Shown here in pieces: positions 1 to 64,000 of a DNA stretch of 64,000 nucleotides (within the stretch, counting starts at the first letter, position 1; each line of letters starts with the position of its first letter). A program made the position numbers and the translations under genes. Source of the stretch: Phytohabitans maris (GTDB lineage Bacteria > Actinomycetota > Actinomycetes > Mycobacteriales > Micromonosporaceae). The DNA lies in contig NZ_JAVHUY010000001.1 of NCBI RefSeq assembly GCF_031085175.1, forward strand, positions 310,001 to 374,000, written 5' to 3'. The notes under the pieces were generated by a model that saw nothing but the letters and a program-made list of their open reading frames with translations, made no database searches and was not told the origin of the DNA.

Positions 1-132
1 ACGCCGGGATACGGGCATCGTTTCCTCCCCAGGGATCGATGGATGCCGACTCCCGCAGCCTTGCTGTTGATGTTGAACCGGCCGCGAACAGGGCGTGTAT
101 TCGACTCACCCGGATCTGGGTAGAAGTCGTTC

Positions 133-792
133 ATGCGCCGATGGATCTGGTTCAACGCCTTGGCTCTGGTGATGTTTGGCGCTTTCCTCCTGTTCATCCT
201 GTTACAGAGCATCTTCGGCTGGCAGGTACGCAACGAGGAGCTGGCCCAGTACGGCCACCCCGCCGACAGCTACTGGACGTACCTCGGCACCGGCCACTTC
301 GTCGAAGCCGTGTTTGAGAACTGGGAGTCCGAGTTCCTGCAGATGGGCTCGTACGTGCTGCTTACCGCGTACCTCGTGCAGCGCGGCTCGCCGGAGTCCA
401 AGCCGCTGAACCAGGTGGACCGCGCCGAGGACTACCGGGAGAAGGCCGGACCCGACGCGCCCGGGCCGGTGAAGAGCGGCGGGCTGGCGCTGCTGCTGTA
501 CCGCAACAGCCTGTCGATCGCCCTGCTCGGGCTTTTCGTGATCTCGTTCGTCATCCACCTGCTCGGCGGCACCGCGGAGTACAACGAGCAGCAGGCGGTG
601 CAGAGCGGCGCGCCCCCGATCAGCGCGGCGAAGTTCCTCGCGACCAGCGACTTCTGGTTTCAGTCGATGCAGAACTGGCAGAGCGAGTTCCTCGCCGTCG
701 GCAGCCTGATCGTGCTGAGCATCGTCCTGCGCCAGCACGGGTCGCCGCAGTCGAAGCCGGTGGTCAAGCCACACGCGCACACCGGCGAGTAG
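133..792 (+). CDS. DUF6766-type small membrane protein
   Basis: A 219-residue protein with hydrophobic segments at about residues 7-28 and 120-145, plus two less hydrophobic aromatic-rich stretches. It contains two related blocks: W-x-Y-L-G-T-G-H-F near residue 50 followed by NWESEFLQMGSYVLL, and a second NWQSEFLAVGSLIVLS near residue 185. Each ends in a QRGSPESKP / QHGSPQSKP tail, so the protein is an internal duplication. This pattern matches the actinobacterial DUF6766 family of unknown function. The start is the ATG at the first hydrophobic segment. It stands alone, followed by the YciI/sigma-factor pair. No function can be assigned. Confidence 0.75.
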   Translation: MRRWIWFNALALVMFGAFLLFILLQSIFGWQVRNEELAQYGHPADSYWTYLGTGHFVEAVFENWESEFLQMGSYVLLTAYLVQRGSPESKPLNQVDRAEDYREKAGPDAPGPVKSGGLALLLYRNSLSIALLGLFVISFVIHLLGGTAEYNEQQAVQSGAPPISAAKFLATSDFWFQSMQNWQSEFLAVGSLIVLSIVLRQHGSPQSKPVVKPHAHTGE

Positions 793-823
793 CCGCGCCG
801 GTCTCGTAGCCTGCGGGTGGCGG

Positions 824-850
824 TGTCCGGTACCGGGCGGTGGCTCCGAC
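824..850 (+). promoter_or_regulatory. possible ECF42-type promoter
   Basis: TGTCCG at 824-829 and a CCGAC/GTC element near 846-853 are separated by about 17 bases and lie 50 bases upstream of the YciI-like gene. ECF42 sigma factors are reported to use a TGTCGA-type -35 element, so this one differs at one position. This is a weak motif match in GC-rich DNA and a guess about autoregulation of the module. Confidence 0.25.
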
Positions 851-899
851 GTCTCCGGTGAGGGCGCCACCGGGGCGCCGGAATCGAGAGGAGCGCGTC

Positions 900-1325
900 G
901 TGAAGTACATGATCATGATCATGGGGTCGCAGCGGGACTACGACATGATCACCGGCAAGCCGGTCGATGACAGCCCGGCCTGGACGCCCGACGAGATCGC
1001 CACGATGCACGAGTTCATGGCCAAGTGGAACAACGACCTGGTCGCGTCGGGTGAGCTGGTCGACGCCCGGGGCCTCACCGCGCCCGTGCACGCGCGCCGG
1101 GTGCGGCTGCGGGACGGCGTGCCGGTGGTGACCGACGGGCCGTACGCGGAGACGCAGGAGGTCCTGGCCGGCTACACGATCGTCGAGTGCGAGAGCTTCG
1201 ACCGGGCCACCGAGATCGCGGCCAAGCTCGCGCACACGCCGCACCCGGAGCACGCCCAGCTCAGCAACGACTGGTACGTCGACATCCGCCCGGTCGTAGA
1301 CGGCCGCGACGAGCTGGAGCTCTGA
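900..1325 (+). CDS. YciI-family (DGPF-type) protein
   Basis: A 141-residue YCII-related ferredoxin-like fold protein. The start is the GTG at 900, preceded by GAGAGGAG, giving V-KYMIMIMGSQRDYD; a longer upstream reading has no homologous look. The family signature appears as VVTDGPYAETQEVL, the DGPF motif with Tyr for Phe. These proteins have no firmly established reaction. Genes of this type are the standard partners of ECF42 sigma factors, and one follows only 8 bases downstream here, so the pair is probably one transcript. The protein may sense or process a small stress-related molecule, but that is not shown by the sequence. Confidence 0.85.
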   Translation: MKYMIMIMGSQRDYDMITGKPVDDSPAWTPDEIATMHEFMAKWNNDLVASGELVDARGLTAPVHARRVRLRDGVPVVTDGPYAETQEVLAGYTIVECESFDRATEIAAKLAHTPHPEHAQLSNDWYVDIRPVVDGRDELEL

Positions 1326-1333
1326 GCGGCGCC

Positions 1334-2572
1334 GTGCCGGACGCCGAGGTCGAGGGCCTGCTGCGCACGCTGGCGCCGCAGGTCCTCGGCGCGGTCGTGC
1401 GGCGGTACGGGCACTTCGACACCGCCGAGGACGCCGTGCAGGAGGCGCTGCTAGCGGCCGCGTTGCGGTGGCCCAAGGAGGGGGTGCCGGACAGCCCGCG
1501 CGGCTGGCTGGTCACCGTCGCCGCGCGGCGCCTGACCGACCTGCTCCGCAGCGAGCAGGCCCGCCGGCGGCGCGAAGACGAGGTCGCCCAGTGGGTGCTG
1601 CCCGAGCAGTGGCTGGCGCCCGCGGCGGACCGGCCCGCGTCCGACTCCGACGACACGCTGATCCTGCTCTTCATGTGCTGCCACCCGGCGCTCACCCCGG
1701 CCGGCCAGATCGCGCTTACGCTGCGCGCGGTCGGCGGCCTGACGACCGCCGAGATCGCGCGGGCGTTCCTGGTGCCGGAAGGCACGATGACCCGGCGGAT
1801 CACCCGCGCCAAGCAGAGCATCCAGCACAGCGGCATCCCCTTCGGGATGCCGAAACCCGAGGACCGCGCCGCCCGCTCGGCCGCCGTCCTCCACACCCTC
1901 TATTTGATTTTCAACGAGGGGTACGCGAGCACGTCCGGCCCGGCACTTCACCGTGGGGAGCTCGCCACCGAGGCGATCCGGCTGACCCGCATGGTGCACC
2001 GGCTGCTGCCGGACGACACCGAGGTGGCCGGCCTCCTCGCGTTGATGCTGCTCACCGACGCGCGACGCCCGGCGCGCACCGGCCCGGACGGCGAGCTGAT
2101 CCCGATGGCCGAGCAGGACCGCACCCGGTGGAACGCGGCGTACATCGTCGAGGGAGTGGCCCTGATCAGCGCCACGCTGCCGAAAGGCTCACCGGGTCCG
2201 TACCAGATCCAGGCGGCGATCGCCGCGGTCCACGACGAGGCCCCGAGCGCGGAGGCCACGGACTGGCCGCAGATCCTCGCCCTGTACGGCGTCCTGATGG
2301 GGATGTCGGACAACCCGGTCGTGGCGCTCAACCACGCGGTCGCGGTGGCGATGGTCCGCGGCGCGCGGGCCGGCCTCGACCTGCTCGGCGACCTGGCGGC
2401 CGACGACCGGATCGCCCGCGACCACCGGTTGCACGCGGTCCGCGCGCACCTGCTGGAGATGGCCGGCGAACGAGCCGCGGCCCGCTCCGCGTACGAGCTG
2501 GCGGCCGGGCGCACCACGAGCCTGCCCCAGCAGCGCTACCTCAACGCCCGCGCCGCCCGCCTCACGGACTAA
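1334..2572 (+). CDS. ECF42-type RNA polymerase sigma factor with C-terminal TPR-like extension
   Basis: A 412-residue protein. Residues ~5-75 are sigma region 2 (FDTAEDAVQEALLAAALRWP), ~105-165 are region 4 with the helix-turn-helix LTTAEIARAFLVPEGTMTRRITRAK, and ~180-412 are the long DUF6596/TPR-like extension typical of the ECF42 group (VALNHAVAVAMVRGA, LPQQRYLNARAARL). The start is GTG 1334; an upstream in-frame extension reads through the YciI gene in another frame and is rejected. There is no anti-sigma gene nearby. In this group the C-terminal extension is thought to replace the anti-sigma factor in controlling activity, and DGPF-type genes are the usual targets. Confidence 0.9.
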   Translation: MPDAEVEGLLRTLAPQVLGAVVRRYGHFDTAEDAVQEALLAAALRWPKEGVPDSPRGWLVTVAARRLTDLLRSEQARRRREDEVAQWVLPEQWLAPAADRPASDSDDTLILLFMCCHPALTPAGQIALTLRAVGGLTTAEIARAFLVPEGTMTRRITRAKQSIQHSGIPFGMPKPEDRAARSAAVLHTLYLIFNEGYASTSGPALHRGELATEAIRLTRMVHRLLPDDTEVAGLLALMLLTDARRPARTGPDGELIPMAEQDRTRWNAAYIVEGVALISATLPKGSPGPYQIQAAIAAVHDEAPSAEATDWPQILALYGVLMGMSDNPVVALNHAVAVAMVRGARAGLDLLGDLAADDRIARDHRLHAVRAHLLEMAGERAAARSAYELAAGRTTSLPQQRYLNARAARLTD

Positions 2573-2659
2573 TCAGTCCAAACCAGACCGTCCCCGGGCC
2601 GGTACCCCAACGGCGCTTTAACGTGGGCAAAAGCGTGCCGTGCCGGAAGGAGCGGTCAG

Positions 2660-4270
2660 ATGTCCACGGACGAGATCAGGGAGCAGAAACGGACCGACGT
2701 CGCCAAGGCCCTGCTGGGGCACTCCACCTACCGGAGCCTCGGCGAGCAGCGGCTCTCGTCGAGTGAGGAACGCTTCGAGCGGGCCCGGCGCACGATCGGC
2801 CTCTGGCTGGCGCCGCTCGTGGCGATCGCGTTCCTCGCGCTTCCCCTCGACATGCCCGCCAAGCAGCAGACGCTCGCCGGCATCCTGCTCGGGGTGATCG
2901 TGCTGTGGATCACCGAGCCGGTACCCATCCCGGTCGGCGGCCTGATCGGCGTCGGCTGCGTGGTGCTGCTCGGCGTCGCCAGCGCGGACGACGCGCTCGC
3001 CGCCTTCGGCTCGTCGACGATCTTCACGTTCATCGGCGCGTTCATCATCGCCCAGGCCATGCTCAAGGTCGGGCTCGCCCGGCGGTTCGCCTTCCGGATC
3101 CTGTCGCTGCCCGGCGTGGGCGGCTCGACCGCCCGGCTGATCGTCGCGTTCGGCGTGATCACCTGCCTACTGTCGGCGTTCGTGTCGAACACCGCGACCG
3201 TCGCGATGCTGCTCCCCACCGCGCTCGGCCTGCTCACCGTCATCGCCAAGATGCTGCAGGACCGCGGCCTGGTACGGCCGGACTTCGACCCGCTGCGGCT
3301 GCGGGTGGGTGCGGCGCTGGTGCTGATGCTCGCGTACGGGGCGAGCGTCGGTGGCCTCCTCACCCCCGTCGGCAGCCCGCCAAACCTGATCGGTCGCGGG
3401 CTCATCGAGGAGGCCACCGGCGAGCGGATCTCCTTCGCGGAGTGGATGGCGACCGCGCTGCCCGTCTGCGCCCTGATGTTCGTCGTCCTCGCGGTCGTCC
3501 TGCTGCTGCTCAACAAGCCGGAGATCCGGCGGATCGAGGGCGTGGAGGAGTACGTGCGGGAGGAGCGCGCCAAGCTCGGCACGCTGAGCCGCGCGGAGAT
3601 CAACACGCTGATCGCCTTCTGCGTCACCGTGACGCTGTGGATCCTCCCCGGCGTCGTCGCGGTGGTCGCCGGCACGGAGTCCACCCTGTACGAACGGGTG
3701 AGCGACCGCCTCGACGAGGGCATCGTCGCCGTGCTCGGTGCCTCGCTGCTCTTCCTGCTGCCGACCGACTGGCGCCGGCGGGAGTACACATTGAACTGGA
3801 GCGACGCCGCCCGGATCGACTGGGGCACGATCCTGCTCTTCGGCACCGGCATCATCTTCGGCGCGCTGCTGCGCGACACCGGGCTGGCCGAGCGGATCGG
3901 TACATCCACATCGGATGCCCTCGGGCTCGGTGGGCTGGTGGCCATCACGGCGTTCGCGGTGCTGCTCGCGATCCTCGTCTCGGAGACCACCAGCAACACC
4001 GCCTCCGCCGCCGTCGTCGTGCCGATCGTCATCCCGGTCGCGGTCGCGGCGGGCGTCAACCCGTTCGTGCCGGCGCTCGCCGCCACGTTCGCCGCGTCGT
4101 TCGGCTTCATGCTCCCGGTGTCCACGCCGCAGAACGCGATCGCGTACGGCTCCGGCGTCGTGCCGATCACCACGATGATCCGTTCCGGGCTCAGCTTCGA
4201 CATCGTCGGCGCCCTCCTGATCCTCGTGGGCGTACCCCTGATGGTGGCCGTGACCGGCGCCGGCGGGTGA
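2660..4270 (+). CDS. SLC13/DASS-family anion permease
   Basis: A 536-residue inner-membrane transporter with about 11-12 hydrophobic segments. The two SNT signatures that bind sodium and carboxylate in DASS transporters are present: SAFVSNTATVAMLLP near residue 172 and SETTSNTASAAVVVP near residue 445. Further family hallmarks are ITEPVPIPVGGL and GGLLTPVGSPPNLIGRG. It should import a di- or tricarboxylate, or possibly sulfate, with sodium; the substrate cannot be read from sequence. The start ATG at 2660 follows GGAAGGAGCGG. It has a hydrophilic N-terminal arm of about 45 residues before the first membrane helix. Confidence 0.88.
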   Translation: MSTDEIREQKRTDVAKALLGHSTYRSLGEQRLSSSEERFERARRTIGLWLAPLVAIAFLALPLDMPAKQQTLAGILLGVIVLWITEPVPIPVGGLIGVGCVVLLGVASADDALAAFGSSTIFTFIGAFIIAQAMLKVGLARRFAFRILSLPGVGGSTARLIVAFGVITCLLSAFVSNTATVAMLLPTALGLLTVIAKMLQDRGLVRPDFDPLRLRVGAALVLMLAYGASVGGLLTPVGSPPNLIGRGLIEEATGERISFAEWMATALPVCALMFVVLAVVLLLLNKPEIRRIEGVEEYVREERAKLGTLSRAEINTLIAFCVTVTLWILPGVVAVVAGTESTLYERVSDRLDEGIVAVLGASLLFLLPTDWRRREYTLNWSDAARIDWGTILLFGTGIIFGALLRDTGLAERIGTSTSDALGLGGLVAITAFAVLLAILVSETTSNTASAAVVVPIVIPVAVAAGVNPFVPALAATFAASFGFMLPVSTPQNAIAYGSGVVPITTMIRSGLSFDIVGALLILVGVPLMVAVTGAGG

Positions 4271-4353
4271 CGCCGTCCCACGGCCTTGACGGATCTCGCG
4301 GAGAAGAGGTAACGCGGCGGCATGAGACGTCCGTCACGGGGAATCGCGCAGCC

Positions 4354-4758
4354 ATGACCACCACCCTCTACATGCTGGAGACTCACCCGCGGCGGGCGGA
4401 CGTCGACCGCACCCGCCTCGCCGCGGTGATCGACTCGCTGAACGCCTGCGCGGAGACCTGTACCGCATGCGCCGACGCGTGCCTCAGCGAAGACGCGGTC
4501 GCGGACCTGACACGCTGCATCGCTCTCAACCTCATCTGCGCCGACATCTGCCTCGCCACGGCCCGCATGCTCTCCCGGCACGCCGGCGAGGACGGCGCGC
4601 TCAGTCGCTCGATGCTGGAAGCCTGCGCGACCGCCTGCCGCACCTGCGCCGACGAGTGCGCGAAGCACGCCGAACGGCAGCAGCACTGCCGGGTCTGCGC
4701 CGAGGCGTGCCGTTCCTGCGAGCGGGTCTGCCTGGACCTGGTGGTGGCACTGCGGTGA
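4354..4758 (+). CDS. four-helix-bundle copper-binding protein (Csp-like)
   Basis: A 134-residue protein with 16 cysteines in C-x3-C / C-x2-C patterns spread over four predicted helices (NACAETCTACADAC, CIALNLICADICL, ACATACRTCADEC, CRVCAEACRSCERVC). This is the layout of cytosolic copper storage proteins (DUF326/Csp3), which hold many Cu(I) ions inside a helical bundle. No signal peptide is visible, so the cytosolic type is favoured over the exported Csp1 type. The start is ATG 4354. No copper exporter or copper regulator is adjacent. Confidence 0.85.
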   Translation: MTTTLYMLETHPRRADVDRTRLAAVIDSLNACAETCTACADACLSEDAVADLTRCIALNLICADICLATARMLSRHAGEDGALSRSMLEACATACRTCADECAKHAERQQHCRVCAEACRSCERVCLDLVVALR

Positions 4759-4807
4759 ACGCCGGCACGGCCGTTTGCCGGCGGCGCGGACGGGTAGCCC
4801 TCCCGGT

Positions 4808-5056
4808 ATGAGCGACGAGACCGACGGCGTCTGGCGGGACGAGGAGAAGCTGCCGCTGTCCGAGCTGAGCCGCGCGATGGCGATGTCGCCGGGCGACGGG
4901 CAGGTAGACGACGAGTCCGGCAACGACGCGGGGATGGTGCAAGCCGAGGAGGAGGTCCAGCGGGAGGTCGACGGCGCCGAGGGTGACCCCGACCCGCACA
5001 GCACCGCCGGCCGCGCCCTACGCCCCGACTTCACCGGCCGCAGCGGCCCGCACTGA
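4808..5056 (+). CDS. small acidic hypothetical protein
   Basis: An 82-residue, strongly acidic, low-complexity protein (MSDETDGVWRDEEKL at the start, many Glu and Asp, PHSTAGRALRPDFTGR near the end). It has no membrane segment and no cysteine. The ATG at 4808 lies 49 bases after the copper-protein gene, with CCCTCCCGGT before it, a poor ribosome site. The composition fits small actinobacterial proteins of unknown role. It is not recognised as any named family; expression from the upstream promoter is possible. Confidence 0.55.
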   Translation: MSDETDGVWRDEEKLPLSELSRAMAMSPGDGQVDDESGNDAGMVQAEEEVQREVDGAEGDPDPHSTAGRALRPDFTGRSGPH

Positions 5057-5492
5057 GCGGCGGGTAGACGGCGAGCGGCATCGGTGGGGTCATGAACGAC
5101 CGTCCGGGACGAGTAGCGCGGAATAACTACGTTCCGAAGCGGGCGCGGCCTTGGCGCTGGCGGTCGAGCCAGCGCTGGGGCGCCGGACGCACGGCGCCAC
5201 TGCTGCGTGCGAAAGGTCGATGCCCGGGCAACAGTGGGATCTTGATGTGCGAATCTCCGCGGCGTGACTGCGGGTCGGTGTCGCGGTAGCCGCCGGGCAC
5301 GGCGCGCCCCGGGGCGCGCAGGCTGCGGACACCGGCGTTGCGGTGGTGTCCGTGCACGCGGACGCCGCACACCCGCCGCCCGTTATTTATGTATCCACTG
5401 GTAACAGCTCGCGGGCCGCATCGCTCGGTTGATCAAATCTGTCTGCGACACCTCGCCTTGGCGTCCGATAACGCACGCGTTATCATCTAACG
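5057..5492. other. 436-base intergenic stretch, no convincing gene
   Basis: Both strands hold only short arginine-rich frames typical of GC-rich shadow reading. There are GC-rich palindromic patches (for example around 5300-5325), then an AT-richer stretch from about 5380 (TTATTTATGTATCC) that probably carries the promoter of the toxin/antitoxin remnant. The palindrome at 5467-5484 is annotated separately. Confidence 0.5.
5467..5484. promoter_or_regulatory. palindromic operator of toxin-antitoxin remnant
   Basis: A perfect inverted repeat, GATAACG-CACG-CGTTATC, ends 8 bases before the GTG of the toxin remnant. Its right half overlaps a TATCAT sequence that could serve as a -10 element, which would make the transcript nearly leaderless. 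XRE antitoxins of this kind normally bind such palindromes to repress their own operon, so this is the likely binding site of the protein at 5654-5971. Confidence 0.6.
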
Positions 5493-5654
5493 GTGGACTG
5501 GTCCGTCGTTCGACACCCGCGGGTCGATGATGACCTGGTCAACCTGCCACCCGACGAGGTCGCGGCGATCATCAACGCGATGAAGAAGCTCGAAGCCATC
5601 GGGCCGACACTGGGCTACCCGCACTCCAGCCAGGTGAAGGCCGCCGACGAGTGA
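5493..5654 (+). pseudogene. truncated RelE/HigB-type toxin
   Basis: A 53-codon frame starting GTG GAC TGG, reading VDWSVVRHPRVDDDLVNLP and later KKLEAIGPTLGYPHSSQVK before a TGA. The sequence and the L-x-x-x-GPTLG-x-P pattern match the first half of HigB/RelE-like toxins (about 100-120 residues). The second half, which carries the basic residues that act on mRNA, is missing: after K-A-A-D-E the frame stops and runs straight into the antitoxin. The stop overlaps the antitoxin ATG (TGATG), so it can still couple translation. It may be dead as a toxin, or a short peptide retained only for coupling. Confidence 0.6.
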
Positions 5655-5971
5655 TGAAGCTATCCGACCTGAAGACCGTTGATCAGCTCATCGAGGAACG
5701 GCGGGAGAAGGACGCTGAGTTCCGCGAGATCTGGGACTCCACCGCGTTCGCCCGCCAGGTCGCGATTATCGTTGTTCGCTACCGCACCGAGCGCGGCCTG
5801 TCACAGCGCGAGCTGGCACGGCTGACCGGCCTTCAGCAGCCGGCGATCGCCCGTTTGGAGAACGGCGAGACCGAGCCACGACTCCAGACGTTGGCGAAGC
5901 TGACAGCCGCAACGGGGCTGTCGTTCCATCTCGATGTGGTGCGCGGCGGCGTGGAGCTTGTGCCGGCATGA
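5654..5971 (+). CDS. XRE-family antitoxin/transcription regulator
   Basis: A 105-residue protein with a classical helix-turn-helix at about residues 54-85 (LSQRELARLTGLQQPAIARLENGETEPRLQTLAKL) and a C-terminal strand SFHLDVV. This is the HigA-like architecture, with an N-terminal helical arm (TVDQLIEERREKDAEFREIWD) that normally wraps the toxin. ATG 5654 is chosen because it overlaps the toxin stop; an in-frame GTG lies one codon earlier. With the toxin truncated, this looks like an orphaned antitoxin that may still act on the palindrome at 5467-5484. Confidence 0.8.
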   Translation: MKLSDLKTVDQLIEERREKDAEFREIWDSTAFARQVAIIVVRYRTERGLSQRELARLTGLQQPAIARLENGETEPRLQTLAKLTAATGLSFHLDVVRGGVELVPA

Positions 5972-6285
5972 CGAGCCCGACAACATCAGGGCTGGTCTAG
6001 GTCAATCACCTCAAGCGAGACCACCGATAGCCCTCGAGGGCTGCCGACGACATCGTCATCGACAGCCCTGAACGGCCAGACCGGCCAATCGCCGCGTCAC
6101 CCCAGAGGCGGGGCTGATGCTCGCGCGGCGGCGGCTGACGGTTAGCTAGGTTGCGGCCGGAGCCCAACGACGGCTCCCGAAGTGCCCGCTACCGCCCACT
6201 TGAAGCTTGGAGCGAACCGCTCCCAAAAGCCGTATGACCAGCACCTTACCGCCTTCGCGGTCGGCGTCTGGGTAGGCATTTCGGG
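5972..6285. other. 314-base intergenic stretch, nothing recognised
   Basis: Between the antitoxin and the tRNA there is no frame with coding character on either strand. The stretch contains several stops in all frames and no strong palindrome. It may be the scar of a longer toxin-antitoxin or mobile insertion beside the tRNA, but no attachment-site repeat of the tRNA 3' end was seen. Confidence 0.4.
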
Positions 6286-6357
6286 TGGGCGCGGCAGGGT
6301 TCGAACCTGCGACCCCTCGGTTGTAAGCCGAGTGCTCTTCCGCTGAGCTACGCGCCC
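6286..6357 (-). tRNA. tRNA-Val (anticodon UAC)
   Basis: On the minus strand, a 72-nt cloverleaf: acceptor GGGCGCG pairs with CGCGCCC, the D-arm starts TA-GCTC, the anticodon stem CTCGG/CCGAG encloses CTTACAA (anticodon TAC), and the T-arm contains GGTTCGAACCC. The discriminator base is A. The 3' CCA is not encoded (the genome has CCC), so it must be added after transcription. UAC reads GUA and related valine codons, which are rare in this GC-rich genome. Confidence 0.96.
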
Positions 6358-6430
6358 CGACGCCGGGTGTGGTGCCAGGCGGCGGCAAGCTTACCTTGCC
6401 GGGGCCGCTGGCTCGGCGCAAGTTGACGGG

Positions 6431-6895
6431 TCAGGCCTGCGCCTCGGCGAGCGCTTTTCGCCAGCCGGCCTGGTCGCGGGCCTCGCCGGGCATGTTCATC
6501 TCGGCGAACCGGATGACGCCCGCCTTGTCGATCACGAAGGTGCCCCGGTTGGCGTAGCCGCGGTCGGCATTGAACACGTCGTACGCCTGGGCGACGGCGC
6601 CGTGCGGCCAAAAATCCGCCAAAAGGGGGAAATCGTACCCCTCGCGGTCGGCCCACACCTTGTGGCTGTAGACCGAGTCGACGCTGACGGTCAGGACCTG
6701 GACCTCCGCGTTCGCGTACACGTCGAGGTTTTCCGCCACCTCGCAGAGCTCACCCTGACAGGTGCCGGTGAACGCCAGCGGGTAGAACACCAGTAGCACG
6801 CTCTTCCTGCCGCGAAAGTCGGAGAGCCGTACCTCCTGGTTGTTTTGGTCGCGCAGGAGGAAGTCGGGCGCCTCCACGCCCACCGCGATCGGCAT
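6431..6895 (-). CDS. AhpE/Bcp-type peroxiredoxin
   Basis: A 154-residue thiol peroxidase that reduces hydroperoxides in the cytosol. The family motif FYPLAFTGTCQGEL places the peroxidatic Cys at residue 46; LADFWPHGAVAQAYDVF and ANRGTFVIDKAGVIRFAEM are strongly similar to mycobacterial AhpE. A second cysteine is present at residue 51 (C-x4-C), a position where M. tuberculosis AhpE, a one-Cys enzyme, has no cysteine; this suggests a Bcp-like intramolecular disulfide mechanism. It is followed in reverse order by DUF3052 and the E1 gene, matching the ahpE-Rv2239c-aceE neighbourhood of mycobacteria. Confidence 0.9.
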   Translation of the reverse strand: MPIAVGVEAPDFLLRDQNNQEVRLSDFRGRKSVLLVFYPLAFTGTCQGELCEVAENLDVYANAEVQVLTVSVDSVYSHKVWADREGYDFPLLADFWPHGAVAQAYDVFNADRGYANRGTFVIDKAGVIRFAEMNMPGEARDQAGWRKALAEAQA

Positions 6896-6973
6896 CGTGG
6901 GACCCCTTCTCGTGTGCGCACGGCGACGGGCCGGCGGTCGCTGGTGTGACCCCGCCGGTCGCGCGCGGATGGG

Positions 6974-7408
6974 TTACTTCTTGCGAGCCGCGCGTGGCGT
7001 CACGAGCCGTGCGGCACTCCAGTCCTTACCCGCGTTGACCGTCGAGGTCTGCTGCAGCCCGGCGGTCGGTGCCACCTCGCTGATCTCGCTCGGCTCGACG
7101 TGCCCCGGCCGGCCAGCCTTGGGCGTCAGCAGCCACACCACGCCGCTGTCGGCCAGCGGTGTGAGGGTCTGGACGAGCAGGTCGAACAAGTCACCGTCGC
7201 CGTCGCGATACCAGACCAGCACCGCGTCCACGACCTCGTCCGTATCTTCGTCGACCAGCTCCCCGCAGCGGTCAATAAGGGCGTCGCGGAGATCCTCGTC
7301 GACGTCGTCGTCGTACCCCATCTCCATGACCACCATCCCCGGCTCGATGCCGAACCGGTCCGCCAGGCTGCGTACGCCGTCGGCGGCATGACCAGCGGTC
7401 GCGCTCAC
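6974..7408 (-). CDS. DUF3052 family protein
   Basis: A 144-residue acidic protein, very conserved in actinobacteria (ADRFGIEPGMVVMEMGYDDDVDEDLRD near the start, GVVWLLTPKAGRPGHVEPSEISEVAPTAGLQQTS near the end, basic tail RAARKK). The start is GTG 7408: the preceding codons themselves contain AGGAGG nine bases upstream, so an ATG 18 bases earlier is really the ribosome site. The function is unknown. The gene lies between the peroxiredoxin and the E1 dehydrogenase, as in mycobacteria, which hints at a link to oxidative metabolism but proves nothing. Confidence 0.88.
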   Translation of the reverse strand: MSATAGHAADGVRSLADRFGIEPGMVVMEMGYDDDVDEDLRDALIDRCGELVDEDTDEVVDAVLVWYRDGDGDLFDLLVQTLTPLADSGVVWLLTPKAGRPGHVEPSEISEVAPTAGLQQTSTVNAGKDWSAARLVTPRAARKK

Positions 7409-7514
7409 TGTCGCGTGCCTCCTCATCTCAACACTCCCGGCGTCAACCGCCGATAGCGCGTAGTCCACACAAGTGCGTCGCCGCGCGCAAGTGGCGCACC
7501 GAGTGGAAGGGAAT

Positions 7515-9953
7515 TTACCGCGCCAAGAGCCCTCGGGCACCCTGTGTGATGGCATCTTCGGTCACGAGCACGTGACGGGCAGCCGGACCTAGCGGGATGA
7601 ACGAGTCAACTGACGCGATTCGCCGCGCCGCACCCACGTACCCTCCGTCGACGAGCGCGGCGAGCACACCCTCTCCGACCCCGCCCGAACGGCGTGTCTC
7701 GTCCACGATGAGTACCCGCCCGGTAGCGGCGGACTCGCGGATGATGTCGGCCACCGGGAGCGGTGCCAACCAGCGAAGATCGACGACCCGGGAGCCTACG
7801 CCGTCGCTTGCCAGGCGGGCCGCGGCGCGCAGCGACATGCGTACCCCGTTGCCGAACGTGATGATCGTGAGGTCCTCGGCCGAGCCCACGCCGTACACGC
7901 GGGCGCGCCCGATCGGCACGTGCGCCGCCGACCAGGCGTCCGGCGGCAGGTACGGGGCGAGCCACTCACCGTCACCCTCCGCGTACAGGTCGCGGGTGTG
8001 GTAGAGGGCGATCGGCTCCAGGAACACGCAGACGCTGCCGTCCACGACCGCGCTGGCCAGGCAGGTGCGGAGCATCGGGGCGGCGTCGTCCGGGCGGGCC
8101 GGCACCGCGACCACGATGCCCGGAATGTCGCGGAGGACCGCCACCGAGTTGTCGTTGTGGAAATGCCCGCCGAACCCCTCCTGGTAGGCGAGGCCGGCGA
8201 CCCGCACCACCATCGGGTTGCGGTAGGCGCCGCGGGAGAAGAACTGCATGGTGGCGGCCTCGCCGCGGAGCTGGTCCTCGGCGTTGTGCAGGTACGCGAG
8301 GTACTGGATCTCCGGCACCGGCAGCATGCCGCTCAGCCCCGCGCCCAGCCCCAGGCCGAGAATCGAGGTCTCGTCCAGCAGCGTGTCGAAGACCCGGGAG
8401 GCGCCGAAGCGGTCGCGCAGGCCCTTCGTGACCCCGTACACGCCGCCCTTGACCGCCACGTCCTCGCCGAAGATGGCCATGCCCGGGTTGGCGACCATCC
8501 CGTCGGCGAGGGCCGCGTTGACCGTCTGGGCGAGCGTGAGCGGGCCGGCCTCCTCCGGCAGCCGCCCGGAGAACCCGGCGTCCCGCGCGGCCCCGGACGG
8601 GCCGTCCGCCCGGGTGGCGGCCTCGGTGACCGCCTTGGCCACCCGCACCGGCCGGCGCGGCGCCAGCGGGGCGGCGACATCGGCCGGACCCTCCAGCTTC
8701 GGCTCGGCGAGCACCTCCTCGGCGACCTTGCGGACCTGCCAGCCAACCTCGTCGTACCGGGAGACGATCTCGTCCGGCCGGGCCAGGCCGGCGGCCACCA
8801 GCAGCCGGGCGGTGGCCACGAGCGGGTCGCGGGCCACGTCGTCGGCGATGTCGCCGGCCGCCCGGTACGCGGTCTCGGCATCCGCGCCCGCGTGCCCCAT
8901 GAGCCGCACGGTGGTGAGGTGGAGGATGGCGGGCCGCCGGTGCCGGCGTACCCAGGCTGCTGCCTCCGTCGCGGCGTCGAAGGTGGCCGCGACGTCGCAC
9001 CCGTCTGCGGCGAAGTACCTGATGCCCGGCCGCGCGCGCAGCGCGGCCGCCACCCAGCCGGACGGCGAGCGGACGCTGATGCCCAGGCCGTTGTCCTCGC
9101 AGACGAAGAGCACGGGCAGGCGCAGGCCGGCATGATCGCACCAGCCGGCGGTGTTGAAGGCGGCCGCCGCGCTCGCGTGGTTGACCGAGGCGTCGCCGAA
9201 AGAGCAGACCGCGATCGCGTCCGCCGGCCACGGCGACCGCGCGTCAAGCTGCGGGCGGGCCGAGCGCGGCGTCCGGGCCGCGGGGCTCAGCCGCCGCAAC
9301 CGTTCGATCGCGAACGCGATGCCCACCGCACGCGGCAGGTGGGAGGCCACAGTGGAGGTGGTGGGGATGACGTGCAGGTCGGCGTTGCCGAAGACCTTGT
9401 GCCGCCCGCCGGCGATCGGCTCCTGACTCGAGGCCACCATGCCGCGCAGCACGTCACGGGCGGCGGCGCTGACCGCGTCGTCGCCGTCCAGCCCCGCGGC
9501 TTGCTCCGCCGCTCTGGCCTGCTCCGCCGTGTCCTCAGCGCTGGCCTGCCCTGCTCTGGCGTGTCGCTCGCTTGTGGTGCCGCTGGCTTGCTGCTCCGCC
9601 GTGGCGCCTCTGGCCTGCGCGACACGGGCGCAGTAGAAGGCCCCGGAGCGGTAGTGCAACAGGGCAGGATCGGTGGCGCGCACGGCGGCGGCGACGGCGG
9701 CGTTTCCCTCGTGGCCCGAGGAGCCGATCGTGTAGAACCCCTCGCCGAAGCTGCGCAACCACCGCCCCGCCAGGTCGAGATGGCGGCTGGTGAGCTGGGC
9801 GTCGAACAGGTCGAGTGCGGCGCTCCCGCGCAGGAGGGTGCCCTCACGCACGGGCGCGCCCGGCTCCTGCTGGCCCGCGGACTCGGCCAGGCCGCCTACC
9901 GCCTCCCGGAAACGTTCGTCCAGATCTTGAGGGGTGGTCACGGTGCACAGCAT
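7515..9953 (-). CDS. thiamine-diphosphate 2-oxoacid dehydrogenase E1, alpha and beta fused
   Basis: An 812-residue protein. The first half is an E1-alpha domain (YTIGSSGHEGNAAVAAAVR, then the ThDP motif GDASVNHASAAAAFNTAGW ending in EDNGLGIS). The second half, from about residue 475, is an E1-beta transketolase-like domain (FGEDVAVKGGVYGVTKGL, AYQEGFGGHFHNDNSVAVL). Together they decarboxylate a 2-oxoacid and pass the acyl group to a lipoyl E2. No E2 or E3 gene is nearby. Residues ~108-160 are an Ala/Gln/Glu-rich low-complexity insertion within the alpha half. It occupies the place of aceE in the mycobacterial order. A GTG four codons downstream (9941) is an equally plausible start. Confidence 0.85.
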   Translation of the reverse strand: MLCTVTTPQDLDERFREAVGGLAESAGQQEPGAPVREGTLLRGSAALDLFDAQLTSRHLDLAGRWLRSFGEGFYTIGSSGHEGNAAVAAAVRATDPALLHYRSGAFYCARVAQARGATAEQQASGTTSERHARAGQASAEDTAEQARAAEQAAGLDGDDAVSAAARDVLRGMVASSQEPIAGGRHKVFGNADLHVIPTTSTVASHLPRAVGIAFAIERLRRLSPAARTPRSARPQLDARSPWPADAIAVCSFGDASVNHASAAAAFNTAGWCDHAGLRLPVLFVCEDNGLGISVRSPSGWVAAALRARPGIRYFAADGCDVAATFDAATEAAAWVRRHRRPAILHLTTVRLMGHAGADAETAYRAAGDIADDVARDPLVATARLLVAAGLARPDEIVSRYDEVGWQVRKVAEEVLAEPKLEGPADVAAPLAPRRPVRVAKAVTEAATRADGPSGAARDAGFSGRLPEEAGPLTLAQTVNAALADGMVANPGMAIFGEDVAVKGGVYGVTKGLRDRFGASRVFDTLLDETSILGLGLGAGLSGMLPVPEIQYLAYLHNAEDQLRGEAATMQFFSRGAYRNPMVVRVAGLAYQEGFGGHFHNDNSVAVLRDIPGIVVAVPARPDDAAPMLRTCLASAVVDGSVCVFLEPIALYHTRDLYAEGDGEWLAPYLPPDAWSAAHVPIGRARVYGVGSAEDLTIITFGNGVRMSLRAAARLASDGVGSRVVDLRWLAPLPVADIIRESAATGRVLIVDETRRSGGVGEGVLAALVDGGYVGAARRIASVDSFIPLGPAARHVLVTEDAITQGARGLLAR

Positions 9954-10081
9954 TACCGACTCAGGCCAACCCCGGCCACCCGGACCGTCCGTCGATCATC
10001 ACCCGCCCCGCGCGACCGAGCGCACGAACGCGGCCGGCCCAGTGTGTGGACCGGCCGCGGGGTGTGGTCAGTTAGCCAGGC

Positions 10082-10429
10082 TCACCATGGGTGCAGGTGA
10101 GAAAGCAGCTTCATCGAGTACTCCCACACTTTCATCGCGTACTCCCACGGATGAAGGTGAGCGGCCGCATTTGTTGCCAAATGCAATTGCATGGGATCCG
10201 CGACGACCAGTGCGGCGACGAGCGCGATCGGGAGAACGCCGATGGCGAACATGCTGGGTGCCGCAGCGGAGAGGGCGATGAGTTCGAGGGTTTGGCTCGG
10301 GTGCCTCCGGTGCCGGATGACCATCTCCTCTATCGGGGCGAGCCTCGTTGCCCGCCAAAACCAACTCGTTGGTGTGGGTCTACCATGGACTGTCGAGATC
10401 GAACGGTAGTCCCGAAACCGCGCTCGCAC
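10082..10429 (-). CDS. small membrane protein downstream of the NLR-like gene
   Basis: A frame of about 115 codons on the same strand as the NB-ARC gene and 93 bases after it. It has one strongly hydrophobic stretch (LIALSAAAPSMFAIGVLPIALVAALVV) and an unusual C-terminal repeat: HLHPWEYAMKVWEY followed by SMKLLSHLHPW. The DNA is visibly less GC-rich than its neighbours. GTG 10429 is a possible start, but an ATG at 10324 just before the hydrophobic part is also possible. Not recognised as a named family. Its position makes it a candidate partner or membrane effector of the NLR-like protein. A GC-rich stem at 10030-10058 follows. Confidence 0.45.
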   Translation of the reverse strand: MRARFRDYRSISTVHGRPTPTSWFWRATRLAPIEEMVIRHRRHPSQTLELIALSAAAPSMFAIGVLPIALVAALVVADPMQLHLATNAAAHLHPWEYAMKVWEYSMKLLSHLHPW

Positions 10430-10522
10430 AACGCCTTCAGGGCAGAGACGCGCTCCGCGAGCGCTCGCCTACGGACGGTGTCCGTCGTGCGGGAGTTGGT
10501 TTGTCGAATGCCTTCCGGATCG

Positions 10523-13171
10523 TTATCGAGGGCATTCGTTGAGGAGTTCGGTGATTGCGTCAGCGGCGTGTGCAACGCCAATTCGTCGATACAGGTTCTG
10601 GGCCTGCCGGAGTAGCTCGATGCCCTTTTCTGAATTGTTCAGGTGGAGGTGACACCGGCCGGCACCATTCAATGCGTTCGCCTCGGCGTTCGGATTCTTG
10701 GCCCGGGTCGCGAGATCGAGTGCCTGCCCGTAGCGGCCGAGAGCCTCCTCCGGCCGGCCGAGGGTGAGAAGGAGATCGCCGATGTTGGAGTGCGCCTCTG
10801 ACTGTCCAAGTTCGTCGGACGCCTGCTGGAAGAGGGCCAGCGCCTGTTCGTGTGTCTCGGCCGCCGCTCCATGGTCCGAAGCCAGTCGTTCAAGAACTCC
10901 AAGCTGGTTGAGCACGTCGGCCTGACCGCTGCGATAACCGATCTTGCGGTAGAGCGCGAGCGCGTCCGTCAGCAACCGCCGTGCCACCTTGTGCCGGCCC
11001 GAGCGGATATGCGTGGCGGCCAGGTAGTTCAGCGTGTGAGCCTCGCCCTCGCCGTCGCCAAGATCACGCTGGATGGCGAGGGCGAGATCGAGTGCCTTGC
11101 GGCTCGCGTCGTAGTCGCCCGTATGGCTGTGAGCAGCACCAAGGAACGCGAGCGCCTTGGCCTCCCCGAGCCGATCGCCCAACTCCCGGTAGAGGGCGAG
11201 CGCGCGTCGCTGCGCGTCGATGGCGGGCGGGTAGCCCACCGTCAGTTGCTGGAGGCCGCCGACCTGGTGAAGGGCTTCAGCGGCACCTTGGTGGTCGCTC
11301 AGCTCCTCGAAGGCACACAGCGCCTGTTCCGACGCATCGAGAGCCTCCTCGTACGCGCCCACGGCCCACAGGGCGGTGCCCATCTCGTGCAGCGCCCGGG
11401 CCTGGCCGTGTCGTACTCCCAGCTTCCGATAGGTCGCCAGGGCGGCGCGGAGCTCTGCCGCCGCCTCCGCGTGGCTTCCCAGTCGCCACCGAACTCCGCC
11501 CAGCTCGGTCTGGGCGTCGGCGACACCAAGTTCGTCGCCGATCTCGTCGTAGAGCTCGAACGCGCGCTGGAGGGCGCTCGCGGCGGCCGGGTACTGGCCG
11601 GCGTGCCGCCGCAGGAGGCCGAGCTCGCGTAGCGCGTCCGCCATGGACCGCTTGTCGCCGCCGGCCTCAGCGGTGCCCGCCGCCCTCTCGTGCAATGCGA
11701 TCGCCAGGTCCCACGGACCGGCCAGGCGCAGGTACGGCGCCATCGCGGCGGCGAGGGCCGGCAGCGCGCTCGCTCCGCGCCGGCGCGCGGGCTGGGTACC
11801 GGCGCAGGCGAAGAGGTTCGCCTGCTCCGCCTTCATCCAGCTCATGGCCTGGCGTCGGGTGCGGATCGGCGGTAGGCCCTCCTCTCCGTCTCCCGGGCTG
11901 GAGAAGGGCCGGACGCTGGGGCGGGACAGATGGCGCCCGGCGGATTCGGCCGCACGCCGGTAGTAGTCGAGGAGGCGCACCACAGCGTTTTCCCGCTCGC
12001 GGGGAGAGTCGCCTTCGGCGCGCATGATCGAGTACTCGCGGATCAGGTCGTGCATCCGGTAGCGGCCGAGTCTGGGCTGGTCGAGCAGGTGCTGGTGGTA
12101 CAGCGTCTCCAGAAACCTCCCGGCCTGCCGGGGGCTGCTGCCGTCGAGGGCCGCCGCGGCGTACCGGTCGACGTCCGGGCCGGGGTGGAGGCCGAGGCGC
12201 CGGAAGAAGCGCCGGTGGGCGGTCGACAGCCGGCGGTACGACAGGCCGAACGCGGCTTCCACCGTCACGTCCTCGGCCCGCATGCGGGAGAGGGCATGCT
12301 TGGCCTCGGTCAGTTCGTCCACGAGATGGTCGACGGGCCACCGGGGCTCCAGCCGCAGGCGGGTGGCGAGCAGGCAGATCGCGAGGGGCAGGTAGCCGCA
12401 GACCCGCATGAGGTCGTCGACGGCACCCGCCTCCACGGGCTCCAGCTGACGGCCGGCCACCGCGGCGAACAGCGCGGTCGCGTCTTCGGGCGGCAGCGTT
12501 TCCAGGGTCAGGTTGACGGCCGCCTGGGTCGCGACCAGACCGGTCAGTCGCGACCGGCTCGTGATCAGGACGAGGCAGTGGGCCGTGCCCGGTAGGAGGG
12601 GCTGCACCTGTTTTCGGCTCTCCGCGTTGTCCAGGATGACAAGCGCCCGCCGGTGCGCCATTCGCCTGCGCCAGAGGACCGCCCGGTCGTCGAGCTCGCG
12701 CGGGATCTCCGCGGTGGGCACCCCGTCCGCCGAGATCAGTTGAAATAGGGCGTCGGCCGGGTCGGCTGGACGTTGGCCGGGGGAATGCGCGTGAAGATCG
12801 ATATGGAACTGGCCGTCCGGGAAATGGTCTTGCAGCATATGTCCGGCGTGTATGGCGAATGCGGTCTTGCCGACGCCCGGCATTCCGTCGATCGCGTAGA
12901 GCGGCACGATCGTTTGGGTCTCCGCCCGTTGGGTGACGGTGTCGAGCAACGCCTTCAGTTCGCGATCGCGACCGGTGAACGCCGCGGTGTCCCGGGGCAG
13001 GATGTTGCTCGGGGTGGCGACGGCGGGAGGCGGTTGGTGGTGGTAGAAGATCTGATTGCCCGCCGACTGAAAGATCGATTCGCCGTCTCGCGCGTGCAAT
13101 TGCCTCTCGCCCTGAGGCGCGGTGCCGGTCGGCTTGTCGTCAGCCGTTGGTGTCCACCCCACGCCAACCAC
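10523..13171 (-). CDS. NB-ARC / TPR STAND ATPase (NLR-like, AfsR without its DNA-binding part)
   Basis: An 882-residue protein. A short unstructured N-terminus (1-60) holds the motif SIFQSAGNQIFYHHQPPP at 32-49. The NB-ARC domain has Walker A GMPGVGKT at 96-103, Walker B LVILDN at 177-182, a sensor-like LVLITSRSRL near 205, and the GxP motif CGYLPLAICLL near 275. From about 480 to the end there are 8-10 tetratricopeptide repeats (for example ALALYRELGDRLGEAKALAFLG). STAND ATPases of this design oligomerise when a ligand engages the repeats. The N-terminal winged-helix/BTAD part found in AfsR is absent; that pair of domains is encoded by the divergent gene at 14533. Confidence 0.9.
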   Translation of the reverse strand: MVGVGWTPTADDKPTGTAPQGERQLHARDGESIFQSAGNQIFYHHQPPPAVATPSNILPRDTAAFTGRDRELKALLDTVTQRAETQTIVPLYAIDGMPGVGKTAFAIHAGHMLQDHFPDGQFHIDLHAHSPGQRPADPADALFQLISADGVPTAEIPRELDDRAVLWRRRMAHRRALVILDNAESRKQVQPLLPGTAHCLVLITSRSRLTGLVATQAAVNLTLETLPPEDATALFAAVAGRQLEPVEAGAVDDLMRVCGYLPLAICLLATRLRLEPRWPVDHLVDELTEAKHALSRMRAEDVTVEAAFGLSYRRLSTAHRRFFRRLGLHPGPDVDRYAAAALDGSSPRQAGRFLETLYHQHLLDQPRLGRYRMHDLIREYSIMRAEGDSPRERENAVVRLLDYYRRAAESAGRHLSRPSVRPFSSPGDGEEGLPPIRTRRQAMSWMKAEQANLFACAGTQPARRRGASALPALAAAMAPYLRLAGPWDLAIALHERAAGTAEAGGDKRSMADALRELGLLRRHAGQYPAAASALQRAFELYDEIGDELGVADAQTELGGVRWRLGSHAEAAAELRAALATYRKLGVRHGQARALHEMGTALWAVGAYEEALDASEQALCAFEELSDHQGAAEALHQVGGLQQLTVGYPPAIDAQRRALALYRELGDRLGEAKALAFLGAAHSHTGDYDASRKALDLALAIQRDLGDGEGEAHTLNYLAATHIRSGRHKVARRLLTDALALYRKIGYRSGQADVLNQLGVLERLASDHGAAAETHEQALALFQQASDELGQSEAHSNIGDLLLTLGRPEEALGRYGQALDLATRAKNPNAEANALNGAGRCHLHLNNSEKGIELLRQAQNLYRRIGVAHAADAITELLNECPR

Positions 13172-13182
13172 CGATCCCTACT

Positions 13183-13206
13183 TACCGTGTTGTATTAACT
13201 ACGGTA
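13183..13206. promoter_or_regulatory. inverted repeat upstream of the NLR-like gene
   Basis: TACCGT and ACGGTA form a 6-bp inverted repeat with a 12-base AT-rich spacer, 12 bases upstream of the minus-strand start at 13171. The spacer contains TTAACTAC, and the same octamer occurs again at 18173-18180, before the DUF1800 gene. It may be an operator or part of a promoter, but arms this short can arise by chance. Confidence 0.25.
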
Positions 13207-13295
13207 CGAGGTGGGCGCGAGATTTGTTCAAGTCCGGCGAGGGATCCGGCGGCATTGGGGCAATCAGTCCGTTCACTCACGTCTGGTGATTGGCG

Positions 13296-14411
13296 TCAGC
13301 CGATTTTGGCGAACGACTCAGCGGAGACCGCCACGGCTGGCTCGACCGGCGTCGGCGCGCAGTCGAGGGCTGGTTCGGGTAGCCACAGCATGCGGTAGAT
13401 CTGCTCGCGCAGCGACCGGGTGGCCTGCCCCGGCCGCGACGTGACCGCGGCGGCGACCGCCGCGTATCGCACCGGGTCGAAGGTCTCGACGGCCTCCCGC
13501 AGGTACGCGGCGAGCGGCCGGTCCGGGCGCAGCGCCGGCGCGGCGCGGGCCAACGCCGTGGCGGGCGAGCCAGCCGCGCTTCCCGGCGGCAACCGGACCG
13601 CCCGGAGCACCGGTACGCCGGCGGCGGCCGCGTAGACGGTCGCCGCGCCGTGGTCGCCGATCAGGACGTCGGCGGCGCCGACGAGCCCGCGCCAGGTCGG
13701 TGGATCGACGATCCGCAGGCCGGCCCGGCGCCGCCGCTCCAGCCAGGCGAGGACCGGGCGGCTGAGATGCGCGTACCAGGCGCCGGGGTGCAGCCCGATC
13801 GCCACCGCGAACTCCTCCTCCGGCAGTGCGCCCAGGACGTCGAGCAGCGCGGCCGGCGCGCGAGCCAGCAGGGAGTCGGGGCCGGGGGCGGACGTGACCG
13901 CGACCAGCGTGCGGCCGTCCGCGACGCCCAGAGCCCGCCGGTACGCCGCGCGGTGGAGCCGGCTCCGGACCAGGCGGTCCAGGCAGAGGTCGCCGGTTAC
14001 GGCGGTGACCGGCGGCACCTGAGGGCACGGCTCGGCCGGCGACGGCAGGAGGTCCTGGTGTGACACCGCCAGCGCGTCAGGCGGCCGGGCGTCGTACCGG
14101 GCGGACCAGGCTGCGTCGAGGTCGTCCACGATCCCGGGGACGATCGCCAGCCAGGTACCCCGGAGGCGTCGCAGGGCGGCCGGCTCGGCGGCGATGACCA
14201 GGTCGACGTCCGCCCGCATCGCCTCCTCCCAGGGCAGGTACGCCGCGCCGGCGGCGGTCACGTCGGTCGCCCGGCGGCCCGGTGCGGTCGTGCAGACCAC
14301 CTGGATCCGGTGGTCTGGCACGAGGAGGTCGACGGCGTCGAGTACGTGCCCGGCGGTCGCCAGGTGGACGACCGCCAGGACGGTGCGTTGGGTGGCGCGG
14401 GTAAATGGCAT
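13296..14411 (-). CDS. GT-B-like transferase (CDP-glycerol transferase-like)
   Basis: A 371-residue protein starting MPFTRATQRTVLAVVHLATAGHVLDAVDLL. Features of a GT-B or UDP-GlcNAc epimerase-like fold are visible: two half-domains, VQVVCTTAPG near residue 40, the acceptor-side YLPWEEAMRADVDLVIAA, and a C-terminal nucleotide-binding signature VLIGDHGAATVYAAAAGVPVLR near residue 270. Relatives in streptomycetes are often annotated as CDP-glycerol glycerophosphotransferase-like or, misleadingly, as translation initiation factor. No membrane helix is seen. It lies between the NLR-like gene and the divergent BTAD regulator, so it may be controlled by them or simply be a bystander. Donor and acceptor are unknown. 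Confidence 0.6.
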   Translation of the reverse strand: MPFTRATQRTVLAVVHLATAGHVLDAVDLLVPDHRIQVVCTTAPGRRATDVTAAGAAYLPWEEAMRADVDLVIAAEPAALRRLRGTWLAIVPGIVDDLDAAWSARYDARPPDALAVSHQDLLPSPAEPCPQVPPVTAVTGDLCLDRLVRSRLHRAAYRRALGVADGRTLVAVTSAPGPDSLLARAPAALLDVLGALPEEEFAVAIGLHPGAWYAHLSRPVLAWLERRRRAGLRIVDPPTWRGLVGAADVLIGDHGAATVYAAAAGVPVLRAVRLPPGSAAGSPATALARAAPALRPDRPLAAYLREAVETFDPVRYAAVAAAVTSRPGQATRSLREQIYRMLWLPEPALDCAPTPVEPAVAVSAESFAKIG

Positions 14412-14532
14412 GCCCCGACGGTGTGGTCGCCGGGCGGACGAAAACCGGGCGGGCGGCCGGACACGAATCCGGACGCGATCATCGAATGCGCTGGTGAGCA
14501 CGGCGGAAAAATTGTCGTGCCACACTTCGACG

Positions 14533-15417
14533 ATGGACGTCCGACTGCTCGGCGATGTCGAGATCGAGGCGGCTGGAGTCACGTACACACTGGGCCGCAC
14601 GGCGGAGCGTTGCGTCCTCGCCACACTGGCTTTCAACCCGGGCCGCGTGGTGCCGCTGGGCACATTCGTCGCGCATATCTGGGGTGAGCACCCGCCGCCG
14701 AAGGCCGAAGAGACGGTCGCCACCTACGTTCGCGCGGTACGCCGGATGATCGAGCAGGCGGGTGGCGGCCGGGAATGGCTCGTCAATCGGCGGTCGGACG
14801 GCTACCGGCTCGATATCGACCCGGTTCTGGTCGACCATCGGCGGTTCACCGATCTCGCCGGCACCGCCCGCGTGCTCGCTCGGCAGCGGGACGACGCGCG
14901 GGCGGTCGAGACGTTCGAGCGCGCGCTCCGGCTGTGGCGGGGCGAGGCACTGGCCAATGTCGCCGGTCAATGGGCGAAGACCTGCCGGCACGGGCTGCGG
15001 CTGGACCGCCTGAGGGTCACTTACGAACTGCTGGAGCTGCTGCTGCGCGCCAGCGCGTACGGCGATGTGGCGACCCGGGCCGCCGATCTCGTGCGGGAGG
15101 AGCCGACCGAGCGGGCCATCGCCCTCGCGTTGCGTGGGTTGGCCGGCAGCGGCCAGCGGGCGCTGATTCCGTCGTTTCTCGCCCGGGCGGCGGAACAGAT
15201 GCGGGAGGTGAACGGGAGCCGGCCGAGCGCCGACCTGGTCGCGCTGGCGCGAAGGCTGGCGGGGGAGCCGGAGGCCGCGGTGGCGGCACCGCCTGAACCG
15301 GCGGCGGGCACCGTCGTGATGAACGTCCGGAACGCCACCAACGTCTACCAGGCCTCCGGCGACCAGTACTTCTCGGTTATCCCGCCACGGGGTGCGCCAG
15401 GCGCCGGACGGCGGTGA
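14533..15417 (+). CDS. BTAD-domain (SARP-type) transcription regulator with C-terminal Q/G motif
   Basis: A 294-residue protein. Residues 1-90 are an OmpR-like winged helix (MDVRLLGDVEIEAAG, RTAERCVLATLAFNPGRVVPL, KAEETVATYVRAVRRMIEQ). Residues ~97-240 are the bacterial transcriptional activation domain (VDHRRFTDLAGTARVLA, FERALRLWRGEALANV). This is the small SARP design used by AfsR/DnrI-type activators. The tail is unusual: after a Pro/Ala linker it ends in NVYQASGDQYFSVIPP (270-285), matching the N-terminal motif of the NB-ARC protein at 10523. It is divergent from the GT-like gene across a 121-base region. The last 41 bases overlap a TetR remnant on the other strand. Confidence 0.88.
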   Translation: MDVRLLGDVEIEAAGVTYTLGRTAERCVLATLAFNPGRVVPLGTFVAHIWGEHPPPKAEETVATYVRAVRRMIEQAGGGREWLVNRRSDGYRLDIDPVLVDHRRFTDLAGTARVLARQRDDARAVETFERALRLWRGEALANVAGQWAKTCRHGLRLDRLRVTYELLELLLRASAYGDVATRAADLVREEPTERAIALALRGLAGSGQRALIPSFLARAAEQMREVNGSRPSADLVALARRLAGEPEAAVAAPPEPAAGTVVMNVRNATNVYQASGDQYFSVIPPRGAPGAGRR

Positions 15418-15580
15418 CGATCGCCGCGCGGCGGGCCTTCAGGGCCGTGCGGCCGGTCGGGTCGGCGGCGCCCTCCGGGGCGCCCTCGGTCCATGCGGCC
15501 GCGAGGGTCAGCACCAGCCCCGCGGGCAGGACCGCGTCGACGATGCCGGCGCGCTGGGCCGCCGCGAGCGCGTCCAGCTT
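15377..15580 (-). pseudogene. C-terminal remnant of a TetR-family regulator
   Basis: On the minus strand, 67 codons read KLDALAAAQRAGIVDAVLPA ... ALKARRAAIVTAVRRLAHPVAG and stop. This is the typical last quarter of a TetR regulator's ligand-binding domain. There is no start and no N-terminal helix-turn-helix; upstream sequence is directly the broken SDR gene. TetR genes are commonly divergent from an SDR or oxidoreductase gene, so both fragments probably come from one decayed pair whose shared middle has been deleted. Confidence 0.65.
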
Positions 15581-15587
15581 TACTTAG

Positions 15588-16275
15588 GGAGGGAAAGACC
15601 GCCGTCGTGACCGGTGCCAACAGCGGCATCGGGTTCGAGACCGCGAAAGGGTTGGCCGCCGCCGGGATGCGGGTCGTCGTGGCCGGACGCGACGAGGAGC
15701 GGGCGGAGCGGGCCGCGGCGGGGATCCGGGCCGCCCGTCCCGCCGGCGAGGCCCGGGCCGCCCGCCTCGACCTGGCCAGCCTCGACTCGATCGCCGCGTT
15801 CGCCGGCCGGCTGGTCGACTCGGGCGAGCCGATCGACGTACCGGTCGACAACGCCGGCGTGATGGCCGTGCCGCAACGACTCACCACAGTGGACGGTTTC
15901 GAGCTGACGGTCGGCACCAACCACCTCGGCCACTTCGCGCTCACCGGGCCGCCTGCTGCCCGCCCTGCTGAGCGTGGCCGTGCACCCGGGCACCAGCATG
16001 ACCAACCTCCAGCAGCACACCCCGCGGGTCGTACGGGCGCTGGACCGGCTCGGGCTGGAGCGCTTCCTCGGCCACCCGGCCGACCAGGCGGCGCGCCCCT
16101 CGCTGGCGGCGCCTTCTACGCGCCAACTGGACGGCGCGAGCTGCGCGGCGCTCCGGGCCCGGTGAAGACGCCGCCCGCGGCGCTCGACCCGGAAACGGCA
16201 CGTTCACTGTGGACGCGATCCGAGCAGCTCACCGCCGTCCGGTACCAGATCCCGGCCGCGCGGGCGGCGATGTAG
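15588..16275 (+). pseudogene. decayed short-chain dehydrogenase (SDR)
   Basis: The frame begins inside the Rossmann motif (KTAVVTGANSGIGFETAKGLA; TGxxxGIG intact) with no start codon in place. It continues through LDLASLDSIAAFAGRL, DNAGVMAVPQ and GTNHLGHFALTG. The frame then shifts, and sequence resumes in another frame as LLPALLSVAVHPGTSMTNLQQHTP and later FYAPTGRRELRGAP. The region that should hold the catalytic Ser and YxxxK is missing between these parts. At least one frameshift and a deletion of roughly 100 codons are therefore present. It should not make an active enzyme. Confidence 0.75.
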
Positions 16276-16359
16276 CGACCGGCAAGCCTTGCCCAACCGC
16301 GCCTCTGTGTGGTCGTGTAGTTACGGGTGGTTAGCCACTTGGGGCGTGGGGAGGCGACG

Positions 16360-17685
16360 GTGGAGCTTAGGGGCCTGTTCACGCCGGCGGCGGAGGAGCG
16401 GATCGGGATCGAGGTCGAGTGCGGCCTCCTCGACGAGCGCACCGGGCAGAGCGCGCCCTACGAGGGTCCCTGCGGTTCGCGGGCCCTGCTGGAGCGGGCG
16501 CGGCGCGAGCTCGGCGCCGAGCCGATCGTCGAAGGGGGTGCGCTGGTCGGCGTGCAGCTGGCCGATGGTGCGCAGCTCTCGCTGGAGCTGGGTGGCGCGA
16601 TCGAGTACTCCTCGGCACCGTACCCGTCGCTTGGCCCGCTGGTCGCGACCGCGCGTCGCGACCTTCGGGTGATCGCCGGGCTGGCCGCGCGCTCCGGGTT
16701 GGCGTTGCTGCCGGGCGGGCTGGTGCCGTTCACGCCGCGGGAGCGGATCCCGTGGGCGCCAAAGCCGCGGATCGACGTCATGCGCCGCTACTTCCGGGGG
16801 CTGGGGCCGGCGGCGGCGTTCGCGGAGAACGTCATGGGGTTGACCCTCTCCACACAGACCACATTGGACTATCTGTCGGCGGAGGACTTCCGCGACAAGC
16901 TGACCCTGCTGGTGAAGGCGGCGCCGATCGCGGCGGCGCTCTTCGTCAACTCGGCGATCGAAGAGGGGCGGCCGAGCGGGGTGCTCTCCCGGCGGATGCA
17001 GATGTGGGGCTCCGTCGATCCGAGCCGTTGCGGCGTACTGGGTTTCGCGGTGCGGCCGGACGTGTCGTTCGCCGACGTGGTCGAGTGGGGGAGCGCGCTG
17101 CCGATGATCTACCGGCGGGTGGGTGACGGCTACGTGCCCGGGCCGGAGCGGCCGTTCGGCGAGCTGGTCGAGCACGGCTTCGGCGACGGCACCGCGCCCG
17201 GGCTGGACGACTGGCGCGCCCACCTCTCCCAGGTGTGGCCGCAGGTGCGGGCGCGGCACACGCTGGAGATGCGGGCGTTCGACGGGTTGCCGTGGGAGGC
17301 GCTGGCGGCGGGGCCGGCGTTCTGCGTGGGGCTTGCCTACCACGCCCCGGCGCGGCGGGCGGCGCTGGCGCTGCTCGACGGTCTCACCGCCGACGACCTG
17401 GCACAGGCGTCGGAAGACGTGGCGGTCAAAGGGCTCGACGCGATGGCGGGGGACCGGTCGGTGGGGGCGACGGCGGAGGCTCTGCTCGGTCTGGCCCGGC
17501 AGGGGTTGCGGGCGCGGGTCGCCGAGGGCCGGGAGCAGCCGGGCGCCGAGCACCTGCTCGACCCGCTCGACGAGGTGGTGCGCGGCGGGGTCACGTTCGC
17601 CGAGCGGGCGGTGTCGGACTGGACCGGGCCCATGCGGGAGCGGCCGGCGGCGCTGGTCGCCGCGGGCCGGGTGCCCGTGGAGTAG
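16360..17685 (+). CDS. GCS2-family glutamate-cysteine ligase
   Basis: A 441-residue ATP-dependent carboxylate-amine ligase that should join glutamate to cysteine or a related amine. Motifs are RIGIEVECGLLDE at the start of the ATP-grasp-like fold, LELGGAIEYSSAPYPSL, ENVMGLTLSTQTTLDY and SRRMQMWGSVDPSRCG. Start GTG 16360 is chosen because GGGGAGG lies just before it; a GTG at 16327 is less well placed. In actinobacteria such enzymes supply gamma-glutamylcysteine for ergothioneine (EgtA) or similar thiols, but egtB-D are not adjacent, so the pathway is uncertain. It is monocistronic and converges on DUF3040. Confidence 0.82.
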   Translation: MELRGLFTPAAEERIGIEVECGLLDERTGQSAPYEGPCGSRALLERARRELGAEPIVEGGALVGVQLADGAQLSLELGGAIEYSSAPYPSLGPLVATARRDLRVIAGLAARSGLALLPGGLVPFTPRERIPWAPKPRIDVMRRYFRGLGPAAAFAENVMGLTLSTQTTLDYLSAEDFRDKLTLLVKAAPIAAALFVNSAIEEGRPSGVLSRRMQMWGSVDPSRCGVLGFAVRPDVSFADVVEWGSALPMIYRRVGDGYVPGPERPFGELVEHGFGDGTAPGLDDWRAHLSQVWPQVRARHTLEMRAFDGLPWEALAAGPAFCVGLAYHAPARRAALALLDGLTADDLAQASEDVAVKGLDAMAGDRSVGATAEALLGLARQGLRARVAEGREQPGAEHLLDPLDEVVRGGVTFAERAVSDWTGPMRERPAALVAAGRVPVE

Positions 17686-17692
17686 GTGATCG

Positions 17693-17944
17693 CTACCAGC
17701 GCCTCGCCTTGAGCACCAGGAGGCCGGCCACGGCGAGCACCGCGGCCGAGACCATCGCGGCGACCCAGCCACCGATGAACGCGAGGGCCGGCACGGTGGC
17801 CCAGAGCAGGGCGCTGACCACGAGCAGCACGCGACCTCGGCGAGGCCTCGTACGGTCACCCATGCGGGCGACGAAGTCTGGATCTGTGGTACGAAGGTGG
17901 TGCGCCATCTCGTCGAGCCGGCGCCGCTCGTCGCTGCTGAGCAT
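17693..17944 (-). CDS. DUF3040 small membrane protein
   Basis: An 83-residue protein with the DUF3040 signature LSSDERRRLDEMAHHLRTTDPDF at the N-terminus, then two membrane helices (VLLVVSALLWATVPALAFIGG and VAAMVSAAVLAVAGLLVL) and a short basic end. These proteins are abundant in actinobacteria and unassigned in function. The start ATG at 17944 fits the family length. It ends 8 bases from the convergent ligase gene, leaving no room for a separate terminator. Confidence 0.85.
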   Translation of the reverse strand: MLSSDERRRLDEMAHHLRTTDPDFVARMGDRTRPRRGRVLLVVSALLWATVPALAFIGGWVAAMVSAAVLAVAGLLVLKARRW

Positions 17945-18279
17945 GACCGCGCAGTTACCCAGCGAAGGGGTGCTTCAAGCATCACGCGAGTGACACTCTT
18001 AGCGGGTCCTTAAATCTGGTTGAGCCGGTCATCCGCGGCGGATGAGCCGGACGTGTTGTCCCGCAGAACGGTTTGCGCTGCTCCACGCCCAAACTCCGGG
18101 CGCCGTGACATCGCAGCGCGGGCTTAAGCAGGTGCCCGAAGGTGGCTCCTTGCCTTGAGCCCGCCCACAACGTTAACTACCGTCCCGTATCACTGAGTAA
18201 GTATCGCTGAGTGAACGGTCCTCCCGGGTCCGCACGGGCCGGTCGGGACAAACGGATCAGTGAGAATTGGGATTGGTGC
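17945..18279. other. 335-base divergent intergenic region
   Basis: This lies between the divergent DUF3040 and DUF1800 genes. No frame looks coding. A hairpin-prone GGGCTTAAG...CTTGAGCCC pair spans about 18120-18159. Near 18190-18215 the heptamer CTGAGT(A/G) occurs twice, 16 bases apart, close to TTAACTACCGT; this may be promoter DNA for the DUF1800 operon. Nothing more can be supported. Confidence 0.4.
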
Positions 18280-20265
18280 ATGGTCGATCGGAGTGTGCCT
18301 CGCCACGCGCAGCACGCCGAGCCGGCGGTGCAGCAAAAGGAGCCGGTGGGGCAGCAAAAGCCGCACTCGCACCACTATCGGCCGTACGTGCCGCCGCCGC
18401 CACGGCACCGCGCCTCGGAGCACGCGACCCGCCAGCCCGCCGTGCCCGAGCCGACCGTGGTGCCCGAGAAGGCGCCCAAGGAGCGGGGTGCGCGGGTGGG
18501 GCGGCGCAAGGCGATCCTCGGCATCAGCGGGCTCGCCGCGCTCACCGGCGGCACCGCGTTCGCGGCCACGCCGAGCGGGCAGGAGGTCGTCGACTGGGCG
18601 CTTCGCCGCCCCGACTACGACCCGGCGGCCGATGTTGACAGCGCGGGCAACCCGGGCCGCCCCGGCGGGCAGCGGCCGAGCACGGTGCGCACGTACACCG
18701 AGCCGAACGAGTCGTACATGGCCTCCAAGGCCGGCGACGTGCTGCGCGGCAACATCCCAGCCGGCGGGCGCCGCTTCTCCAGCCCGGCGATCGCCGCCCA
18801 GGCGACGAAGGTGACGGTCTCCACCGCGCTCACCAACGACCCGATCCGGCACCTGGCCAGCCGGCTCACCTTCGGTCCCACGCAGAAGGTGATGGCGGAC
18901 GTCGCGCGGATCGGCATCGACGAGTGGATCACGCAACAGTTCGATCCGGAGGGGATCCCGCTCACGCCGGCCGAGGGGAAGCTCGACGAGTTGACCACGC
19001 TGGGCATGAGCATCGCGGACCTGCACGCGGCCCGGGAAGACCTGGAAGCCAAGGGCGTGCGGGCCGACGAGGAGATGGTGCAGGCCACGATCGCCCGGCA
19101 GATCTGGTCGGACCGCCAGCTCTTCGAGGTGATGGTCGACTTCTGGAACGACTTCCTGCACGTGCCCGCGTTCCACGAGGGGTCGGCGGTGCTGCGCCCG
19201 TCGTTCGACCGGGACGTGATCCGGCGGTACGCGCTGGACAACTACCCGGACATGCTCGTCGCCGCCAACCGCCATCCGGCGCTGCTGACCTTCCTCGACC
19301 AGTCGTCGTCCACAAAGGACGAAGTCACCGACAACCTGGCCCGGGAAAACCTGGAGCAGTACTCGGTCGGCGTCGACGGCGGCTACACCGAGCACGACGT
19401 CCGGCAGGCGGCGCTGTTGCAGACGGGGCGCGCGGTCAAGGAGGACCGGTACGTGTACCGGCCCGACAAGCACTACGTCGGCGCGGTGAAGGTGATGGGG
19501 TTCAGCCACCCCAACGTCACCGGCGAGGGCGGCGAGCAGGCCGGCGACGAGTACTTCCGGTACCTCGCCAACCACCCGTCGACGGCGCGCCGCATCGCCA
19601 CCCGGCTGGCCACCCGGTTCGTCTCGGACACCCCGCCGCCGGCGCTGGTCGAACGGCTGGCGCGCAGCTACACGGTCAACCGGGGCGCGGTGAAGCCGCT
19701 GCTGCTGGAGCTGCTCAGCGCGTCGGAGTTCTGGGCATCCGTGGGGCAGAAGGTGCGCCGCCCGCTGGAGTACGTGGTGGCGACGTACCGCACGCTCGGC
19801 GTGTCACCGGAAACCCCGGCCAGTTACCGGGCGGCCAGTCCGGCCCGGACGCCGTTCGCGGAAGGGACGCGGCAGCTGCTGGAGCGCCTGCGGGAGCTGG
19901 GCCACTACCCGGCCGGCGCCGCCGGCCCGACCGGCTACCCGGACGTCTTCGTGGCGTGGGCGTCGGCGAGCACGATGGTCGGGTTCTGGAACGAGGCGGC
20001 GGACGCCGTCGCCGGCAGCCGTCCCATGTTCACGTACCAACGGCCGGAGCAACTGGTCGGCGCCAACCCGCCGAAGACCGCGCTCGCCTACGTCGCCGCT
20101 CTCGCCCAGCGGCTCGTACACCAGCCGCTGGACCGCGACGACCTGCAGACGATCACCGGCGTGTCCGGGCTCGCCCTCAACGCGCCGGTCGACGCCAACC
20201 TCAACGGCGCCGCCACCGCCGTCGCCCGCGTGATCCTCGCCTCCCCCCAACACCTGCTGAGGTAA
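18280..20265 (+). CDS. DUF1800 protein (secreted, Tat-like signal)
   Basis: A 661-residue protein. A Pro/His-rich N-terminal arm of about 70 residues precedes a twin-arginine-like signal, RVGRRKAILGISGLAALTGGTAFAA. The DUF1800 domain follows (HLASRLTFGPT, the usual HLLRRxTFGxT signature, then VDFWNDFLHVP, NHPSTARRIATRLATRFV, LLELLSASEFWA). DUF1800 proteins are exported and nearly always sit next to a DUF1501 gene, as here 3 bases downstream. The biochemical role is unknown. The long arm before the RR motif is unusual for a Tat signal; the true start could be closer to the RR, but ATG 18280 is the best codon seen. Confidence 0.85.
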   Translation: MVDRSVPRHAQHAEPAVQQKEPVGQQKPHSHHYRPYVPPPPRHRASEHATRQPAVPEPTVVPEKAPKERGARVGRRKAILGISGLAALTGGTAFAATPSGQEVVDWALRRPDYDPAADVDSAGNPGRPGGQRPSTVRTYTEPNESYMASKAGDVLRGNIPAGGRRFSSPAIAAQATKVTVSTALTNDPIRHLASRLTFGPTQKVMADVARIGIDEWITQQFDPEGIPLTPAEGKLDELTTLGMSIADLHAAREDLEAKGVRADEEMVQATIARQIWSDRQLFEVMVDFWNDFLHVPAFHEGSAVLRPSFDRDVIRRYALDNYPDMLVAANRHPALLTFLDQSSSTKDEVTDNLARENLEQYSVGVDGGYTEHDVRQAALLQTGRAVKEDRYVYRPDKHYVGAVKVMGFSHPNVTGEGGEQAGDEYFRYLANHPSTARRIATRLATRFVSDTPPPALVERLARSYTVNRGAVKPLLLELLSASEFWASVGQKVRRPLEYVVATYRTLGVSPETPASYRAASPARTPFAEGTRQLLERLRELGHYPAGAAGPTGYPDVFVAWASASTMVGFWNEAADAVAGSRPMFTYQRPEQLVGANPPKTALAYVAALAQRLVHQPLDRDDLQTITGVSGLALNAPVDANLNGAATAVARVILASPQHLLR

Positions 20266-20268
20266 CGG

Positions 20269-21474
20269 ATGAGACACCCCGAGCTCAGCCGGCGCGCGTT
20301 CCTCACCGGTGCGGCCGCCACGCTCACCGCGGTCGCCACCAGCCAGGCGCTGCCCGAGCGGGCGGCGTACGCGGCCTCGGCCAAGGGCACGCTCGTACAC
20401 GTCTTCCTGCATGGCGGCCTCGACGGGCTGAGCGTGGTCGCGCCGACCGACGAGCCGGTGCTGGAGGACGCCCGCCCCAACCTGCTGATGACCGAGCGCA
20501 CCGCGCTGGCGGTCGACCGCTCCTTCCGGCTCTCCAGCGCGTTCACGCCGCTGGAGCGGTACCTGAAGGACGGCCAGCTCGGCTTCGTACCGGGCGTCTC
20601 CGACCCGCGCCTGTCGCGCAGCCACTTCCAGGCGGTCGACATGTGCGACCTCGGCGGGCTGCCGCGCGAGGCGGGCGGGCGGGGCTGGCTGGACCGGCTG
20701 GTCGACGAGCTCGGCCCGGGTACGGCCTTCCGCGGCGTCGGGGTCGGCACCACGTTTCCGCGCTCGCTGGTCGGCGCCAACGGCGCGCTGGCACTGAGCA
20801 CTGTGGACGGACTGGCGCTCAACGGCGAGGCGCGCTTCAAGGACTCCACGCTCGCCGCGATCGGCGCGCTCTACAAGGACATCAACCACCCCGTACAGGA
20901 CGCGGTCGGCGCCACGCTCGCCGCCGCGCGCGCCGTACCCGGGGCGGGGTACCGGCCGGCGGAAGGCGTCGAGTACGACGGGATCGGCCTCGCGTTCCGC
21001 CAGGTCGCCCAGCTCGTCAAGAGCGGCGCCAACGTGCGCGTCGCGGCGATCGCGATGGGTGGCTGGGACACCCACGAGGACCAGGGCACCGAGGACGGCG
21101 GCTACCTGCACGCGCGCCTCAGCGACCTGGCCCGGGGGATGGCCGCGTTCTTCGCCGACCTGGGCCCGGCGGCCGCCGACGTCACCGTGCTGGTGTCGAG
21201 CGAGTTCGGCCGCCGGGTGGCGGAGAGCGGCACCGGCACCGACCACGGCCACGGCGGCGTGGTGATGCTGCTGTCCGGTCGCAAGCTGACCAGCTCGCTG
21301 ATCGGCCGGTGGGACGGGCTGGACGCGCTGGACAGCGGCGACGTGCCCGAGTTCAACAACCTCTTCGACGTGTACGGCTCAGTGGCGCAGGGCCAGTTCG
21401 GGCTCACCGACGCGCAGGTCGCCAGGATTTTTCCACAGCGCCGCTACGCACCCATGAAACTCTTCACGGTGTAA
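20269..21474 (+). CDS. DUF1501 protein (Tat-exported)
   Basis: A 401-residue protein with a clear twin-arginine signal at its N-terminus (LSRRAFLTGAAATLTAVATS, arginines at 8-9). The alkaline-phosphatase-superfamily-like DUF1501 domain follows: VHVFLHGGLDGLSVVAP, FQAVDMCDLG, AAIAMGGWDTHEDQG, VTVLVSSEFGRRVAESG, TDHGHGGVVMLL. The His/Asp clusters fit a metal site. Start ATG 20269 lies 3 bases after the DUF1800 stop, so the two are translated together and probably work as one extracytoplasmic unit of unknown substrate. Confidence 0.87.
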   Translation: MRHPELSRRAFLTGAAATLTAVATSQALPERAAYAASAKGTLVHVFLHGGLDGLSVVAPTDEPVLEDARPNLLMTERTALAVDRSFRLSSAFTPLERYLKDGQLGFVPGVSDPRLSRSHFQAVDMCDLGGLPREAGGRGWLDRLVDELGPGTAFRGVGVGTTFPRSLVGANGALALSTVDGLALNGEARFKDSTLAAIGALYKDINHPVQDAVGATLAAARAVPGAGYRPAEGVEYDGIGLAFRQVAQLVKSGANVRVAAIAMGGWDTHEDQGTEDGGYLHARLSDLARGMAAFFADLGPAAADVTVLVSSEFGRRVAESGTGTDHGHGGVVMLLSGRKLTSSLIGRWDGLDALDSGDVPEFNNLFDVYGSVAQGQFGLTDAQVARIFPQRRYAPMKLFTV

Positions 21475-21575
21475 GCCACCTGGCGGATCTATCGGCACCG
21501 TGAAAGCGGCCAAGATACGCCATGCATCACCCATCCGGGGCTCGACCCACTCGATGGGCGCCGTTACGTTGGCTG

Positions 21576-22253
21576 CTATGCCGCGCGGCGCAAGGTGGAC
21601 GTCTGCCGGGGCAGCTGTGCCCCGCGCGACGCCGCGCCCACGGCGTCCACGAGCATTCCCTGCACGGCGTACGAGTCGGGCAGCCGCCACCGGGTCTCCT
21701 CCGGCGACACCGACCACCGCACCGAGCCCTCGGGCAGGCGGGTCGGCGGGGCCGGGATCCAGGAGCCGGCACCGTGCCGCACCACGTCGAGGCTGTCGTC
21801 AAGCTCGGGGCGGAGCGGGTCACCGGGACGCACGAAGAACATCCACCGCCCGGTCGGCGTCACCGCCACCGGCCCGCGCACCTGGCCGCGCCCCGGCCCG
21901 AGCACGCTCGCGTGCAGCCGGGCCGCGCCGAGCACCCGCAGACCGAGGTGGGCGGGCACCTCCAGCACGTCAAAGGCCCGCCCGGTGGGCAGCAGCACCG
22001 CGTGTGGCACCCGTCGCCACCAGTCCGTGACCCTCGCGGTGTCGCAGCTGGCGGCCTCCCCCCAGCCCTCCAGGGCCGGGTGGCAGCCGATGGTCGGGCA
22101 GCCGGGGCGGGCGCAGTCAAACCTGTCCCCCGCGAGGCACGCGCCGGGTGTAACGTCCCAGCCGTGCTCCGCGTAGCGCAGTGCGGCGTGGCGCAGCCGG
22201 GAGCGGTCGAGCACCACAGATCGTATGAATGGCGGTCGAGGACTCCACCGCAT
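21576..22253 (-). CDS. prim-pol-like (bifunctional DNA primase/polymerase N-terminal) protein
   Basis: A 225-residue protein starting MRWSPRPPFIRSVVLDRSRLRHAALRYAEHGWDVTPG. The AALRYAEHGWDVTPGA segment, the cysteine pair in RFDCARPGCPTIGCHP, and GRAFDVLEVP resemble stand-alone actinobacterial members of the bifunctional primase/polymerase family (PF09250). In those chromosomal relatives the catalytic Asp pair is often degenerate; here only D-V-L-E is seen in that position, so polymerase activity is doubtful. It is divergent from the XRE-flavoprotein operon. An upstream ATG (22289) would add 12 residues of poor character. Confidence 0.65.
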   Translation of the reverse strand: MRWSPRPPFIRSVVLDRSRLRHAALRYAEHGWDVTPGACLAGDRFDCARPGCPTIGCHPALEGWGEAASCDTARVTDWWRRVPHAVLLPTGRAFDVLEVPAHLGLRVLGAARLHASVLGPGRGQVRGPVAVTPTGRWMFFVRPGDPLRPELDDSLDVVRHGAGSWIPAPPTRLPEGSVRWSVSPEETRWRLPDSYAVQGMLVDAVGAASRGAQLPRQTSTLRRAA

Positions 22254-22485
22254 GGTCAGAAAACCTCCCACGTCAGCGGCCGGCGTCATATCAGGCGCCA
22301 GGCACCGTCACCAAGCACGACACGCGGTCGTTGCCTTGACAGAGCCGCTTGCAACTTGCGTCAAAAACTACGAGCGGGGCCGGCAGGATCAGCGCACAGA
22401 GTGTGCGATCGGGCCCAAATGAGTGACGAAAGGGACCGCACCGCCCAACCGGCCCGGTCGCCGGCGAAGCAAGGGGAGGTACGAC

Positions 22486-23715
22486 GTGGATGAGCTGCCC
22501 ATCGGGCGCCGCGTCGCGTACTGGCGCGGGCGCCGGAAGATGTCGCAGCAGGTCTTCGCCGACCGGCTGGGCAAGTCGAAGAGCTGGGTGGACAAGGTCG
22601 AGCGGGGCGTACGCCGGCTCGACAAGTTCTCGGTCGTCTACGAGATCGCCGACGTCCTCCAGGTCGACGTGCAGCTTCTGCTCGGTAAGGAGCCGGAGCG
22701 GCGGGTCGACAGCGTCAACTGCATCGACCAGGTCGAGGTGGAGGAGATCCGCGCGGCCCTGGAGCGATACGACCAGATCAGCGCCTTCTTCTTCGCGCCC
22801 ACCCAGGCGTTGCCGCTGCCTGAGATGCGCAAAGCGGTCAGCCACGCCTGGCTGACCTACCAGCACGCCAAGTACGGGGTACTGGCCCGCGCGCTGCCCA
22901 AGCTGCTGCGCGACGGCCAGGCCGCCGACACGGCGTACGCCGACGGTGAGCAGTCCACCGAGGCCGCCCACCTGCTCGGCCAGATCTACCAGATCGCCTC
23001 GTCCACGCTGCGCAAGCTGGGCGAGCACGAGCTCTGCTGGCTCGCCGCCGACCGTTCGATCGCCGTCTCGCAGCGGGCCAACGACCAGCTGCTCGCCGGC
23101 ATCGCCAGCTACCGGGTCGGCAGCGCGCTGCTCGCCCTCGGGCGCGCCCGTCCCGCGCTGGAGGTAAACGTCAACATCGCCAACCGGCTCGCACCCGGCG
23201 ACGGCAACGAGCCTTCACCCGAGCGGCTCTCGGTGTACGGCATGTTGCTGCTCAACGGCGCGATGGCCGCCGCGCGGATCGGCGACAGCGCGACGGTCCG
23301 CGACCTCTTCGCCGCCGCCGAGGAGGCCGCCAGCCAGCTCGGCAGCGACCAGAACCACTTCTGGACCTCGTTCGGCCCAACCAACGTGCAGCTGCACCGC
23401 GCCGCCGCCGCGGTCGAGCTGGGCGAGGGGCGGGTCGCGGTCGACACCCACGAGCAGATCGACGGTGACGCGTTCGCGGCTCTTCTGCCGGAGCGGCGGG
23501 CGCACCACTTCATCGACATCGCCCGCGGGTACACGCAGATCGGCGACGTCGAGCGGGCCAGCGAGATGCTCCTGGAGGGCGACCGCCTCGCCCCCTCGGA
23601 GATCCGCTGCCGGCCGATCGCCCACGAGGTGCTCTCCGACGTGCTGCGCCGCACCAAGGGGGCACCGCCGACCCCGGTCGCGGAGCTCGCCGAGCATATG
23701 GGGGTTGGAGTATGA
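22486..23715 (+). CDS. XRE regulator with C-terminal TPR-like domain
   Basis: A 409-residue protein. The helix-turn-helix is at about residues 8-62 (GRRVAYWRGRRKMSQQVFADRLGKSKSWVDKVERG). The rest is helical repeat sequence (LGEHELCWLAADRSIAVS, LLNGAMAAARIGDSATVRDLF, RGYTQIGDVERASEML) of the kind that binds ligands or partner proteins. Start GTG 22486 is selected because AGGGGAGG lies 6 bases before it; an earlier ATG at 22423 has no ribosome site. A flavoprotein gene follows 4 bases later. The two-gene arrangement is common in actinobacteria and suggests the regulator and the flavoprotein act together. Confidence 0.85.
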   Translation: MDELPIGRRVAYWRGRRKMSQQVFADRLGKSKSWVDKVERGVRRLDKFSVVYEIADVLQVDVQLLLGKEPERRVDSVNCIDQVEVEEIRAALERYDQISAFFFAPTQALPLPEMRKAVSHAWLTYQHAKYGVLARALPKLLRDGQAADTAYADGEQSTEAAHLLGQIYQIASSTLRKLGEHELCWLAADRSIAVSQRANDQLLAGIASYRVGSALLALGRARPALEVNVNIANRLAPGDGNEPSPERLSVYGMLLLNGAMAAARIGDSATVRDLFAAAEEAASQLGSDQNHFWTSFGPTNVQLHRAAAAVELGEGRVAVDTHEQIDGDAFAALLPERRAHHFIDIARGYTQIGDVERASEMLLEGDRLAPSEIRCRPIAHEVLSDVLRRTKGAPPTPVAELAEHMGVGV

Positions 23716-23719
23716 CCGG

Positions 23720-24283
23720 GTGGTAGGCCGCGGCGTTCTCTACGTCATCGCCTGCGGGTCACCAGTCGCCCGAGACGTGGGGCGGCTGGTGACCCTTGCC
23801 CAGCGCGAGGGCTGGGACGTCTGCGTCGTGGTCACGCCCGACGGCCGCAAGTTCGTCGACGTGCCCGCGCTCGCCCTGCTGACCGGCCACCCGGTCCGCT
23901 CGCTCTACAAGAACCCCGGCGACCCGGACGTGCTCCCCGCCCCGGACGCGATCATCGTCGCGCCGGCCACCGTCAACACGGTCAACAAGTGGGCCTGCGG
24001 CATCGCCGACACGCTCGCTCTCGGGCTGGTCGTCGAGGGGCAGGGCAAGGGCCTGCCGATCGTCGCGATGCCGTACACCAACTGGGCCATGGGCTCGCAC
24101 CCCGCCTTTCGGGAGAGCCTGGAGCGGCTGCGCGGCTGGGACATCACCGTCATCTTCGGCGACGACCTCGTCCCCCTGCACGCGCCGGGCACGGGCGAGC
24201 AGCACCGCGACGCGTTCCCGTGGGAGCTGGCCCTGGAGGCGCTGCACTCCCGCGTCGACGCCGGACCTCTGGGCACCCCCTGA
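23720..24283 (+). CDS. flavoprotein (phosphopantothenoylcysteine decarboxylase-like)
   Basis: A 187-residue protein of the HFCD/flavoprotein family: LYVIACGSPVARDVGRLV near the start, VVTPDGRKFVD, DAIIVAPATVNTVNKWACGIADTLA (the FMN-binding APAT-x-N-x-x-N-K signature), and the substrate-clamp-like MPYTNWAMGSHPAF. These enzymes carry FMN and often decarboxylate a C-terminal or free cysteine. This is a stand-alone version without the synthetase half of CoaBC. Start GTG 23720 is 4 bases after the XRE stop; a TTG at 23705 overlapping that gene is an alternative. The substrate is unknown. Confidence 0.82.
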   Translation: MVGRGVLYVIACGSPVARDVGRLVTLAQREGWDVCVVVTPDGRKFVDVPALALLTGHPVRSLYKNPGDPDVLPAPDAIIVAPATVNTVNKWACGIADTLALGLVVEGQGKGLPIVAMPYTNWAMGSHPAFRESLERLRGWDITVIFGDDLVPLHAPGTGEQHRDAFPWELALEALHSRVDAGPLGTP

Positions 24284-24285
24284 GG

Positions 24286-24436
24286 ATCGTTCCAGGTCCG
24301 ACGCGGTGAGTTCCTCACCCGGCCGGCCGAGGAACGCGGCCAGCAGCGCGAACTCCCGCGGCGACAATGCGATCCGGGTACCGCCGCGGTGGACCACCCG
24401 GGACACCGGGTCGAGCGCCCGGTCTGGAGGTTTCCA
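24286..24436 (-). pseudogene. fragment of an OmpR-type response regulator
   Basis: On the minus strand about 46 codons read PDRALDPVSRVVHRGG, then TRIALSPREFALLAAFLGRPGEELTASDLE. This is the beginning of an OmpR/PhoB winged-helix DNA-binding domain (the family hallmark is L-x-P-x-E-F-x-L-L). A stop lies directly upstream and there is no receiver domain or recognition helix. It is a leftover between the flavoprotein gene and Nif3. Confidence 0.6.
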
Positions 24437-24511
24437 TCATGAGGACACGCTGCGCCACCGGGTGTGAGAGGACCATGAGAAGCGCGTGCCCGCGCTGGTA
24501 GCCTCGCCGCC

Positions 24512-25369
24512 GTGAGCGCACCCGACCCGACCACCACACCCACCGTCGCCGACGTGGTCGCGACCCTCGACGCGCGATACCCGCCGTCCTGGGCGGAGTC
24601 GTGGGACCGGGTCGGGCTGGTGCTCGGCGAGCCGGAGGCTCCCGTGCGCCGGGTGCTGTGCGTCGTCGACTGCGTGCCGGAGACGGTGGCGCAGGCCCGC
24701 GAGGTCGGCGCCGACCTGATCGTGGCGCACCACCCGCTGCTGCTGCGCGGGGTGTCGTCGGTGGCGCCGACGACGTACAAAGGACGGATCGTCCACCAGC
24801 TCATCAAGGCCGACATCGCCCTCTTCGTCGCGCACACCAACGCCGACGTCGCCAACCCGGGCGTCTCCGACGCGCTCGCCGCCCGGCTGGGACTGCTCGA
24901 CCCGCGCCCGCTCCGCCCGGCCACGCCCGGCGACGGCCCGGACGGCGACGGCCGCGGCACCGGCCGGATCGGCCGCCTTCCGGCGCCCATGACGCTCGCC
25001 GAGCTCACCCACCACGCGGCCGTCGCCCTTCCCCCGACCGCTTGGGGGGTACGGGCGGCCGGCCGGCCCGATCGGGTGATCTCGACCGTGGCGGTGTGCG
25101 GCGGCGCCGGTGACCCGTTCCTCGCCGACGCGAGCGCCGCGGGCGTGGACGCGTACCTCACCGCCGACCTGCGCCACCACCCGGTCAGCGAGCACATCGC
25201 GAGCGGCGGGCCGGCGCTGCTCGACGCCGCGCACTGGGCGACCGAGCGTCCGTGGCTGGACGACCTCGCGCCCCACCTGCGCGCCGCCTGCGGTGTCGAG
25301 GTGGTCGTCTCCGACCTCGACACCGATCCGTGGACCGTGCACGACTCGTTGAAGGAGCCCCGCTCGTGA
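24512..25369 (+). CDS. Nif3-like dinuclear metal centre protein
   Basis: A 285-residue member of the Nif3/DUF34 family (GTP cyclohydrolase I type 2 homologues; exact role unsettled). The N-terminal metal-ligand motif VAHHPLLLRG and the middle VAHTNADVANPGVSDALA are present, as is the C-terminal YLTADLRHHPVSEH and LLDAAHWATERPWL. Start GTG 24512 is leadered by AGCCTCGCCGCC, a weak site. The gene begins a tight operon with the zinc-ribbon gene (4-base overlap) and the RNase HI/phosphatase gene, the same order as Rv2230c-Rv2229c-Rv2228c in M. tuberculosis. Confidence 0.92.
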   Translation: MSAPDPTTTPTVADVVATLDARYPPSWAESWDRVGLVLGEPEAPVRRVLCVVDCVPETVAQAREVGADLIVAHHPLLLRGVSSVAPTTYKGRIVHQLIKADIALFVAHTNADVANPGVSDALAARLGLLDPRPLRPATPGDGPDGDGRGTGRIGRLPAPMTLAELTHHAAVALPPTAWGVRAAGRPDRVISTVAVCGGAGDPFLADASAAGVDAYLTADLRHHPVSEHIASGGPALLDAAHWATERPWLDDLAPHLRAACGVEVVVSDLDTDPWTVHDSLKEPRS

Positions 25370-26106
25370 AGGCAGACCCGGAAGCACAGCGCCGCCTGCT
25401 CGACCTCCAGGCGATCGACACCGCGCTGGCCCAACTGGCCCACCGGCGCCGTACGCTGCCGGAGCTGACCGAGCTGGAGACCCTCGCCCGCCAGCTCTCC
25501 GCGCTGGAGGACGAGCGCGTCCGGGCCCAGGTCGCGGTCGACGACCTCGACCGCGACATCGCGCGGATCGAGCGCGACGTGGAGCAGGTGCGCGGCCGCA
25601 AAGACAAGGACCAGGCGCGGCTCGACACCGGGCGCGGCCCGGCGCGGGAGCTGGAGGCGCTGCAGCACGAGCTGGTCTCGCTCGCCCGGCGGCAGAGCGA
25701 GCTGGAGGACTCCGAGCTGGAGCTGATGGAGCAGCGGGAGACCGCGCAGGGCGCGCTCGACGGGGTGCTCGGCCAGCAGACCGCCGCCCGGGAGGCGCGC
25801 GAGGCGGCCGAGGCGCGGCGCGACCAGGCGCTCGCCGAGGTCGCCAAGGAGGAGGAGTTCCGCGCCTCCGCCCGGCAGCCGCTCGCCGCCGACCTTCCGG
25901 CCGATCTGGTCGCGCTCTACGACAAGGTGCGTGAGGCCTCCGGTGGCCTCGGCGCCGCGCTGCTCAAGGGTGGCCGCTGCGGCGGCTGCCGGCTGGAGCT
26001 GTCCGGCAGCGAGCGGGCCCGGATCAAGGCCGCGCCGCCCGATGAGGTGGTGCGCTGCGAGGAGTGCCGCCGCATCATGGTCCGCACCGCGGAGTCCGGC
26101 CTGTGA
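25366..26106 (+). CDS. coiled-coil C4 zinc-ribbon protein
   Basis: A 246-residue protein. Residues ~5-180 form a long charged coiled coil (heptad-rich LEDERVRAQVAVDDLDRDI, RQSELEDSELELMEQRE). Residues ~195-240 form a C4 zinc ribbon with CGGC near 206 and CEEC near 231. This is the Rv2229c-like family; related proteins have been proposed to handle nucleic acids or chaperone flagellar parts in other phyla, but the actinobacterial role is open. The GTG overlaps the Nif3 stop (GTGA), and its own stop overlaps the RNase HI start, so the three are translationally coupled. Confidence 0.88.
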   Translation: MKADPEAQRRLLDLQAIDTALAQLAHRRRTLPELTELETLARQLSALEDERVRAQVAVDDLDRDIARIERDVEQVRGRKDKDQARLDTGRGPARELEALQHELVSLARRQSELEDSELELMEQRETAQGALDGVLGQQTAAREAREAAEARRDQALAEVAKEEEFRASARQPLAADLPADLVALYDKVREASGGLGAALLKGGRCGGCRLELSGSERARIKAAPPDEVVRCEECRRIMVRTAESGL

Positions 26107-27302
26107 CCGGCCCGCTGCGCGTGGTCGTCGAGGCCGACGGGGGAGCGCGGGGCAACCCCGGACCCGCCGGGTACGGCGCGGTGGTGCGCGACGCCAACTC
26201 CGCCGAGGTGCTCGCCGAGCGTTCCGAGGCGCTCGGCGTCGCGACCAACAACGTCGCCGAGTACTCCGGGCTCCTCGCCGGGCTGAGTGCCGCCGCCGAG
26301 CTCGGCGCCGCCGAGGTCGAGGTGCGGATGGACTCCAAGCTCGTCGTGGAGCAGATGTCCGGCCGCTGGCAGATCAAGCACCCGGGCCTGCGCCCGCTCG
26401 CCGCGCAGGCGGCCGCGCTCATGCGCCGCTTCGACCTCGTCACGTTCGCCTGGGTGCCGCGTGAGCGCAACAAGCACGCCGACGCGCTCGCCAACAAGGC
26501 GATGGACGAGGCGGCCGGCATCACCCTGGGCGCGCGAGGCGGCACCGCGACGCGCGGCGGTGCCTCGGGAGCGCGCGGCGCCTCGGGGATGCGCGGCGGT
26601 GAGGCGGCGGGAAAAGGCCGGCCCGCGGAGCCCGCCGCGGGTAGCGCCGGCGTCAAACCGTCCTGGGAGCCGCCGGTCGCCACCCCGACCCGCCTGGTGC
26701 TCGTCCGCCACGGCGCGACCGCGCTCACCGCGCAGCGCCGCTACTCCGGCCGCGGCGACGTGCCGCTCTCCGAAGCCGGGCTGGCCCAGGCGAAGGCCGC
26801 CGCCGCGCGGGTGAAGGCGCTCGCGCCCACCGCCGCCGCGGTCGTCTCCTCCCCGCTCGTGCGGTGTACGCGCACCGCGGAGGTCATCGCCGCCACGCTG
26901 GGCGGCGGCGTGAAGGTGGAGGTGGAGCCGGACCTCGTCGAGTGCGACTTCGGCGAGTGGGAGGGCAAGACCTTCACCGAGGTACGGGCGGAGTGGCCGG
27001 ACGAGATGGACGCCTGGCTGGGGTCCACTGAGGAGGCACCGCCGGGCGGTGAGTCGTTTCGTGCTGTTGCGACCCGGGTGCGCCGTGTGGTGGCGACACT
27101 GCACAAGACGTACCCGGAGAGCACACTCGTCGTGGTCTCGCACGTGTCGCCGCTGAAAATCCTGCTGCGTGACGCGCTCGCCGCCGGTGACGCGTTCCTG
27201 CACCGGCTCTACCTGGACCCCGCCGGCCTGTCCATCGTGGACATGTGGGCGGACGGCGGCGTGGCGGTGCGGATGGTCAACGAGACCGCCCACCTCACCT
27301 GA
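26103..27302 (+). CDS. bifunctional RNase HI / CobC-type acid phosphatase
   Basis: A 399-residue fusion. Residues 1-140 are RNase HI, which cuts RNA in RNA-DNA hybrids: VEADGGARGNPGPAGYGAV, NVAEYSGLLAGL, VRMDSKLVVEQMSG and KHADALANKAMDEA carry the D-E-D-D metal ligands. After a Gly/Ala/Arg-rich linker (~145-190), residues ~195-399 are a histidine phosphatase with LVRHGAT near 201 and SHVSPLKILL near 343, as in alpha-ribazole phosphatase (CobC). The M. tuberculosis counterpart Rv2228c has both activities. GTG 26103 overlaps the upstream stop. Confidence 0.93.
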   Translation: MTGPLRVVVEADGGARGNPGPAGYGAVVRDANSAEVLAERSEALGVATNNVAEYSGLLAGLSAAAELGAAEVEVRMDSKLVVEQMSGRWQIKHPGLRPLAAQAAALMRRFDLVTFAWVPRERNKHADALANKAMDEAAGITLGARGGTATRGGASGARGASGMRGGEAAGKGRPAEPAAGSAGVKPSWEPPVATPTRLVLVRHGATALTAQRRYSGRGDVPLSEAGLAQAKAAAARVKALAPTAAAVVSSPLVRCTRTAEVIAATLGGGVKVEVEPDLVECDFGEWEGKTFTEVRAEWPDEMDAWLGSTEEAPPGGESFRAVATRVRRVVATLHKTYPESTLVVVSHVSPLKILLRDALAAGDAFLHRLYLDPAGLSIVDMWADGGVAVRMVNETAHLT

Positions 27303-27311
27303 ACGCCCACC

Positions 27312-28070
27312 TCAGCTGAACGCGCGCCACAGCAGCACCATCCCCACCACTGTGCCGGCGGTCACGATGACCGCCTTCAGCACCACCCCGGGCAGGCGCC
27401 GGGCGAGCCGCGCGCCGGCGTACCCGCCGAGCAGCGTGGCCGGTGCGATGACCGCGACGCCCACCCAGTCGACCGGGCCGAAGAGCGCGTACGCGACGAC
27501 GGTCGCCGCGCCGATGACCGCCGAAAGCAGGTTCTTGAGCGCGTTGACCCGGGCCAGCCGCTCGTCGAGGAGCAGCGCCAGCCCGGCGACGAGCATCACA
27601 CCGAGCGCGGCGCCGAAGTACCCGCCGTACACGCCGCCGGCGGCCGTCAACGCGTACAGCGCGGTGGTCTGCCGGCGCGGTGCCATGTGACGGGGGTGAC
27701 CGACGAGGCGCCGGAGGCGGTCCTGGAAGGCGAGCACGGCCGTCGCGCCGAGCACGAGGAACGGCACCACGACTTCGAACGCGCGCTGCGGTGTGGCGAG
27801 CAGCAGTACGCATCCCGCGAAGCCGCCGAGCACGGCGATCGGCACCAGCGCGCGTACGCGTTCGCGCGGCAGGTCGGCACGGCTGCCCACCACGCTGCCC
27901 ACGTACCCGGGACTGACCGCCACGGAGTTCGTCACGTTGGCCGGCACGGGTGCGAGCCCCGCCGCGATGAGCGCGGGGAACGTGATGAGCGAGCCACCGC
28001 CCGCGATCGCGTTGACCGTGCCCGCGGCGAGACCGGCGGCGGCGAGCAGTGCCGTTCCTGCGAGATCCAT
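27312..28070 (-). CDS. TauE/SafE-family membrane transporter
   Basis: A 252-residue polytopic protein with about 8 membrane helices in two repeats. The family hallmarks are GLAAGTVNAIAGGGSLITFPAL at the N-terminus and GGVYGGYFGAALGVMLVAGLAL in the middle. TauE/SafE proteins move small sulfur-containing or organic anions across the inner membrane; the direction and substrate here are unknown. The gene ends 9 bases from the convergent RNase HI/CobC gene and is divergent from the RNase P RNA gene 26 bases away. Confidence 0.85.
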   Translation of the reverse strand: MDLAGTALLAAAGLAAGTVNAIAGGGSLITFPALIAAGLAPVPANVTNSVAVSPGYVGSVVGSRADLPRERVRALVPIAVLGGFAGCVLLLATPQRAFEVVVPFLVLGATAVLAFQDRLRRLVGHPRHMAPRRQTTALYALTAAGGVYGGYFGAALGVMLVAGLALLLDERLARVNALKNLLSAVIGAATVVAYALFGPVDWVGVAVIAPATLLGGYAGARLARRLPGVVLKAVIVTAGTVVGMVLLWRAFS

Positions 28071-28096
28071 CGCCGCAGAGGCTAGTACGATTGAGC

Positions 28097-28518
<422 letters not shown>

Positions 28519-28660
28519 CTCTCCCACTCGCGCCCGCGGTCCGTCAGGGGCCACAGTGGAGGCTGACGTACGCCACGCGGGTGTCTCGCCGCCAGATTTT
28601 TTTGGGAACGCGGTCACGGGCGCCGCGCTGTGGAGGTCCTTGCGCTTACGCGGATAAATC

Positions 28661-28675
28661 CCTTATCGAATAAGG
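28661..28675 (+). terminator. weak hairpin with T-rich tail after rnpB
   Basis: CCTTAT-CGA-ATAAGG followed by CTTTCT. The stem is only six base pairs but sits in an AT-rich patch that is unusual for this genome, 140 bases after the RNase P RNA. It could end that transcript or be part of the promoter region of the gene at 28806. Confidence 0.3.
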
Positions 28676-28805
28676 CTTTCTAAGCGAATCGTGCCGTCCG
28701 GCGAGCCGCACACCGTTGTCAGTCGGGCTGGTCTATTGTGGAGGCGCGGCCGATTTTTCTGCGGAAAAGGTGGCGCTTGTTCGGTTTGCGGTGCACAGTG
28801 ATCTC

Positions 28806-29009
28806 ATGACTAACGGCGGAAGTGGCGCACGGTACTACTGGTGTGTGCGCCATCACCGCGTCGAGGACGACTCCAACTCGTGCCCGGCCAAGTTCACGCT
28901 CGGTCCGTACGGATCCGCACAGGAAGCGGAGCGTGCGCTCGAGCGTGTGCAGGAGCGCAATGAGAAGTGGGACGAGGAAGACGCCCGCTGGTCGGGTGGG
29001 GACAAGTAA
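28806..29009 (+). CDS. small conserved-looking hypothetical protein
   Basis: A 67-residue protein, MTNGGSGARYYWCVRHHRVED then SCPAKFTLGPYGSAQEAERALERVQERNEKWDEED. Two cysteines and the YYWCVRHHRVE segment may form a small metal or nucleic-acid contact, and the second half is a charged helix. The start ATG 28806 gives a compact protein; longer upstream readings are not supported. A histone-like gene follows 67 bases later. No family name is recalled with confidence; composition suggests a real cytosolic protein. Confidence 0.65.
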   Translation: MTNGGSGARYYWCVRHHRVEDDSNSCPAKFTLGPYGSAQEAERALERVQERNEKWDEEDARWSGGDK

Positions 29010-29076
29010 TCGGCGCGATCCGCTGCGCCCGGCCGTCGAGCCGGGCGAGGATCGCAAACGCAAGGAGGAGAAAGAG

Positions 29077-29742
29077 ATGGCCGTAGCGAAGAAGGCCACC
29101 AGCACAACGGCCGCGAAACGCGCGGCTGCCAAGAACAGCACGGCGAAGCCCGCAGCGGCGCCGGTCGAAGAGGTCAAGGCAGCCGTGCCGGCGGCCACGA
29201 CCACCGCTCGCAAGACCGTCACGAGCAAGGCGACCGCGAAGAAGGCTCCCGCCAAGAAGACCACCACCGCGGCGAAGAAGGCGTCGGCGACGAAGTCGAC
29301 GACGGCGCGCAAGACGACCGCCGCCAAGAAGACGACCACCGCCAAGAAAGCGGCTGCCAAGAAGACCGCGCCGGCGACGAGAACTGCGGCGAAGAAGGCT
29401 CCCGCCAAGCGGGCCACCGCGACCAAGAGCACCACCGCGCGCAAGGCGGCGGCGAAGAAGACGACGGCGAAGAAGACCACCGCCGCGAAGTCCACCGCGA
29501 AGAAGACGGCGGCCGCGAAGTCGACGACCGCGCGGAAGACCACCGCCGCGAAGACCACCACCGCGCGCAAGACCGCCGCGAAGAAGACGACGACGGCGAA
29601 GGCGACACCGGCCAAGAAGGCGGCCGCCAAGAAGACGACGGCGGCGAAGAGCACTGCGGCCAAGCGCACCACGACGGCGGCCAAGAAGGCGCCGGCGCGT
29701 AAGGCCACCGCCCGCAAGACCACCACCCGCACCACCCGCTAG
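29077..29742 (+). CDS. lysine/alanine-rich histone H1-like protein
   Basis: A 221-residue, almost entirely low-complexity basic protein built from irregular AKKTTxAKK / ATxKSTTARK repeats, resembling the C-terminal tails of eukaryotic H1 and of actinobacterial HupB. There is no HU DNA-binding domain in front; the only non-repetitive part is a short acidic segment AAAPVEEVKAAVPAA near residue 30. It should coat or compact DNA, or bind RNA, through charge. The ribosome site AAGGAGGAG lies 7 bases before ATG 29077. Repeat number is likely to vary between strains. Confidence 0.8.
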   Translation: MAVAKKATSTTAAKRAAAKNSTAKPAAAPVEEVKAAVPAATTTARKTVTSKATAKKAPAKKTTTAAKKASATKSTTARKTTAAKKTTTAKKAAAKKTAPATRTAAKKAPAKRATATKSTTARKAAAKKTTAKKTTAAKSTAKKTAAAKSTTARKTTAAKTTTARKTAAKKTTTAKATPAKKAAAKKTTAAKSTAAKRTTTAAKKAPARKATARKTTTRTTR

Positions 29743-29779
29743 TAGGGCGGGGTGGGACGCGTGCAGTAAGAATGACCGC

Positions 29780-31195
29780 GTGGTTATTCGACGCGTCGTC
29801 GCACCCCGCATCGATTTCGGCAAGCTGCGCCGCGAGTTGGAGCTCCCTGAGGAGTTCCCGCTCGCGGCGCAGCGCGAAGCCGACGAGGCGGCACACCGGA
29901 CCCCACTTCCGGCCGCCGACCGCACAGACATCCCGTTCGTCACGATCGACCCGCCCACCTCGCGCGACCTCGACCAGGCCATGTGGATCGGGCGCCGCGC
30001 CGGCGGATATCGGGTGCACTACGCGATCGCCGACGTCGCGGCGTACGTACGCCCCGGCGGCGAGCTCGAGGCGGAGACCTGGCGCCGCGGGCAGACCGTC
30101 TACCTCCCTGACGGCAAGGTGCCACTGCACCCCGTCGCGCTGAGCGAAGACGCGGTCAGCCTCCTGCCCGACCAGGAGCGGGCCGCTGTCGTCTGGACGA
30201 TCGACCTGGACTCCTCGGGCGAGACCACCTCCGTCCACCTCGAACGCGCCCGGGTGCGCAGCCGGGCCAAGCTCGACTACGCCGGCGTGCAGTCCGACGC
30301 CGACGCCGGGCGGCTGCCCGAGCCGATCGCCGCGCTCCCCGCGCTCGGCGCGCTCCTCGTCGAGCGGGGCCTCGCCCGCGGCGCGATCAGCCTCCCGCTG
30401 CCCGAGCAGGACATCGAGCCGGACGGCACGGGATGGCGCCTGGTGCTCCGCGCGCCGTACCCGGTCGAGGAGTTCAACGCACAGATCTCGCTCCTCACCG
30501 GCATGGCCGCCGCGCGCGTGATGCTCGACGGCGGCGTCGGCCTGCTGCGTACGATGCCGGCGCCGCGCGAGCAGTCGATCGCCAAGCTCCGCGCAGCCGC
30601 CGCCGCGCTGGGCGTGCAGTGGCCGGACGGTACGCCGGTCGGGCGCGTGGTGGCCGCCGTCGACCCGGCGCGGCCGCACGCCGCCGCGTTCCTCGACCAC
30701 GCGGCGGAGCTGATGCGCGGCGCCGGCTACACCGCGTTCGACGGCAAGGTGCCGGACGACCCGGGCCACGGTGCGGTGGCGGCGCCGTACGCGCACGTGA
30801 CGGCGCCGCTGCGGCGGCTGGCCGACCGGTACGCCACCGAGGTGTGCCTCGCGCTCTTCGCCGGCGCTCCCGTGCCCGACTGGGCCGGCACGGCACTGCC
30901 GAAGCTCCCCGAGGTGATGTCCGGCACCGACCGCATCGCCTCCACCGCCGAGCGCGCCGCCGTCGACCTCACCGAGGCGGTGCTGCTCGCCGGCCGGGTG
31001 GGCGAGGAGTTCGACGCCGCGGTGCTCGACCTCGACGACCGCCCCAAGCGCGTACCGGGCGGGATGATCGCGCTCGACGAGCCACCGGTCCGCGCCCGCT
31101 GCGAAGGTGACCTCCCGCTCGGCGAGCGGATCCGGGCCCGCCTGGTGACGGCCGACCCCGGGCAGCGCCGCATCCTCTTCACCCGCGCCGAGTGA
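29780..31195 (+). CDS. RNB-domain ribonuclease (RNase II/R family)
   Basis: A 471-residue protein with an RNB exonuclease domain and no cold-shock domains in front, so shorter than RNase II or R. The catalytic stretch TIDPPTSRDLDQAM has Asp at 57, 63 and 65, but Gln at 66 where E. coli RNase II has its fourth Asp (D210). The Asp equivalent to the essential D209 is kept. Other RNB hallmarks are YAIADVAAYV, YLPDGKVPLHPVALSEDAVSLLP, and HAHVTAPLRRLADRY-like APYAHVTAPLRRLADRY near residue 337. It should degrade RNA 3' to 5'. Its stop overlaps the next gene. Confidence 0.87.
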   Translation: MVIRRVVAPRIDFGKLRRELELPEEFPLAAQREADEAAHRTPLPAADRTDIPFVTIDPPTSRDLDQAMWIGRRAGGYRVHYAIADVAAYVRPGGELEAETWRRGQTVYLPDGKVPLHPVALSEDAVSLLPDQERAAVVWTIDLDSSGETTSVHLERARVRSRAKLDYAGVQSDADAGRLPEPIAALPALGALLVERGLARGAISLPLPEQDIEPDGTGWRLVLRAPYPVEEFNAQISLLTGMAAARVMLDGGVGLLRTMPAPREQSIAKLRAAAAALGVQWPDGTPVGRVVAAVDPARPHAAAFLDHAAELMRGAGYTAFDGKVPDDPGHGAVAAPYAHVTAPLRRLADRYATEVCLALFAGAPVPDWAGTALPKLPEVMSGTDRIASTAERAAVDLTEAVLLAGRVGEEFDAAVLDLDDRPKRVPGGMIALDEPPVRARCEGDLPLGERIRARLVTADPGQRRILFTRAE

Positions 31196-31944
31196 ACGAC
31201 GACCTGGGCGCGGCGGTGCACCTGCCGCGCCCGCCGAGCCGCGTGGTCTCGCTGGTGCCGTCACTGACCGAGGCGATCGCGGTGAGCACGCCCGGGCTGC
31301 TCGCCGGCGCCACCGACTACTGCACCCACCCGGCCGGGCTGGACGTGCCGCGGGTCGGCGGCTCCAAGTACCCGTCGGTGGAGCGCGTCCTCGCCCTGGC
31401 GCCGGACCTGGTCGTCGCGAACGCGGAGGAGAACCGCCGCGAGGACGTCGAGGCGCTCCGCGACGCCGGCGTGCCGGTCTGGGTGACCTACCCGCGCACG
31501 CTCGACGCGGCGTTCACCTCACTGGCCCGGCTGATGGCCGTCCTGGGCGCGGGCGAGCCGGCGTGGCTGGGGCAGGCCCGCACCGCCTGGGAACGGCCGG
31601 CAGAGGGGCCGCCGCGGCGGGCGGTGGTGCCGGTCTGGCGGCGGCCCTGGGTGGTGCTGGGCGGCGACACGTTCGCCGGCGACCTGCTGCGCCGGCTCGG
31701 CGTCCACAACCTGTACGACGACGCGCCCGACCGCTATCCCCGACCGCCGCTCGCCGAGATCCTCGCCCGCGAACCCGACCTCGTGGTCCTCCCCGACGAG
31801 CCGTACGCCTTCACGGCCGGCGACGGGCCGGAGTCGTTTCCTGGCGTGCCGTACGCGCTCGTCTCCGGCCGCCACCTGACCTGGTACGGCCCGTCGCTGG
31901 CCGAAGCCCGCGCGCTGCTGGAGGCTCAGCTGGACGCCGCCTGA
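31192..31944 (+). CDS. cytosolic helical-backbone metal receptor (BtuF-like)
   Basis: A 250-residue protein with the fold of class III ABC binding proteins: RVVSLVPSLTEAIAV, VGGSKYPSVERVLALAPDLVVAN, VPVWVTYPRTLDAAFTSLARL, FAGDLLRRLGVHNLYDD, LAREPDLVVLPDEPYAF. No signal peptide or lipobox is present, so unlike BtuF it stays in the cytosol; such proteins are named helical backbone metal receptors. The ligand may be a corrinoid or metal chelate. GTG 31192 overlaps the RNB gene's stop. The 3' end overlaps the convergent regulator gene by 19 bases. Confidence 0.8.
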   Translation: MNDDLGAAVHLPRPPSRVVSLVPSLTEAIAVSTPGLLAGATDYCTHPAGLDVPRVGGSKYPSVERVLALAPDLVVANAEENRREDVEALRDAGVPVWVTYPRTLDAAFTSLARLMAVLGAGEPAWLGQARTAWERPAEGPPRRAVVPVWRRPWVVLGGDTFAGDLLRRLGVHNLYDDAPDRYPRPPLAEILAREPDLVVLPDEPYAFTAGDGPESFPGVPYALVSGRHLTWYGPSLAEARALLEAQLDAA

Positions 31945-32804
31945 TCCCGTTCCTTCGCGCTCGTGGCGTCCGTGGGGAACTCCTCGACGCCGAGCACGCG
32001 CAGCAGCTCCAGCCGCTCGCGGGCCTCGGCGTCCGCCGGGGTGAGCACGAGCAGCTGCTGACCCTGGTCGGGCGTGACCAGCGTCTCGCAGTCCATCAGC
32101 ACCCGCCCCACCCGCGGGTGCACGAAGGTCTTGCGGTCGGCCCGGCGGACCGCCACCTCGTGCTCGGCCCAGAGCCGGCGGAAGTCGGCGCTCGCCGCCC
32201 GCAACCGCTCGACAAGTCCGGCGACCGCGGGATCCTCGGAGCGGCGGCCGGCGGCCGCGCGCAGGTCGGCAACGATGCGGCGGGCGTGGTGCTTCACCTC
32301 CTCCGGCGGGTGGACGGCGCGGGCTTCCGGCTCGGTGAACCAGCGGTACACGACGTAGCGCCGGTCGCCGGAGAAGTGGGTGTGGTCGCCGGCCAGCAGG
32401 ACGGCCGTCCGGTTTTGGGCGAGGACCTCGCCCAGGTCGGAGATCACCATGGCCGGGGTGTCGCCGAGCAGGTCGAGGACGCGCAGCAGGCCCGCCCGGG
32501 CCAGGCGGGCCACGCCGTCGGCCGGCGGAGGCTGGTGGCCGGCCAGGTGGAACAGGTGGTCGCGCTCGTCCTCGGAGAGGCGCAGCGCGCGGGCCAGCGC
32601 GCCGAGCAGCTGGGTCGAGGGCTGGCTGCTGCGCCCCTGCTCGAGGCGGACGACGTAGTCGACCGACATGCCGGCGAGCATGGCCACCTCCTCCCGCCGC
32701 AGCCCGGTGGTGCGGCGGCGCGGGCCGGCGGCGATGCCCACCTCCGCCGGGCGGATCGCCTCGCGGCGGCGGCGCAGGAAGTCGGCGAGCTGGTCACGCT
32801 GCAT
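31926..32804 (-). CDS. MmyB-type helix-turn-helix regulator
   Basis: A 292-residue protein. Residues ~2-75 form an XRE-type DNA-binding domain with the RRTTGLRREEVAMLAGMSVDYVVRLEQGR signature typical of MmyB-like regulators. The rest is the MmyB ligand-binding PAS-like domain (VISDLGEVLAQNRTAVLLAG, RRYVVYRWFTEPEAR, HHARRIVADLRAAAGR), which in family members can hold a fatty acid. Start ATG 32804 is chosen over an upstream one because the family begins just before RRRREAI. It is divergent from an aldo/keto reductase 101 bases away, the usual target arrangement. Confidence 0.87.
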   Translation of the reverse strand: MQRDQLADFLRRRREAIRPAEVGIAAGPRRRTTGLRREEVAMLAGMSVDYVVRLEQGRSSQPSTQLLGALARALRLSEDERDHLFHLAGHQPPPADGVARLARAGLLRVLDLLGDTPAMVISDLGEVLAQNRTAVLLAGDHTHFSGDRRYVVYRWFTEPEARAVHPPEEVKHHARRIVADLRAAAGRRSEDPAVAGLVERLRAASADFRRLWAEHEVAVRRADRKTFVHPRVGRVLMDCETLVTPDQGQQLLVLTPADAEARERLELLRVLGVEEFPTDATSAKERDQAASS

Positions 32805-32905
32805 GCCTCCATGCTCCGCCCGGCCCCCGCGGCGATCCAGGGAGCGGCTCTCCCACGATGAACGCTCCGCTGCCGCCCGGCCCGGCGCCGGCGCACGGTG
32901 GAGCC

Positions 32906-33904
32906 ATGCAGACACGAACCTTGGGAAGCACCGGGCCGGCCGTCTCCGCGCTGGGCCTGGGCGCGATGGGCATGTCGGACGGCGCGTACGGCCCGGCCGA
33001 CCGCGGGGAGAGCATCGCCACGGTGCACGCCGCGCTGGATGCCGGCGTCACGCTGGTCGACACCGGCGACTTCTATGCCATGGGCCACAACGAGATGCTG
33101 CTCGGCGAGGCGCTGCGCGGCCGGGACCGGGACAGCTACCTGCTGAGCGTGAAGTTCGGGCAGCTGCGCGGGCCGGGTCACGCGTTCGGCGGGCAGGACA
33201 GCCGTCCCGAGGCGGTGCGAAACTTCCTGGCGTACTCGCTGACCCGGCTCGGCACCGAGTACATCGACATCTACCGCCCGGCGCGGCTCGACCCGGCGGT
33301 GCCGATCGAGGAGACGGTGGGCGCGATCAAGGAGATGATCGACGCCGGGTACGTGCGGCACGTCGGCCTCTCGGAGGTCGATGCCACGACGATCCGCCGC
33401 GCGCACGCCGTACACCCGATCGCCGACCTGCAGATCGAGTACTCGCTGCTGTCCCGTGCGGTGGAGGCGGACGTCCTGCCGACGTTGCGGGAGCTCGGCA
33501 TCGGCCTGACCGCGTACGGCGTCCTCGGCCGCGGCCTCATCTCCGGGCACTGGAGCGCCGGCCACGCCGCCGGCCCGAGCGACCTGCGCGGCCTCAGCCC
33601 GCGGTTCGCGAGCGGAAACGTGGAGCACAACCTCGCCCTGGTCGAGGCGCTGCGCCGGGTCGCCGAGGCGAAGGGCTGCACCGTCGCCCAGCTCGCCATC
33701 GCCTGGGTGGCCGCGCAGGGCGACGACATCGTGCCGCTGGTCGGCTCCCGTACCCGGGTACGGCTGGCCGAGGCGCTGCCCGCGATCGCGGTGGAGCTCA
33801 CCGCGGACGACCTCGCCGAGATCGAGAAGGCGGTGCCGGCCGGGGCGGCGCGCGGCGACCGGTACCCGCCCATGTACATGTCCAGCCTCGGCGTCGGGAA
33901 CTGA
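32906..33904 (+). CDS. aldo/keto reductase
   Basis: A 332-residue NADPH-dependent oxidoreductase with a TIM barrel. Visible are GSTGPAVSALGLGAMGMSD, the catalytic Asp and Tyr in LVDTGDFYAMGHNEMLLGEAL, the catalytic Lys in LLSVKFG, and the cofactor end VPLVGSRTRVRLAEAL. The position of the catalytic His reads DIYRPARLDP, an Arg/Pro version seen in a subset of bacterial AKRs. The ATG at 32906 follows GGTGGAGCC. The divergent MmyB-type regulator probably controls it. A strong hairpin 28 bases downstream is a likely terminator. Confidence 0.88.
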   Translation: MQTRTLGSTGPAVSALGLGAMGMSDGAYGPADRGESIATVHAALDAGVTLVDTGDFYAMGHNEMLLGEALRGRDRDSYLLSVKFGQLRGPGHAFGGQDSRPEAVRNFLAYSLTRLGTEYIDIYRPARLDPAVPIEETVGAIKEMIDAGYVRHVGLSEVDATTIRRAHAVHPIADLQIEYSLLSRAVEADVLPTLRELGIGLTAYGVLGRGLISGHWSAGHAAGPSDLRGLSPRFASGNVEHNLALVEALRRVAEAKGCTVAQLAIAWVAAQGDDIVPLVGSRTRVRLAEALPAIAVELTADDLAEIEKAVPAGAARGDRYPPMYMSSLGVGN

Positions 33905-33932
33905 GCCGCGCACCGCGACGGCCGCGTCCGGC

Positions 33933-33988
33933 TGTGATCGAAGCTCCCTTCAAGTCGTTCTAGCGACTTGAAGGGAGCTTCGATCACA
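33933..33988. repeat. dispersed hairpin, family A, copy 1
   Basis: A perfect 25-bp inverted repeat (33933-33957 with 33964-33988) around the loop TTCTAG. It begins TGTGATCGAAGCTCCC and lies between the convergent aldo/keto reductase and panB genes, where it can stop transcription in both directions. Two further copies are at 54873 and 61469. Confidence 0.9.
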
Positions 33989-34003
33989 AACGTGGGGGAG
34001 GGC

Positions 34004-34834
34004 CTAGTGGAACGCGTGCTCGGGCCCGGGGAACTCGCCGCCGCGGACCTCGTCGGCAAAGCGCTTGGTGGCGTCGGTCAGCGCGCCGGCCAGGTCGGCG
34101 TAGCGCTTGACGAAGCGGGGCCCCTTGCCGGTGCGCAGGCCGGCCATGTCCTGCCAGACCAGCACCTGGGCGTCGGTGTCCGGGCCGGCCCCGATGCCCA
34201 CCGTGGGAATGGCGAGGTCGTGCGCGATCCGCTTGGCGACCTCGCTGGTCACCATCTCCAGTACGACCGCGAACGCGCCCGCCTCGGCCACCGCGTGGGC
34301 GTCGGCCACGACCTCCTCGGCCGCGTCGCCACGGCCCTGCACCCGGTAGCCGCCGATCGCGTGCTCGCTCTGCGGGGTGAAGCCGACGTGGGCCATCACC
34401 GGGATGCCGGCGCCGGTGATCGCGGCGATCTGCTCGGCCACCCGGCGGCCGCCCTCCAGCTTGACCGCGTGGGCGCCGCCCTCCTTCATAAACCGGACGG
34501 CGGTGCGCAGCGCCTGGGTGGGGCCCTCCTCGTACGAGCCGAACGGCAGGTCGGCGACGACCAGCGTGCGCTTGGTGGCGCGTACCACGGCGCGGACCAG
34601 CGGGAGCAGGTCGTCGACCGTGACCGGGACGGTCGTCTCGTAGCCGAACACGTTGTTGGCCGCCGAGTCGCCGACGAGGAGCACCGGGATGCCGGCCTCG
34701 TCGAAGATGGCGGCGGTGTACTGGTCGTACGAGGTGAGCATCGGCCACCGCTCGCCCCGCTGCTTGGCCGCGATCAGGTCGCGCGTGCGTACCCGCCGGG
34801 TGGCCGGACCGCCGTACAGAGTCGGCTCGGACAT
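34004..34834 (-). CDS. panB: 3-methyl-2-oxobutanoate hydroxymethyltransferase
   Basis: A 276-residue enzyme of pantothenate synthesis that adds a hydroxymethyl group from methylene-tetrahydrofolate to 2-oxoisovalerate, giving ketopantoate. Signatures are [42 protein letters not shown]-like text near residue 35, [37 protein letters not shown] and [18 protein letters not shown] (all class hallmarks). Start ATG 34834 has GAGAGGAGACGACG upstream. The position near glnE/glnA2 matches Rv2225 in M. tuberculosis. Confidence 0.96.
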
Positions 34835-34945
34835 CGTCGTCTCCTCTCGCCTCGAGGCCGCGGACGCGGTCCCCGGGTCACTAGGAGCAACTGTCCCACC
34901 GCACCGACCGGACACGTCAGGTGTTAGTGGAAGATTTCACACACG

Positions 34946-35521
34946 TTACGCGAGGGTGGGCGGTGCCCCTTCGAGGAGGCGATCCAGAAGCACTGCCTCG
35001 TGACCGAGGTACGCCCGCTCGCCGTGCTTGTCGATCCCGAGCGTGAACATGTGCACCGTCGCCTGCCCGCTGTCGCGCTCGATCCGCCAGTAGTGCCTGA
35101 TTCCGGCACCGGCATACTCAGCTGGCTTTCGCATCCGGTCTTCACTCCGAGTGCTGGGCGAGACGACCTCGACTACGAGGATTGTGTCTTCCGGCTCGAT
35201 CCACACGGTGCCGCCGGAGACGGGCCGGCGCAGCACCATCACATCTGGATTGCGGCCAGACGATCGTCCGTTGATGCGAATGCCGGGCGTCGGAAGCACG
35301 AGACCTCTGGCGTAGCCATTTGTGCGAAACCACGTGACCAGGTCGGCGATGACGCTCATGTGATCAGCGTCGGCCGGCGCCATGATGAGGAGGTTACCGT
35401 CGATCAGCTCGTAGCGGTGTCCGTGCTCGTCCGCCGCGGCCAGCTCGGCTACGTCATCGAGCGTGAGCTCGTAGACGGGCAGCTCGACTCGCAGCCGCCG
35501 CTTGGGATGTACGGTCGTCAC
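34946..35521 (-). CDS. Uma2-family endonuclease-like protein, copy 1
   Basis: A 191-residue DUF820/Uma2 protein with a PD-(D/E)xK-like restriction-endonuclease fold: LTLDDVAELAAADEHGHRYELIDGNLLIMAP at the start, NPDVMVLRRP, LVVEVVSPSTRSEDRMRKPAEYAGAGIRHYWRIE. The Asp, Glu and Lys of the nuclease core are in place. The biological role of these very common actinobacterial and cyanobacterial proteins is not known. It is a tandem duplicate of the gene at 35551; both start with MTTVHPK-R-RVELP and the pair is translated in the same direction with 29 bases between. Confidence 0.82.
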   Translation of the reverse strand: MTTVHPKRRLRVELPVYELTLDDVAELAAADEHGHRYELIDGNLLIMAPADADHMSVIADLVTWFRTNGYARGLVLPTPGIRINGRSSGRNPDVMVLRRPVSGGTVWIEPEDTILVVEVVSPSTRSEDRMRKPAEYAGAGIRHYWRIERDSGQATVHMFTLGIDKHGERAYLGHEAVLLDRLLEGAPPTLA

Positions 35522-35550
35522 GGCTCACCTCCTCAGGCCGACGGCTCGCG

Positions 35551-36126
35551 TCACCACAGGTCGGGCGGCCTGCTCGCGAGCATGTCTTCGAGCAGGACAG
35601 CCTGATGATCCAGATAGGTCGGCTCGCCTCGCTGATCGTTGCCCAAGCGGAATCGGTGCACTGTCGCCTCGGCATTGTCGCCGCGCTCGACCCGCCAGAA
35701 GTGGGCGATTCCAGCCCGAGCGTACTCGCCGGGCTTGGTCTCGCGATCGATCCGCTCCGAGCCGGGCGAGACGATTTCCAGGACAAGCGCCACGTTTGCC
35801 GGATCCACCCAGACCACGCCGCGCGGAACCGGATCGCGAACGACCAGAAGATCGGGGACGCGGCCATCCGACTTTTCGGTGATGCGCAGCCCAGGTGTCG
35901 CCAAGACCAAGTCCTGCTGGTATGTGGAAAGGAACCAGGCACCGATGCGCACGACCAGGTTGGCGTGTCCGGCGTCGGCTGGGGGCGCGACGAAGAGGGT
36001 GCCGTCGACCAACTCGTAGCGGTGGCCGGACTCGTCGGCGGCGGCCAATTCGGTCACGTCGTCAAGAGTTAACGGACGCCGCGGCAGCTCCACCCGCGGG
36101 CGTGGCTTGGGATGGACCGTGGTCAT
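35551..36126 (-). CDS. Uma2-family endonuclease-like protein, copy 2
   Basis: A 191-residue paralogue of the preceding gene: MTTVHPKPRPRVELPRRPLTLDDVTELAAADESGHRYELVDG, then VPDLLVVRDPVPRGVVWVDP and ALVLEIVSPGSERIDRETKPGEYARAGIAHFWRVE. The two copies have equal length and share the ends almost exactly while the middle has diverged, so the duplication is not recent. The nuclease-core Asp, Glu and Lys are kept in both. The last residues, LEDMLASRPPDLW, differ most from copy 1. Confidence 0.82.
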   Translation of the reverse strand: MTTVHPKPRPRVELPRRPLTLDDVTELAAADESGHRYELVDGTLFVAPPADAGHANLVVRIGAWFLSTYQQDLVLATPGLRITEKSDGRVPDLLVVRDPVPRGVVWVDPANVALVLEIVSPGSERIDRETKPGEYARAGIAHFWRVERGDNAEATVHRFRLGNDQRGEPTYLDHQAVLLEDMLASRPPDLW

Positions 36127-36152
36127 GGCTCACCTCCCTCGATCCACCCATG

Positions 36153-37910
36153 CTACCGGTCGGAGGGCTCCCGCCACCGGTTCGTGATCGGCAGGCGGCG
36201 GTCGCGGCCGAATGCCTTTATCGAGATCTTCGTACCGGGCGCGGACTGGCGGCGCTTGTACTCCGCCATGTCGACCATCCGCAGCACCTTGTCGACCACG
36301 GCCGGGTCGTGCCCCTCGGCGACCAGGTCGTCGCGGCCCTTGTCGCCGTCGACGTAGCCGATCAGGATCGCGTCGAGCGCGGTGTAGTCGGGCAGCGAGT
36401 CGCTGTCGAGCTGGCCCGGGCGCAGCTCGGCGCTGGGCGGCTTGCTGATCGCGCTCTCCGGGATGGGCGGCTCGGTGCCGCGCCGCTCGGCCTCGTCGTT
36501 ACGCCAGCGGGCGAGCGTCCACACCATCGTCTTGGGCACGTCCTTGAGCGGGTTGAAGCCGCCGACCGAATCACCGTACAAAGTGGAGTATCCGACCGCG
36601 AGCTCGCTCTTGTTGCCCGTGGTCAGTACCAGGTGACCCTCCTGGTTGGACAGTGCCATGAGGATGACGCCGCGCACCCGCGCCTGGAGGTTTTCCACGG
36701 CGAGGCCGGAGAGCGACATGTTGGCCAGGAACGCGTCGACCATCGGCTGGATCGGCTCGATCCGGTAGTCGAGGCCGGTGCGCTTGGCGAGGTCGGCCGC
36801 GTCGTCGCGGGAGTGCTCGGACGAGTGCTGGCTCGGCATCGAGACGCCGGCCACCCGCTCCGGGCCGAGCGCGTCGACCGCGATCGCCGCCACCACCGAG
36901 GAGTCGATGCCGCCGGAGAGGCCGAGCACGACCGAGCGGAAGCCGTTCTTGCGGACGTAGTCGCGCAGGCCCAGCACGAGCGCCTGCCACACCTCGGCCT
37001 CGTCGGTGACCCGCTCGGCGACGCCGCCCTCGACCGGGGTGGCGGGTGCGGGCGGCACCGGCTCGACGACCAGCCGCCGCACGCGCATCTCGCCGAGGTC
37101 GCCCTCCGGCGCGTCCGGGTCGGCGGCCGGCAGGTCGAGGTCGTGGATCAGCAGGTGCTCGGCGAACTGGGGGGCGCGGGACAGCAGCGTGCCGTCCGCG
37201 GCGACCACCATCGAGTCGCCGTCGAAGACCAGCTCGTCCTGGCCGCCGACCATGTTCACGTACGCCACCGGGGCGCCCGCCTCCCGGGCCCGCCGGGCGA
37301 CCAGCGGAAGCCGCACGTCGTCCTTGTCCAGCTCGTACGGCGAGCCGTTGATGTTGACGACGAGGCCGACCCGCGCGTCCCGGGCGATCGCGAACGGCCC
37401 GCCGGCCTGCCAGATGTCCTCGCACACGGTGAGAGCCACGTCGACGCCGGCCAGGCGGACGACGGTCAGGACGTCACCGGGCACGAAGTAGCGGTCTTCG
37501 TCGAAGACCCCGTAGTTGGGCAGGTGGTGCTTGTAGTACCGGGCGGCGACCCGGCCGCCGTGCAGCAGCGCCAGCGCGTCCCGCGGGCCCCGGTCGGGCT
37601 CGGCCTCGGCGCTGATCCGGGCCGCGCCGTCGGCGTCGAGGTAGCCGACCACGACCGGCAGGTCGCCGAGGCCGTCGGCGGCCAGGTCGGCGGCGAGGCG
37701 CTCCAGCGCGGCGACCGACGCGGCCACGAAGGACTCCCGGAAGACCAGGTCCTCGACCGGGTATCCGGTCAGCATCATCTCCGGGAACGCGACGAGCTGG
37801 GCGCCCGAGTCAGCCGCCGCCCGGCTCCACTCGCGCACCGCGGCCGCGTTGCCGGACAGGTCGCCGACGGTCGGGTTTACCTGGGCGAGGGCGAGGCGCA
37901 GAGTCGGCAT
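36153..37910 (-). CDS. nadE: glutamine-dependent NAD+ synthetase
   Basis: A 585-residue enzyme that makes NAD+ from deamido-NAD+, ATP and glutamine. The N-terminal nitrilase-type glutaminase has the Glu-Lys-Cys triad in FPEMMLTGYP, ARYYKHHLPNYGVFDE and ALTVCEDIWQ. The C-terminal synthetase has the PP-loop VLGLSGGIDSSVVAAI near residue 325 and the LVLTTGNKSELAVGYSTLYGD motif. Length and order are normal for the actinobacterial form. The 5' end overlaps the upstream gene's end by 34 bases. Confidence 0.95.
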   Translation of the reverse strand: MPTLRLALAQVNPTVGDLSGNAAAVREWSRAAADSGAQLVAFPEMMLTGYPVEDLVFRESFVAASVAALERLAADLAADGLGDLPVVVGYLDADGAARISAEAEPDRGPRDALALLHGGRVAARYYKHHLPNYGVFDEDRYFVPGDVLTVVRLAGVDVALTVCEDIWQAGGPFAIARDARVGLVVNINGSPYELDKDDVRLPLVARRAREAGAPVAYVNMVGGQDELVFDGDSMVVAADGTLLSRAPQFAEHLLIHDLDLPAADPDAPEGDLGEMRVRRLVVEPVPPAPATPVEGGVAERVTDEAEVWQALVLGLRDYVRKNGFRSVVLGLSGGIDSSVVAAIAVDALGPERVAGVSMPSQHSSEHSRDDAADLAKRTGLDYRIEPIQPMVDAFLANMSLSGLAVENLQARVRGVILMALSNQEGHLVLTTGNKSELAVGYSTLYGDSVGGFNPLKDVPKTMVWTLARWRNDEAERRGTEPPIPESAISKPPSAELRPGQLDSDSLPDYTALDAILIGYVDGDKGRDDLVAEGHDPAVVDKVLRMVDMAEYKRRQSAPGTKISIKAFGRDRRLPITNRWREPSDR

Positions 37911-38692
37911 GGCTCCATCTTCCCAACTCCGCGCCGATCATGCCCTGTGAGACGGCGCTCGTCCCGCGGCACGAGGGGCGCCGCCCGGCGCAGCGCCCGG
38001 GTCAGCATCGCCGCGACCTGCCCCGGGTCGGCGGAGCCGGCCGGACCGAGGTGCCGCAGCACCGACAGCACGGGGCCGAGGCGTCCGACGGCCAGGTACC
38101 CGTGTCGCGTACCAGAGGCGTCGCGGCGGCCCAGCGGGCGGGCCGTGACGCTGACCGCGTAGGCCTCGTCGCCGACCCGCCGCAGTGCCATGTCGCGGAG
38201 CTGGACCCGGACGGCGGTCCCGTCCTCCAGGCGGGCGTCGAACTCCGGGCAGGAGCCGGACGCCCGGCGCAGCTCGCCCACCGCGCGGGCCGCGCCGCCG
38301 GGCCCGAAGAGCGCGAGCGCCTCGCGGAGCAGCGTGGCCCGCTGGCCCCCGGCGTAGTCGCCGACCGCCCGGTCCCGCGCGCCGGCGCCGGCCACATCCC
38401 AGGGCCGCTCGAAGAGCGCTCGACACCCCTCGGTCCGGCCGGTGTCCTCGACCGGGGTCGGCTGCGGGGCCGGCGCGGGGCGGTACCCCTCGGGCAGGTC
38501 CCGCTGCGCCAGCAGCGCCTCGGCCAGCTCCGGCTGTGTCGCGGTGAGCGGCCCGGCCAGCGCGGACGGGCTCGGCGCGGCCGGGCGGTCGCGCTGGTGC
38601 ACGGGTACGTCGATCACGCCGGCGGTGGCCAGCACAGCGGCCAGTGCACCGCCGAGCGCGACCCCGCCGGCGATCATGCGGAATCGTGGCAT
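37877..38692 (-). CDS. membrane-anchored or secreted hypothetical protein
   Basis: A 271-residue protein starting MPRFRMIAGGVALGGALAAVLATAGVIDVPV, a signal or anchor sequence without a lipobox Cys. The remainder is an extracytoplasmic domain (ALLAQRDLPEGYRPAPAP, GCRALFERPWDVAGAG, ALALFGPGGAARAVGELRRASGSCPEF), similar in layout to many actinobacterial sensor-like or PknH-sensor-like exported proteins; two or three cysteines may form a disulfide. The 3' end overlaps nadE by 34 bases in another frame, so the last ~11 residues are constrained by both genes. The function is unknown. Confidence 0.65.
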   Translation of the reverse strand: MPRFRMIAGGVALGGALAAVLATAGVIDVPVHQRDRPAAPSPSALAGPLTATQPELAEALLAQRDLPEGYRPAPAPQPTPVEDTGRTEGCRALFERPWDVAGAGARDRAVGDYAGGQRATLLREALALFGPGGAARAVGELRRASGSCPEFDARLEDGTAVRVQLRDMALRRVGDEAYAVSVTARPLGRRDASGTRHGYLAVGRLGPVLSVLRHLGPAGSADPGQVAAMLTRALRRAAPLVPRDERRLTGHDRRGVGKMEPCRLCASPSPR

Positions 38693-38938
38693 GGCGCTTG
38701 TCCCCTCCCGTACGTTTGGTATCAACGGCCACGAACCGGACAGGTTGCGCCAGGACCCGGTACGGCGGCCAGCGCCCTCTTCACGTAACGTCGGTGTAAC
38801 GGCATGGCGGGTCTGATCCGCTAGCCTTCGCGCAGCTACACCGCTTGGGCGCCGTTGGCCGTGTGGCGGGGACGCCAGGCGGCGAACGGCGCAGGGAAGA
38901 ACAGCGTCACTACAGCTACAGCGTCACTAGGGGTTGAA

Positions 38939-40291
38939 GTGGACCGTCAGCAGGAGTTCGTGCTCCGCACTCTGGAGGAGCGCGACATCAGGTTCGTCCG
39001 GTTGTGGTTCACCGACGTGCTGGGCACGCTCAAGAGCGTCTCGGTGGCGCCCGCTGAGCTGGAGGCGGCGTTCGACGAGGGCATCGGCTTCGACGGCTCG
39101 GCGATCGAGGGCTTCGCCCGCGTCTTCGAGTCCGACATGATCGCCATGCCCGACCCGACGACGTTCCAGGTCTTCCCGTTCGAGGGCGGGGTGAGCGGCG
39201 AGAGCGCCCGGATGTTCTGCGACATCCTGCTGCCCGACGGCAGCGGCTCCTGGGCCGACCCGCGCCACGTGCTGCGCCGCGCCCTGTCGAAGGCGGCGGA
39301 GAAGGGCTTCACCTTCTACACCCATCCGGAGATCGAGTTCTTCCTGCTGGAGAACGGCGCCTCGGACGGCTCGATCCCCACCCCGGTCGACGCCGGCGGC
39401 TACTTCGACCACACCACCCATGCCATCGCCCGCGACTTCCGCCGCCAGGCGGTGCTCGCGCTGGAGCGGATCGGCATCTCGGTGGAGTTCAGCCACCACG
39501 AGGTCGCGCCCGGCCAGCAGGAGATCGACCTGCGCTACGCCGACGCGCTCACCACCGCCGACAACATCATGACGTTCCGGCACGTGGTCAAGGAGGTGGC
39601 GCTGTCGCACGGCGTGCGGGCCACGTTCATGCCGAAGCCCTTCACCGACCAGCCGGGCAGCGGCATGCACACCCACCTGTCGCTGTTCGAGGGCGAGCGC
39701 AACGCGTTCCACGACGCGAGCGACCCGATGAAGCTCTCCAAGGTGGCCAAGGCCTTCATCGCCGGCCTGCTGGTGCACGCCCGGGAGTACACGGCGGTCA
39801 CCAACCAGTGGGTCAACTCGTACAAGCGGCTCTTCCCGCAGGCCCTGCCCGATCGGATCACCGAGTCCCCGGCGTACGTCTGCTGGGGCCACCTCAACCG
39901 CTCCGCGCTGGTCCGCGTCCCGGCGTACGGCAAGCCCAACTCGGCCCGCGTCGAGGTCCGCTCCCTCGACTCGGCGACCAACCCCTACCTGGCGTTCGCG
40001 GTGCTGCTCGGCGCCGGCCTCAAGGGCATCGAGGAGGGCTACGAGCTCCCGCCCGGCGCCGAGGACGACGTGTGGTCGCTCTCCAACGCCGAGCGCAAGG
40101 CCATGGGCTACGAGGCGCTGCCGGAAAACCTCTCCGAGGCGATCGACGTGATGGCCGGTTCCGAGCTGGTCGCCGAGGTGCTCGGCGAGCACGTCTTCGA
40201 CTTCTTCCTGCGCAACAAGCGCGCCGAGTGGGAGCAGTACCGCCGCGAGGTCACCCCGTACGAGCGCCAGCGCTACCTGGGCGCTCTCTAG
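38939..40291 (+). CDS. glnA2: GlnA2-type glutamine synthetase-like enzyme
   Basis: A 450-residue class I synthetase. Start GTG 38939 gives VDRQQEFVLRTLEERDIRFVRLWFTDVLGTLKS, the usual start of actinobacterial GlnA2. The metal and glutamate sites are present in EIEFFLLENG, VEFSHHEVAPGQQEIDLRYADAL, FMPKPFTDQPGSGMHTHLSL and NSYKRLFPQALPD. It lacks the adenylylation-site loop of GlnA (DLYDLPPEE), so GlnE should not control it. GlnA2 of Streptomyces has been reported to gamma-glutamylate polyamines rather than ammonia, so a polyamine role is possible here. Its M. tuberculosis equivalent is Rv2222c, next to glnE, as in this window. Confidence 0.92.
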   Translation: MDRQQEFVLRTLEERDIRFVRLWFTDVLGTLKSVSVAPAELEAAFDEGIGFDGSAIEGFARVFESDMIAMPDPTTFQVFPFEGGVSGESARMFCDILLPDGSGSWADPRHVLRRALSKAAEKGFTFYTHPEIEFFLLENGASDGSIPTPVDAGGYFDHTTHAIARDFRRQAVLALERIGISVEFSHHEVAPGQQEIDLRYADALTTADNIMTFRHVVKEVALSHGVRATFMPKPFTDQPGSGMHTHLSLFEGERNAFHDASDPMKLSKVAKAFIAGLLVHAREYTAVTNQWVNSYKRLFPQALPDRITESPAYVCWGHLNRSALVRVPAYGKPNSARVEVRSLDSATNPYLAFAVLLGAGLKGIEEGYELPPGAEDDVWSLSNAERKAMGYEALPENLSEAIDVMAGSELVAEVLGEHVFDFFLRNKRAEWEQYRREVTPYERQRYLGAL

Positions 40292-40292
40292 A

Positions 40293-40544
40293 TTTTCTTG
40301 GGTGCATTCCCGCGGGCACCGCTCTGGCCGGCGGCTCGCTGGCGCTCGCCGACTTCCCCGCCCTCCGCTGGCGGGTCCGCGCCGGTTTGGTTGCGCTGTC
40401 TGCCGGAGCCGAGGTGTGCGTGCGTGGAGCTCTGGAGCTGCCCGCACGAACGGGGCACGTCGACGAGCGGCCCGCGCCGCGGGCGAAGAGGGTAACCGCG
40501 ACCAGGCGCGGAGGGTGAGGCCGCGGGAATGCACCCCAAGAAAA
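40293..40544. repeat. 252-bp element with 23/24-bp inverted ends
   Basis: 40293-40315 and 40521-40544 are inverted copies of TTTTCTTGGGTGCATTCCCG plus three bases, differing by one extra G on the right. The left arm starts one base after the glnA2 stop. The 200 bases between are GC-rich and non-coding in appearance. The layout fits a non-autonomous mobile element (MITE-like); no clear target duplication is seen. Confidence 0.6.
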
Positions 40545-40673
40545 CGCTCCGCTGCGCTCCACGTTTCCCCGGGGACCCCGCGCGACGGTCTGGACCACGA
40601 CGGGCGTCGCGGTAGCCCAAATCTGTATCTCTGGGTCTATGGAGCTTCGGCGTCGAGGCCTGCCGGGGCGGCG

Positions 40674-40795
40674 TCCCTTGATCAGCGTCAGCGTCGGCTG
40701 GCTCTGGGCAGATCGTGGTACTTGGGTGCCCCCGCAGGGGCACCTGAGTACCACGATCTACGTCTTGGGTTGATCTTGGAGCGTCGATCAAGGGA
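40674..40795. repeat. nested palindromic repeat, family B, copy 1
   Basis: Outer inverted ends TCCCTTGATC (40674) and GATCAAGGGA (ending 40795) enclose a second palindrome at 40710-40759 whose arms are AGATCGTGGTAC and GTACCACGATCT. A second copy, about 85% identical by eye over 120 bases, is at 55101-55220. Confidence 0.8.
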
Positions 40796-40848
40796 ACCTG
40801 TGGCGGCAGAGGCGCGGCCTGGACTCCGGCCGGTGGCTGCTGGGAGCT

Positions 40849-40880
40849 CTCGAGCTGGGCGCCCGCGCGCCCAGCTCGAG
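40849..40880. repeat. 14-bp perfect hairpin
   Basis: CTCGAGCTGGGCGC and its inverted copy surround the loop CCGC. It is part of the repeat-dense 830-base stretch between glnA2 and the WYL fragment, where no intact gene is seen. It may act as a terminator, but no T tract follows. Confidence 0.5.
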
Positions 40881-41120
40881 CCTCTGGGGTTGGGCGGTTA
40901 CTTCGTCGGGGTCGGCGCCGGGCTCTCCGGTGACGAGGGTGGTACCCGACCGAGGCTGGAGGCGTGACCTGGGCTGCCGCCCTGGGGAACCTGTCCCGCG
41001 CCTGAAAATCCACGCCCGTCATGCGCGGATAGCGTGGTTTGGCGCTGGCCGTTACCAGCCCGCGCACAGGATCACGTCGAACGCTTGTTCGATCAGCTTG
41101 GCCGGTCGTAGCGTCGACCC

Positions 41121-41530
41121 ATGCGCTGCACTCTCGATGTTTCGCCGAGCGAGGCGGTCGCGATCGCCATCGGGCTGTACGGGCTGGCCGGCACCCCGCT
41201 GCACGCCGACGCCGCCGCGGCCCTGCGCAAGCTGGTGCGCGTGATGCCCGACGCCGACCTGGTGACCGCCCGCGAGATGGCCGACCTCGCGTCCCGTGGC
41301 ACCACCCCCACGGTCCCGCGCGTGGTCGCCGACGCGCTGCACGAGCGCACGGTGCTCCGGATCGAGTACGCGGACCGGCACGGCACCGCCACCACGAGGT
41401 GCGTCGAGCCGCTGGGATACATCGCGGACCACGACCACTGGTACCTGGTCGCCTGGTGCCGGCTGCGGGACGGGGTCCGGGCCTTCCGCACGGACCGCAT
41501 CGAGTCCCTGACAGCGACGGGCGAGCCGGC
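41121..41530 (+). pseudogene. truncated WYL-domain regulator
   Basis: About 137 codons from MRCTLDVSPSEAVAIAIGLYGLAGTPLHADAAAALRKL to RAFRTDRIESLTATGEPAP. This is the middle and WYL part of a DeoR/YafY-type regulator (RIEYADRHGTATTRCVEPLGYIADHDHWYLVAWCRLRD). The N-terminal winged helix-turn-helix is missing and there is no ribosome site before the ATG. The C-terminus runs into a poly-C tract, so the 3' truncation may be a sequencing artefact, but the missing N-terminus is not explained that way. Confidence 0.6.
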
Positions 41531-41661
41531 GCCCCCCCCCCCGCAAGCCCCACACCATCATAAATGCGCCGCACCCATGCTGAGCAACACGCCCGCCCCC
41601 CCGCCCCCCCCCGCCCCCCCCCCCCGCGCGGGCCCCCCCCCCCCCCCCCCCCCGCCCCGCC
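41531..41661. other. poly-C tracts, probable sequence/assembly artefact
   Basis: Runs of C up to about 20 long, interrupted by single G or T, at 41531-41543 and 41597-41655, with 50 bases of ordinary sequence between. Nothing biological is expected to look like this in actinobacterial DNA. It truncates the WYL reading frame. Confidence 0.7.
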
Positions 41662-41721
41662 GCTGCCGATCTGATCGTCGCCGGCCACTGGCCGGCACTG
41701 GTTGAATGGGGAAAGTGACTG

Positions 41722-42642
41722 TCACGTCACACCCGGCGACACGGTCAGCACCCCGCCGTCCGCGTCGAGGGTGGCCGGGGTGCCGACCGGCACGGTGAGC
41801 TGCCCGGTGCCGTGGCCGATGGGCAGGCCGCCGAGCACCGGTACGCCCAGGTCGCCGAGGCGCTCGGCCAGCACGGTGGAGACCGGCACGTCCCAGCCGT
41901 CGGCGCAGTCGGTGAACTGCCCGACCGCCACGCCCGCCACCCCGTCGAGCGCGCCGGCCCGGCGCAGGTGGGTGAGCATACGGTCCACTTTGTACGGTGC
42001 TTCGGCGACATCCTCCACGAGCAGGATCGCGCCGCGCAGGTCGGGGAAGTCGGCAGTGCCCACAGAGGACACTAGGAGGCTGAGGTTGCCCCCGATCAGC
42101 GGGCCGGTGGCGGTGCCGGGCACCAGGACCGGCGCGGTCTGCTCGGTCTCCACCCGCTTCACCACGACCGGCTCGGTGCCCATCAGCGCGGCGCGCAGCG
42201 ACTCGGCCGACACCGGTGGGGTCCGCGCGTCCAGCCACGCCGCGCCGGGACCGTGCACTGTGGCCAGTCGCGCGCCCCGCCAGAGCGCGAGCTGCAGCGC
42301 GGTGATGTCGGAGAAGCCGGCCACCACCTTCGGGTCGCTCCGGACGGTGGCCATGTCGATCTCGTCGACGATCCGCTGCGCGCCGTACCCGCCGCGGGTG
42401 CAGAGGACGCCGCGCACCTCCGGGTCGGCGAAGGCGGCGTTGAGGTCGGCGGCCCGCAGCGCGTCGGCGCCGGCGAAGTAGCCGTGCCGGGCGAACGCGT
42501 TCGGCCCGAGCACCGGGCGCAGGCCCCAGCCGGTCAGCAGCTCGATGCCGCGGGCCACCCGCTCGGGCTTGGTGGGGCCGCTCGGCGAGACCAGCATCAC
42601 GGTGTCGCCGGGCTGGAGGGCACTGGGCAGCAACGCGGTCAC
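41722..42642 (-). CDS. S66-family LD-carboxypeptidase
   Basis: A 306-residue serine peptidase of the LdcA/MccF family. The nucleophile Ser is in VAGFSDITALQLAL, the Glu in ILLVEDVAEAPYKVDRML and the His in GGLPIGHGTGQLTVPVG, giving the S66 Ser-Glu-His triad. CTRGGYGAQRIVDEID is the conserved G-G-Y-G loop. It should remove the terminal D-Ala from tetrapeptide stems in murein recycling, or act on a peptide antibiotic like MccF. No signal peptide is seen. It is divergent from the gene at 42768, with a MITE-like element between. Confidence 0.9.
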   Translation of the reverse strand: MTALLPSALQPGDTVMLVSPSGPTKPERVARGIELLTGWGLRPVLGPNAFARHGYFAGADALRAADLNAAFADPEVRGVLCTRGGYGAQRIVDEIDMATVRSDPKVVAGFSDITALQLALWRGARLATVHGPGAAWLDARTPPVSAESLRAALMGTEPVVVKRVETEQTAPVLVPGTATGPLIGGNLSLLVSSVGTADFPDLRGAILLVEDVAEAPYKVDRMLTHLRRAGALDGVAGVAVGQFTDCADGWDVPVSTVLAERLGDLGVPVLGGLPIGHGTGQLTVPVGTPATLDADGGVLTVSPGVT

Positions 42643-42654
42643 GCCCCGAGCCTA

Positions 42655-42747
42655 GGGCCTGTATCAGATTCCTTGCCGGGCTGCGCCGGGCCCAGGCGCC
42701 GCCGTGCGGCGCCGGGCGCAAGGCCACAAACTCTTTGATACAGGCCC
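42655..42747. mobile_element. 93-bp MITE-like element with 12-bp terminal repeats and TA flanks
   Basis: GGGCCTGTATCA at the left end and TGATACAGGCCC at the right end are perfect inverted repeats, each flanked outside by CTA/TAG so that TA borders both sides. The inside is a GC-rich stem (TTGCCGGGCTGCGCCGGGCC). The TA borders fit transposases of the IS5 or IS630 type. It sits in the divergent promoter region of the LD-carboxypeptidase and amidotransferase genes. Confidence 0.7.
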
Positions 42748-42767
42748 TAGCGGGATAGCCTCGGTAC

Positions 42768-43502
42768 GTGACGACGGCGCTGGTGATCGAAAACGACCCG
42801 ACCGACGACGCGCGACGGCTGGGGGAGTGGCTGACCGAGGCGGGCCTCGCCCTCTCGGTCGTACGGCCCCACGCGGGCGACCCGCTCCCGGCAGACCTGG
42901 AGGGGTTCGTGGCGCTGGTGGTGCTCGGCGGTGAGCAGTCCGCCTACCCGCCCCGCCCCGACTGGTTCGACGGTGTGGAGGCGCTGCTGCGCAAGGCGAC
43001 CCGCAACGGCGTACCCACGCTGGCGATCTGCCTCGGCGCGCAGCTGATGGCCACCGCGCACGGCGGTACCGTCGAGCGCAGCTCCGCCGGGCCGGAGATC
43101 GGGCCGGCGCTGGTCGGCCGCCGGGACGCCGCGGAGACCGACACGCTGTTCCGGTACGTGCCGCTGGCGCCGGACGTGCTCCAGTGGCACATCGACGAGA
43201 TCACCGAGCTGCCCGCGGGCGCGGTGCTGCTGGCCGCCTCGACGCGCTACCCGCACCAGGCGTTCCGGATGGGGGAGCGGGCCTGGGCGTTGCAGTTCCA
43301 CATCGAGTGCGACACCCCGATGATCGCGGACTGGGCGACCTCCCTCCCGGAGGGCTGGGACCCCGACGAGGTCGTCGCCGCCTGCGACGCCGTGATGGTC
43401 GACGTCGAGGAGGTGTGGCAGCCGTTCGCGGCCCGCTTCGCGGCGCTGGCGCTCGGTGAGCTGGGCGACGTCCGCCGCCCCCTGCCGCTGCTGGGCCGGT
43501 AG
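42768..43502 (+). CDS. class I glutamine amidotransferase-like protein
   Basis: A 244-residue protein with the triad of type 1 amidotransferases: Cys in TLAICLGAQLMATAHGG (nucleophile elbow), His in WALQFHIECDTPM with the following Glu. LVVLGGEQSAYPPRPDWFDGVEALLRKA is the usual oxyanion-loop segment. Stand-alone members include gamma-glutamyl hydrolases of polyamine breakdown and GMP-synthase-like proteins; with a GlnA2-type enzyme 2.5 kb upstream, a role in hydrolysing gamma-glutamyl products is conceivable but unproven. Start GTG 42768. Its stop directly abuts glnE, so the two are probably cotranscribed. Confidence 0.85.
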   Translation: MTTALVIENDPTDDARRLGEWLTEAGLALSVVRPHAGDPLPADLEGFVALVVLGGEQSAYPPRPDWFDGVEALLRKATRNGVPTLAICLGAQLMATAHGGTVERSSAGPEIGPALVGRRDAAETDTLFRYVPLAPDVLQWHIDEITELPAGAVLLAASTRYPHQAFRMGERAWALQFHIECDTPMIADWATSLPEGWDPDEVVAACDAVMVDVEEVWQPFAARFAALALGELGDVRRPLPLLGR

Positions 43503-46493
43503 ATGACGAGGCCGACGAGCGCGCAGGCGCGGCTGGCCCGCTACGGCTTCGGGCTCGCCGCCGACGTCACCCGGGCCGCCGAGCTGCTCGGCCCGCACGG
43601 GCTGGGACTGTGGGACCCGGAGGCCCAGGAGCCCACCGACGGGCCGGCCGGCGACCTGCTCACCGCACTGTCCCGGGCGGCCGACCCGGACCTCGCGCTG
43701 CTCCAGCTGCACCGGCTGGTCGAGGCCGACCGCCGCCGGGAGGGCGAACTGCTCGCCACGATGGCCGCCGACGCCGGCCTCTGCCGCCGGCTCGTCGCGG
43801 TGCTCGGCGCCTCGTCCGCGCTCGGCGACCACCTCGTCGCCAACCCCGGCCACTGGAGCGCGCTGATCACCGGCAAGGACGGCATCGCACCCAACGGCGA
43901 CGGCGGGCTGCACCTCGCCGCGCCGACCGTGCCCGCGCTGCGCAACGCGTACCGGCTGGCCCTGCTCCGGATCGCGGCGGCCGACCTGACCGGCGGGCGC
44001 GGCCTGGAGCAGACCATGGCGGCGCTGTCCGGGCTCGCCGACGCGACGCTCCAGGCGGCGTACGGCATCGCGGTCGCCGAGCTGCCCGCCGGCACCGAGC
44101 CGCCGCGGCTGGCGGTGGTGGCGATGGGCAAGTGCGGCGGCAACGAGCTCAACTATGTGTCCGATGTGGACGTCATCTTCGTCGCGGCGGCCGACGCCGA
44201 CCTCTCCGCCGGCACCGCCGTCGCCGCCCGGCTGATCGCGATCTGCGGCCAGGTCGCCTGGCAGGTCGACGCCGCGCTGCGGCCGGAGGGGAGCCGCGGC
44301 CCGCTGGTGCGTACGCTCGCCAGCCACCTGTCGTACTACCGGCGGTGGGCCCGCACGTGGGAGTTCCAGGCGCTGCTCAAGGCCCGCCCGGCGGCCGGCG
44401 ACGCGGAGCTGGCGCAGGAGTGGATCGACCAGCTCGCCCCGCTGGTGTGGCACGCGGCCGAGCGTCCCGAGGCGGTCGAGGACGTGCGCGCGATGCGCCG
44501 CAAGATCATCGACAGCGTGCCGCCCCGGGAGCTGTCCCGCGAGATCAAGCGCGGGCCGGGTGGGCTGCGCGACATCGAGTTCGCGGTGCAGCTGCTCCAG
44601 CTCGTGCACGGGCGGGTGGACGAGTCGCTGCGCGGGCCCGGCACGCTGCCCGCCCTGCGCGCGCTGGTGGCCGGCGGCTACGTCGGCCGGGCCGACGGCG
44701 AGGCGCTGCTGCGCGCCTACCGCTTCCTGCGCACCGTCGAGCACCGGCTCCAGTTGCAGGCGCTGCGCCGCACCCACACGGTCCCGGCCGACCCGGCCGC
44801 CGTCCGCTGGCTCGCGCACGCGCTGGGATATGCGGCCACGCCTGAGCGCGCGGCCGTCGAGGCGTTCCGGGCCGACTGGGTCGCGCACGCCGCCGAGGTA
44901 CGCCGCCTGCACGCCAAGCTCCTCTACCGCCCGCTCCTGGAGGCGGTGGCCCGGGTGCCGGCAGACGGGTTGCGCATGGTGCCCGAGTCGGCCGCCAAAC
45001 GCCTGCGGGTGCTCGGGTTCGAGCCGACCACCGCGCTGCGCCACATCGAGGCGCTGACCGGCGGCCTGTCCCGCACCGCGGCGATCCAGCGGACACTGCT
45101 GCCGGTCCTGCTGCAGGAGTTCGCCGACGCGCCCGAGCCGGACCGCGGCCTGCTCAGCTACCGCCAGGTCTCCGACAAGCTCGGCAGCACCCCCTGGTAC
45201 CTGCGGCTGCTGCGCGACGAGGGCCCGGTGGCGCTGCGGCTGGCCCGGGTGCTGGTCCTGTCCCGGTACGCGGCCGACCTGCTCGCCCGCGACCCCGAGG
45301 CGCTGCGCCTGCTGGCCGACGACGCCGAGCTGGTGCCCCGCCCGCCGGAGGTGCTCCGCGAGGGGTTCACCGCCGCGGCGGAGCGGCACACCGACGCGCC
45401 GCTCACCGGCGCCGGCGAGCAGCGGGAGGCCGGAACCGAGGCGATCGGGGCGGTACGCGCGCTGCGCCGCCGCGAGCTCTTCCGCGTCGCCTGCGCCGAC
45501 GTGCTCGCCCGGGCCGGCACGCTCGCGCCCGCGCGACCACTCGACATCACGTCCGTCGGGAGTGCACTGTCCCATGTGGCCGATGCGACGCTCGCCGCCG
45601 CTCTCCGGGCCGCGCGCGCCGCGGTGCCGGAGATGCCGGGACTGCGCTTCGCCATCATCGGCATGGGCCGGCTCGGCGGGTACGAGATGAGCTACCCCTC
45701 CGACGCCGACGTGCTCTTCGTCTACGCCCCGCCGCCCGGCGTACCCGAAGACGCCGCGAGCGCCGCCGCCCACGCGATCGCCGAGGAGCTGCGCCGCCAG
45801 CTCGGCCGCCCGGCGCCCGACCCGCCGCTCGGCGTCGATGCCGACCTGCGCCCCGAGGGGCGGCAGGGGCCGCTGGCGCGCAGCCTCGCCGCGTACGCGC
45901 AGTACTACGCCCGGTGGTCGAAGGTGTGGGAGGCGCAGGCGCTGCTGCGGGCCCGCTGGGTGGCCGGCGACGAGGCGCTGGGACGCGAGTTCGAAGCGCT
46001 CGCCGACACGGTCCGGTACCCCGAGCACGGCCTCACCCGCGAGCAGGTCACCGAGATCCGCCGGATCAAGGCGCGGGTGGAGACCGAGCGGCTGCCCCGC
46101 GGCGCCGACCCGGCGACCCACGCCAAGCTGGGCCGCGGCGGACTGGCCGATGTGGAGTGGGCGGTACAGCTGGTGCAGCTGCGCCACGCGCGGGCGGTGC
46201 CGGAGCTGCGCTGCACCCGTACCCTCGACGCGCTCGCCGCCGCCCGCCGCGCCGGCCTGGTGGCCGCCACCGACGCCGCGGCGATGGCGGACGGCTGGAC
46301 GCTCGCCGCCCGGGTGCGCAACGCGTTGACGCTGGTCCGCGGCCGCCCGACCGACCAGCTGCCCCGGCACGGCGTGGACCTGGCCGGCGTGGTGCGCCTG
46401 CTCGACGGCGGCGACCCGGGGGAGTTCCTCGACCACTACCTGCGTACGGCGAGGAGGTCGCGGGCCGCCTGCGAACGCGTTCTCGCCAGCTGA
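43503..46493 (+). CDS. glnE: bifunctional glutamine synthetase adenylyltransferase/deadenylase
   Basis: A 996-residue enzyme that adds and removes AMP on the Tyr of GlnA according to nitrogen status. Two nucleotidyltransferase domains are present, each with the G-G...D-x-D signature: GKCGGNELNYVSDVDVIFV near residue 210 (deadenylase half) and GMGRLGGYEMSYPSDADVLFVY near residue 720 (adenylylation half), each followed by an adenylyltransferase helical domain (RGPGGLRDIEFAVQLLQL and GRGGLADVEWAVQLVQL). ATG 43503 is placed on the previous gene's stop. The intact pair of domains means both activities are expected. Confidence 0.96.
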   Translation: MTRPTSAQARLARYGFGLAADVTRAAELLGPHGLGLWDPEAQEPTDGPAGDLLTALSRAADPDLALLQLHRLVEADRRREGELLATMAADAGLCRRLVAVLGASSALGDHLVANPGHWSALITGKDGIAPNGDGGLHLAAPTVPALRNAYRLALLRIAAADLTGGRGLEQTMAALSGLADATLQAAYGIAVAELPAGTEPPRLAVVAMGKCGGNELNYVSDVDVIFVAAADADLSAGTAVAARLIAICGQVAWQVDAALRPEGSRGPLVRTLASHLSYYRRWARTWEFQALLKARPAAGDAELAQEWIDQLAPLVWHAAERPEAVEDVRAMRRKIIDSVPPRELSREIKRGPGGLRDIEFAVQLLQLVHGRVDESLRGPGTLPALRALVAGGYVGRADGEALLRAYRFLRTVEHRLQLQALRRTHTVPADPAAVRWLAHALGYAATPERAAVEAFRADWVAHAAEVRRLHAKLLYRPLLEAVARVPADGLRMVPESAAKRLRVLGFEPTTALRHIEALTGGLSRTAAIQRTLLPVLLQEFADAPEPDRGLLSYRQVSDKLGSTPWYLRLLRDEGPVALRLARVLVLSRYAADLLARDPEALRLLADDAELVPRPPEVLREGFTAAAERHTDAPLTGAGEQREAGTEAIGAVRALRRRELFRVACADVLARAGTLAPARPLDITSVGSALSHVADATLAAALRAARAAVPEMPGLRFAIIGMGRLGGYEMSYPSDADVLFVYAPPPGVPEDAASAAAHAIAEELRRQLGRPAPDPPLGVDADLRPEGRQGPLARSLAAYAQYYARWSKVWEAQALLRARWVAGDEALGREFEALADTVRYPEHGLTREQVTEIRRIKARVETERLPRGADPATHAKLGRGGLADVEWAVQLVQLRHARAVPELRCTRTLDALAAARRAGLVAATDAAAMADGWTLAARVRNALTLVRGRPTDQLPRHGVDLAGVVRLLDGGDPGEFLDHYLRTARRSRAACERVLAS

Positions 46494-46574
46494 CCAGCCG
46501 CCTGGATTTTGATCGCTTCCATTTACCACCAACCCGGTGGCATGCTATGCCTCGGGACAGCCGGGGAGGTGCGG

Positions 46575-47471
46575 GTGACTGGATCGCTGGACCAGGACCG
46601 GCCAGTCGACGGCCCGACTGCCGTCCGGATACTCGTCGGTGCCCAGCTGCGGCAGCTGCGCGAGGCGCGCGGCTTTACGAGGGCGGAGGCCGGCGAGACG
46701 ATCCGGGCCTCGGAGTCCAAGCTCAGCCGCATGGAGCTGGGCCGGGTCGGCTTCAAGCAGCGTGACGTCAAGGACCTGCTCACCCTCTACGGCGTAGACG
46801 ACGAGGCCGAGCGCGAGGCGGTGCTGGCCCGGGTCCGCGAGGCCAACGCACCCGGCTGGTGGCAGCCGTACAGTGACGTGACGCCCAACTGGTTCCAGCG
46901 CTACCTGGGCCTGGAGGCGACCGCGTCGCTCATCCGGACGTACGAGGTCGCGTTCGTGCCGGGCCTGTTGCAGACCGAGGAGTACGCGCGGGCCGTCATG
47001 TCGCTCAGCCACGGCACCGGGCTGCTCGACGAGATCGAGCGCCGGGTGCGGCTGCGGCTGGAGCGGCAGCAGGTGCTCACCCGGCCGGATCCGCCCCGGC
47101 TGTGGGCGGTGGTAGACGAGGCCGCGCTGCGCCGCCCGGTCGGCGGGAGGCGGGTGATGCGCGACCAGATCGAAGCGCTGATCTCGATGGTCGTCAAGGC
47201 GCCGAACGTTAGCCTCCAGGTCGTCCCGCTCGCGGCCGGTGGCTACGCCGCGGCCGGCAGCCCGTTCACGATCCTGCGCTTTCCGCAGGCCGGCATGCCC
47301 GACGTCGTCTACATCGAACAGCTGACCGGCGCGCTCTACCTGGACAAGCGCGAAGAGGTCGACTACTACTTCGACGCGGTCAACCGGCTCTTCGTGGAGG
47401 CCGCGCCGGTGCGCGAAACAGTACGGATCCTCGAACGCATCATTCACGACCTCGATCAAGCGCCAGACTGA
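46575..47471 (+). CDS. XRE regulator with DUF5753 domain
   Basis: A 298-residue protein. HTH at about residues 18-65 (LREARGFTRAEAGETIRASESKLSRMELGRVGFKQRDVKDLLTLY), then a DUF5753 domain (WFQRYLGLEATASLIRTYEVAFVPGLLQTEEYARAVM, LWAVVDEAALRRPVGG, VPLAAGGYAAAGSPFTILRFP, VVYIEQLTGALYLD). Start GTG 46575 has GGGGAGGTGCGG in front. These regulators are numerous in actinomycetes and related to BldB/WhiJ systems. It is followed 59 bases later by a DUF574 methyltransferase-like gene on the same strand, a frequent neighbour. Confidence 0.87.
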   Translation: MTGSLDQDRPVDGPTAVRILVGAQLRQLREARGFTRAEAGETIRASESKLSRMELGRVGFKQRDVKDLLTLYGVDDEAEREAVLARVREANAPGWWQPYSDVTPNWFQRYLGLEATASLIRTYEVAFVPGLLQTEEYARAVMSLSHGTGLLDEIERRVRLRLERQQVLTRPDPPRLWAVVDEAALRRPVGGRRVMRDQIEALISMVVKAPNVSLQVVPLAAGGYAAAGSPFTILRFPQAGMPDVVYIEQLTGALYLDKREEVDYYFDAVNRLFVEAAPVRETVRILERIIHDLDQAPD

Positions 47472-47530
47472 CCCAGATGTATCCTTGGCGCGCCGAATCG
47501 ACAGCGGCACACCCCTGAAGGGCAGCACTC

Positions 47531-48352
47531 GTGACCGAGGAAACCGACCTCTCCGGCAGGGCAGAGGCAGCAAAGCCCAAGATCGACACTTCGGTTCCGC
47601 AGACCGCCCGGGTGTGGAACTACTGGCTCGGCGGCAAGGACAACTACGCCGTCGACCGCGCTCTCGGCGACGAGATCACGAAGGCGTTCCCGATCATGCT
47701 GGACATCGCCCGTGCCGACCGCGCCGTGCTCAACCGGGCGGTGCGCTTCCTGGCCGGTGAGGCGGGCGTGCGCCAGTTCCTCGACGTCGGCACCGGGCTC
47801 CCCACCGCCAACAACACGCACGAGGTGGCCCAGTCGGTCGCCCCGGAGGCGCGCATCGTCTACGTCGACAACGACCCGCTCGTGCTCGTGCACGCCCGGG
47901 CGCTGCTGACCAGCGGCCCCAAGGGCGCCACCGACTACGTCGACGCCGACATCCGCGACACCGAGACGATCATGCGCGAGGCGGGGCGCACGCTCGACCT
48001 CACCGAGCCCGTCGCGGTCATCCTCTCCGGGATCCTGGCCCATCTGCCCACAGTGGACGACGCCAGGTCGGTGGTGCGGAGCATCATGGACGCGCTCCCC
48101 TCGGGCAGCTACCTGGTGGCCCTCGACGGCACCAACACCAACCCCGAGCTCAACGAAGTCATGAAGATCTGGAACGAGACGGCCAACCCGCCGTACACGA
48201 TGCGCAGCCCGGAAGAGATCCGCAGCTACTTCGACGGGCTGGAGTTCGTCGAGCCGGGGCTGGTCGACGTCACCACCTGGCGGCCCGACCCGAGCCCGTC
48301 CGGCCCGCCGCCGCTGCTCGACAACCTGGTCGGCGTCGCCCGCAAGCCCTGA
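47531..48352 (+). CDS. DUF574 (Methyltransf_19) SAM-dependent methyltransferase-like protein
   Basis: A 273-residue protein with the hallmark DUF574 opening VPQTARVWNYWLGGKDNYAVDRALGDEI, a Rossmann SAM motif FLDVGTGLPTANNTHEVAQ, the acidic loop VYVDNDPLVLVHARALL, and VILSGILAHLPTVDDARSVV. Hundreds of these occur in actinomycetes, often beside XRE-DUF5753 genes as here; the substrate is unknown. Start GTG 47531. The stop is immediately followed by the stop of the convergent membrane-protein gene, so the two transcripts run into each other. Confidence 0.88.
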   Translation: MTEETDLSGRAEAAKPKIDTSVPQTARVWNYWLGGKDNYAVDRALGDEITKAFPIMLDIARADRAVLNRAVRFLAGEAGVRQFLDVGTGLPTANNTHEVAQSVAPEARIVYVDNDPLVLVHARALLTSGPKGATDYVDADIRDTETIMREAGRTLDLTEPVAVILSGILAHLPTVDDARSVVRSIMDALPSGSYLVALDGTNTNPELNEVMKIWNETANPPYTMRSPEEIRSYFDGLEFVEPGLVDVTTWRPDPSPSGPPPLLDNLVGVARKP

Positions 48353-49951
48353 TCACGACGTGATCGTGTAGCGCCCCGGGCCGGGCACGCGGGTGGCCGT
48401 CCAGCCGCCGCCGTCCGGGGCCAGGGTCGCACCCCCGCCGACGGTGAGCCAGCGGCTGTGCCGCACGCGTACCACGACGGTGCCGGCCGCCGGCGCGTCG
48501 AACGTCAGCGAGGCGGCGTCGCTCGCGACCAGCGTGGCCGGGGTGGCGACCACCGGCGTGGGGTCGGGCACCTCGTACAGCCGCCAGTGGTCGCCCTGCC
48601 ACACCTGTCGCAGCAGCCGCGGGACCAGCTCGGCCTCGGCCCGTCCCACCCAGGAGAGCTCCGCGTCCGGCACAGCGACGTAGGTGACCGCGTTCTCCGC
48701 CAGCCACGCCCGGTAGGCCGCCGGGGTCAACGCCACCCCGGTACCGGACGCGCCCGGCACGGTCTCGAAGAAGAGCGGGTTGCGGTCGATGTCCACCTGC
48801 CGCAGCCAGCCCCGGGCCAGCGGAAAACCGTCCAGGTACGCGGCCTCCCAGTAGTCCCGGGTCGGCGGCACCTCCACCCGCCCCGCCGGCCGCCGGGCGC
48901 TCAGCTCGGCCAGGAGCGGCGCGAAGTACGCCGGGTCGCTGGTCGGGTCGCCGGCGTCGCGCAGGTCCGCCCAGGCGACCGGCGGCTGCCACCAGTACCC
49001 GGCGGCGAGCGTGGCGGCGAGCCCGGCGGCGGCGAGCCGGTTACGGGTGCGCCGGGGGATGCGGATCCGGGCGTGGATCCGGGGCGAGCGGACCCCGCGC
49101 GGCATCCGCGGCACCCGGGCGCAGGCGGCCAGCACCGGCAGCGCGAACATCGCCGCCAGCCGGGTCGCGTTCAGCCCGACCGGGGTGTGCACCAGCGCGG
49201 CGACCAGCACGCCGGCGGCCGAGAGCAGCGCGCCGGCCCGGACCGGGCGGTACGCGACCAGCAGCGCCACGACCAGGCTCGTGACGATCGCGTGGGTGGC
49301 GTCGGTGCGGCTGATGTTCATCCAGCCGCCCTCGCCGAACAGCACCGCGGTCACGCCGAGCGGGACCGCCCCGGCCACCGCGAGGACCGCGCCGTCCCGC
49401 GGCCGGCGGCCGAGCAGCAGCGCCACCCCGGCGAGCCCCACGAAGAGCCCGGCCACCGGGCTGGTCGCCGAGGCCAGGAGCGCGAGCAGCCCGGCCACGA
49501 CCAGCCGGTACCGCAGACCGGAGACCAGCGCCACGAGCGCGGCCAGCCCGAACGCCACGCCGAGCGCGTAGGTGACCCGGCCGGAGACCAGGTTGCCGGC
49601 GACGCACACGGCACCGACCAGGCCGCCGAACAGCGGCCGGGGCACGCCGGTGCGCACCAGCAGCGCCGCGAACGCCACCGCCGCCCCGACCAGCGCCAGC
49701 GCGCCGGTCACCCGTACCCCGAGCAGGGCCATCACCGGCTGCGAGACCAGGCTGTACCCGAACTGGTTCGTCCCCCCGTACCAGCGCAGGTCGATCGGGG
49801 TGAAGCCGTGGCCGGCGAAGAATTCGGCGCGGGCGACCTGGGCGGATAGATCGGGGCCCATCCTGGGTAAGGCGAGGAAGGCGGCGGCGAGTGCGGTCGC
49901 CAGGACGCCGGTGGCACCCACCGTACGACCCTCGGACACGCCCACCTCCAC
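48353..49951 (-). CDS. polytopic membrane protein, possible GT-C transferase
   Basis: A 532-residue protein with roughly 10-11 membrane helices in residues 1-310 and a C-terminal soluble domain (from about 330: AWADLRDAGDPTSDPAYFAPLLAEL, TRDYWEAAYLDGFPLARGWLRQVD, PAAYRAWLAENAVTYVAVP, LRQVWQGDHWRLYEVPDP) that should lie outside the cytoplasm. This layout, and an early ARAEFFAGHGFTPIDLRWYGG loop after helix 1, resembles GT-C lipid-linked glycosyltransferases, but no certain catalytic Asp pair is identified. It is divergent from a GT87 mannosyltransferase-like gene 24 bases away, which favours a role in cell-envelope glycans. Confidence 0.6.
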   Translation of the reverse strand: MEVGVSEGRTVGATGVLATALAAAFLALPRMGPDLSAQVARAEFFAGHGFTPIDLRWYGGTNQFGYSLVSQPVMALLGVRVTGALALVGAAVAFAALLVRTGVPRPLFGGLVGAVCVAGNLVSGRVTYALGVAFGLAALVALVSGLRYRLVVAGLLALLASATSPVAGLFVGLAGVALLLGRRPRDGAVLAVAGAVPLGVTAVLFGEGGWMNISRTDATHAIVTSLVVALLVAYRPVRAGALLSAAGVLVAALVHTPVGLNATRLAAMFALPVLAACARVPRMPRGVRSPRIHARIRIPRRTRNRLAAAGLAATLAAGYWWQPPVAWADLRDAGDPTSDPAYFAPLLAELSARRPAGRVEVPPTRDYWEAAYLDGFPLARGWLRQVDIDRNPLFFETVPGASGTGVALTPAAYRAWLAENAVTYVAVPDAELSWVGRAEAELVPRLLRQVWQGDHWRLYEVPDPTPVVATPATLVASDAASLTFDAPAAGTVVVRVRHSRWLTVGGGATLAPDGGGWTATRVPGPGRYTITS

Positions 49952-49975
49952 TTCGCGCAGAGACTAACTGGCAGC

Positions 49976-51166
49976 ATGGAGCAGATGAACAGGAGGATCG
50001 CCGTTGCCGTCGCCGTGGTGCTGGCGACGGCCGCCTTCCTGAGCTTCGCCGCGATCCGCCACGGCTTCTTCGACCTCAAGGTCTACTACGGCGCGATCAA
50101 CTACTGGGTGCACGACGGCGGCCAGATCTACGACTGGCTCAAGCCCAACAGCAAGTACGGCTACACGTACCCGCCCTTCGCCGCGCTCGCGATGCTGCCG
50201 ATGGCGTTCGTCTCCTGGCCGGTCGCGATCGTGCTGAGCTGCGCGGCGGCGGTGGTCACCACCGGGCTGCTGGTGTACTGGCTGGTCGACCCGATCGCCC
50301 GGCGCGAGGGGTGGACCCGCTGGTTCACGTTCGCGATCGCGGCCTGCCTGGTGGCCGCGTTCGAGCCGCTGCGCGAGACGTTCAGCTTCGGCCAGGTCAA
50401 CACGCTGCTGCTCTTCCTGGTCGCGGCCGACCTGCTGTGGCTGGCCGGCCGGGGGCACCGGGCGGCCGGCGTGGGCATCGGGCTGGCCACCGCGGTCAAG
50501 CTGACCCCGGGGATCTTCATCCTGTACCTGCTGATCACCCGCAGATGGCGGGCCGCGATCACGGCGAGCGCGACGGCGGCCGGTGCGACACTCCTGGCCG
50601 CCGCGCTGGCGCCGGACGCGTCCCGGCAGTTCTGGACCGAGATGCTCTGGAACACCGACCGGGTCGGCTCGCTCTCGTTCGTCTCCAACCAGTCGCTGCA
50701 GGGCGTCGTGGCGCGGCTCGACCCGGTGCACCCGAGCACGATCCTGTGGCTGGCGCTGGTGGTCGCCACGCTCGCGGTCTGGGTGTGGCGGGTGCGCGGC
50801 GCCGACGTGCGTACCGGGCTCGCGCTCACCGGCGTGGTCGGCTGCCTGATCAGCCCGGTGACCTGGGTGCACCACCTGGTCTGGCTGCTGCCCGCGCTGA
50901 TCCTGCTCGTCGACCGCGCGATCGCCGCCCGGGACCGCCGGCTCATCGCCTTCGCGGTTTTCGCGTACGGGATGCTGATCAGCCGGTTCGTCTGGATCTG
51001 GGAGCGCGGCTCGCCCGGCGTGAGCGGCTTCGTCGGCAGCAACATGTACGTCTGGCTCAGCATCGCCCTGCTCCTGCTCCTGCCGATACCCGACAGGTCC
51101 GGTGGGCCACCTCTTTCCGATTGGTCCTCCGCGGAAGCCGATCAACAGCGCACCGTGAGAGCATGA
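49976..51166 (+). CDS. GT87-family (DUF2029) mannosyltransferase-like membrane protein
   Basis: A 396-residue protein with about 9-10 membrane helices. The first periplasmic loop has the family's acidic site, GFFDLKVYYGAINYWVHDGGQIYDW, followed by YGYTYPPFAALAMLP; later FEPLRETFSFGQVNTLLLFL, TAVKLTPGIFILYLL and VTWVHHLVWLLPALI are all GT87 hallmarks. Mycobacterial relatives (PimE, Rv2181) transfer mannose from polyprenyl-phosphomannose to PIM or lipoarabinomannan in alpha-1,2 linkage. The acceptor here is unknown. The stop overlaps the PLP-enzyme start (ATGA). Confidence 0.82.
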   Translation: MEQMNRRIAVAVAVVLATAAFLSFAAIRHGFFDLKVYYGAINYWVHDGGQIYDWLKPNSKYGYTYPPFAALAMLPMAFVSWPVAIVLSCAAAVVTTGLLVYWLVDPIARREGWTRWFTFAIAACLVAAFEPLRETFSFGQVNTLLLFLVAADLLWLAGRGHRAAGVGIGLATAVKLTPGIFILYLLITRRWRAAITASATAAGATLLAAALAPDASRQFWTEMLWNTDRVGSLSFVSNQSLQGVVARLDPVHPSTILWLALVVATLAVWVWRVRGADVRTGLALTGVVGCLISPVTWVHHLVWLLPALILLVDRAIAARDRRLIAFAVFAYGMLISRFVWIWERGSPGVSGFVGSNMYVWLSIALLLLLPIPDRSGGPPLSDWSSAEADQQRTVRA

Positions 51167-52617
51167 CTGATCCCTTGCTGGATGGCGACGAGGAAGCCGT
51201 GCTGCGCCAGGTCTACGCCGCCGCCGGGCCGTACCTCGCCTCGCTCGCCGACCGCCCGGTCCTCGACCCGGCCTCCGCGCCGCTCCTGGCCGACCTCTCC
51301 GGCGACCTCCCGGACAAGGGCGAGGGCGCGGCCGCCGCCGTGCGCCGGCTTCTCCACGTGGGTACGGCGGCCGCGACGCACTCCGCCGGCCCGCGCTTCT
51401 TCCACTTCGTGATCGGTGGTGTCACGCCGGCCGCGCTCGCCGGCGACTGGACCGCCTCGCTGCTCGACCAGAACGCCGCCTTCCGCGCCTCGTCCACCCT
51501 CGCCACCGAGGTGGAGACGGTGGCGCTGCGCTGGCTGCGGGAGCTGTTCGGGCTCCCCGAGGGGTTCGGCGGCGCGCTGGTGGCGAGCGCGACGTTCGCC
51601 AACTTCACCAGCCTCGGCGCGGCCACCCACTGGTGGGGCGAGCGGCACGGCGCCGACGTCGCCGCGGCCGGGCTGGCCGGCCTGCCGCGCATGCCGGTGC
51701 TCTCCAGCGGGTACGTGCACGCGAGCTCGCGCAAGGCCCTGCAGATGCTCGGCCACGGCCGGGACGGCGTGGAGGTCTTCGCCCGCGACCCGATCGGCCG
51801 GGTCGACCTGGCGGCGATGGAGCGGCGGCTGGCCGAGCTCGGCGCGCCCGCGGTGCTCATCGCGAACGCGGGCGAGGTGAACGCGGGCGACTTCGACCCC
51901 GTGGCCGACCTCGCCGACCTCGCCGAGCGGTACGGCGCCTGGCTGCACGTGGACGGCGCGTTCGGACTCTTCGCCGCCCTGTCGCCGCGTACCGCCGGGC
52001 TGGTCGCCGGCATCGAACGGGCCGACTCGATCGCCGGTGACGCGCACAAGTGGCTCAACGTGCCGTACGAGAGCGGCTTCGCCTTCCTGCGCGAGCCGGC
52101 CCGCCTGGCGTCCGCGTTCGGCATGCCGGGGGCGGCGTACCTGCCCGCGCCCGACGCCCTGGGCGCGTCGCGAGCGGGGCGAGCGCAGGCCAGCAGGGAC
52201 CCGCGCGGCGGGTACGCGCTGCTCGGCCCGGAGTCGTCCCGCCGCGCCCGGGCGCTGCCGATCTGGGCCACGCTCGCCGCGTACGGGCGTGCGGGGTACC
52301 GGGCGATGGTGGAGCGCCACCTCGACCTCGCCCAGCACCTGGCCGCGCTCGTCGACGCGGCACCCGACCTGGAACGCCTCGCCGACGTACCGCTCTGCAT
52401 CGTCTGCTTCCGGGTGCGCCCCGCCGGCGTACCCGAAGAGGAGCTGGACGACCTCAACCGCGAGGTCGGCGCGGCGCTGCTCGCGGACGGCCGGGTCTTC
52501 GCCGGCACCACCGTGTACGGTGGCCGCGTCGCCCTCCGCCCGGCCATCGTCAATTGGCGCACCACGGAGTCGGACATCACCGCGTTCGTGGAGATCGTCC
52601 GGTCGTTGATCCCCTGA
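51163..52617 (+). CDS. group II PLP-dependent decarboxylase
   Basis: A 484-residue pyridoxal-phosphate enzyme of the glutamate/aromatic amino acid decarboxylase group. The PLP Lys is in ADSIAGDAHKWLNVPYESGF (S-x-x-x-D-x-H-K-W), with the cofactor Asp in LHVDGAFGLFAALS, and earlier FFHFVIGGVTPAALAGDW and SATFANFTSLGAATHWW. Relatives decarboxylate tyrosine, tryptophan, DOPA or 2,4-diaminobutyrate; the substrate cannot be told. The ATG overlaps the mannosyltransferase stop by 4 bases, so they are coupled, though a shared pathway is not obvious. Confidence 0.88.
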   Translation: MTDPLLDGDEEAVLRQVYAAAGPYLASLADRPVLDPASAPLLADLSGDLPDKGEGAAAAVRRLLHVGTAAATHSAGPRFFHFVIGGVTPAALAGDWTASLLDQNAAFRASSTLATEVETVALRWLRELFGLPEGFGGALVASATFANFTSLGAATHWWGERHGADVAAAGLAGLPRMPVLSSGYVHASSRKALQMLGHGRDGVEVFARDPIGRVDLAAMERRLAELGAPAVLIANAGEVNAGDFDPVADLADLAERYGAWLHVDGAFGLFAALSPRTAGLVAGIERADSIAGDAHKWLNVPYESGFAFLREPARLASAFGMPGAAYLPAPDALGASRAGRAQASRDPRGGYALLGPESSRRARALPIWATLAAYGRAGYRAMVERHLDLAQHLAALVDAAPDLERLADVPLCIVCFRVRPAGVPEEELDDLNREVGAALLADGRVFAGTTVYGGRVALRPAIVNWRTTESDITAFVEIVRSLIP

Positions 52618-52689
52618 GGCAGGCCCCGGTTGCCCCGGCGTTTGCCGGATGTTGGCCGGCTGGACAGGCGCGCTGAGTACGCACAGTGG

Positions 52690-54861
52690 ATGAAGCGCAA
52701 ACACATAGGGCCGCTCGCGGCCGGAGTGCTCGTCGCATCGATGCTGCCCAGCGTGCCGGCATCGGCGCACGGCGCTCCGTCGCACGGCGGCCCGGGCCCG
52801 TTCGGCCGCATCGCCACCGTCCCGGCGTACCTCAACGGCGACGCCTCCGACGAGGCGGCGGCCGAGATCGCCGCGGTCAGCTCGGACGGCCGCACGGTCA
52901 TCTACACCGACAGCCCGGGGGAGCGCCTCGGGTTCATCGACATCACCGACTCCTCCCGGCCCAAGCCGGCGGGCGTGCTGGAGCTGGCCGGCGAGCCGAC
53001 GTCGGTCGCCGCGTTCGGCCGGTACGCGCTCGCCGCCGTCAACACCCGGGAGAGCTTCACCGACCCCTCCGGCCAGCTGCTGGTCGTTGACGTGAAGTCG
53101 CGGAAGGTGGTGCGCACGATCGAGCTGGGCGGGCAGCCCGACTCGGTCGCGGTCGCGCCGAGCGGCCGGTACGTGGCCATCGCCATCGAGAACGAGCGGG
53201 ACGAGGACGTCGACGACGGCGCGATCCCGCAGCTGCCCGCCGGCTGGCTGTCCGTCGTGGACACCCGCACCTGGTCGGTGTCCAAGGTAGACCTCACCGG
53301 GCTGGCCGCGGTCGCGCCGGAGGACCCCGAGCCGGAGTACGTGAGCATCAACCGCGACGACGAAGCGGTGGTGAGCCTCCAGGAGAACAACCACCTCGCC
53401 GTCGTACGGCTGCGCGACGGCAAGGTCGTCAAGCACTTCTCCGCCGGCGCCGCAACGGTGTCCAAGGTGGACGCCGACGACGACGGCCAGATCGTGCTGG
53501 ACGACACGGTGACCGCCAAGCGGGAGCCGGACGGCGTGGCGTGGCTGGACGGCAACCTCTTCGCCACCGCCAACGAGGGCGACTACGAGGGCGGCTCGCG
53601 CGGCTTCAGCGTCTTCGACAAGCGCACCGGCCGGCCCGTCTTCGACAGCGGCAACGCGCTCGACCGGCTCGCCGTCCAGCACGGGCTGTACCCGGACAAC
53701 CGGTCGGACGCCAAGGGTGTCGAGCCGGAGAACGTCGCGGTGGGCACGTTCGGCGGCACGCCGTACCTGTTCGTCAACGCCGAGCGGGGCAACTTCGTCG
53801 CCGTGTACGACGTGCGCAAGCCATGGGCGCCGCGCTTCGTGCAGCTGCTGCCGGCGGTCAACGGGCCGGAGGGCGTGGTCACGGCGCCGTCCCGCGGGCT
53901 CGTCGTGGTCTCCAGCGAGGAGGACATGCCGGACGAGGGCATCCGCGCCTCGGTGCAGCTCTACAAGTTCGGTGCGAAGAGCGACTTCCCGTCCATCGTG
54001 TCCACAAGGGACATCGGCTGGGGCGCGCTCTCCGGCCTCTCCGCGGTGCCGGGCAAGCGGGACCGGCTGGTGTCGGTGACCGACAGCGTGTACACGCCGA
54101 CCCGCCTGCTCACCATCGACACCGGCGACAAGCCGGCGCGGATCGTCGGCGACCTGACCGTCACCAAGGGCGGGGCGCCGGTCGGGTACGACGCGGAGGG
54201 CGTGGCGGCCCGCCCCGGCGGCGGCTACTGGCTCGGCGTCGAGGGCACCGGTCCCACCGGCAACCCCAACCTGCTGGTGCGGCTCCGGCCGGACGGCTCG
54301 GTGGCCGAGGAGGTGCCGTTCCCCGCCGACGTGGCGGCTGCGGTCACCAGCAACGGCATCGAGGGCGTCGCGGTCACCGGCCACGGCTCTCGCTCCGGGG
54401 AGCAGGTGTGGGTGGCGATCCAGCGCGAGCTGACCGGTGACCCGAAGGGCCTGGTCCGGATCGGCCGGTACTCGGTCGCGACGAAGACCTGGGCGTGGCT
54501 GGCGTACCCGCTGGACGCCGCTCCGGCCGGCGCCTGGGTCGGGCTCTCCGAGCTGGTCGCGGTGGACGACGACACGTTCGCCGTGGTCGAGCGGGACAAC
54601 CAGCGCGGCCCGGCGGCGAAGGTCAAGAAGGTCTACACCTTCAAGGTGCCGAAGGGCTTCGGCACCGGCCTGCCGGTGGTCAAGAAGCGCCTCGCCGTCG
54701 ACCTGCTGCCGCTGCTGCGCGCCGGCAACGGCTGGACGCAGGACAAGGTCGAGGGTCTGGCGATCGGGGGTGACGGTCGCACGTACGCAGTGACCGACAA
54801 CGACGGCGTCGACGAGTCGACGGGCGAGACCGTGTTCCTGCGCCTCGGCAAGCTGCTCTAG
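52690..54861 (+). CDS. secreted esterase-like phytase-domain beta-propeller
   Basis: A 723-residue protein with a Sec signal MKRKHIGPLAAGVLVASMLPSVPASAHG (cleavage after ASA, ~26). Residues ~45-430 hold repeated propeller blades (LGFIDITDSSRPKPAGVLEL, GQLLVVDVKSRKVVRTIELGGQPDSVAVAPSGRYVAIAIENERDED, ATANEGDYEGGSRGFSVFDKRTG). Residues ~440-720 match the esterase-like/phytase-like domain (PF13449): YDAEGVAARPGGGYWLGVEG, DKVEGLAIGGDGRTYAVTDNDGVD. It likely binds calcium and hydrolyses an ester or phosphoester outside the cell. ATG 52690 is selected by the signal peptide. A family A hairpin follows 11 bases after the stop. Confidence 0.82.
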   Translation: MKRKHIGPLAAGVLVASMLPSVPASAHGAPSHGGPGPFGRIATVPAYLNGDASDEAAAEIAAVSSDGRTVIYTDSPGERLGFIDITDSSRPKPAGVLELAGEPTSVAAFGRYALAAVNTRESFTDPSGQLLVVDVKSRKVVRTIELGGQPDSVAVAPSGRYVAIAIENERDEDVDDGAIPQLPAGWLSVVDTRTWSVSKVDLTGLAAVAPEDPEPEYVSINRDDEAVVSLQENNHLAVVRLRDGKVVKHFSAGAATVSKVDADDDGQIVLDDTVTAKREPDGVAWLDGNLFATANEGDYEGGSRGFSVFDKRTGRPVFDSGNALDRLAVQHGLYPDNRSDAKGVEPENVAVGTFGGTPYLFVNAERGNFVAVYDVRKPWAPRFVQLLPAVNGPEGVVTAPSRGLVVVSSEEDMPDEGIRASVQLYKFGAKSDFPSIVSTRDIGWGALSGLSAVPGKRDRLVSVTDSVYTPTRLLTIDTGDKPARIVGDLTVTKGGAPVGYDAEGVAARPGGGYWLGVEGTGPTGNPNLLVRLRPDGSVAEEVPFPADVAAAVTSNGIEGVAVTGHGSRSGEQVWVAIQRELTGDPKGLVRIGRYSVATKTWAWLAYPLDAAPAGAWVGLSELVAVDDDTFAVVERDNQRGPAAKVKKVYTFKVPKGFGTGLPVVKKRLAVDLLPLLRAGNGWTQDKVEGLAIGGDGRTYAVTDNDGVDESTGETVFLRLGKLL

Positions 54862-54872
54862 AGACCCCGCCG

Positions 54873-54926
54873 GTGATCGAAGCTCCCCCCATGTCGTTCT
54901 AGCGACTTGAGAGGAGCTTCGATCAC
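54873..54926. repeat. dispersed hairpin, family A, copy 2
   Basis: GTGATCGAAGCTCC on the left pairs with GGAGCTTCGATCAC on the right across TCGTTCTAGCGA; three mismatches lie in the middle of the arms. It is 11 bases after the stop of the propeller gene, so it likely ends that transcript. Confidence 0.85.
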
Positions 54927-54952
54927 GGTCCATCCGTACCGCTTCAGTGGAC

Positions 54953-54991
54953 CTTGGTACCGATCCGCCCTCAGGGCGGATCGGTACCAAG
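54953..54991. repeat. 19-bp perfect palindrome
   Basis: 54953-54971 (starting CTTGGTACCGATCC) and 54973-54991 are perfect inverted copies around a single C. It stands between family A copy 2 and family B copy 2. Together with them it fills the 730 bases between the propeller gene and glnA, where no gene is seen. Confidence 0.8.
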
Positions 54992-55100
54992 ATCTGCCCC
55001 CGGTTCTCGTACAGAGCGGTCCGTGAGGCGGTTCGGGTCGCGTCGTGGCGGCATTCGCCCGGTTTTGTCATCGGAAGCGGGCGGTACCGGGCGGGTGGCG

Positions 55101-55220
55101 CCCTTGATCGGCGTCGGCGTCGGCTGGCTTCGGGCAGATCGTGGTACGCAGGTGCCCTTGTAGGGGCAGTTGTGTACCACGATCTGCGTCTTGGGTTGCT
55201 CTCAGGGCGTCGATCAAGGA
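55101..55220. repeat. nested palindromic repeat, family B, copy 2
   Basis: Outer CCCTTGATC and GATCAAGG ends with the inner AGATCGTGGTAC / GTACCACGATCT palindrome, matching 40674-40795 along its whole length with scattered substitutions. The inner palindrome is kept exactly while the loop and flanks vary, which suggests selection for the structure. Confidence 0.8.
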
Positions 55221-55400
55221 GAACGGGCGGTCGGCGCGTCCGGAATCAGCGTGATACGCCGGGCAAAGGCATGGGTATGGGTAACGATCACCGGCGGCCA
55301 ACGCGGCACGAAACCACCCTGACCCCGAAAGGTTTCTTGATAGAGATCGTCCAGAGGGGCCTCAAGCGCACGGTCAACTCCGGCGCTCCGCTGGAGAAAC

Positions 55401-55435
55401 GTGAAGGCCGGCGCACCAGGTGCGCCGGCCTTCAC
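55401..55435 (-). terminator. glnA transcription terminator
   Basis: GTGAAGGCCGGCGCACC pairs perfectly (17 bp) with GGTGCGCCGGCCTTCAC around a single base. Read in the direction of glnA (minus strand) it follows the gene and is succeeded by GTTTCTCC, a modest T tract. It is the strongest terminator candidate in the window. Confidence 0.75.
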
Positions 55436-55492
55436 GACCCGGTCGTTCGATCAGACGGTGTGGTAGTGCTCGAACTCGGGCGGCGTCGGGCG

Positions 55493-55575
55493 CCCCCCCC
55501 CCCCCCCCCCACCCCACCCCCCCCCCCCCCCCCCACCCCCCCCGCCCCCCCCCCCCCGCGCGCCCCCCCCCCCCC
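55493..55575. other. poly-C tract between two imperfect copies of the glnA 3' end
   Basis: Runs of C interrupted by single A or G. The 61 bases before it (about 55432-55492) and the 60 bases after it (about 55574-55633) are imperfect copies of each other and both encode the last residues of GlnA (minus strand: PTPPEFEHYHTV and [12 protein letters not shown], each followed by a stop). This looks like two contig ends that overlap but were joined through low-quality sequence. Confidence 0.65.
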
Positions 55576-55592
55576 ACGACCCGGACTTTCGA

Positions 55593-57020
55593 TCAGACGT
55601 TGTAGTAGAGCTCGAACTCGTGCGGCGTCGGGCGCAGGCGGATCGGGTCGACCTCGTTCTCCCGCTTCCAGGAGATCCAGGTCTCGATCAGGTCCGGCGT
55701 GAAGACGCCACCCTCGAGCAGGAAGTCGTGGTCGGCCTCGAGCGAGTTGAGCACCTCGGGCAGCGAACCCGGCACCTGCTTGACGTTGCCCCACTCCTCC
55801 GGCGGCAGGTCGTACAGGTCCTTGTCGATCGGCTCCGGCGGCTCGATCTTGCTCTTGATGCCGTCGAGGCCGGCCATCAGCATGGCCGAGAACGCCAGGT
55901 AGACGTTCGCCGAGGGGTCCGGCACCCGGAACTCCACCCGCTTGGCCTTGGCGTTGCTGCCGGTGACCGGGATGCGGGTGCAGGCGGAGCGGTTGCGCTG
56001 CGAGTAGACCAGGTTGACCGGGGCCTCGAAACCGGGCACCAGCCGCCGGTACGAGTTGACGGTCGGGTTGGTGAACGCCAGCAGCGACGGCGCGTGGTGC
56101 AGCAGACCGCCGATGTACCACCGGGCGGTGTCGGACAGGCCCGCGTAGCCGGTCTCGTCGTAGAACAGCGGCTCACCGTTGAGCCAGAGGCTCTGGTGGG
56201 TGTGCATGCCGGAGCCGTTGTCACCGAAGAGCGGCTTGGGCATGAACGTCGCGGTCTTGCCCGCGGCCCAAGCGGTGTTCTTCACGATGTACTTGAACAG
56301 CTGGAGCTGGTCGCCCGCGTGCAGCAGCGTCGAGAACTTGTAGTTGATCTCGGCCTGGCCGGCGGTGCCCACCTCGTGGTGCGACCGCTCGACGGTGAAG
56401 CCGGCGCCGATCAGGTTGCTCACGATCTGGTCGCGCAGGTCGGAGTAGTGGTCGACCGGCGGGACCGGGAAGTAGCCGGCCTTGTAGGGCGTCTTGTAGC
56501 CCTTGTTGCCGCCCTCTTCCTCGGCGCCCGTATTCCACGCGCCCTCGATCGAGTCGATGTAGTAGTAGGCCTTGTTGGCCGCGGTCTCGTGGCGGATCGA
56601 GTCGAAGACGTAGAACTCCGCCTCGGGACCGAAGTACGCCGTGTCCGCGATGCCGCTGGCGGCGAGGTAGGCCTCCGCCTTCTTGGCGACGTTACGCGGG
56701 TCACGCGTGTAGGCCTCGCGGGTGAACGGGTCGTGGATGAAGAAGTTGAGCGCGAGCGTCTTTTGCGCACGGAACGGGTCGATGTAGGCCGATGCGGCAT
56801 CCGGCAGCAGCAGCATGTCCGACTCGTGGATCTGCTGGAAGCCGCGGATCGACGAACCGTCAAAGGCAAGGCCGTCGGTGAAAAGACTGTCGTCGACGGA
56901 CTCGACCGGCATGTTGAAGTGCTGCATCACACCGGGCAGGTCACAGAACCGTACGTCGACGAATTTCACGCCCTCGTCTTTGAGGTACCGAAGGAGTTCC
57001 TCGGAATTGGCGAACAACAC
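55593..57020 (-). CDS. glnA: glutamine synthetase type I (GSI-beta)
   Basis: A 475-residue enzyme that makes glutamine from glutamate, ammonia and ATP, and works as a dodecamer. Signatures are [86 protein letters not shown] and NRSACTRIP. The adenylylation Tyr is in [16 protein letters not shown], so GlnE (43503) can control it. GTG 57020 is close to AGGAGG; TTG 57017 fits the ribosome-site spacing better and would give the usual MFANSEE start. The GlnR site at 57117-57154 lies upstream. The 3' end touches a probable assembly join. Confidence 0.96.
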
Positions 57021-57116
57021 GTCCTCCTGGCACGTCGCTGAGCTATTACGTCGCTGACCTTTAGGGCGGGCACGGCCGCCTGGATGGCTGGCTGGTCGCG
57101 ACGGTATGGCTGTGCC

Positions 57117-57154
57117 GTTGCCCGGGCGTGTCTCTAATGTTTCCGCCGTGTTAC
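57117..57154 (-). promoter_or_regulatory. GlnR binding site upstream of glnA
   Basis: Read on the minus strand, GTAAC-n6-GAAAC-n6-GACAC-n6-GCAAC. The first two boxes match the actinobacterial GlnR consensus gTnAC-n6-GaAAC exactly and the second pair has one mismatch per box, all with 6-base spacing. It begins 97 bases before the glnA start, which is a normal position for activation under nitrogen limitation. Confidence 0.85.
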
Positions 57155-57285
57155 GTCAGCGGTAGAGGGCGCGTCGTGTGGCAAAGTCCACCACTCGGCC
57201 GTCACCAGGTCACCGAACGGACCATACACCGCGACACCACCTCCGCGGGCGGTATGCCGCCGGGTGTCCCGTAGGCTGGGCGATC

Positions 57286-57642
57286 ATGACCGAGCCCGCC
57301 GAGCTTCCCAGCCTCGCGAAGCGCTTCGGCGCGCTCGTCATCGACTGGGTGCTCTGCCTGCTCGTCTCCAACTTCTTCGGCGACCCGCTCCGGGACGGCT
57401 GGCCACCCGTGCTCGTCCTGGTCCTGGAGTACGGGTTCTTCATCGGCCTCTTCGCCCAGACGCCGGGCATGGCCGTGGTGCGGCTCAGGTGCGTCTCGTT
57501 TCAGGACGGCGGCCGGATCGGCATCCCCCGTGCGCTGCTGCGCGGCCTGCTGCTCGCCTTGGTCGTGCCCGCCCTGATCATGGATCCCTACCGCCGCGGC
57601 CTGCACGACCGCGCCGCCGGCTCGATCGTCGTCAACGCCTAG
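57286..57642 (+). CDS. RDD-family membrane protein
   Basis: A 118-residue protein with three membrane helices and the RDD pattern: RFGALVIDWVLCLLVS (R..D in helix 1), QTPGMAVVRLRCVSFQDGGRIGIPRALLRGLLLAL, and DPYRRGLHDRAAGSIVV (the final H-D-R). RDD proteins are small membrane proteins of unclear role. One occurs beside glnA in many actinomycetes, divergent as here. ATG 57286 fits the family start. Confidence 0.86.
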   Translation: MTEPAELPSLAKRFGALVIDWVLCLLVSNFFGDPLRDGWPPVLVLVLEYGFFIGLFAQTPGMAVVRLRCVSFQDGGRIGIPRALLRGLLLALVVPALIMDPYRRGLHDRAAGSIVVNA

Positions 57643-57684
57643 CCCCGGATGCGGTCCGCGCCCGGCGGCGGGCAGGATGGGGGT

Positions 57685-58305
57685 GTGGATCTCAGGGGGC
57701 TGTTGGAGCAGCACCGGCTGGTCGCGATCGTCCGCGGGCGGGACGCCGACGCGGCCACCCGGAGTGTCGTAGCGCTGGTCGAGGCGGGCGTACCGCTGGT
57801 CGAGGTGTCGCTTACGACGGTGGGCGCCGAGGCGGTGATCGAGCGGGCCCGGGCCGAGCTCGGGCCGGAGGTGGCGCTCGGCGCCGGTACGGTCTGCACC
57901 GCCGTCGACGCGATGCGGGCGGCCGAGGCGGGCGCGACGTTCGTGGTGACCCCGGGGTACGGGCCCGGCGTCGACGAGGCGACCCGGCTCGGGCTGCCGG
58001 CCCTGGTCGGCGCGCTCAGCCCGACCGAGGTGATCGCCGCCACCGGCGCGGGCGCCACCGCGGTCAAGCTCTTCCCGGCGTCGGTGGGTGGCCCGGCGTA
58101 CCTGAAGGCCCTCCGCGACCCCTTCCCGGACGTGTCGTTCGTCCCGGTCGGCGGGGTCGACGCGGAGCTGGCCCGCGGTTACCTGGCCGCCGGCGCGATC
58201 GCGGTCGGGGTGGGCTCGCCCCTGCTGGGTGACGCCCCGCACGGGGGTGACGTGGCCGCCCTCCACGAACGGGCGAAGCGGTTCCTGGACGCGGTCGCGG
58301 CGTGA
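57685..58305 (+). CDS. 2-dehydro-3-deoxy-phosphogluconate aldolase
   Basis: A 206-residue class I aldolase that cleaves KDPG to pyruvate and glyceraldehyde-3-phosphate. The Schiff-base Lys is in GATAVKLFPASVGGPAYLKAL; the Glu/Arg active site is in LVAIVRGRDADAATRSVVALVEAGVPLVEVSLTT, and FVVTPGYGPGVDEATR and VSFVPVGGVDAE are typical. GTG 57685 is used, as an earlier GTG or ATG would add residues of no family character. It overlaps the next gene, a KDG-kinase-like gene, by 4 bases, making a two-gene KDG degradation unit. No dehydratase or Entner-Doudoroff dehydratase is near. Confidence 0.9.
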   Translation: MDLRGLLEQHRLVAIVRGRDADAATRSVVALVEAGVPLVEVSLTTVGAEAVIERARAELGPEVALGAGTVCTAVDAMRAAEAGATFVVTPGYGPGVDEATRLGLPALVGALSPTEVIAATGAGATAVKLFPASVGGPAYLKALRDPFPDVSFVPVGGVDAELARGYLAAGAIAVGVGSPLLGDAPHGGDVAALHERAKRFLDAVAA

Positions 58306-59246
58306 GCCCGGTCGACGTCCTCACGCTCGGCGAGACCATGGCCGCGTTCCGCGCCGGCGGGCCATTGCGCCTGGGCGGGCAGCTCTCGCTCTCCATCGCC
58401 GGCGCGGAGGCCAACGTCGCGATCGGGCTGGCCCGGCTCGGGCACACCGTCCGCTGGGTCGGCGTCACCGGCGCCGACGAGCTGGGTGCGCTCGTGCTGC
58501 GTACGCTGCGGGCCGAGGGCGTCGACGTCTCCGCCTGTACGGTCGCGGCCGGCGCGCCGACCGGCCTGATCATCTTCGAGCCGCGGGTCGCCGACCTGAT
58601 CCGGGTCACCTACTACCGCTCCGGCTCGGCCGGCTCCCGGCTGTCCGAGGCGGAGGTGGTGGCGGCGTTCGAGGGCGGCGCGCCGCGGGTGCTGCACGTC
58701 ACCGGCATCACACCGGCCCTGGGCGACGCGCCGCGGGCCGCGGTGACCCGCGCGGTCGCCGAGGCGAAGGCGGCCGGCGCGACGGTGTGCCTGGACGTCA
58801 ACCACCGGGCCCGGCTGTGGAGCGTCGAGCGCGCCGCGGCCACCCTCCGGCCGCTGCTGCCCAGCGTCGACCTCGTGGTCGCCTCCGACGACGAGCTGCC
58901 CGTGCTGGTCGACCCCGGCGCCGACCCGCTCACCACCCTCTTCGCCGCCGGCGTGCGCGAGGTCGTGGTCAAGCGGGGCGGCGACGGCGCGTCGGCGCAC
59001 ACACCGCACCTGACCGTCGAACGGCCGGCCCGCCGGGTGCCGGTGGTGGACACCGTCGGGGCCGGTGACGCGTTCGTGGCCGGCTACCTCTCCGGCCTGC
59101 TCGACGGCACCGACCTGCCCGGGCGGCTGGACCGGGCGGTGACCACCGGGGCGTTCGCGGTGGCCGCGCGGGGCGACTGGGAAGGGCTGCCCACCCGCGC
59201 CGAGCTCGGGCTGCTGGACGCGGTACCCGGCACCACGGTCAGGTAG
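58302..59246 (+). CDS. PfkB-family sugar kinase, likely 2-keto-3-deoxygluconate kinase
   Basis: A 314-residue ribokinase-type enzyme. The N-terminal VLTLGETMAAFRAGGPLRLGG and the AGAEANVAIGLARLGHTVRWVGVTGADELG substrate motif, and the C-terminal PfkB signature VDTVGAGDAFVAGYLSGLL with the catalytic Asp, are present; VVASDDELPVL is the usual middle. Phosphorylating KDG to KDPG would feed the aldolase just upstream, with which it is translationally coupled (GTGA overlap). Identity as KDG kinase rests mainly on that partner; other sugar substrates are possible. Confidence 0.85.
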   Translation: MSPVDVLTLGETMAAFRAGGPLRLGGQLSLSIAGAEANVAIGLARLGHTVRWVGVTGADELGALVLRTLRAEGVDVSACTVAAGAPTGLIIFEPRVADLIRVTYYRSGSAGSRLSEAEVVAAFEGGAPRVLHVTGITPALGDAPRAAVTRAVAEAKAAGATVCLDVNHRARLWSVERAAATLRPLLPSVDLVVASDDELPVLVDPGADPLTTLFAAGVREVVVKRGGDGASAHTPHLTVERPARRVPVVDTVGAGDAFVAGYLSGLLDGTDLPGRLDRAVTTGAFAVAARGDWEGLPTRAELGLLDAVPGTTVR

Positions 59247-59304
59247 GCACCCGTTCGGCTAGTCAGTGCGGTGGCCACTAACCTTTGCCGGCTTCGCCGG
59301 GCCC

Positions 59305-59353
59305 GGGGGGGGGGGGGGGGGGCGGCGGCGGGGGGCCCGGGGGGGGGGGGGGG
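59305..59353. other. poly-G tract, probable artefact over a GC-rich hairpin
   Basis: G runs of about 18 and 17 separated by GGCGGCGGC and CCC. Just before it, CTTTGCCGGCTTCGCCGGGCCC resembles the interior of the MITE-like element at 42655, so a second such hairpin may lie here and have blocked sequencing. It lies upstream of the GNAT gene and may hide part of its true N-terminus. Confidence 0.6.
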
Positions 59354-59377
59354 CCCCGGCCCAGGGGCCGCCCGGCG

Positions 59378-60196
59378 ATGAACGAGGCGCGGGTGGCGGC
59401 GAGCGCCGCCGCCGACCGGCTCGGCGTGCAGGTCGTGGAGCTGTCCGAGGTGGACGACCAGCGGGCGGCCGCGGAGCTGTTGCAGCGCGTCTGGTCCGCC
59501 GACTCACCCGACCAGCTGGTCAACGCGAGCATGATGCGGGCGTTCGCCCACTCGGGCAACTACGTCGTCGGCGCCTACCGGGACGGCCGGCTCGTCGGCG
59601 CCGCCGTCGCCTTCCTCGGCACCGACCACCTGCACTCGCACATCGCCGGCGTCGAGCCGGGGCGGCAGGGCTCCGGCGTCGGATACGCGATGAAGCTGCA
59701 CCAGCGGGCCTGGGCGCTCGACCGCGGGCTCCCCGCGGTGTGCTGGACGTACGACCCGCTGATCCGCCGCAACGCGTACTTCAACCTGGGCAAGCTCGGC
59801 GCCCGGGCCACGGCGTACCTGCCGGACTTCTACGGGCCGATGGACGTGGGCACCGACGCCGGTGGCCCGACCGACCGCATGTACGTGCGCTGGGACCTCA
59901 CCTCGCCCGCCGCGTCCGCCGCCGCCCGTGGCGAGTGCCAGGAGGCCGATCCGGCCGGCGGGGTCGTGGTCCTCGGGCGGGACGGGGACGGCGCCCCGGT
60001 GCCGGTCGCCGAGGCGGGGGGCCGGCGGCTGCTGGTGGCCGCGCCGCTGGACGTCGTGGCGCTGCGCGGCACCGATCCGCCACTCGCCCTCCGCTGGCGC
60101 TTCGCGCTGCGCGAGGCGATCATGGCCAGCATGCTGCGCGGATACCGGATCGCCGGCGTCACCCGCGACGGCTGGTACGTGCTGGAGGCGGCGTGA
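59378..60196 (+). CDS. GNAT N-acyltransferase associated with OSBS/NSAR
   Basis: A 272-residue GNAT-fold protein: VVGAYRDGRLVGAAVAFLG, the acyl-CoA loop HSHIAGVEPGRQGSGVGYAMKLHQRAWALDRG, and the long C-terminal signature CWTYDPLIRRNAYFNLGKLGARATAYLPDFYGPM with RMYVRWDL. This W-T-x-D-P-L-x-R-R-N-A-x-F-N pattern is that of GNATs encoded next to N-succinylamino acid racemases, where they succinylate D-amino acids. The start ATG 59378 follows the poly-G tract; the N-terminus is uncertain. It is on the same strand as the enolase-superfamily gene at 60354, separated by a tandem repeat. Confidence 0.8.
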   Translation: MNEARVAASAAADRLGVQVVELSEVDDQRAAAELLQRVWSADSPDQLVNASMMRAFAHSGNYVVGAYRDGRLVGAAVAFLGTDHLHSHIAGVEPGRQGSGVGYAMKLHQRAWALDRGLPAVCWTYDPLIRRNAYFNLGKLGARATAYLPDFYGPMDVGTDAGGPTDRMYVRWDLTSPAASAAARGECQEADPAGGVVVLGRDGDGAPVPVAEAGGRRLLVAAPLDVVALRGTDPPLALRWRFALREAIMASMLRGYRIAGVTRDGWYVLEAA

Positions 60197-60212
60197 GCGC
60201 GGCCCCGCCCTC

Positions 60213-60338
60213 GGGTCGCTGGCCGCGTCGGGGTCGCTGTCCGTGGCGCGGTCCGCGTGAGGGTCGCTTTTCGTGGCGTGGCCCGCATGAGGGTCGCGGT
60301 CCGCGCGAGGGTCGCCGTTCGTGGCGTGACCCGCGTGA
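60213..60338. repeat. tandem repeat, 30- and 18-bp units
   Basis: Five units, each beginning GGGTCGC: 18, 30, 30, 18 and 30 bases (starts at 60213, 60231, 60261, 60291 and 60309). The 30-base unit reads GGGTCGC-n3-TCCGTGGCG-type sequence ending CCCGCGTGA; the 18-base unit lacks the 12 bases in the middle. It lies between the GNAT stop and the enolase-superfamily start. Confidence 0.8.
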
Positions 60339-60353
60339 GGAAAGGGCGGCGGC

Positions 60354-61460
60354 GTGAAGCTTTCCGGTATCGAGTTGCGGCGCGTCGCGATGCCGCTGGT
60401 GGCGCCGTTCCGCACCTCCTTCGGCACCGAGCACGAGCGCGACGTGCTGCTGGTCCGCGCGGTCACCGACGAGGCCGAGGGCTGGGGCGAGTGCGTGGCG
60501 ATGTCCGAGCCGCGCTACTCCAGCGAGTACGTGGACGGTGCCGCCGAGGTGATCCGCCGCTTCCTCGTACCCGCCGTCGCCACCCTGCGCAGCCCCGACC
60601 CGGTCGCGGTCGAGCCGATCTTCGCCGAGGTCAAGGGCCACCCGATGGCGAAGGCGGCGGTGCAGACCGCGCTGCTCGACGCCCAGCTGCGAGCGGCCGG
60701 GCTGTCGTTCGGCGGCTACCTGGGCGCCGTGCGCGAGCGGGTGCCGGCCGGGGTCTCCGTCGGCATCATGGACACGATCCCCGCGCTGCTTGACGCCGTC
60801 GACGGCTATCTCGCCCAGGGCTACCTGCGGATCAAGCTCAAGATCGAGCCCGGCTGGGACGTCGAGCCGGTCCGCGCGGTGCGCGAGCGCTTCGGCGACG
60901 GCGTGCTGCTCCAGGTCGACGCCAACACCGCGTACACGCTGGCCGACGCCCGGCACCTGGCCCGGCTCGACCCGTTCGACCTGCTGCTGATCGAGCAGCC
61001 GCTGCCCGAAGACGACGTACGCGGCCACGCCGCCCTGGCCGGCCGGATCCGCACCCCGGTCTGCCTCGACGAGTCGATCACCTCGGCCCGCGCGGCGGCG
61101 GACGCGATCGCGCTCGGCGCCGCCGCGATCGTCAACGTCAAGCCGGGCCGGGTCGGCGGCTACCTGGAGGCCCGGCGGGTGCACGACGTCTGCGCCGCGC
61201 ACGGGGTACCTGTGTGGTGCGGCGGGATGCTGGAGACCGGCCTCGGGCGCGCGGCGAACGTGGCGCTTGCCGCGCTGCCCAACTTCACCCTGCCCGGCGA
61301 CACCTCCGCCTCGGACCGGTACTTCGCGCGCGACATCACCGCGCCGTTCGTGCTGGAGGAGGGGCACCTACGGGTACCGGCCGGCCCCGGCCTGGGTGTC
61401 GAGCCCGACGCGGACGCCCTGCGCGACTGCACGACGGCCACGGAGTGGCTCGAGATCTGA
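60354..61460 (+). CDS. o-succinylbenzoate synthase / N-succinylamino acid racemase-type enzyme
   Basis: A 368-residue enolase-superfamily (muconate-cycloisomerase group) enzyme. Catalytic residues visible: K-x-K in YLRIKLKIEPGWD, metal ligands in LLQVDANTAY, LIEQPL and CLDESITS, and the second Lys in IVNVKPGRVGG. Family members do OSB synthesis for menaquinone, N-succinylamino acid racemisation, or both. The neighbour GNAT, the same pairing as in the Geobacillus D- to L-amino-acid pathway, argues for racemase activity; no menaquinone genes are near. Start GTG 60354. A family A hairpin follows 8 bases downstream. Confidence 0.88.
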   Translation: MKLSGIELRRVAMPLVAPFRTSFGTEHERDVLLVRAVTDEAEGWGECVAMSEPRYSSEYVDGAAEVIRRFLVPAVATLRSPDPVAVEPIFAEVKGHPMAKAAVQTALLDAQLRAAGLSFGGYLGAVRERVPAGVSVGIMDTIPALLDAVDGYLAQGYLRIKLKIEPGWDVEPVRAVRERFGDGVLLQVDANTAYTLADARHLARLDPFDLLLIEQPLPEDDVRGHAALAGRIRTPVCLDESITSARAAADAIALGAAAIVNVKPGRVGGYLEARRVHDVCAAHGVPVWCGGMLETGLGRAANVALAALPNFTLPGDTSASDRYFARDITAPFVLEEGHLRVPAGPGLGVEPDADALRDCTTATEWLEI

Positions 61461-61468
61461 CCCGCTCC

Positions 61469-61524
61469 CGTGATCAAAGCTCCCCTCATGTCGCTAGAAC
61501 GACGTGGGGGGAGCTTTGATCACG
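61469..61524. repeat. dispersed hairpin, family A, copy 3 (inverted)
   Basis: CGTGATCAAAGCTCCCC pairs with GGGGAGCTTTGATCACG around CTAGAA, with G:U-type differences only. Its loop is the reverse complement of the TTCTAG loop in copies 1 and 2, so this copy is in the opposite orientation. It is 8 bases after the stop at 61460. Confidence 0.85.
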
Positions 61525-61644
61525 AGAGAAACAAGCCTGCAACATCCCCTTGACCGCGTGATCGATGGAAGCCTAGCCTCCCACGGAGACGTAGGACATA
61601 GGACGTCCCATGAATGGGCTCCGCCACCCTCGGGAGGGGCACCG

Positions 61645-63255
61645 ATGACATACCGGACCATAAGCCGCCGCGATCTGCTCCGCTACAGCGCGATCCTCGG
61701 CGCCGCCGCCACCGTCACGGCGACCGTGTCCGCCTGCGAGAGCGGGCCCGCGTCCACCGGCTCGGTCGGCGGCGAGGGAGACAAGGAGCTGGTCACGGCC
61801 GTGATCGGGTACGGCAACGACCAGAGCTGGGACCCGACGCAGACCGCCTCCGCGTTCTCCATGGCCGCGATCAACCACATCTACGAGGCGCTGGTCGAGA
61901 CCGACCCGGTGACCCGCGAGCCGTACCCGGCGCTGGCCACCGCGCTCCCCGCCGACCCGGCCGCGACGACCTGGAAGTTCACGCTGCGGCCGGGCGCCAA
62001 GTGGCACGACGGCCAGCCGGTGACCGTCGACGACGTGCTCTTCACCTTCGAGCGGGTGCTGGACGACCAGGCGAAGCCGCTGGTCGGCAACTTCTTCCGG
62101 GCCTGGCTCCAGGAGGTCCGCAAGGTCGACGCCACGAGCGTGGAGCTGGTCTTCAGGTTTCCGTTCCCGGACGCGCTCCGCCGGCTCTCCATCGCCAAGA
62201 TCATGCCGAAGCACGTCTTCGGCGCGGCCGGCGGCTGGGACGCGGCCAAGGGCGGCAAGGCGGTTGGCTCCGGGCCGTTCCGGATGACCGCGCACAACCC
62301 GAAGTCGAACACCACGTTCGAGGCGTTCGCCGACTACAACGGGCCGCGCCGGGCCGCGTACAAGAAGATGAACTGGCTGTCCATCGTGGACGCTTCGGCC
62401 CGGGTCGCGAAGATCTCCGGGGCGCACGCCGAGGCGCAGATCGCCGACAACATCCCGTACGCCAACATCGAGCAGCTCAAGGGCGGCGGGCTGACCGTCG
62501 AGGGCGCCACGGGCATGAACCACATGTTCCTGATGTTCAACACCGGCAACAAGCCGTTCGACGACGTGCGGGTGCGGCAGGCGCTGCTCTACGCGATCGA
62601 CACCAAGACGATGATCGACGTCGCGCTCAAGGGGCACGGCACCGCCTCGACGAGCTTCCTCAACCAGGACAACCCGTCGTACGCCCAGGCCAGGACCGTG
62701 TACGCGTACGACCCGGAGAAGGCCAAGTCGCTGCTCGCGGCGGCCGGTGTCAGCGGGCTGTCGGTCACGCTGATGGCGGTCAACGTGAGCTGGATCGCCG
62801 ACTGCCTCCCCACGATCGCCAACTCCTGGAACGCGATCGGCGTACGCACCACGCTCCAGCCGCAGGACACCAGCGCGCTCTTCACCAAAATGGACCAGTC
62901 GCAGGACTACCAGGTGGTCGCGGCCGCCTCCAACCCCAACCAGTTCGGCATCGACGCCGACCTGATCCTGCGGTACAACTACACGCCCGGCGGGGTCTGG
63001 ATGAAGTACACGAGGTGGGACGCCAGCCCGGCCGCCCGGGACCTCTTCGCGCTGATGGACCGGGCGACCGCGGAGCCCGACCAGGCGAAGAAGCTGGCCC
63101 TCACCCGCCAGTACCTCGACGTGATCGCCGAGCAGGCGGTGCTCTACCCGGTCGTGCACACCGAGCTGATGACCGCCTGGGACGGCGGGAAGCTCACCGG
63201 CGTGCGGCCCCAGGGGTACCCGGGCATCAACCTGCTCCAGTCCAAGCGGGTCTGA
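61645..63255 (+). CDS. peptide/nickel-type ABC transporter substrate-binding lipoprotein
   Basis: A 536-residue family 5 binding protein. N-terminal Tat motif SRRDLLRYSAIL is followed by the lipobox VSAC with Cys 31, so it is exported folded and anchored by a lipid. The SBP_bac_5 hallmarks are SWDPTQTASAFSMAAINHIYEALVETDP, WKFTLRPGAKWHDGQPVTVDDVLFTFERVLD, GSGPFRM, DDVRVRQALLYAID. It probably delivers oligopeptides or a similar ligand to the permease encoded next. ATG 61645 has GGGAGGGGCACCG before it. Placement after the NSAR/GNAT genes suggests uptake of peptides containing D-residues, but this is inference. Confidence 0.92.
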   Translation: MTYRTISRRDLLRYSAILGAAATVTATVSACESGPASTGSVGGEGDKELVTAVIGYGNDQSWDPTQTASAFSMAAINHIYEALVETDPVTREPYPALATALPADPAATTWKFTLRPGAKWHDGQPVTVDDVLFTFERVLDDQAKPLVGNFFRAWLQEVRKVDATSVELVFRFPFPDALRRLSIAKIMPKHVFGAAGGWDAAKGGKAVGSGPFRMTAHNPKSNTTFEAFADYNGPRRAAYKKMNWLSIVDASARVAKISGAHAEAQIADNIPYANIEQLKGGGLTVEGATGMNHMFLMFNTGNKPFDDVRVRQALLYAIDTKTMIDVALKGHGTASTSFLNQDNPSYAQARTVYAYDPEKAKSLLAAAGVSGLSVTLMAVNVSWIADCLPTIANSWNAIGVRTTLQPQDTSALFTKMDQSQDYQVVAAASNPNQFGIDADLILRYNYTPGGVWMKYTRWDASPAARDLFALMDRATAEPDQAKKLALTRQYLDVIAEQAVLYPVVHTELMTAWDGGKLTGVRPQGYPGINLLQSKRV

Positions 63256-63259
63256 CCTC

Positions 63260-64000
63260 GTGGCCGTCATCGCCCGGATGCTGGCCCGCCGCATCCTCAT
63301 CCTGATCCCGCTGCTGCTGGGCGTGATCCTCTTCGTCTTCGTCGTCATGCGCTTCTCGACCAACAAGCCGGAGTACGCCTACTTCCAGGGCACCAACCCG
63401 ACGCCGGAGCAGATCCAGCAGTTTCGCGAGGAGAACGGCCTGACCGACCCGCTCCCGGTGCGGTACGTGCACTTCGTCGGCGACCTGCTCCAGGGCGACA
63501 TGGGTACGAGCGTGCTCACCCGGGCGCCGGTGCTCGACTCGGTGCTCACCGCGCTGCCGCTGACCATGCAGCTGACCTTCCTCGGGCTCGGCATCGCCGT
63601 GGTGACCTCGCTGCTGCTCGGCGTCACCGCGGCGATCTTCCGGGACCGCTGGCCGGACCAGCTGATCCGGGTGGTGTCGCTGGGCGGGGTGGCCGCACCG
63701 AGCTTCTGGCTGGCGCTGCTGATGATCCAGTGGCTGGCCGTGGAGCGGGGGTGGTTCCCGACCGGCGGGTACATCAACCCGGCCGACTCGTTCACCGGCT
63801 GGCTGCGCTCGATGACGCTGCCCGCGCTCGCCCTGTCGCTGCCGGTCGCCGCCCAGCTCACCCGGATCGTGCGCACGTCGATGGTGGAGGAGCTCGACAA
63901 GGACTACGTGCGTACCGCGATCGGCAGCGGCCTCCCACCCGTCGTCGTGGTCGGCCGCAACGTGCTGCGCAACGCGCTGATCAACCCGCTCACCGTGCTC
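63260..64000 (+). CDS. ABC transporter permease (DppB-type), cut by the window end
   Basis: The first 247 codons of an inner-membrane permease: VAVIARMLARRILILIPLLLGVILFVFVVMRF at the N-terminal helix, GDLLQGDMGTSVLTRAPVLDSVL, LPLTMQLTFLGLGIAVVTSLLLGV, and the start of the EAA loop region AAQLTRIVRTSMVEELDKDYVRTAIGSGLPP. This is the standard DppB/OppB layout. GTG 63260 is 4 bases after the binding-protein stop. The frame is open to the last base of the window; the other permease and ATPases are expected beyond it. Confidence 0.9.
   Translation, partial: MAVIARMLARRILILIPLLLGVILFVFVVMRFSTNKPEYAYFQGTNPTPEQIQQFREENGLTDPLPVRYVHFVGDLLQGDMGTSVLTRAPVLDSVLTALPLTMQLTFLGLGIAVVTSLLLGVTAAIFRDRWPDQLIRVVSLGGVAAPSFWLALLMIQWLAVERGWFPTGGYINPADSFTGWLRSMTLPALALSLPVAAQLTRIVRTSMVEELDKDYVRTAIGSGLPPVVVVGRNVLRNALINPLTVL

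Follow-up and report, generated by a model that had tools for sequence, protein, structure and literature searches.

The window, the whole stretch of 64,000 nucleotides that was analysed, comes from a soil actinobacterium and encodes an NLR-like protein and a stand-alone transcription activator that carry the same short motif, the former at its N-terminus and the latter at its extreme C-terminus. This common motif is real, specific and conserved, and on balance we favor the view that it couples the two chains into a switch leading from the NLR to transcription. Bacterial NLR amyloid signalling is known chiefly from paired motifs with presumed killer partners; since other bacteria appear to pass the sensor signal to killers by such a motif, here it may switch genes on. 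The two proteins and their motifs are as follows.

10523-13171, minus strand: NLR-like protein (STAND), 882 aa, GTG start, with motif tail, NB-ARC and TPR array
13034-13102, minus strand: NLR-side motif QLHARDGESIFQSAGNQIFYHHQ, NLR residues 24-46
14533-15417, plus strand: SARP-type stand-alone activator (BTAD), 294 aa, with winged helix, BTAD and a tail predicted to be disordered
15316-15384, plus strand: BTAD-side motif VMNVRNATNVYQASGDQYFSVIP, BTAD residues 262-284

The NB-ARC domain of the NLR spans residues 72-293 (Pfam, 4.5e-8) and is accompanied by TPRs (TPR_12, 2e-45); the NCBIfam AfsR model scored 368 bits on this protein, under its cut-off. In a PADLOC search, the TPR region of the NLR drew the two matches of the locus, to a TPR model and to PDC-S39 (4e-4), and the other proteins had none; PHROGs gave two families of unknown function. 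A conserved stretch was also seen 5' of the NLR gene. The activator has a Trans_reg_C winged helix (residues 23-93) and a BTAD domain (residues 100-242; Pfam 1.2e-10 and 7.5e-16, respectively), and so combines the OmpR-type DNA-binding domain and BTAD that make up the SARP domain of AfsR. Comparison with PDB sequences matched it to AfsR (8hvr, 2.9e-14) and EmbR (2fez, 2.6e-10). Its AF2 model has pLDDT values of about 95 up to residue 240 and 38-70 beyond, so that the C-terminal tail is predicted to be disordered.

The motif cores are SIFQSAGNQIF (NLR residues 32-42) and NVYQASGDQYF (BTAD residues 270-280). A sequence-only reading had placed both proteins and both motifs correctly, and the core of its alignment holds; the similarity extends further N-terminally (xARxxxx[VI][YF]Q), and the trailing PP that it had counted as part of the motif is not conserved across orthologs. 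Among ten NLR orthologs, the only invariant columns N-terminal of residue 58 (A27, Q35, G38 and Q40) all lie inside the motif. Identity in the NLR motif core is 0.62, against 0.27-0.29 in the flanks; the equivalent values for the BTAD motif are 0.43-0.46 and 0.15-0.24.

A 23-aa motif HMM was built from seven segments and run on 61 genomes. It gave eight strong matches (E 5e-13 to 4e-10), namely the seven training segments and one held-out NLR (from genome G001); these were confined to NLR and BTAD proteins, and all remaining matches had E ≥ 0.0177. Both window motifs, which are training rows, matched at E 1e-11. With an HMM made from NLR-side motifs alone, all 11 BTAD tails ranked within the top 16 of 2,124 tails, the window's being fourth; the drifted motifs of G147, G148 and G150b (VYFAGRDQ, VHFAGRDQ) scored 5.9-8.7 bits. 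Chance resemblance of two low-complexity tails is therefore practically negligible as an explanation, given the held-out matches and the ranking of the BTAD tails, although the window pair taken singly is only modestly unusual (102 of 20,000 shuffles attained its Smith-Waterman score of 39). The corresponding counts for two orthologous pairs were 0 (G004) and 39 (G002) of 20,000, and it is conservation across relatives that makes the window pair more than chance. Six stretches in viral contigs matched the motif pattern, none of which was confirmed, and a literature text search with four motif strings gave no match.

The two motif-bearing proteins occur together. In the genus Phytohabitans and its family, 11 NB-ARC/TPR proteins with the motif at the N-terminus and 11 BTADs with it at the extreme C-terminus were found in the same genomes, a co-occurrence that the sequence-only reading had proposed to look for with an HMM. 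A census of 354 family genomes recovered 11 intact BTAD orthologs (E ≤ 2.8e-113) plus a frameshifted one in G011, the next protein matching at 7e-56. All 11 intact tails have the motif or a drifted form of it (several are drifted), and each intact BTAD is accompanied by a motif-bearing NLR in its own genome. The N-terminal motif is present in 11 of 12 sampled members of the NLR clade; the exception, and the sole one, is again G011. No intact pair lacks a motif, the case that the sequence-only reading had named as refuting its proposal. NLR and BTAD genes lie within about 5 kb of each other in 10 of 11 pairs; in the eleventh, from draft G001, they are on separate contigs. A 930-aa open frame in G147, considered as a fused BTAD, proved to be merely an open frame 5' of an ordinary BTAD.

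The same motif has another kind of partner. In Streptomyces and Nonomuraea, related NLRs carrying it have as their partner a small helical protein, encoded by an overlapping gene and ending in the cognate motif; this partner is Bell-like and has no significant Pfam match. The proposed resemblance to bacterial amyloid signalling sequences (BASS) thus stands as regards layout, while the amyloid nature of the motif is still a proposal. Over all pairs in the test, cognate motifs are more alike than re-paired ones (2 of 100,000 within-type re-pairings reached the observed score, with relatedness uncontrolled). For BTAD pairs alone the signal is weak: 3,039 of 100,000 re-pairings reached the score, and 1,829 on the core, likewise with relatedness uncontrolled; without two near-duplicates the counts were 6,340 and 4,847. 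Among the 11 partners, the window pair ranked 5th, that of G148 9th and that of G150b 10th. The test was run without the G535 and G735 pairs, which were identified later.

A different arrangement is seen in three Pseudonocardiaceae, in which a BTAD subtype near the window's forms one polypeptide with NB-ARC and TPRs; in G026 a related BTAD is likewise fused to NB-ARC, the contig ending inside the NB-ARC region. These fused relatives of the BTAD subtype, and a domain order equal to that of AfsR, would suit the idea that the motifs are a duplicated linker left by fission of a once-fused AfsR-like protein and functionless today. We consider this very unlikely because the linkers of fused relatives L135, L141 and L153 contain no motif, because in each protein the motif is better conserved than its flanks, and because the NLR groups with small-protein NLRs. 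In the NLR tree, the NLRs of the 11 BTAD pairs fall into a single clade (99/98), which joins two Streptomyces NLRs with the motif and a small protein, plus one other NLR (93/90), and not the fused ones. Effector swap therefore fits as well as fission. Of the split AfsR that had been suggested, the domain order and the partnership are borne out; for the NLR, an origin by detachment from a fused protein is one of these two options. Judged from these sequence relationships, the motif probably replaces the covalent link of AfsR-like proteins, with a transcription activator as executor. Genomes differ in how they connect related BTAD and NB-ARC domains, some using a peptide bond and others a short motif, which amounts to a natural experiment.

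The partner had been described as nearby, and a distance within about 5 kb agrees with this; the window NLR and BTAD genes are not direct neighbors, being separate genes in opposite orientation that point away from each other with a 371-aa gene between them. This gene and its promoter region comprise the following features.

13296-14411, minus strand: protein of 371 aa with a GT-B-like fold, divergent from BTAD; likely target gene
14418-14423, minus strand: putative -10-like hexamer for the GT-like gene, separated by 10 nt from the final repeat
14434-14478, no strand: direct-repeat array (CCGGACRCGA type, 12-bp period) within the divergent promoter between GT and BTAD

The 371-aa protein had no match in Pfam, NCBIfam or PHROG, nor did its profile match PDB sequences. 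The N-terminal half of its AF2 model is poor (mean pLDDT 61.8; Foldseek TM-scores 0.24 to 0.38, normalized by query length), so we claim only a GT-B-like fold. The gene is divergent from BTAD in nine of ten loci that hold both. Clear copies of the repeat lie at 14457-14466 and 14469-14478, the remaining units being degenerate. All nine divergent loci contain GGAC two or more times at 12-bp spacing, and the spacing between hexamer and repeats is the same in 10 of 10 loci (by a degenerate pattern written after inspection). The array holds the only exact match of the double repeat unit in its own genome; a 12-bp-spaced pair of bare CGGAC is no rarity (three in the window versus 1.2 expected). A regulon search with the array in six genus genomes, allowing two mismatches, was unspecific in G000 (10 matches versus 7 for the reversed control). 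In G321, where BTAD lies elsewhere, the 12-bp repeats remain at the promoter of the GT-B-fold gene, which makes this gene the likely target of BTAD.

We propose that the NB-ARC/TPR protein senses a cue via its TPRs and may then oligomerize with nucleotide, whereupon its clustered N-terminal motifs would nucleate a β-arch, amyloid-like assembly. This assembly would recruit and template the cognate motif in the BTAD tail, and the BTADs so gathered could bind cooperatively to the 12-bp repeats and activate the GT-B-fold gene, both direction and target being putative, and possibly also the BTAD gene itself. In this reading the motif would stand in for the peptide bond of AfsR-like proteins, and BTAD for the Bell-like partner of related NLRs. 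The tails might instead pair as a soluble β-hairpin or zipper, or both attach to some third protein, in which case a simple heteromer would form with no templating. Consistent with such docking, the motif is short, with a core of about 11 residues, sits in a tail predicted to be disordered and is unlike the RHIM/BASS3-like, VQAG-type motif of the second NLR (NLR2) at these loci (hhalign probability 3.4 against eight NLR2-type motifs; the BASS3-like label was assigned from published descriptions). We nevertheless think docking unlikely, since the two partners bear almost identical copies and the NLR/small-protein layout recurs with this motif, both of which fit templating better, and no third motif-bearing protein was found at E ≤ 0.1 in four motif-positive Phytohabitans genomes (G001 has a weak look-alike, E 0.9).

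The sign of the control might also be reversed, a resting or aggregated NLR holding BTAD via the motif until a cue releases it. The precedent is AfsR, whose NOD/TPR part controls the SARP domain, NOD and TPR inhibiting and ATP relieving (PMC10936776). This inhibition in trans seems to us rather improbable; the published hypothesis for NLR and Bell pairs is activation of a cell-death executor (PMC7889193), and the sequence itself favors neither direction. If templating by the NLR is correct, the system may be a prion-like bacterial transcription switch, in which an amyloid motif produces a stable, possibly heritable change in expression rather than death, and in which coupling by amyloid and covalent fusion are evolutionarily interchangeable means of joining one kind of sensor to one kind of activator; we advance this tentatively, leaning slightly against it. 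Because the executor is an activator with a recognizable repeat array and a readable, non-lethal output, templating is testable by reporter. Among the matches listed, in a search that did not include the main 2020 paper (Dyrka et al.), no title dealt with an amyloid-coupled NLR that has a BTAD or SARP as its partner.

Among known systems, the HaaT and FxsT TPR proteins of RiPP systems (NF041717, NF040586) are NB-ARC-TPR proteins related to the window NLR, which lies under both curated cut-offs (682 versus 1125 bits and 107 versus 300 bits); no relevant title on HaaT or FxsT was among the literature matches listed. EmbR (2fez) is, like the window BTAD, a BTAD regulator with a C-terminal input region, matching over window residues 2-261. 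EmbR carries a folded FHA domain where the window protein has its disordered motif tail.

Ten BASS families (BASS1-10; Dyrka et al. 2020) are described in PMC7889193, PMC8086366, PMC12261475 and PMC9815663. As in their NLR-effector pairs, a short motif lies ahead of the NB-ARC domain and its cognate at the extreme C-terminus of a partner whose gene is nearby, the host is a filamentous actinobacterium, and in related NLRs the same motif provides the link to a small helical protein. Unlike the Bell, less often CHAT or TIR, partners in these descriptions, the window partner is a DNA-binding activator (Trans_reg_C and BTAD), and its gene does not overlap that of the NLR; the likeness is drawn from layout. 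According to a 2021 review (PMC7889193), the outcome of bacterial NLR amyloid signalling is still to be explored. With AfsR and other large SARPs (PMC10936776), the window system shares winged helix-BTAD, NB-ARC (NOD) and TPR domains and direct repeats at a likely target promoter. SARP operators are described as direct repeats with a spacing of 11 or 22 bp, close to the -10 element, as against 12 bp in the putative window operator. The likely target in the window is the neighboring GT-B-fold gene, again unlike AfsR, and what AfsR holds in one chain is here divided between two chains that share a motif.

Both copies of the short Q/G motif were found where the sequence-only reading had placed them, near the N-terminus of the NLR (an NB-ARC/TPR protein; motif residues 24-46, core 32-42) and in the C-terminal tail (262-284) of the BTAD (a stand-alone SARP-type activator).

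10523-13171, minus strand: NLR-like protein, 882 aa
13296-14411, minus strand: intervening GT-like gene, 371 aa
14533-15417, plus strand: BTAD activator, 294 aa

The AF2 model of the BTAD has a pLDDT of ~95 through residue 240 and of 38-70 in the tail. The score of the window pair was equalled by 102 of 20,000 shuffles; by itself the pair is modestly unusual, so the case depends on relatives. A Pfam search of the 371-aa protein gave no match. The NLR's score of 682 bits against NCBIfam HaaT, a TPR protein of cyclophane RiPP systems, hints at a relation between these NLRs and RiPP-linked TPR proteins. 3' of the BTAD, an SDR-like frame (15493-16275) has a Pfam match limited to residues 35-151 of 260 and may be frameshifted.

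BTAD orthologs in the same-genus genome set (G004, Phytohabitans flavus NBRC 107702, 80%; G002, 65%; G001, Micromonospora sp. CPCC 205371, 51%) all carry the motif C-terminally, and each genome encodes an orthologous NLR with the N-terminal motif. A 23-position HMM of seven segments, run on 61 genomes, gave eight strong matches (E 5e-13 to 4e-10), confined to these three genomes and the window genome: the seven training rows and the held-out G001 NLR. All remaining matches had E ≥ 0.0177. With an eight-row HMM at E ≤ 0.1, four of six genus genomes gave exactly two matches each, all training rows, and G003 and G005 gave none. At E ≤ 0.01 the same HMM matched 13 of 354 family genomes, recovering held-out NLRs in G321, G355, G150 (two), G148 and G149 and a held-out BTAD in G355; it did not recover the G147 NLR, and the matches in G096, G350, G348 and G065 are not NLR-BTAD pairs.

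A BTAD profile census of these 354 genomes (up to six candidates scored per genome) showed, among the matches listed, at least 11 intact orthologs with E ≤ 2.8e-113, from the window genome, G001, G002, G004, G321, G355, G147, G148, G149 and G150 (two copies), and a frameshifted BTAD in G011 (9.6e-75), then a gap to the next match (7.2e-56). Each of the 11 intact proteins has the motif, in some cases drifted, at its C-terminal end. Because the eight-row HMM at E ≤ 0.01 called few of these tails (5/11, four being training rows), an HMM of the 11 NLR-side motifs alone was run against 45-residue C-terminal tails, those of the 11 BTADs together with 2,113 from other open frames (some real, some spurious), hmmsearch listing 1,521 of the 2,124. 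The BTADs ranked 1-6, 9, 11, 12, 13 and 16, the lowest scores being those of G150b (5.9 bits), G147 (8.6) and G148 (8.7). Of the five interleaved controls, L117 and L113 are small proteins partnering other genes that bear the motif, one comes from G001 and is of membrane type, and the remaining two look like chance. Searches of the kind that the sequence-only reading had proposed for NLR N-termini and BTAD C-termini gave held-out matches and placed all 11 BTAD tails in the top 16. At the P. flavus locus (L039:10252-7925, minus strand) the BTAD frame is open past the motif into a downstream GCS2 (glutamate-cysteine ligase-like) gene, reflecting either a fusion or a missing stop.

Mean pairwise identity among NLRs (10 rows, G147 left out) is 0.62 in the motif core, 0.39 in residues 24-31, 0.29 and 0.27 in the flanks and 0.55 at the NB-ARC start; among BTADs (nine rows, G004 and G147 left out) it is 0.43-0.46 in the motif, 0.24 in the linker, 0.15 after the motif and 0.45-0.53 in the domains. 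The exception is G011, whose NLR falls within the clade (100/98) with no motif in its frame, and whose frameshifted BTAD has a remnant motif in a different frame. This fits joint decay of the two genes; a sequencing error is a conceivable source of the same state.

The motif also joins NLRs to small proteins. A class-wide search matched 7 of 394 genomes at E ≤ 0.01, the window genome among them. In G537 and G671 a small protein of ~140-155 aa with a C-terminal motif overlaps a gene whose NLR or STAND product begins with the motif, and likewise in G535 and G735 a motif-ending small protein overlaps such a gene; G720 has a motif-ending small protein, and the G603 match looks like chance. Among 40 loci from an NLR-profile scan of genome contigs, eight have an NLR with the motif, sometimes diverged, and an overlapping upstream small protein ending in its cognate (Streptomyces sp. 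ISL-10, S. xantholiticus, Nonomuraea solani, N. guangzhouensis, [Actinomadura] parvosata, two Jidongwangia records and a second P. flavus locus). The small protein has a hydrophobic stretch at its start and no significant Pfam match, and is a candidate Bell-like protein by the published description of Bell, the presumed executor paired with BASS NLRs (PMC7889193). Some pairs have private motif variants present on both partners: GNNAYxAxxDQxNI (L123, L137), RQ[FM]IAGRDQ (L125) and MSGRDQ (L117). S. graminilatus (L157) has a similar motif pair, on the opposite strand, in a small protein and a larger protein of unspecified type. Close to that pair is a gene (L157:13656-12583, minus strand) whose product is homologous (33%) to the GT-B-fold protein, so the GT-like gene may be part of the wider system. 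At L116:5599-9815 (plus strand) the motif links a small helical protein and a 1,299-aa P-loop protein; as the latter is apparently unlike the NB-ARC/TPR type, the motif may pass from one kind of receptor to another.

With kinship ignored, the cognate score of 21 pairs exceeded all 100,000 free re-pairings and was reached by 2/100,000 re-pairings within partner type; the counts per 100,000 were 20 for the 10 small-protein pairs (205 for eight, near-duplicates removed) and 3,039 for the 11 BTAD pairs (6,340 for nine, near-duplicates removed). On comparative grounds we regard the NLR-BTAD motif pairing as established, and the motif likely couples NLR to BTAD; its amyloid nature, raised as a possibility in the earlier reading, is something we infer, as are the direction of regulation and the physiology.

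Motif-like sequences also occur elsewhere. In G001, a protein with hydrophobic stretches ~5 kb from the BTAD (L041:4671-3595, minus strand) has the C-terminus SIYQAAGSIYFAQ, a weak look-alike (E 0.9). Proteins that have hydrophobic, membrane-like segments also contain motif-like VYQAAGDQ sequences at L099:9589-10500 (plus), L121:6524-5832 (minus) and L156:14187-13264 (minus). The motif may extend outside Actinomycetota, because adjacent frames of a Caldilineales (Chloroflexota) MAG (L158:293-3862 and 4612-6093, both plus) carry the motif-like NLYQAGRDQYLF and NVYQAAGDQYF, internal and away from the termini.

Eight loci (G002, G001, G321, G355, G147, G148, G149, G150b) contain a second NLR (NLR2), absent from the window and G004 loci; a distinct motif of RHIM/BASS3-like type (VQAGxxxGxVH) stands at its N-terminus in G002, G321 and G355.

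L040:4483-7005, plus strand: NLR2
L095:9042-6877, minus strand: NLR2
L096:12350-10176, minus strand: NLR2

In an NB-ARC tree (57 rows) the 11 BTAD-paired NLRs form a single clade (99/98) whose nearest group (93/90) comprises the two small-protein NLRs of Streptomyces plus one further NLR, and the fused BTAD-NB-ARC proteins need five changes. In a BTAD tree (51 rows) the 11 split BTADs are separated from the other rows by a branch (93/93), and together with G026 and three fused Pseudonocardiaceae proteins from Amycolatopsis, Actinosynnema and Actinokineospora (L141, L135, L153) they stand apart from other SARPs (100/99); the node leaving out G026 is weak (84/44). The linkers of these three fused proteins lack the motif, and a search nearby found no GT-like gene but an NLR2-type second NLR, as in most split loci. 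The motif thus looks like one way of linking BTAD to NB-ARC, and fusion like another. The split form may have arisen by fission of a fused protein or by exchange of a small-protein effector for a BTAD; the NLR tree leans toward the exchange. The proposed likeness to a split AfsR, the one-chain SARP-NB-ARC-TPR protein, holds in part, for domain order and partnership: whether split or fused, this BTAD subtype goes with an NB-ARC partner.
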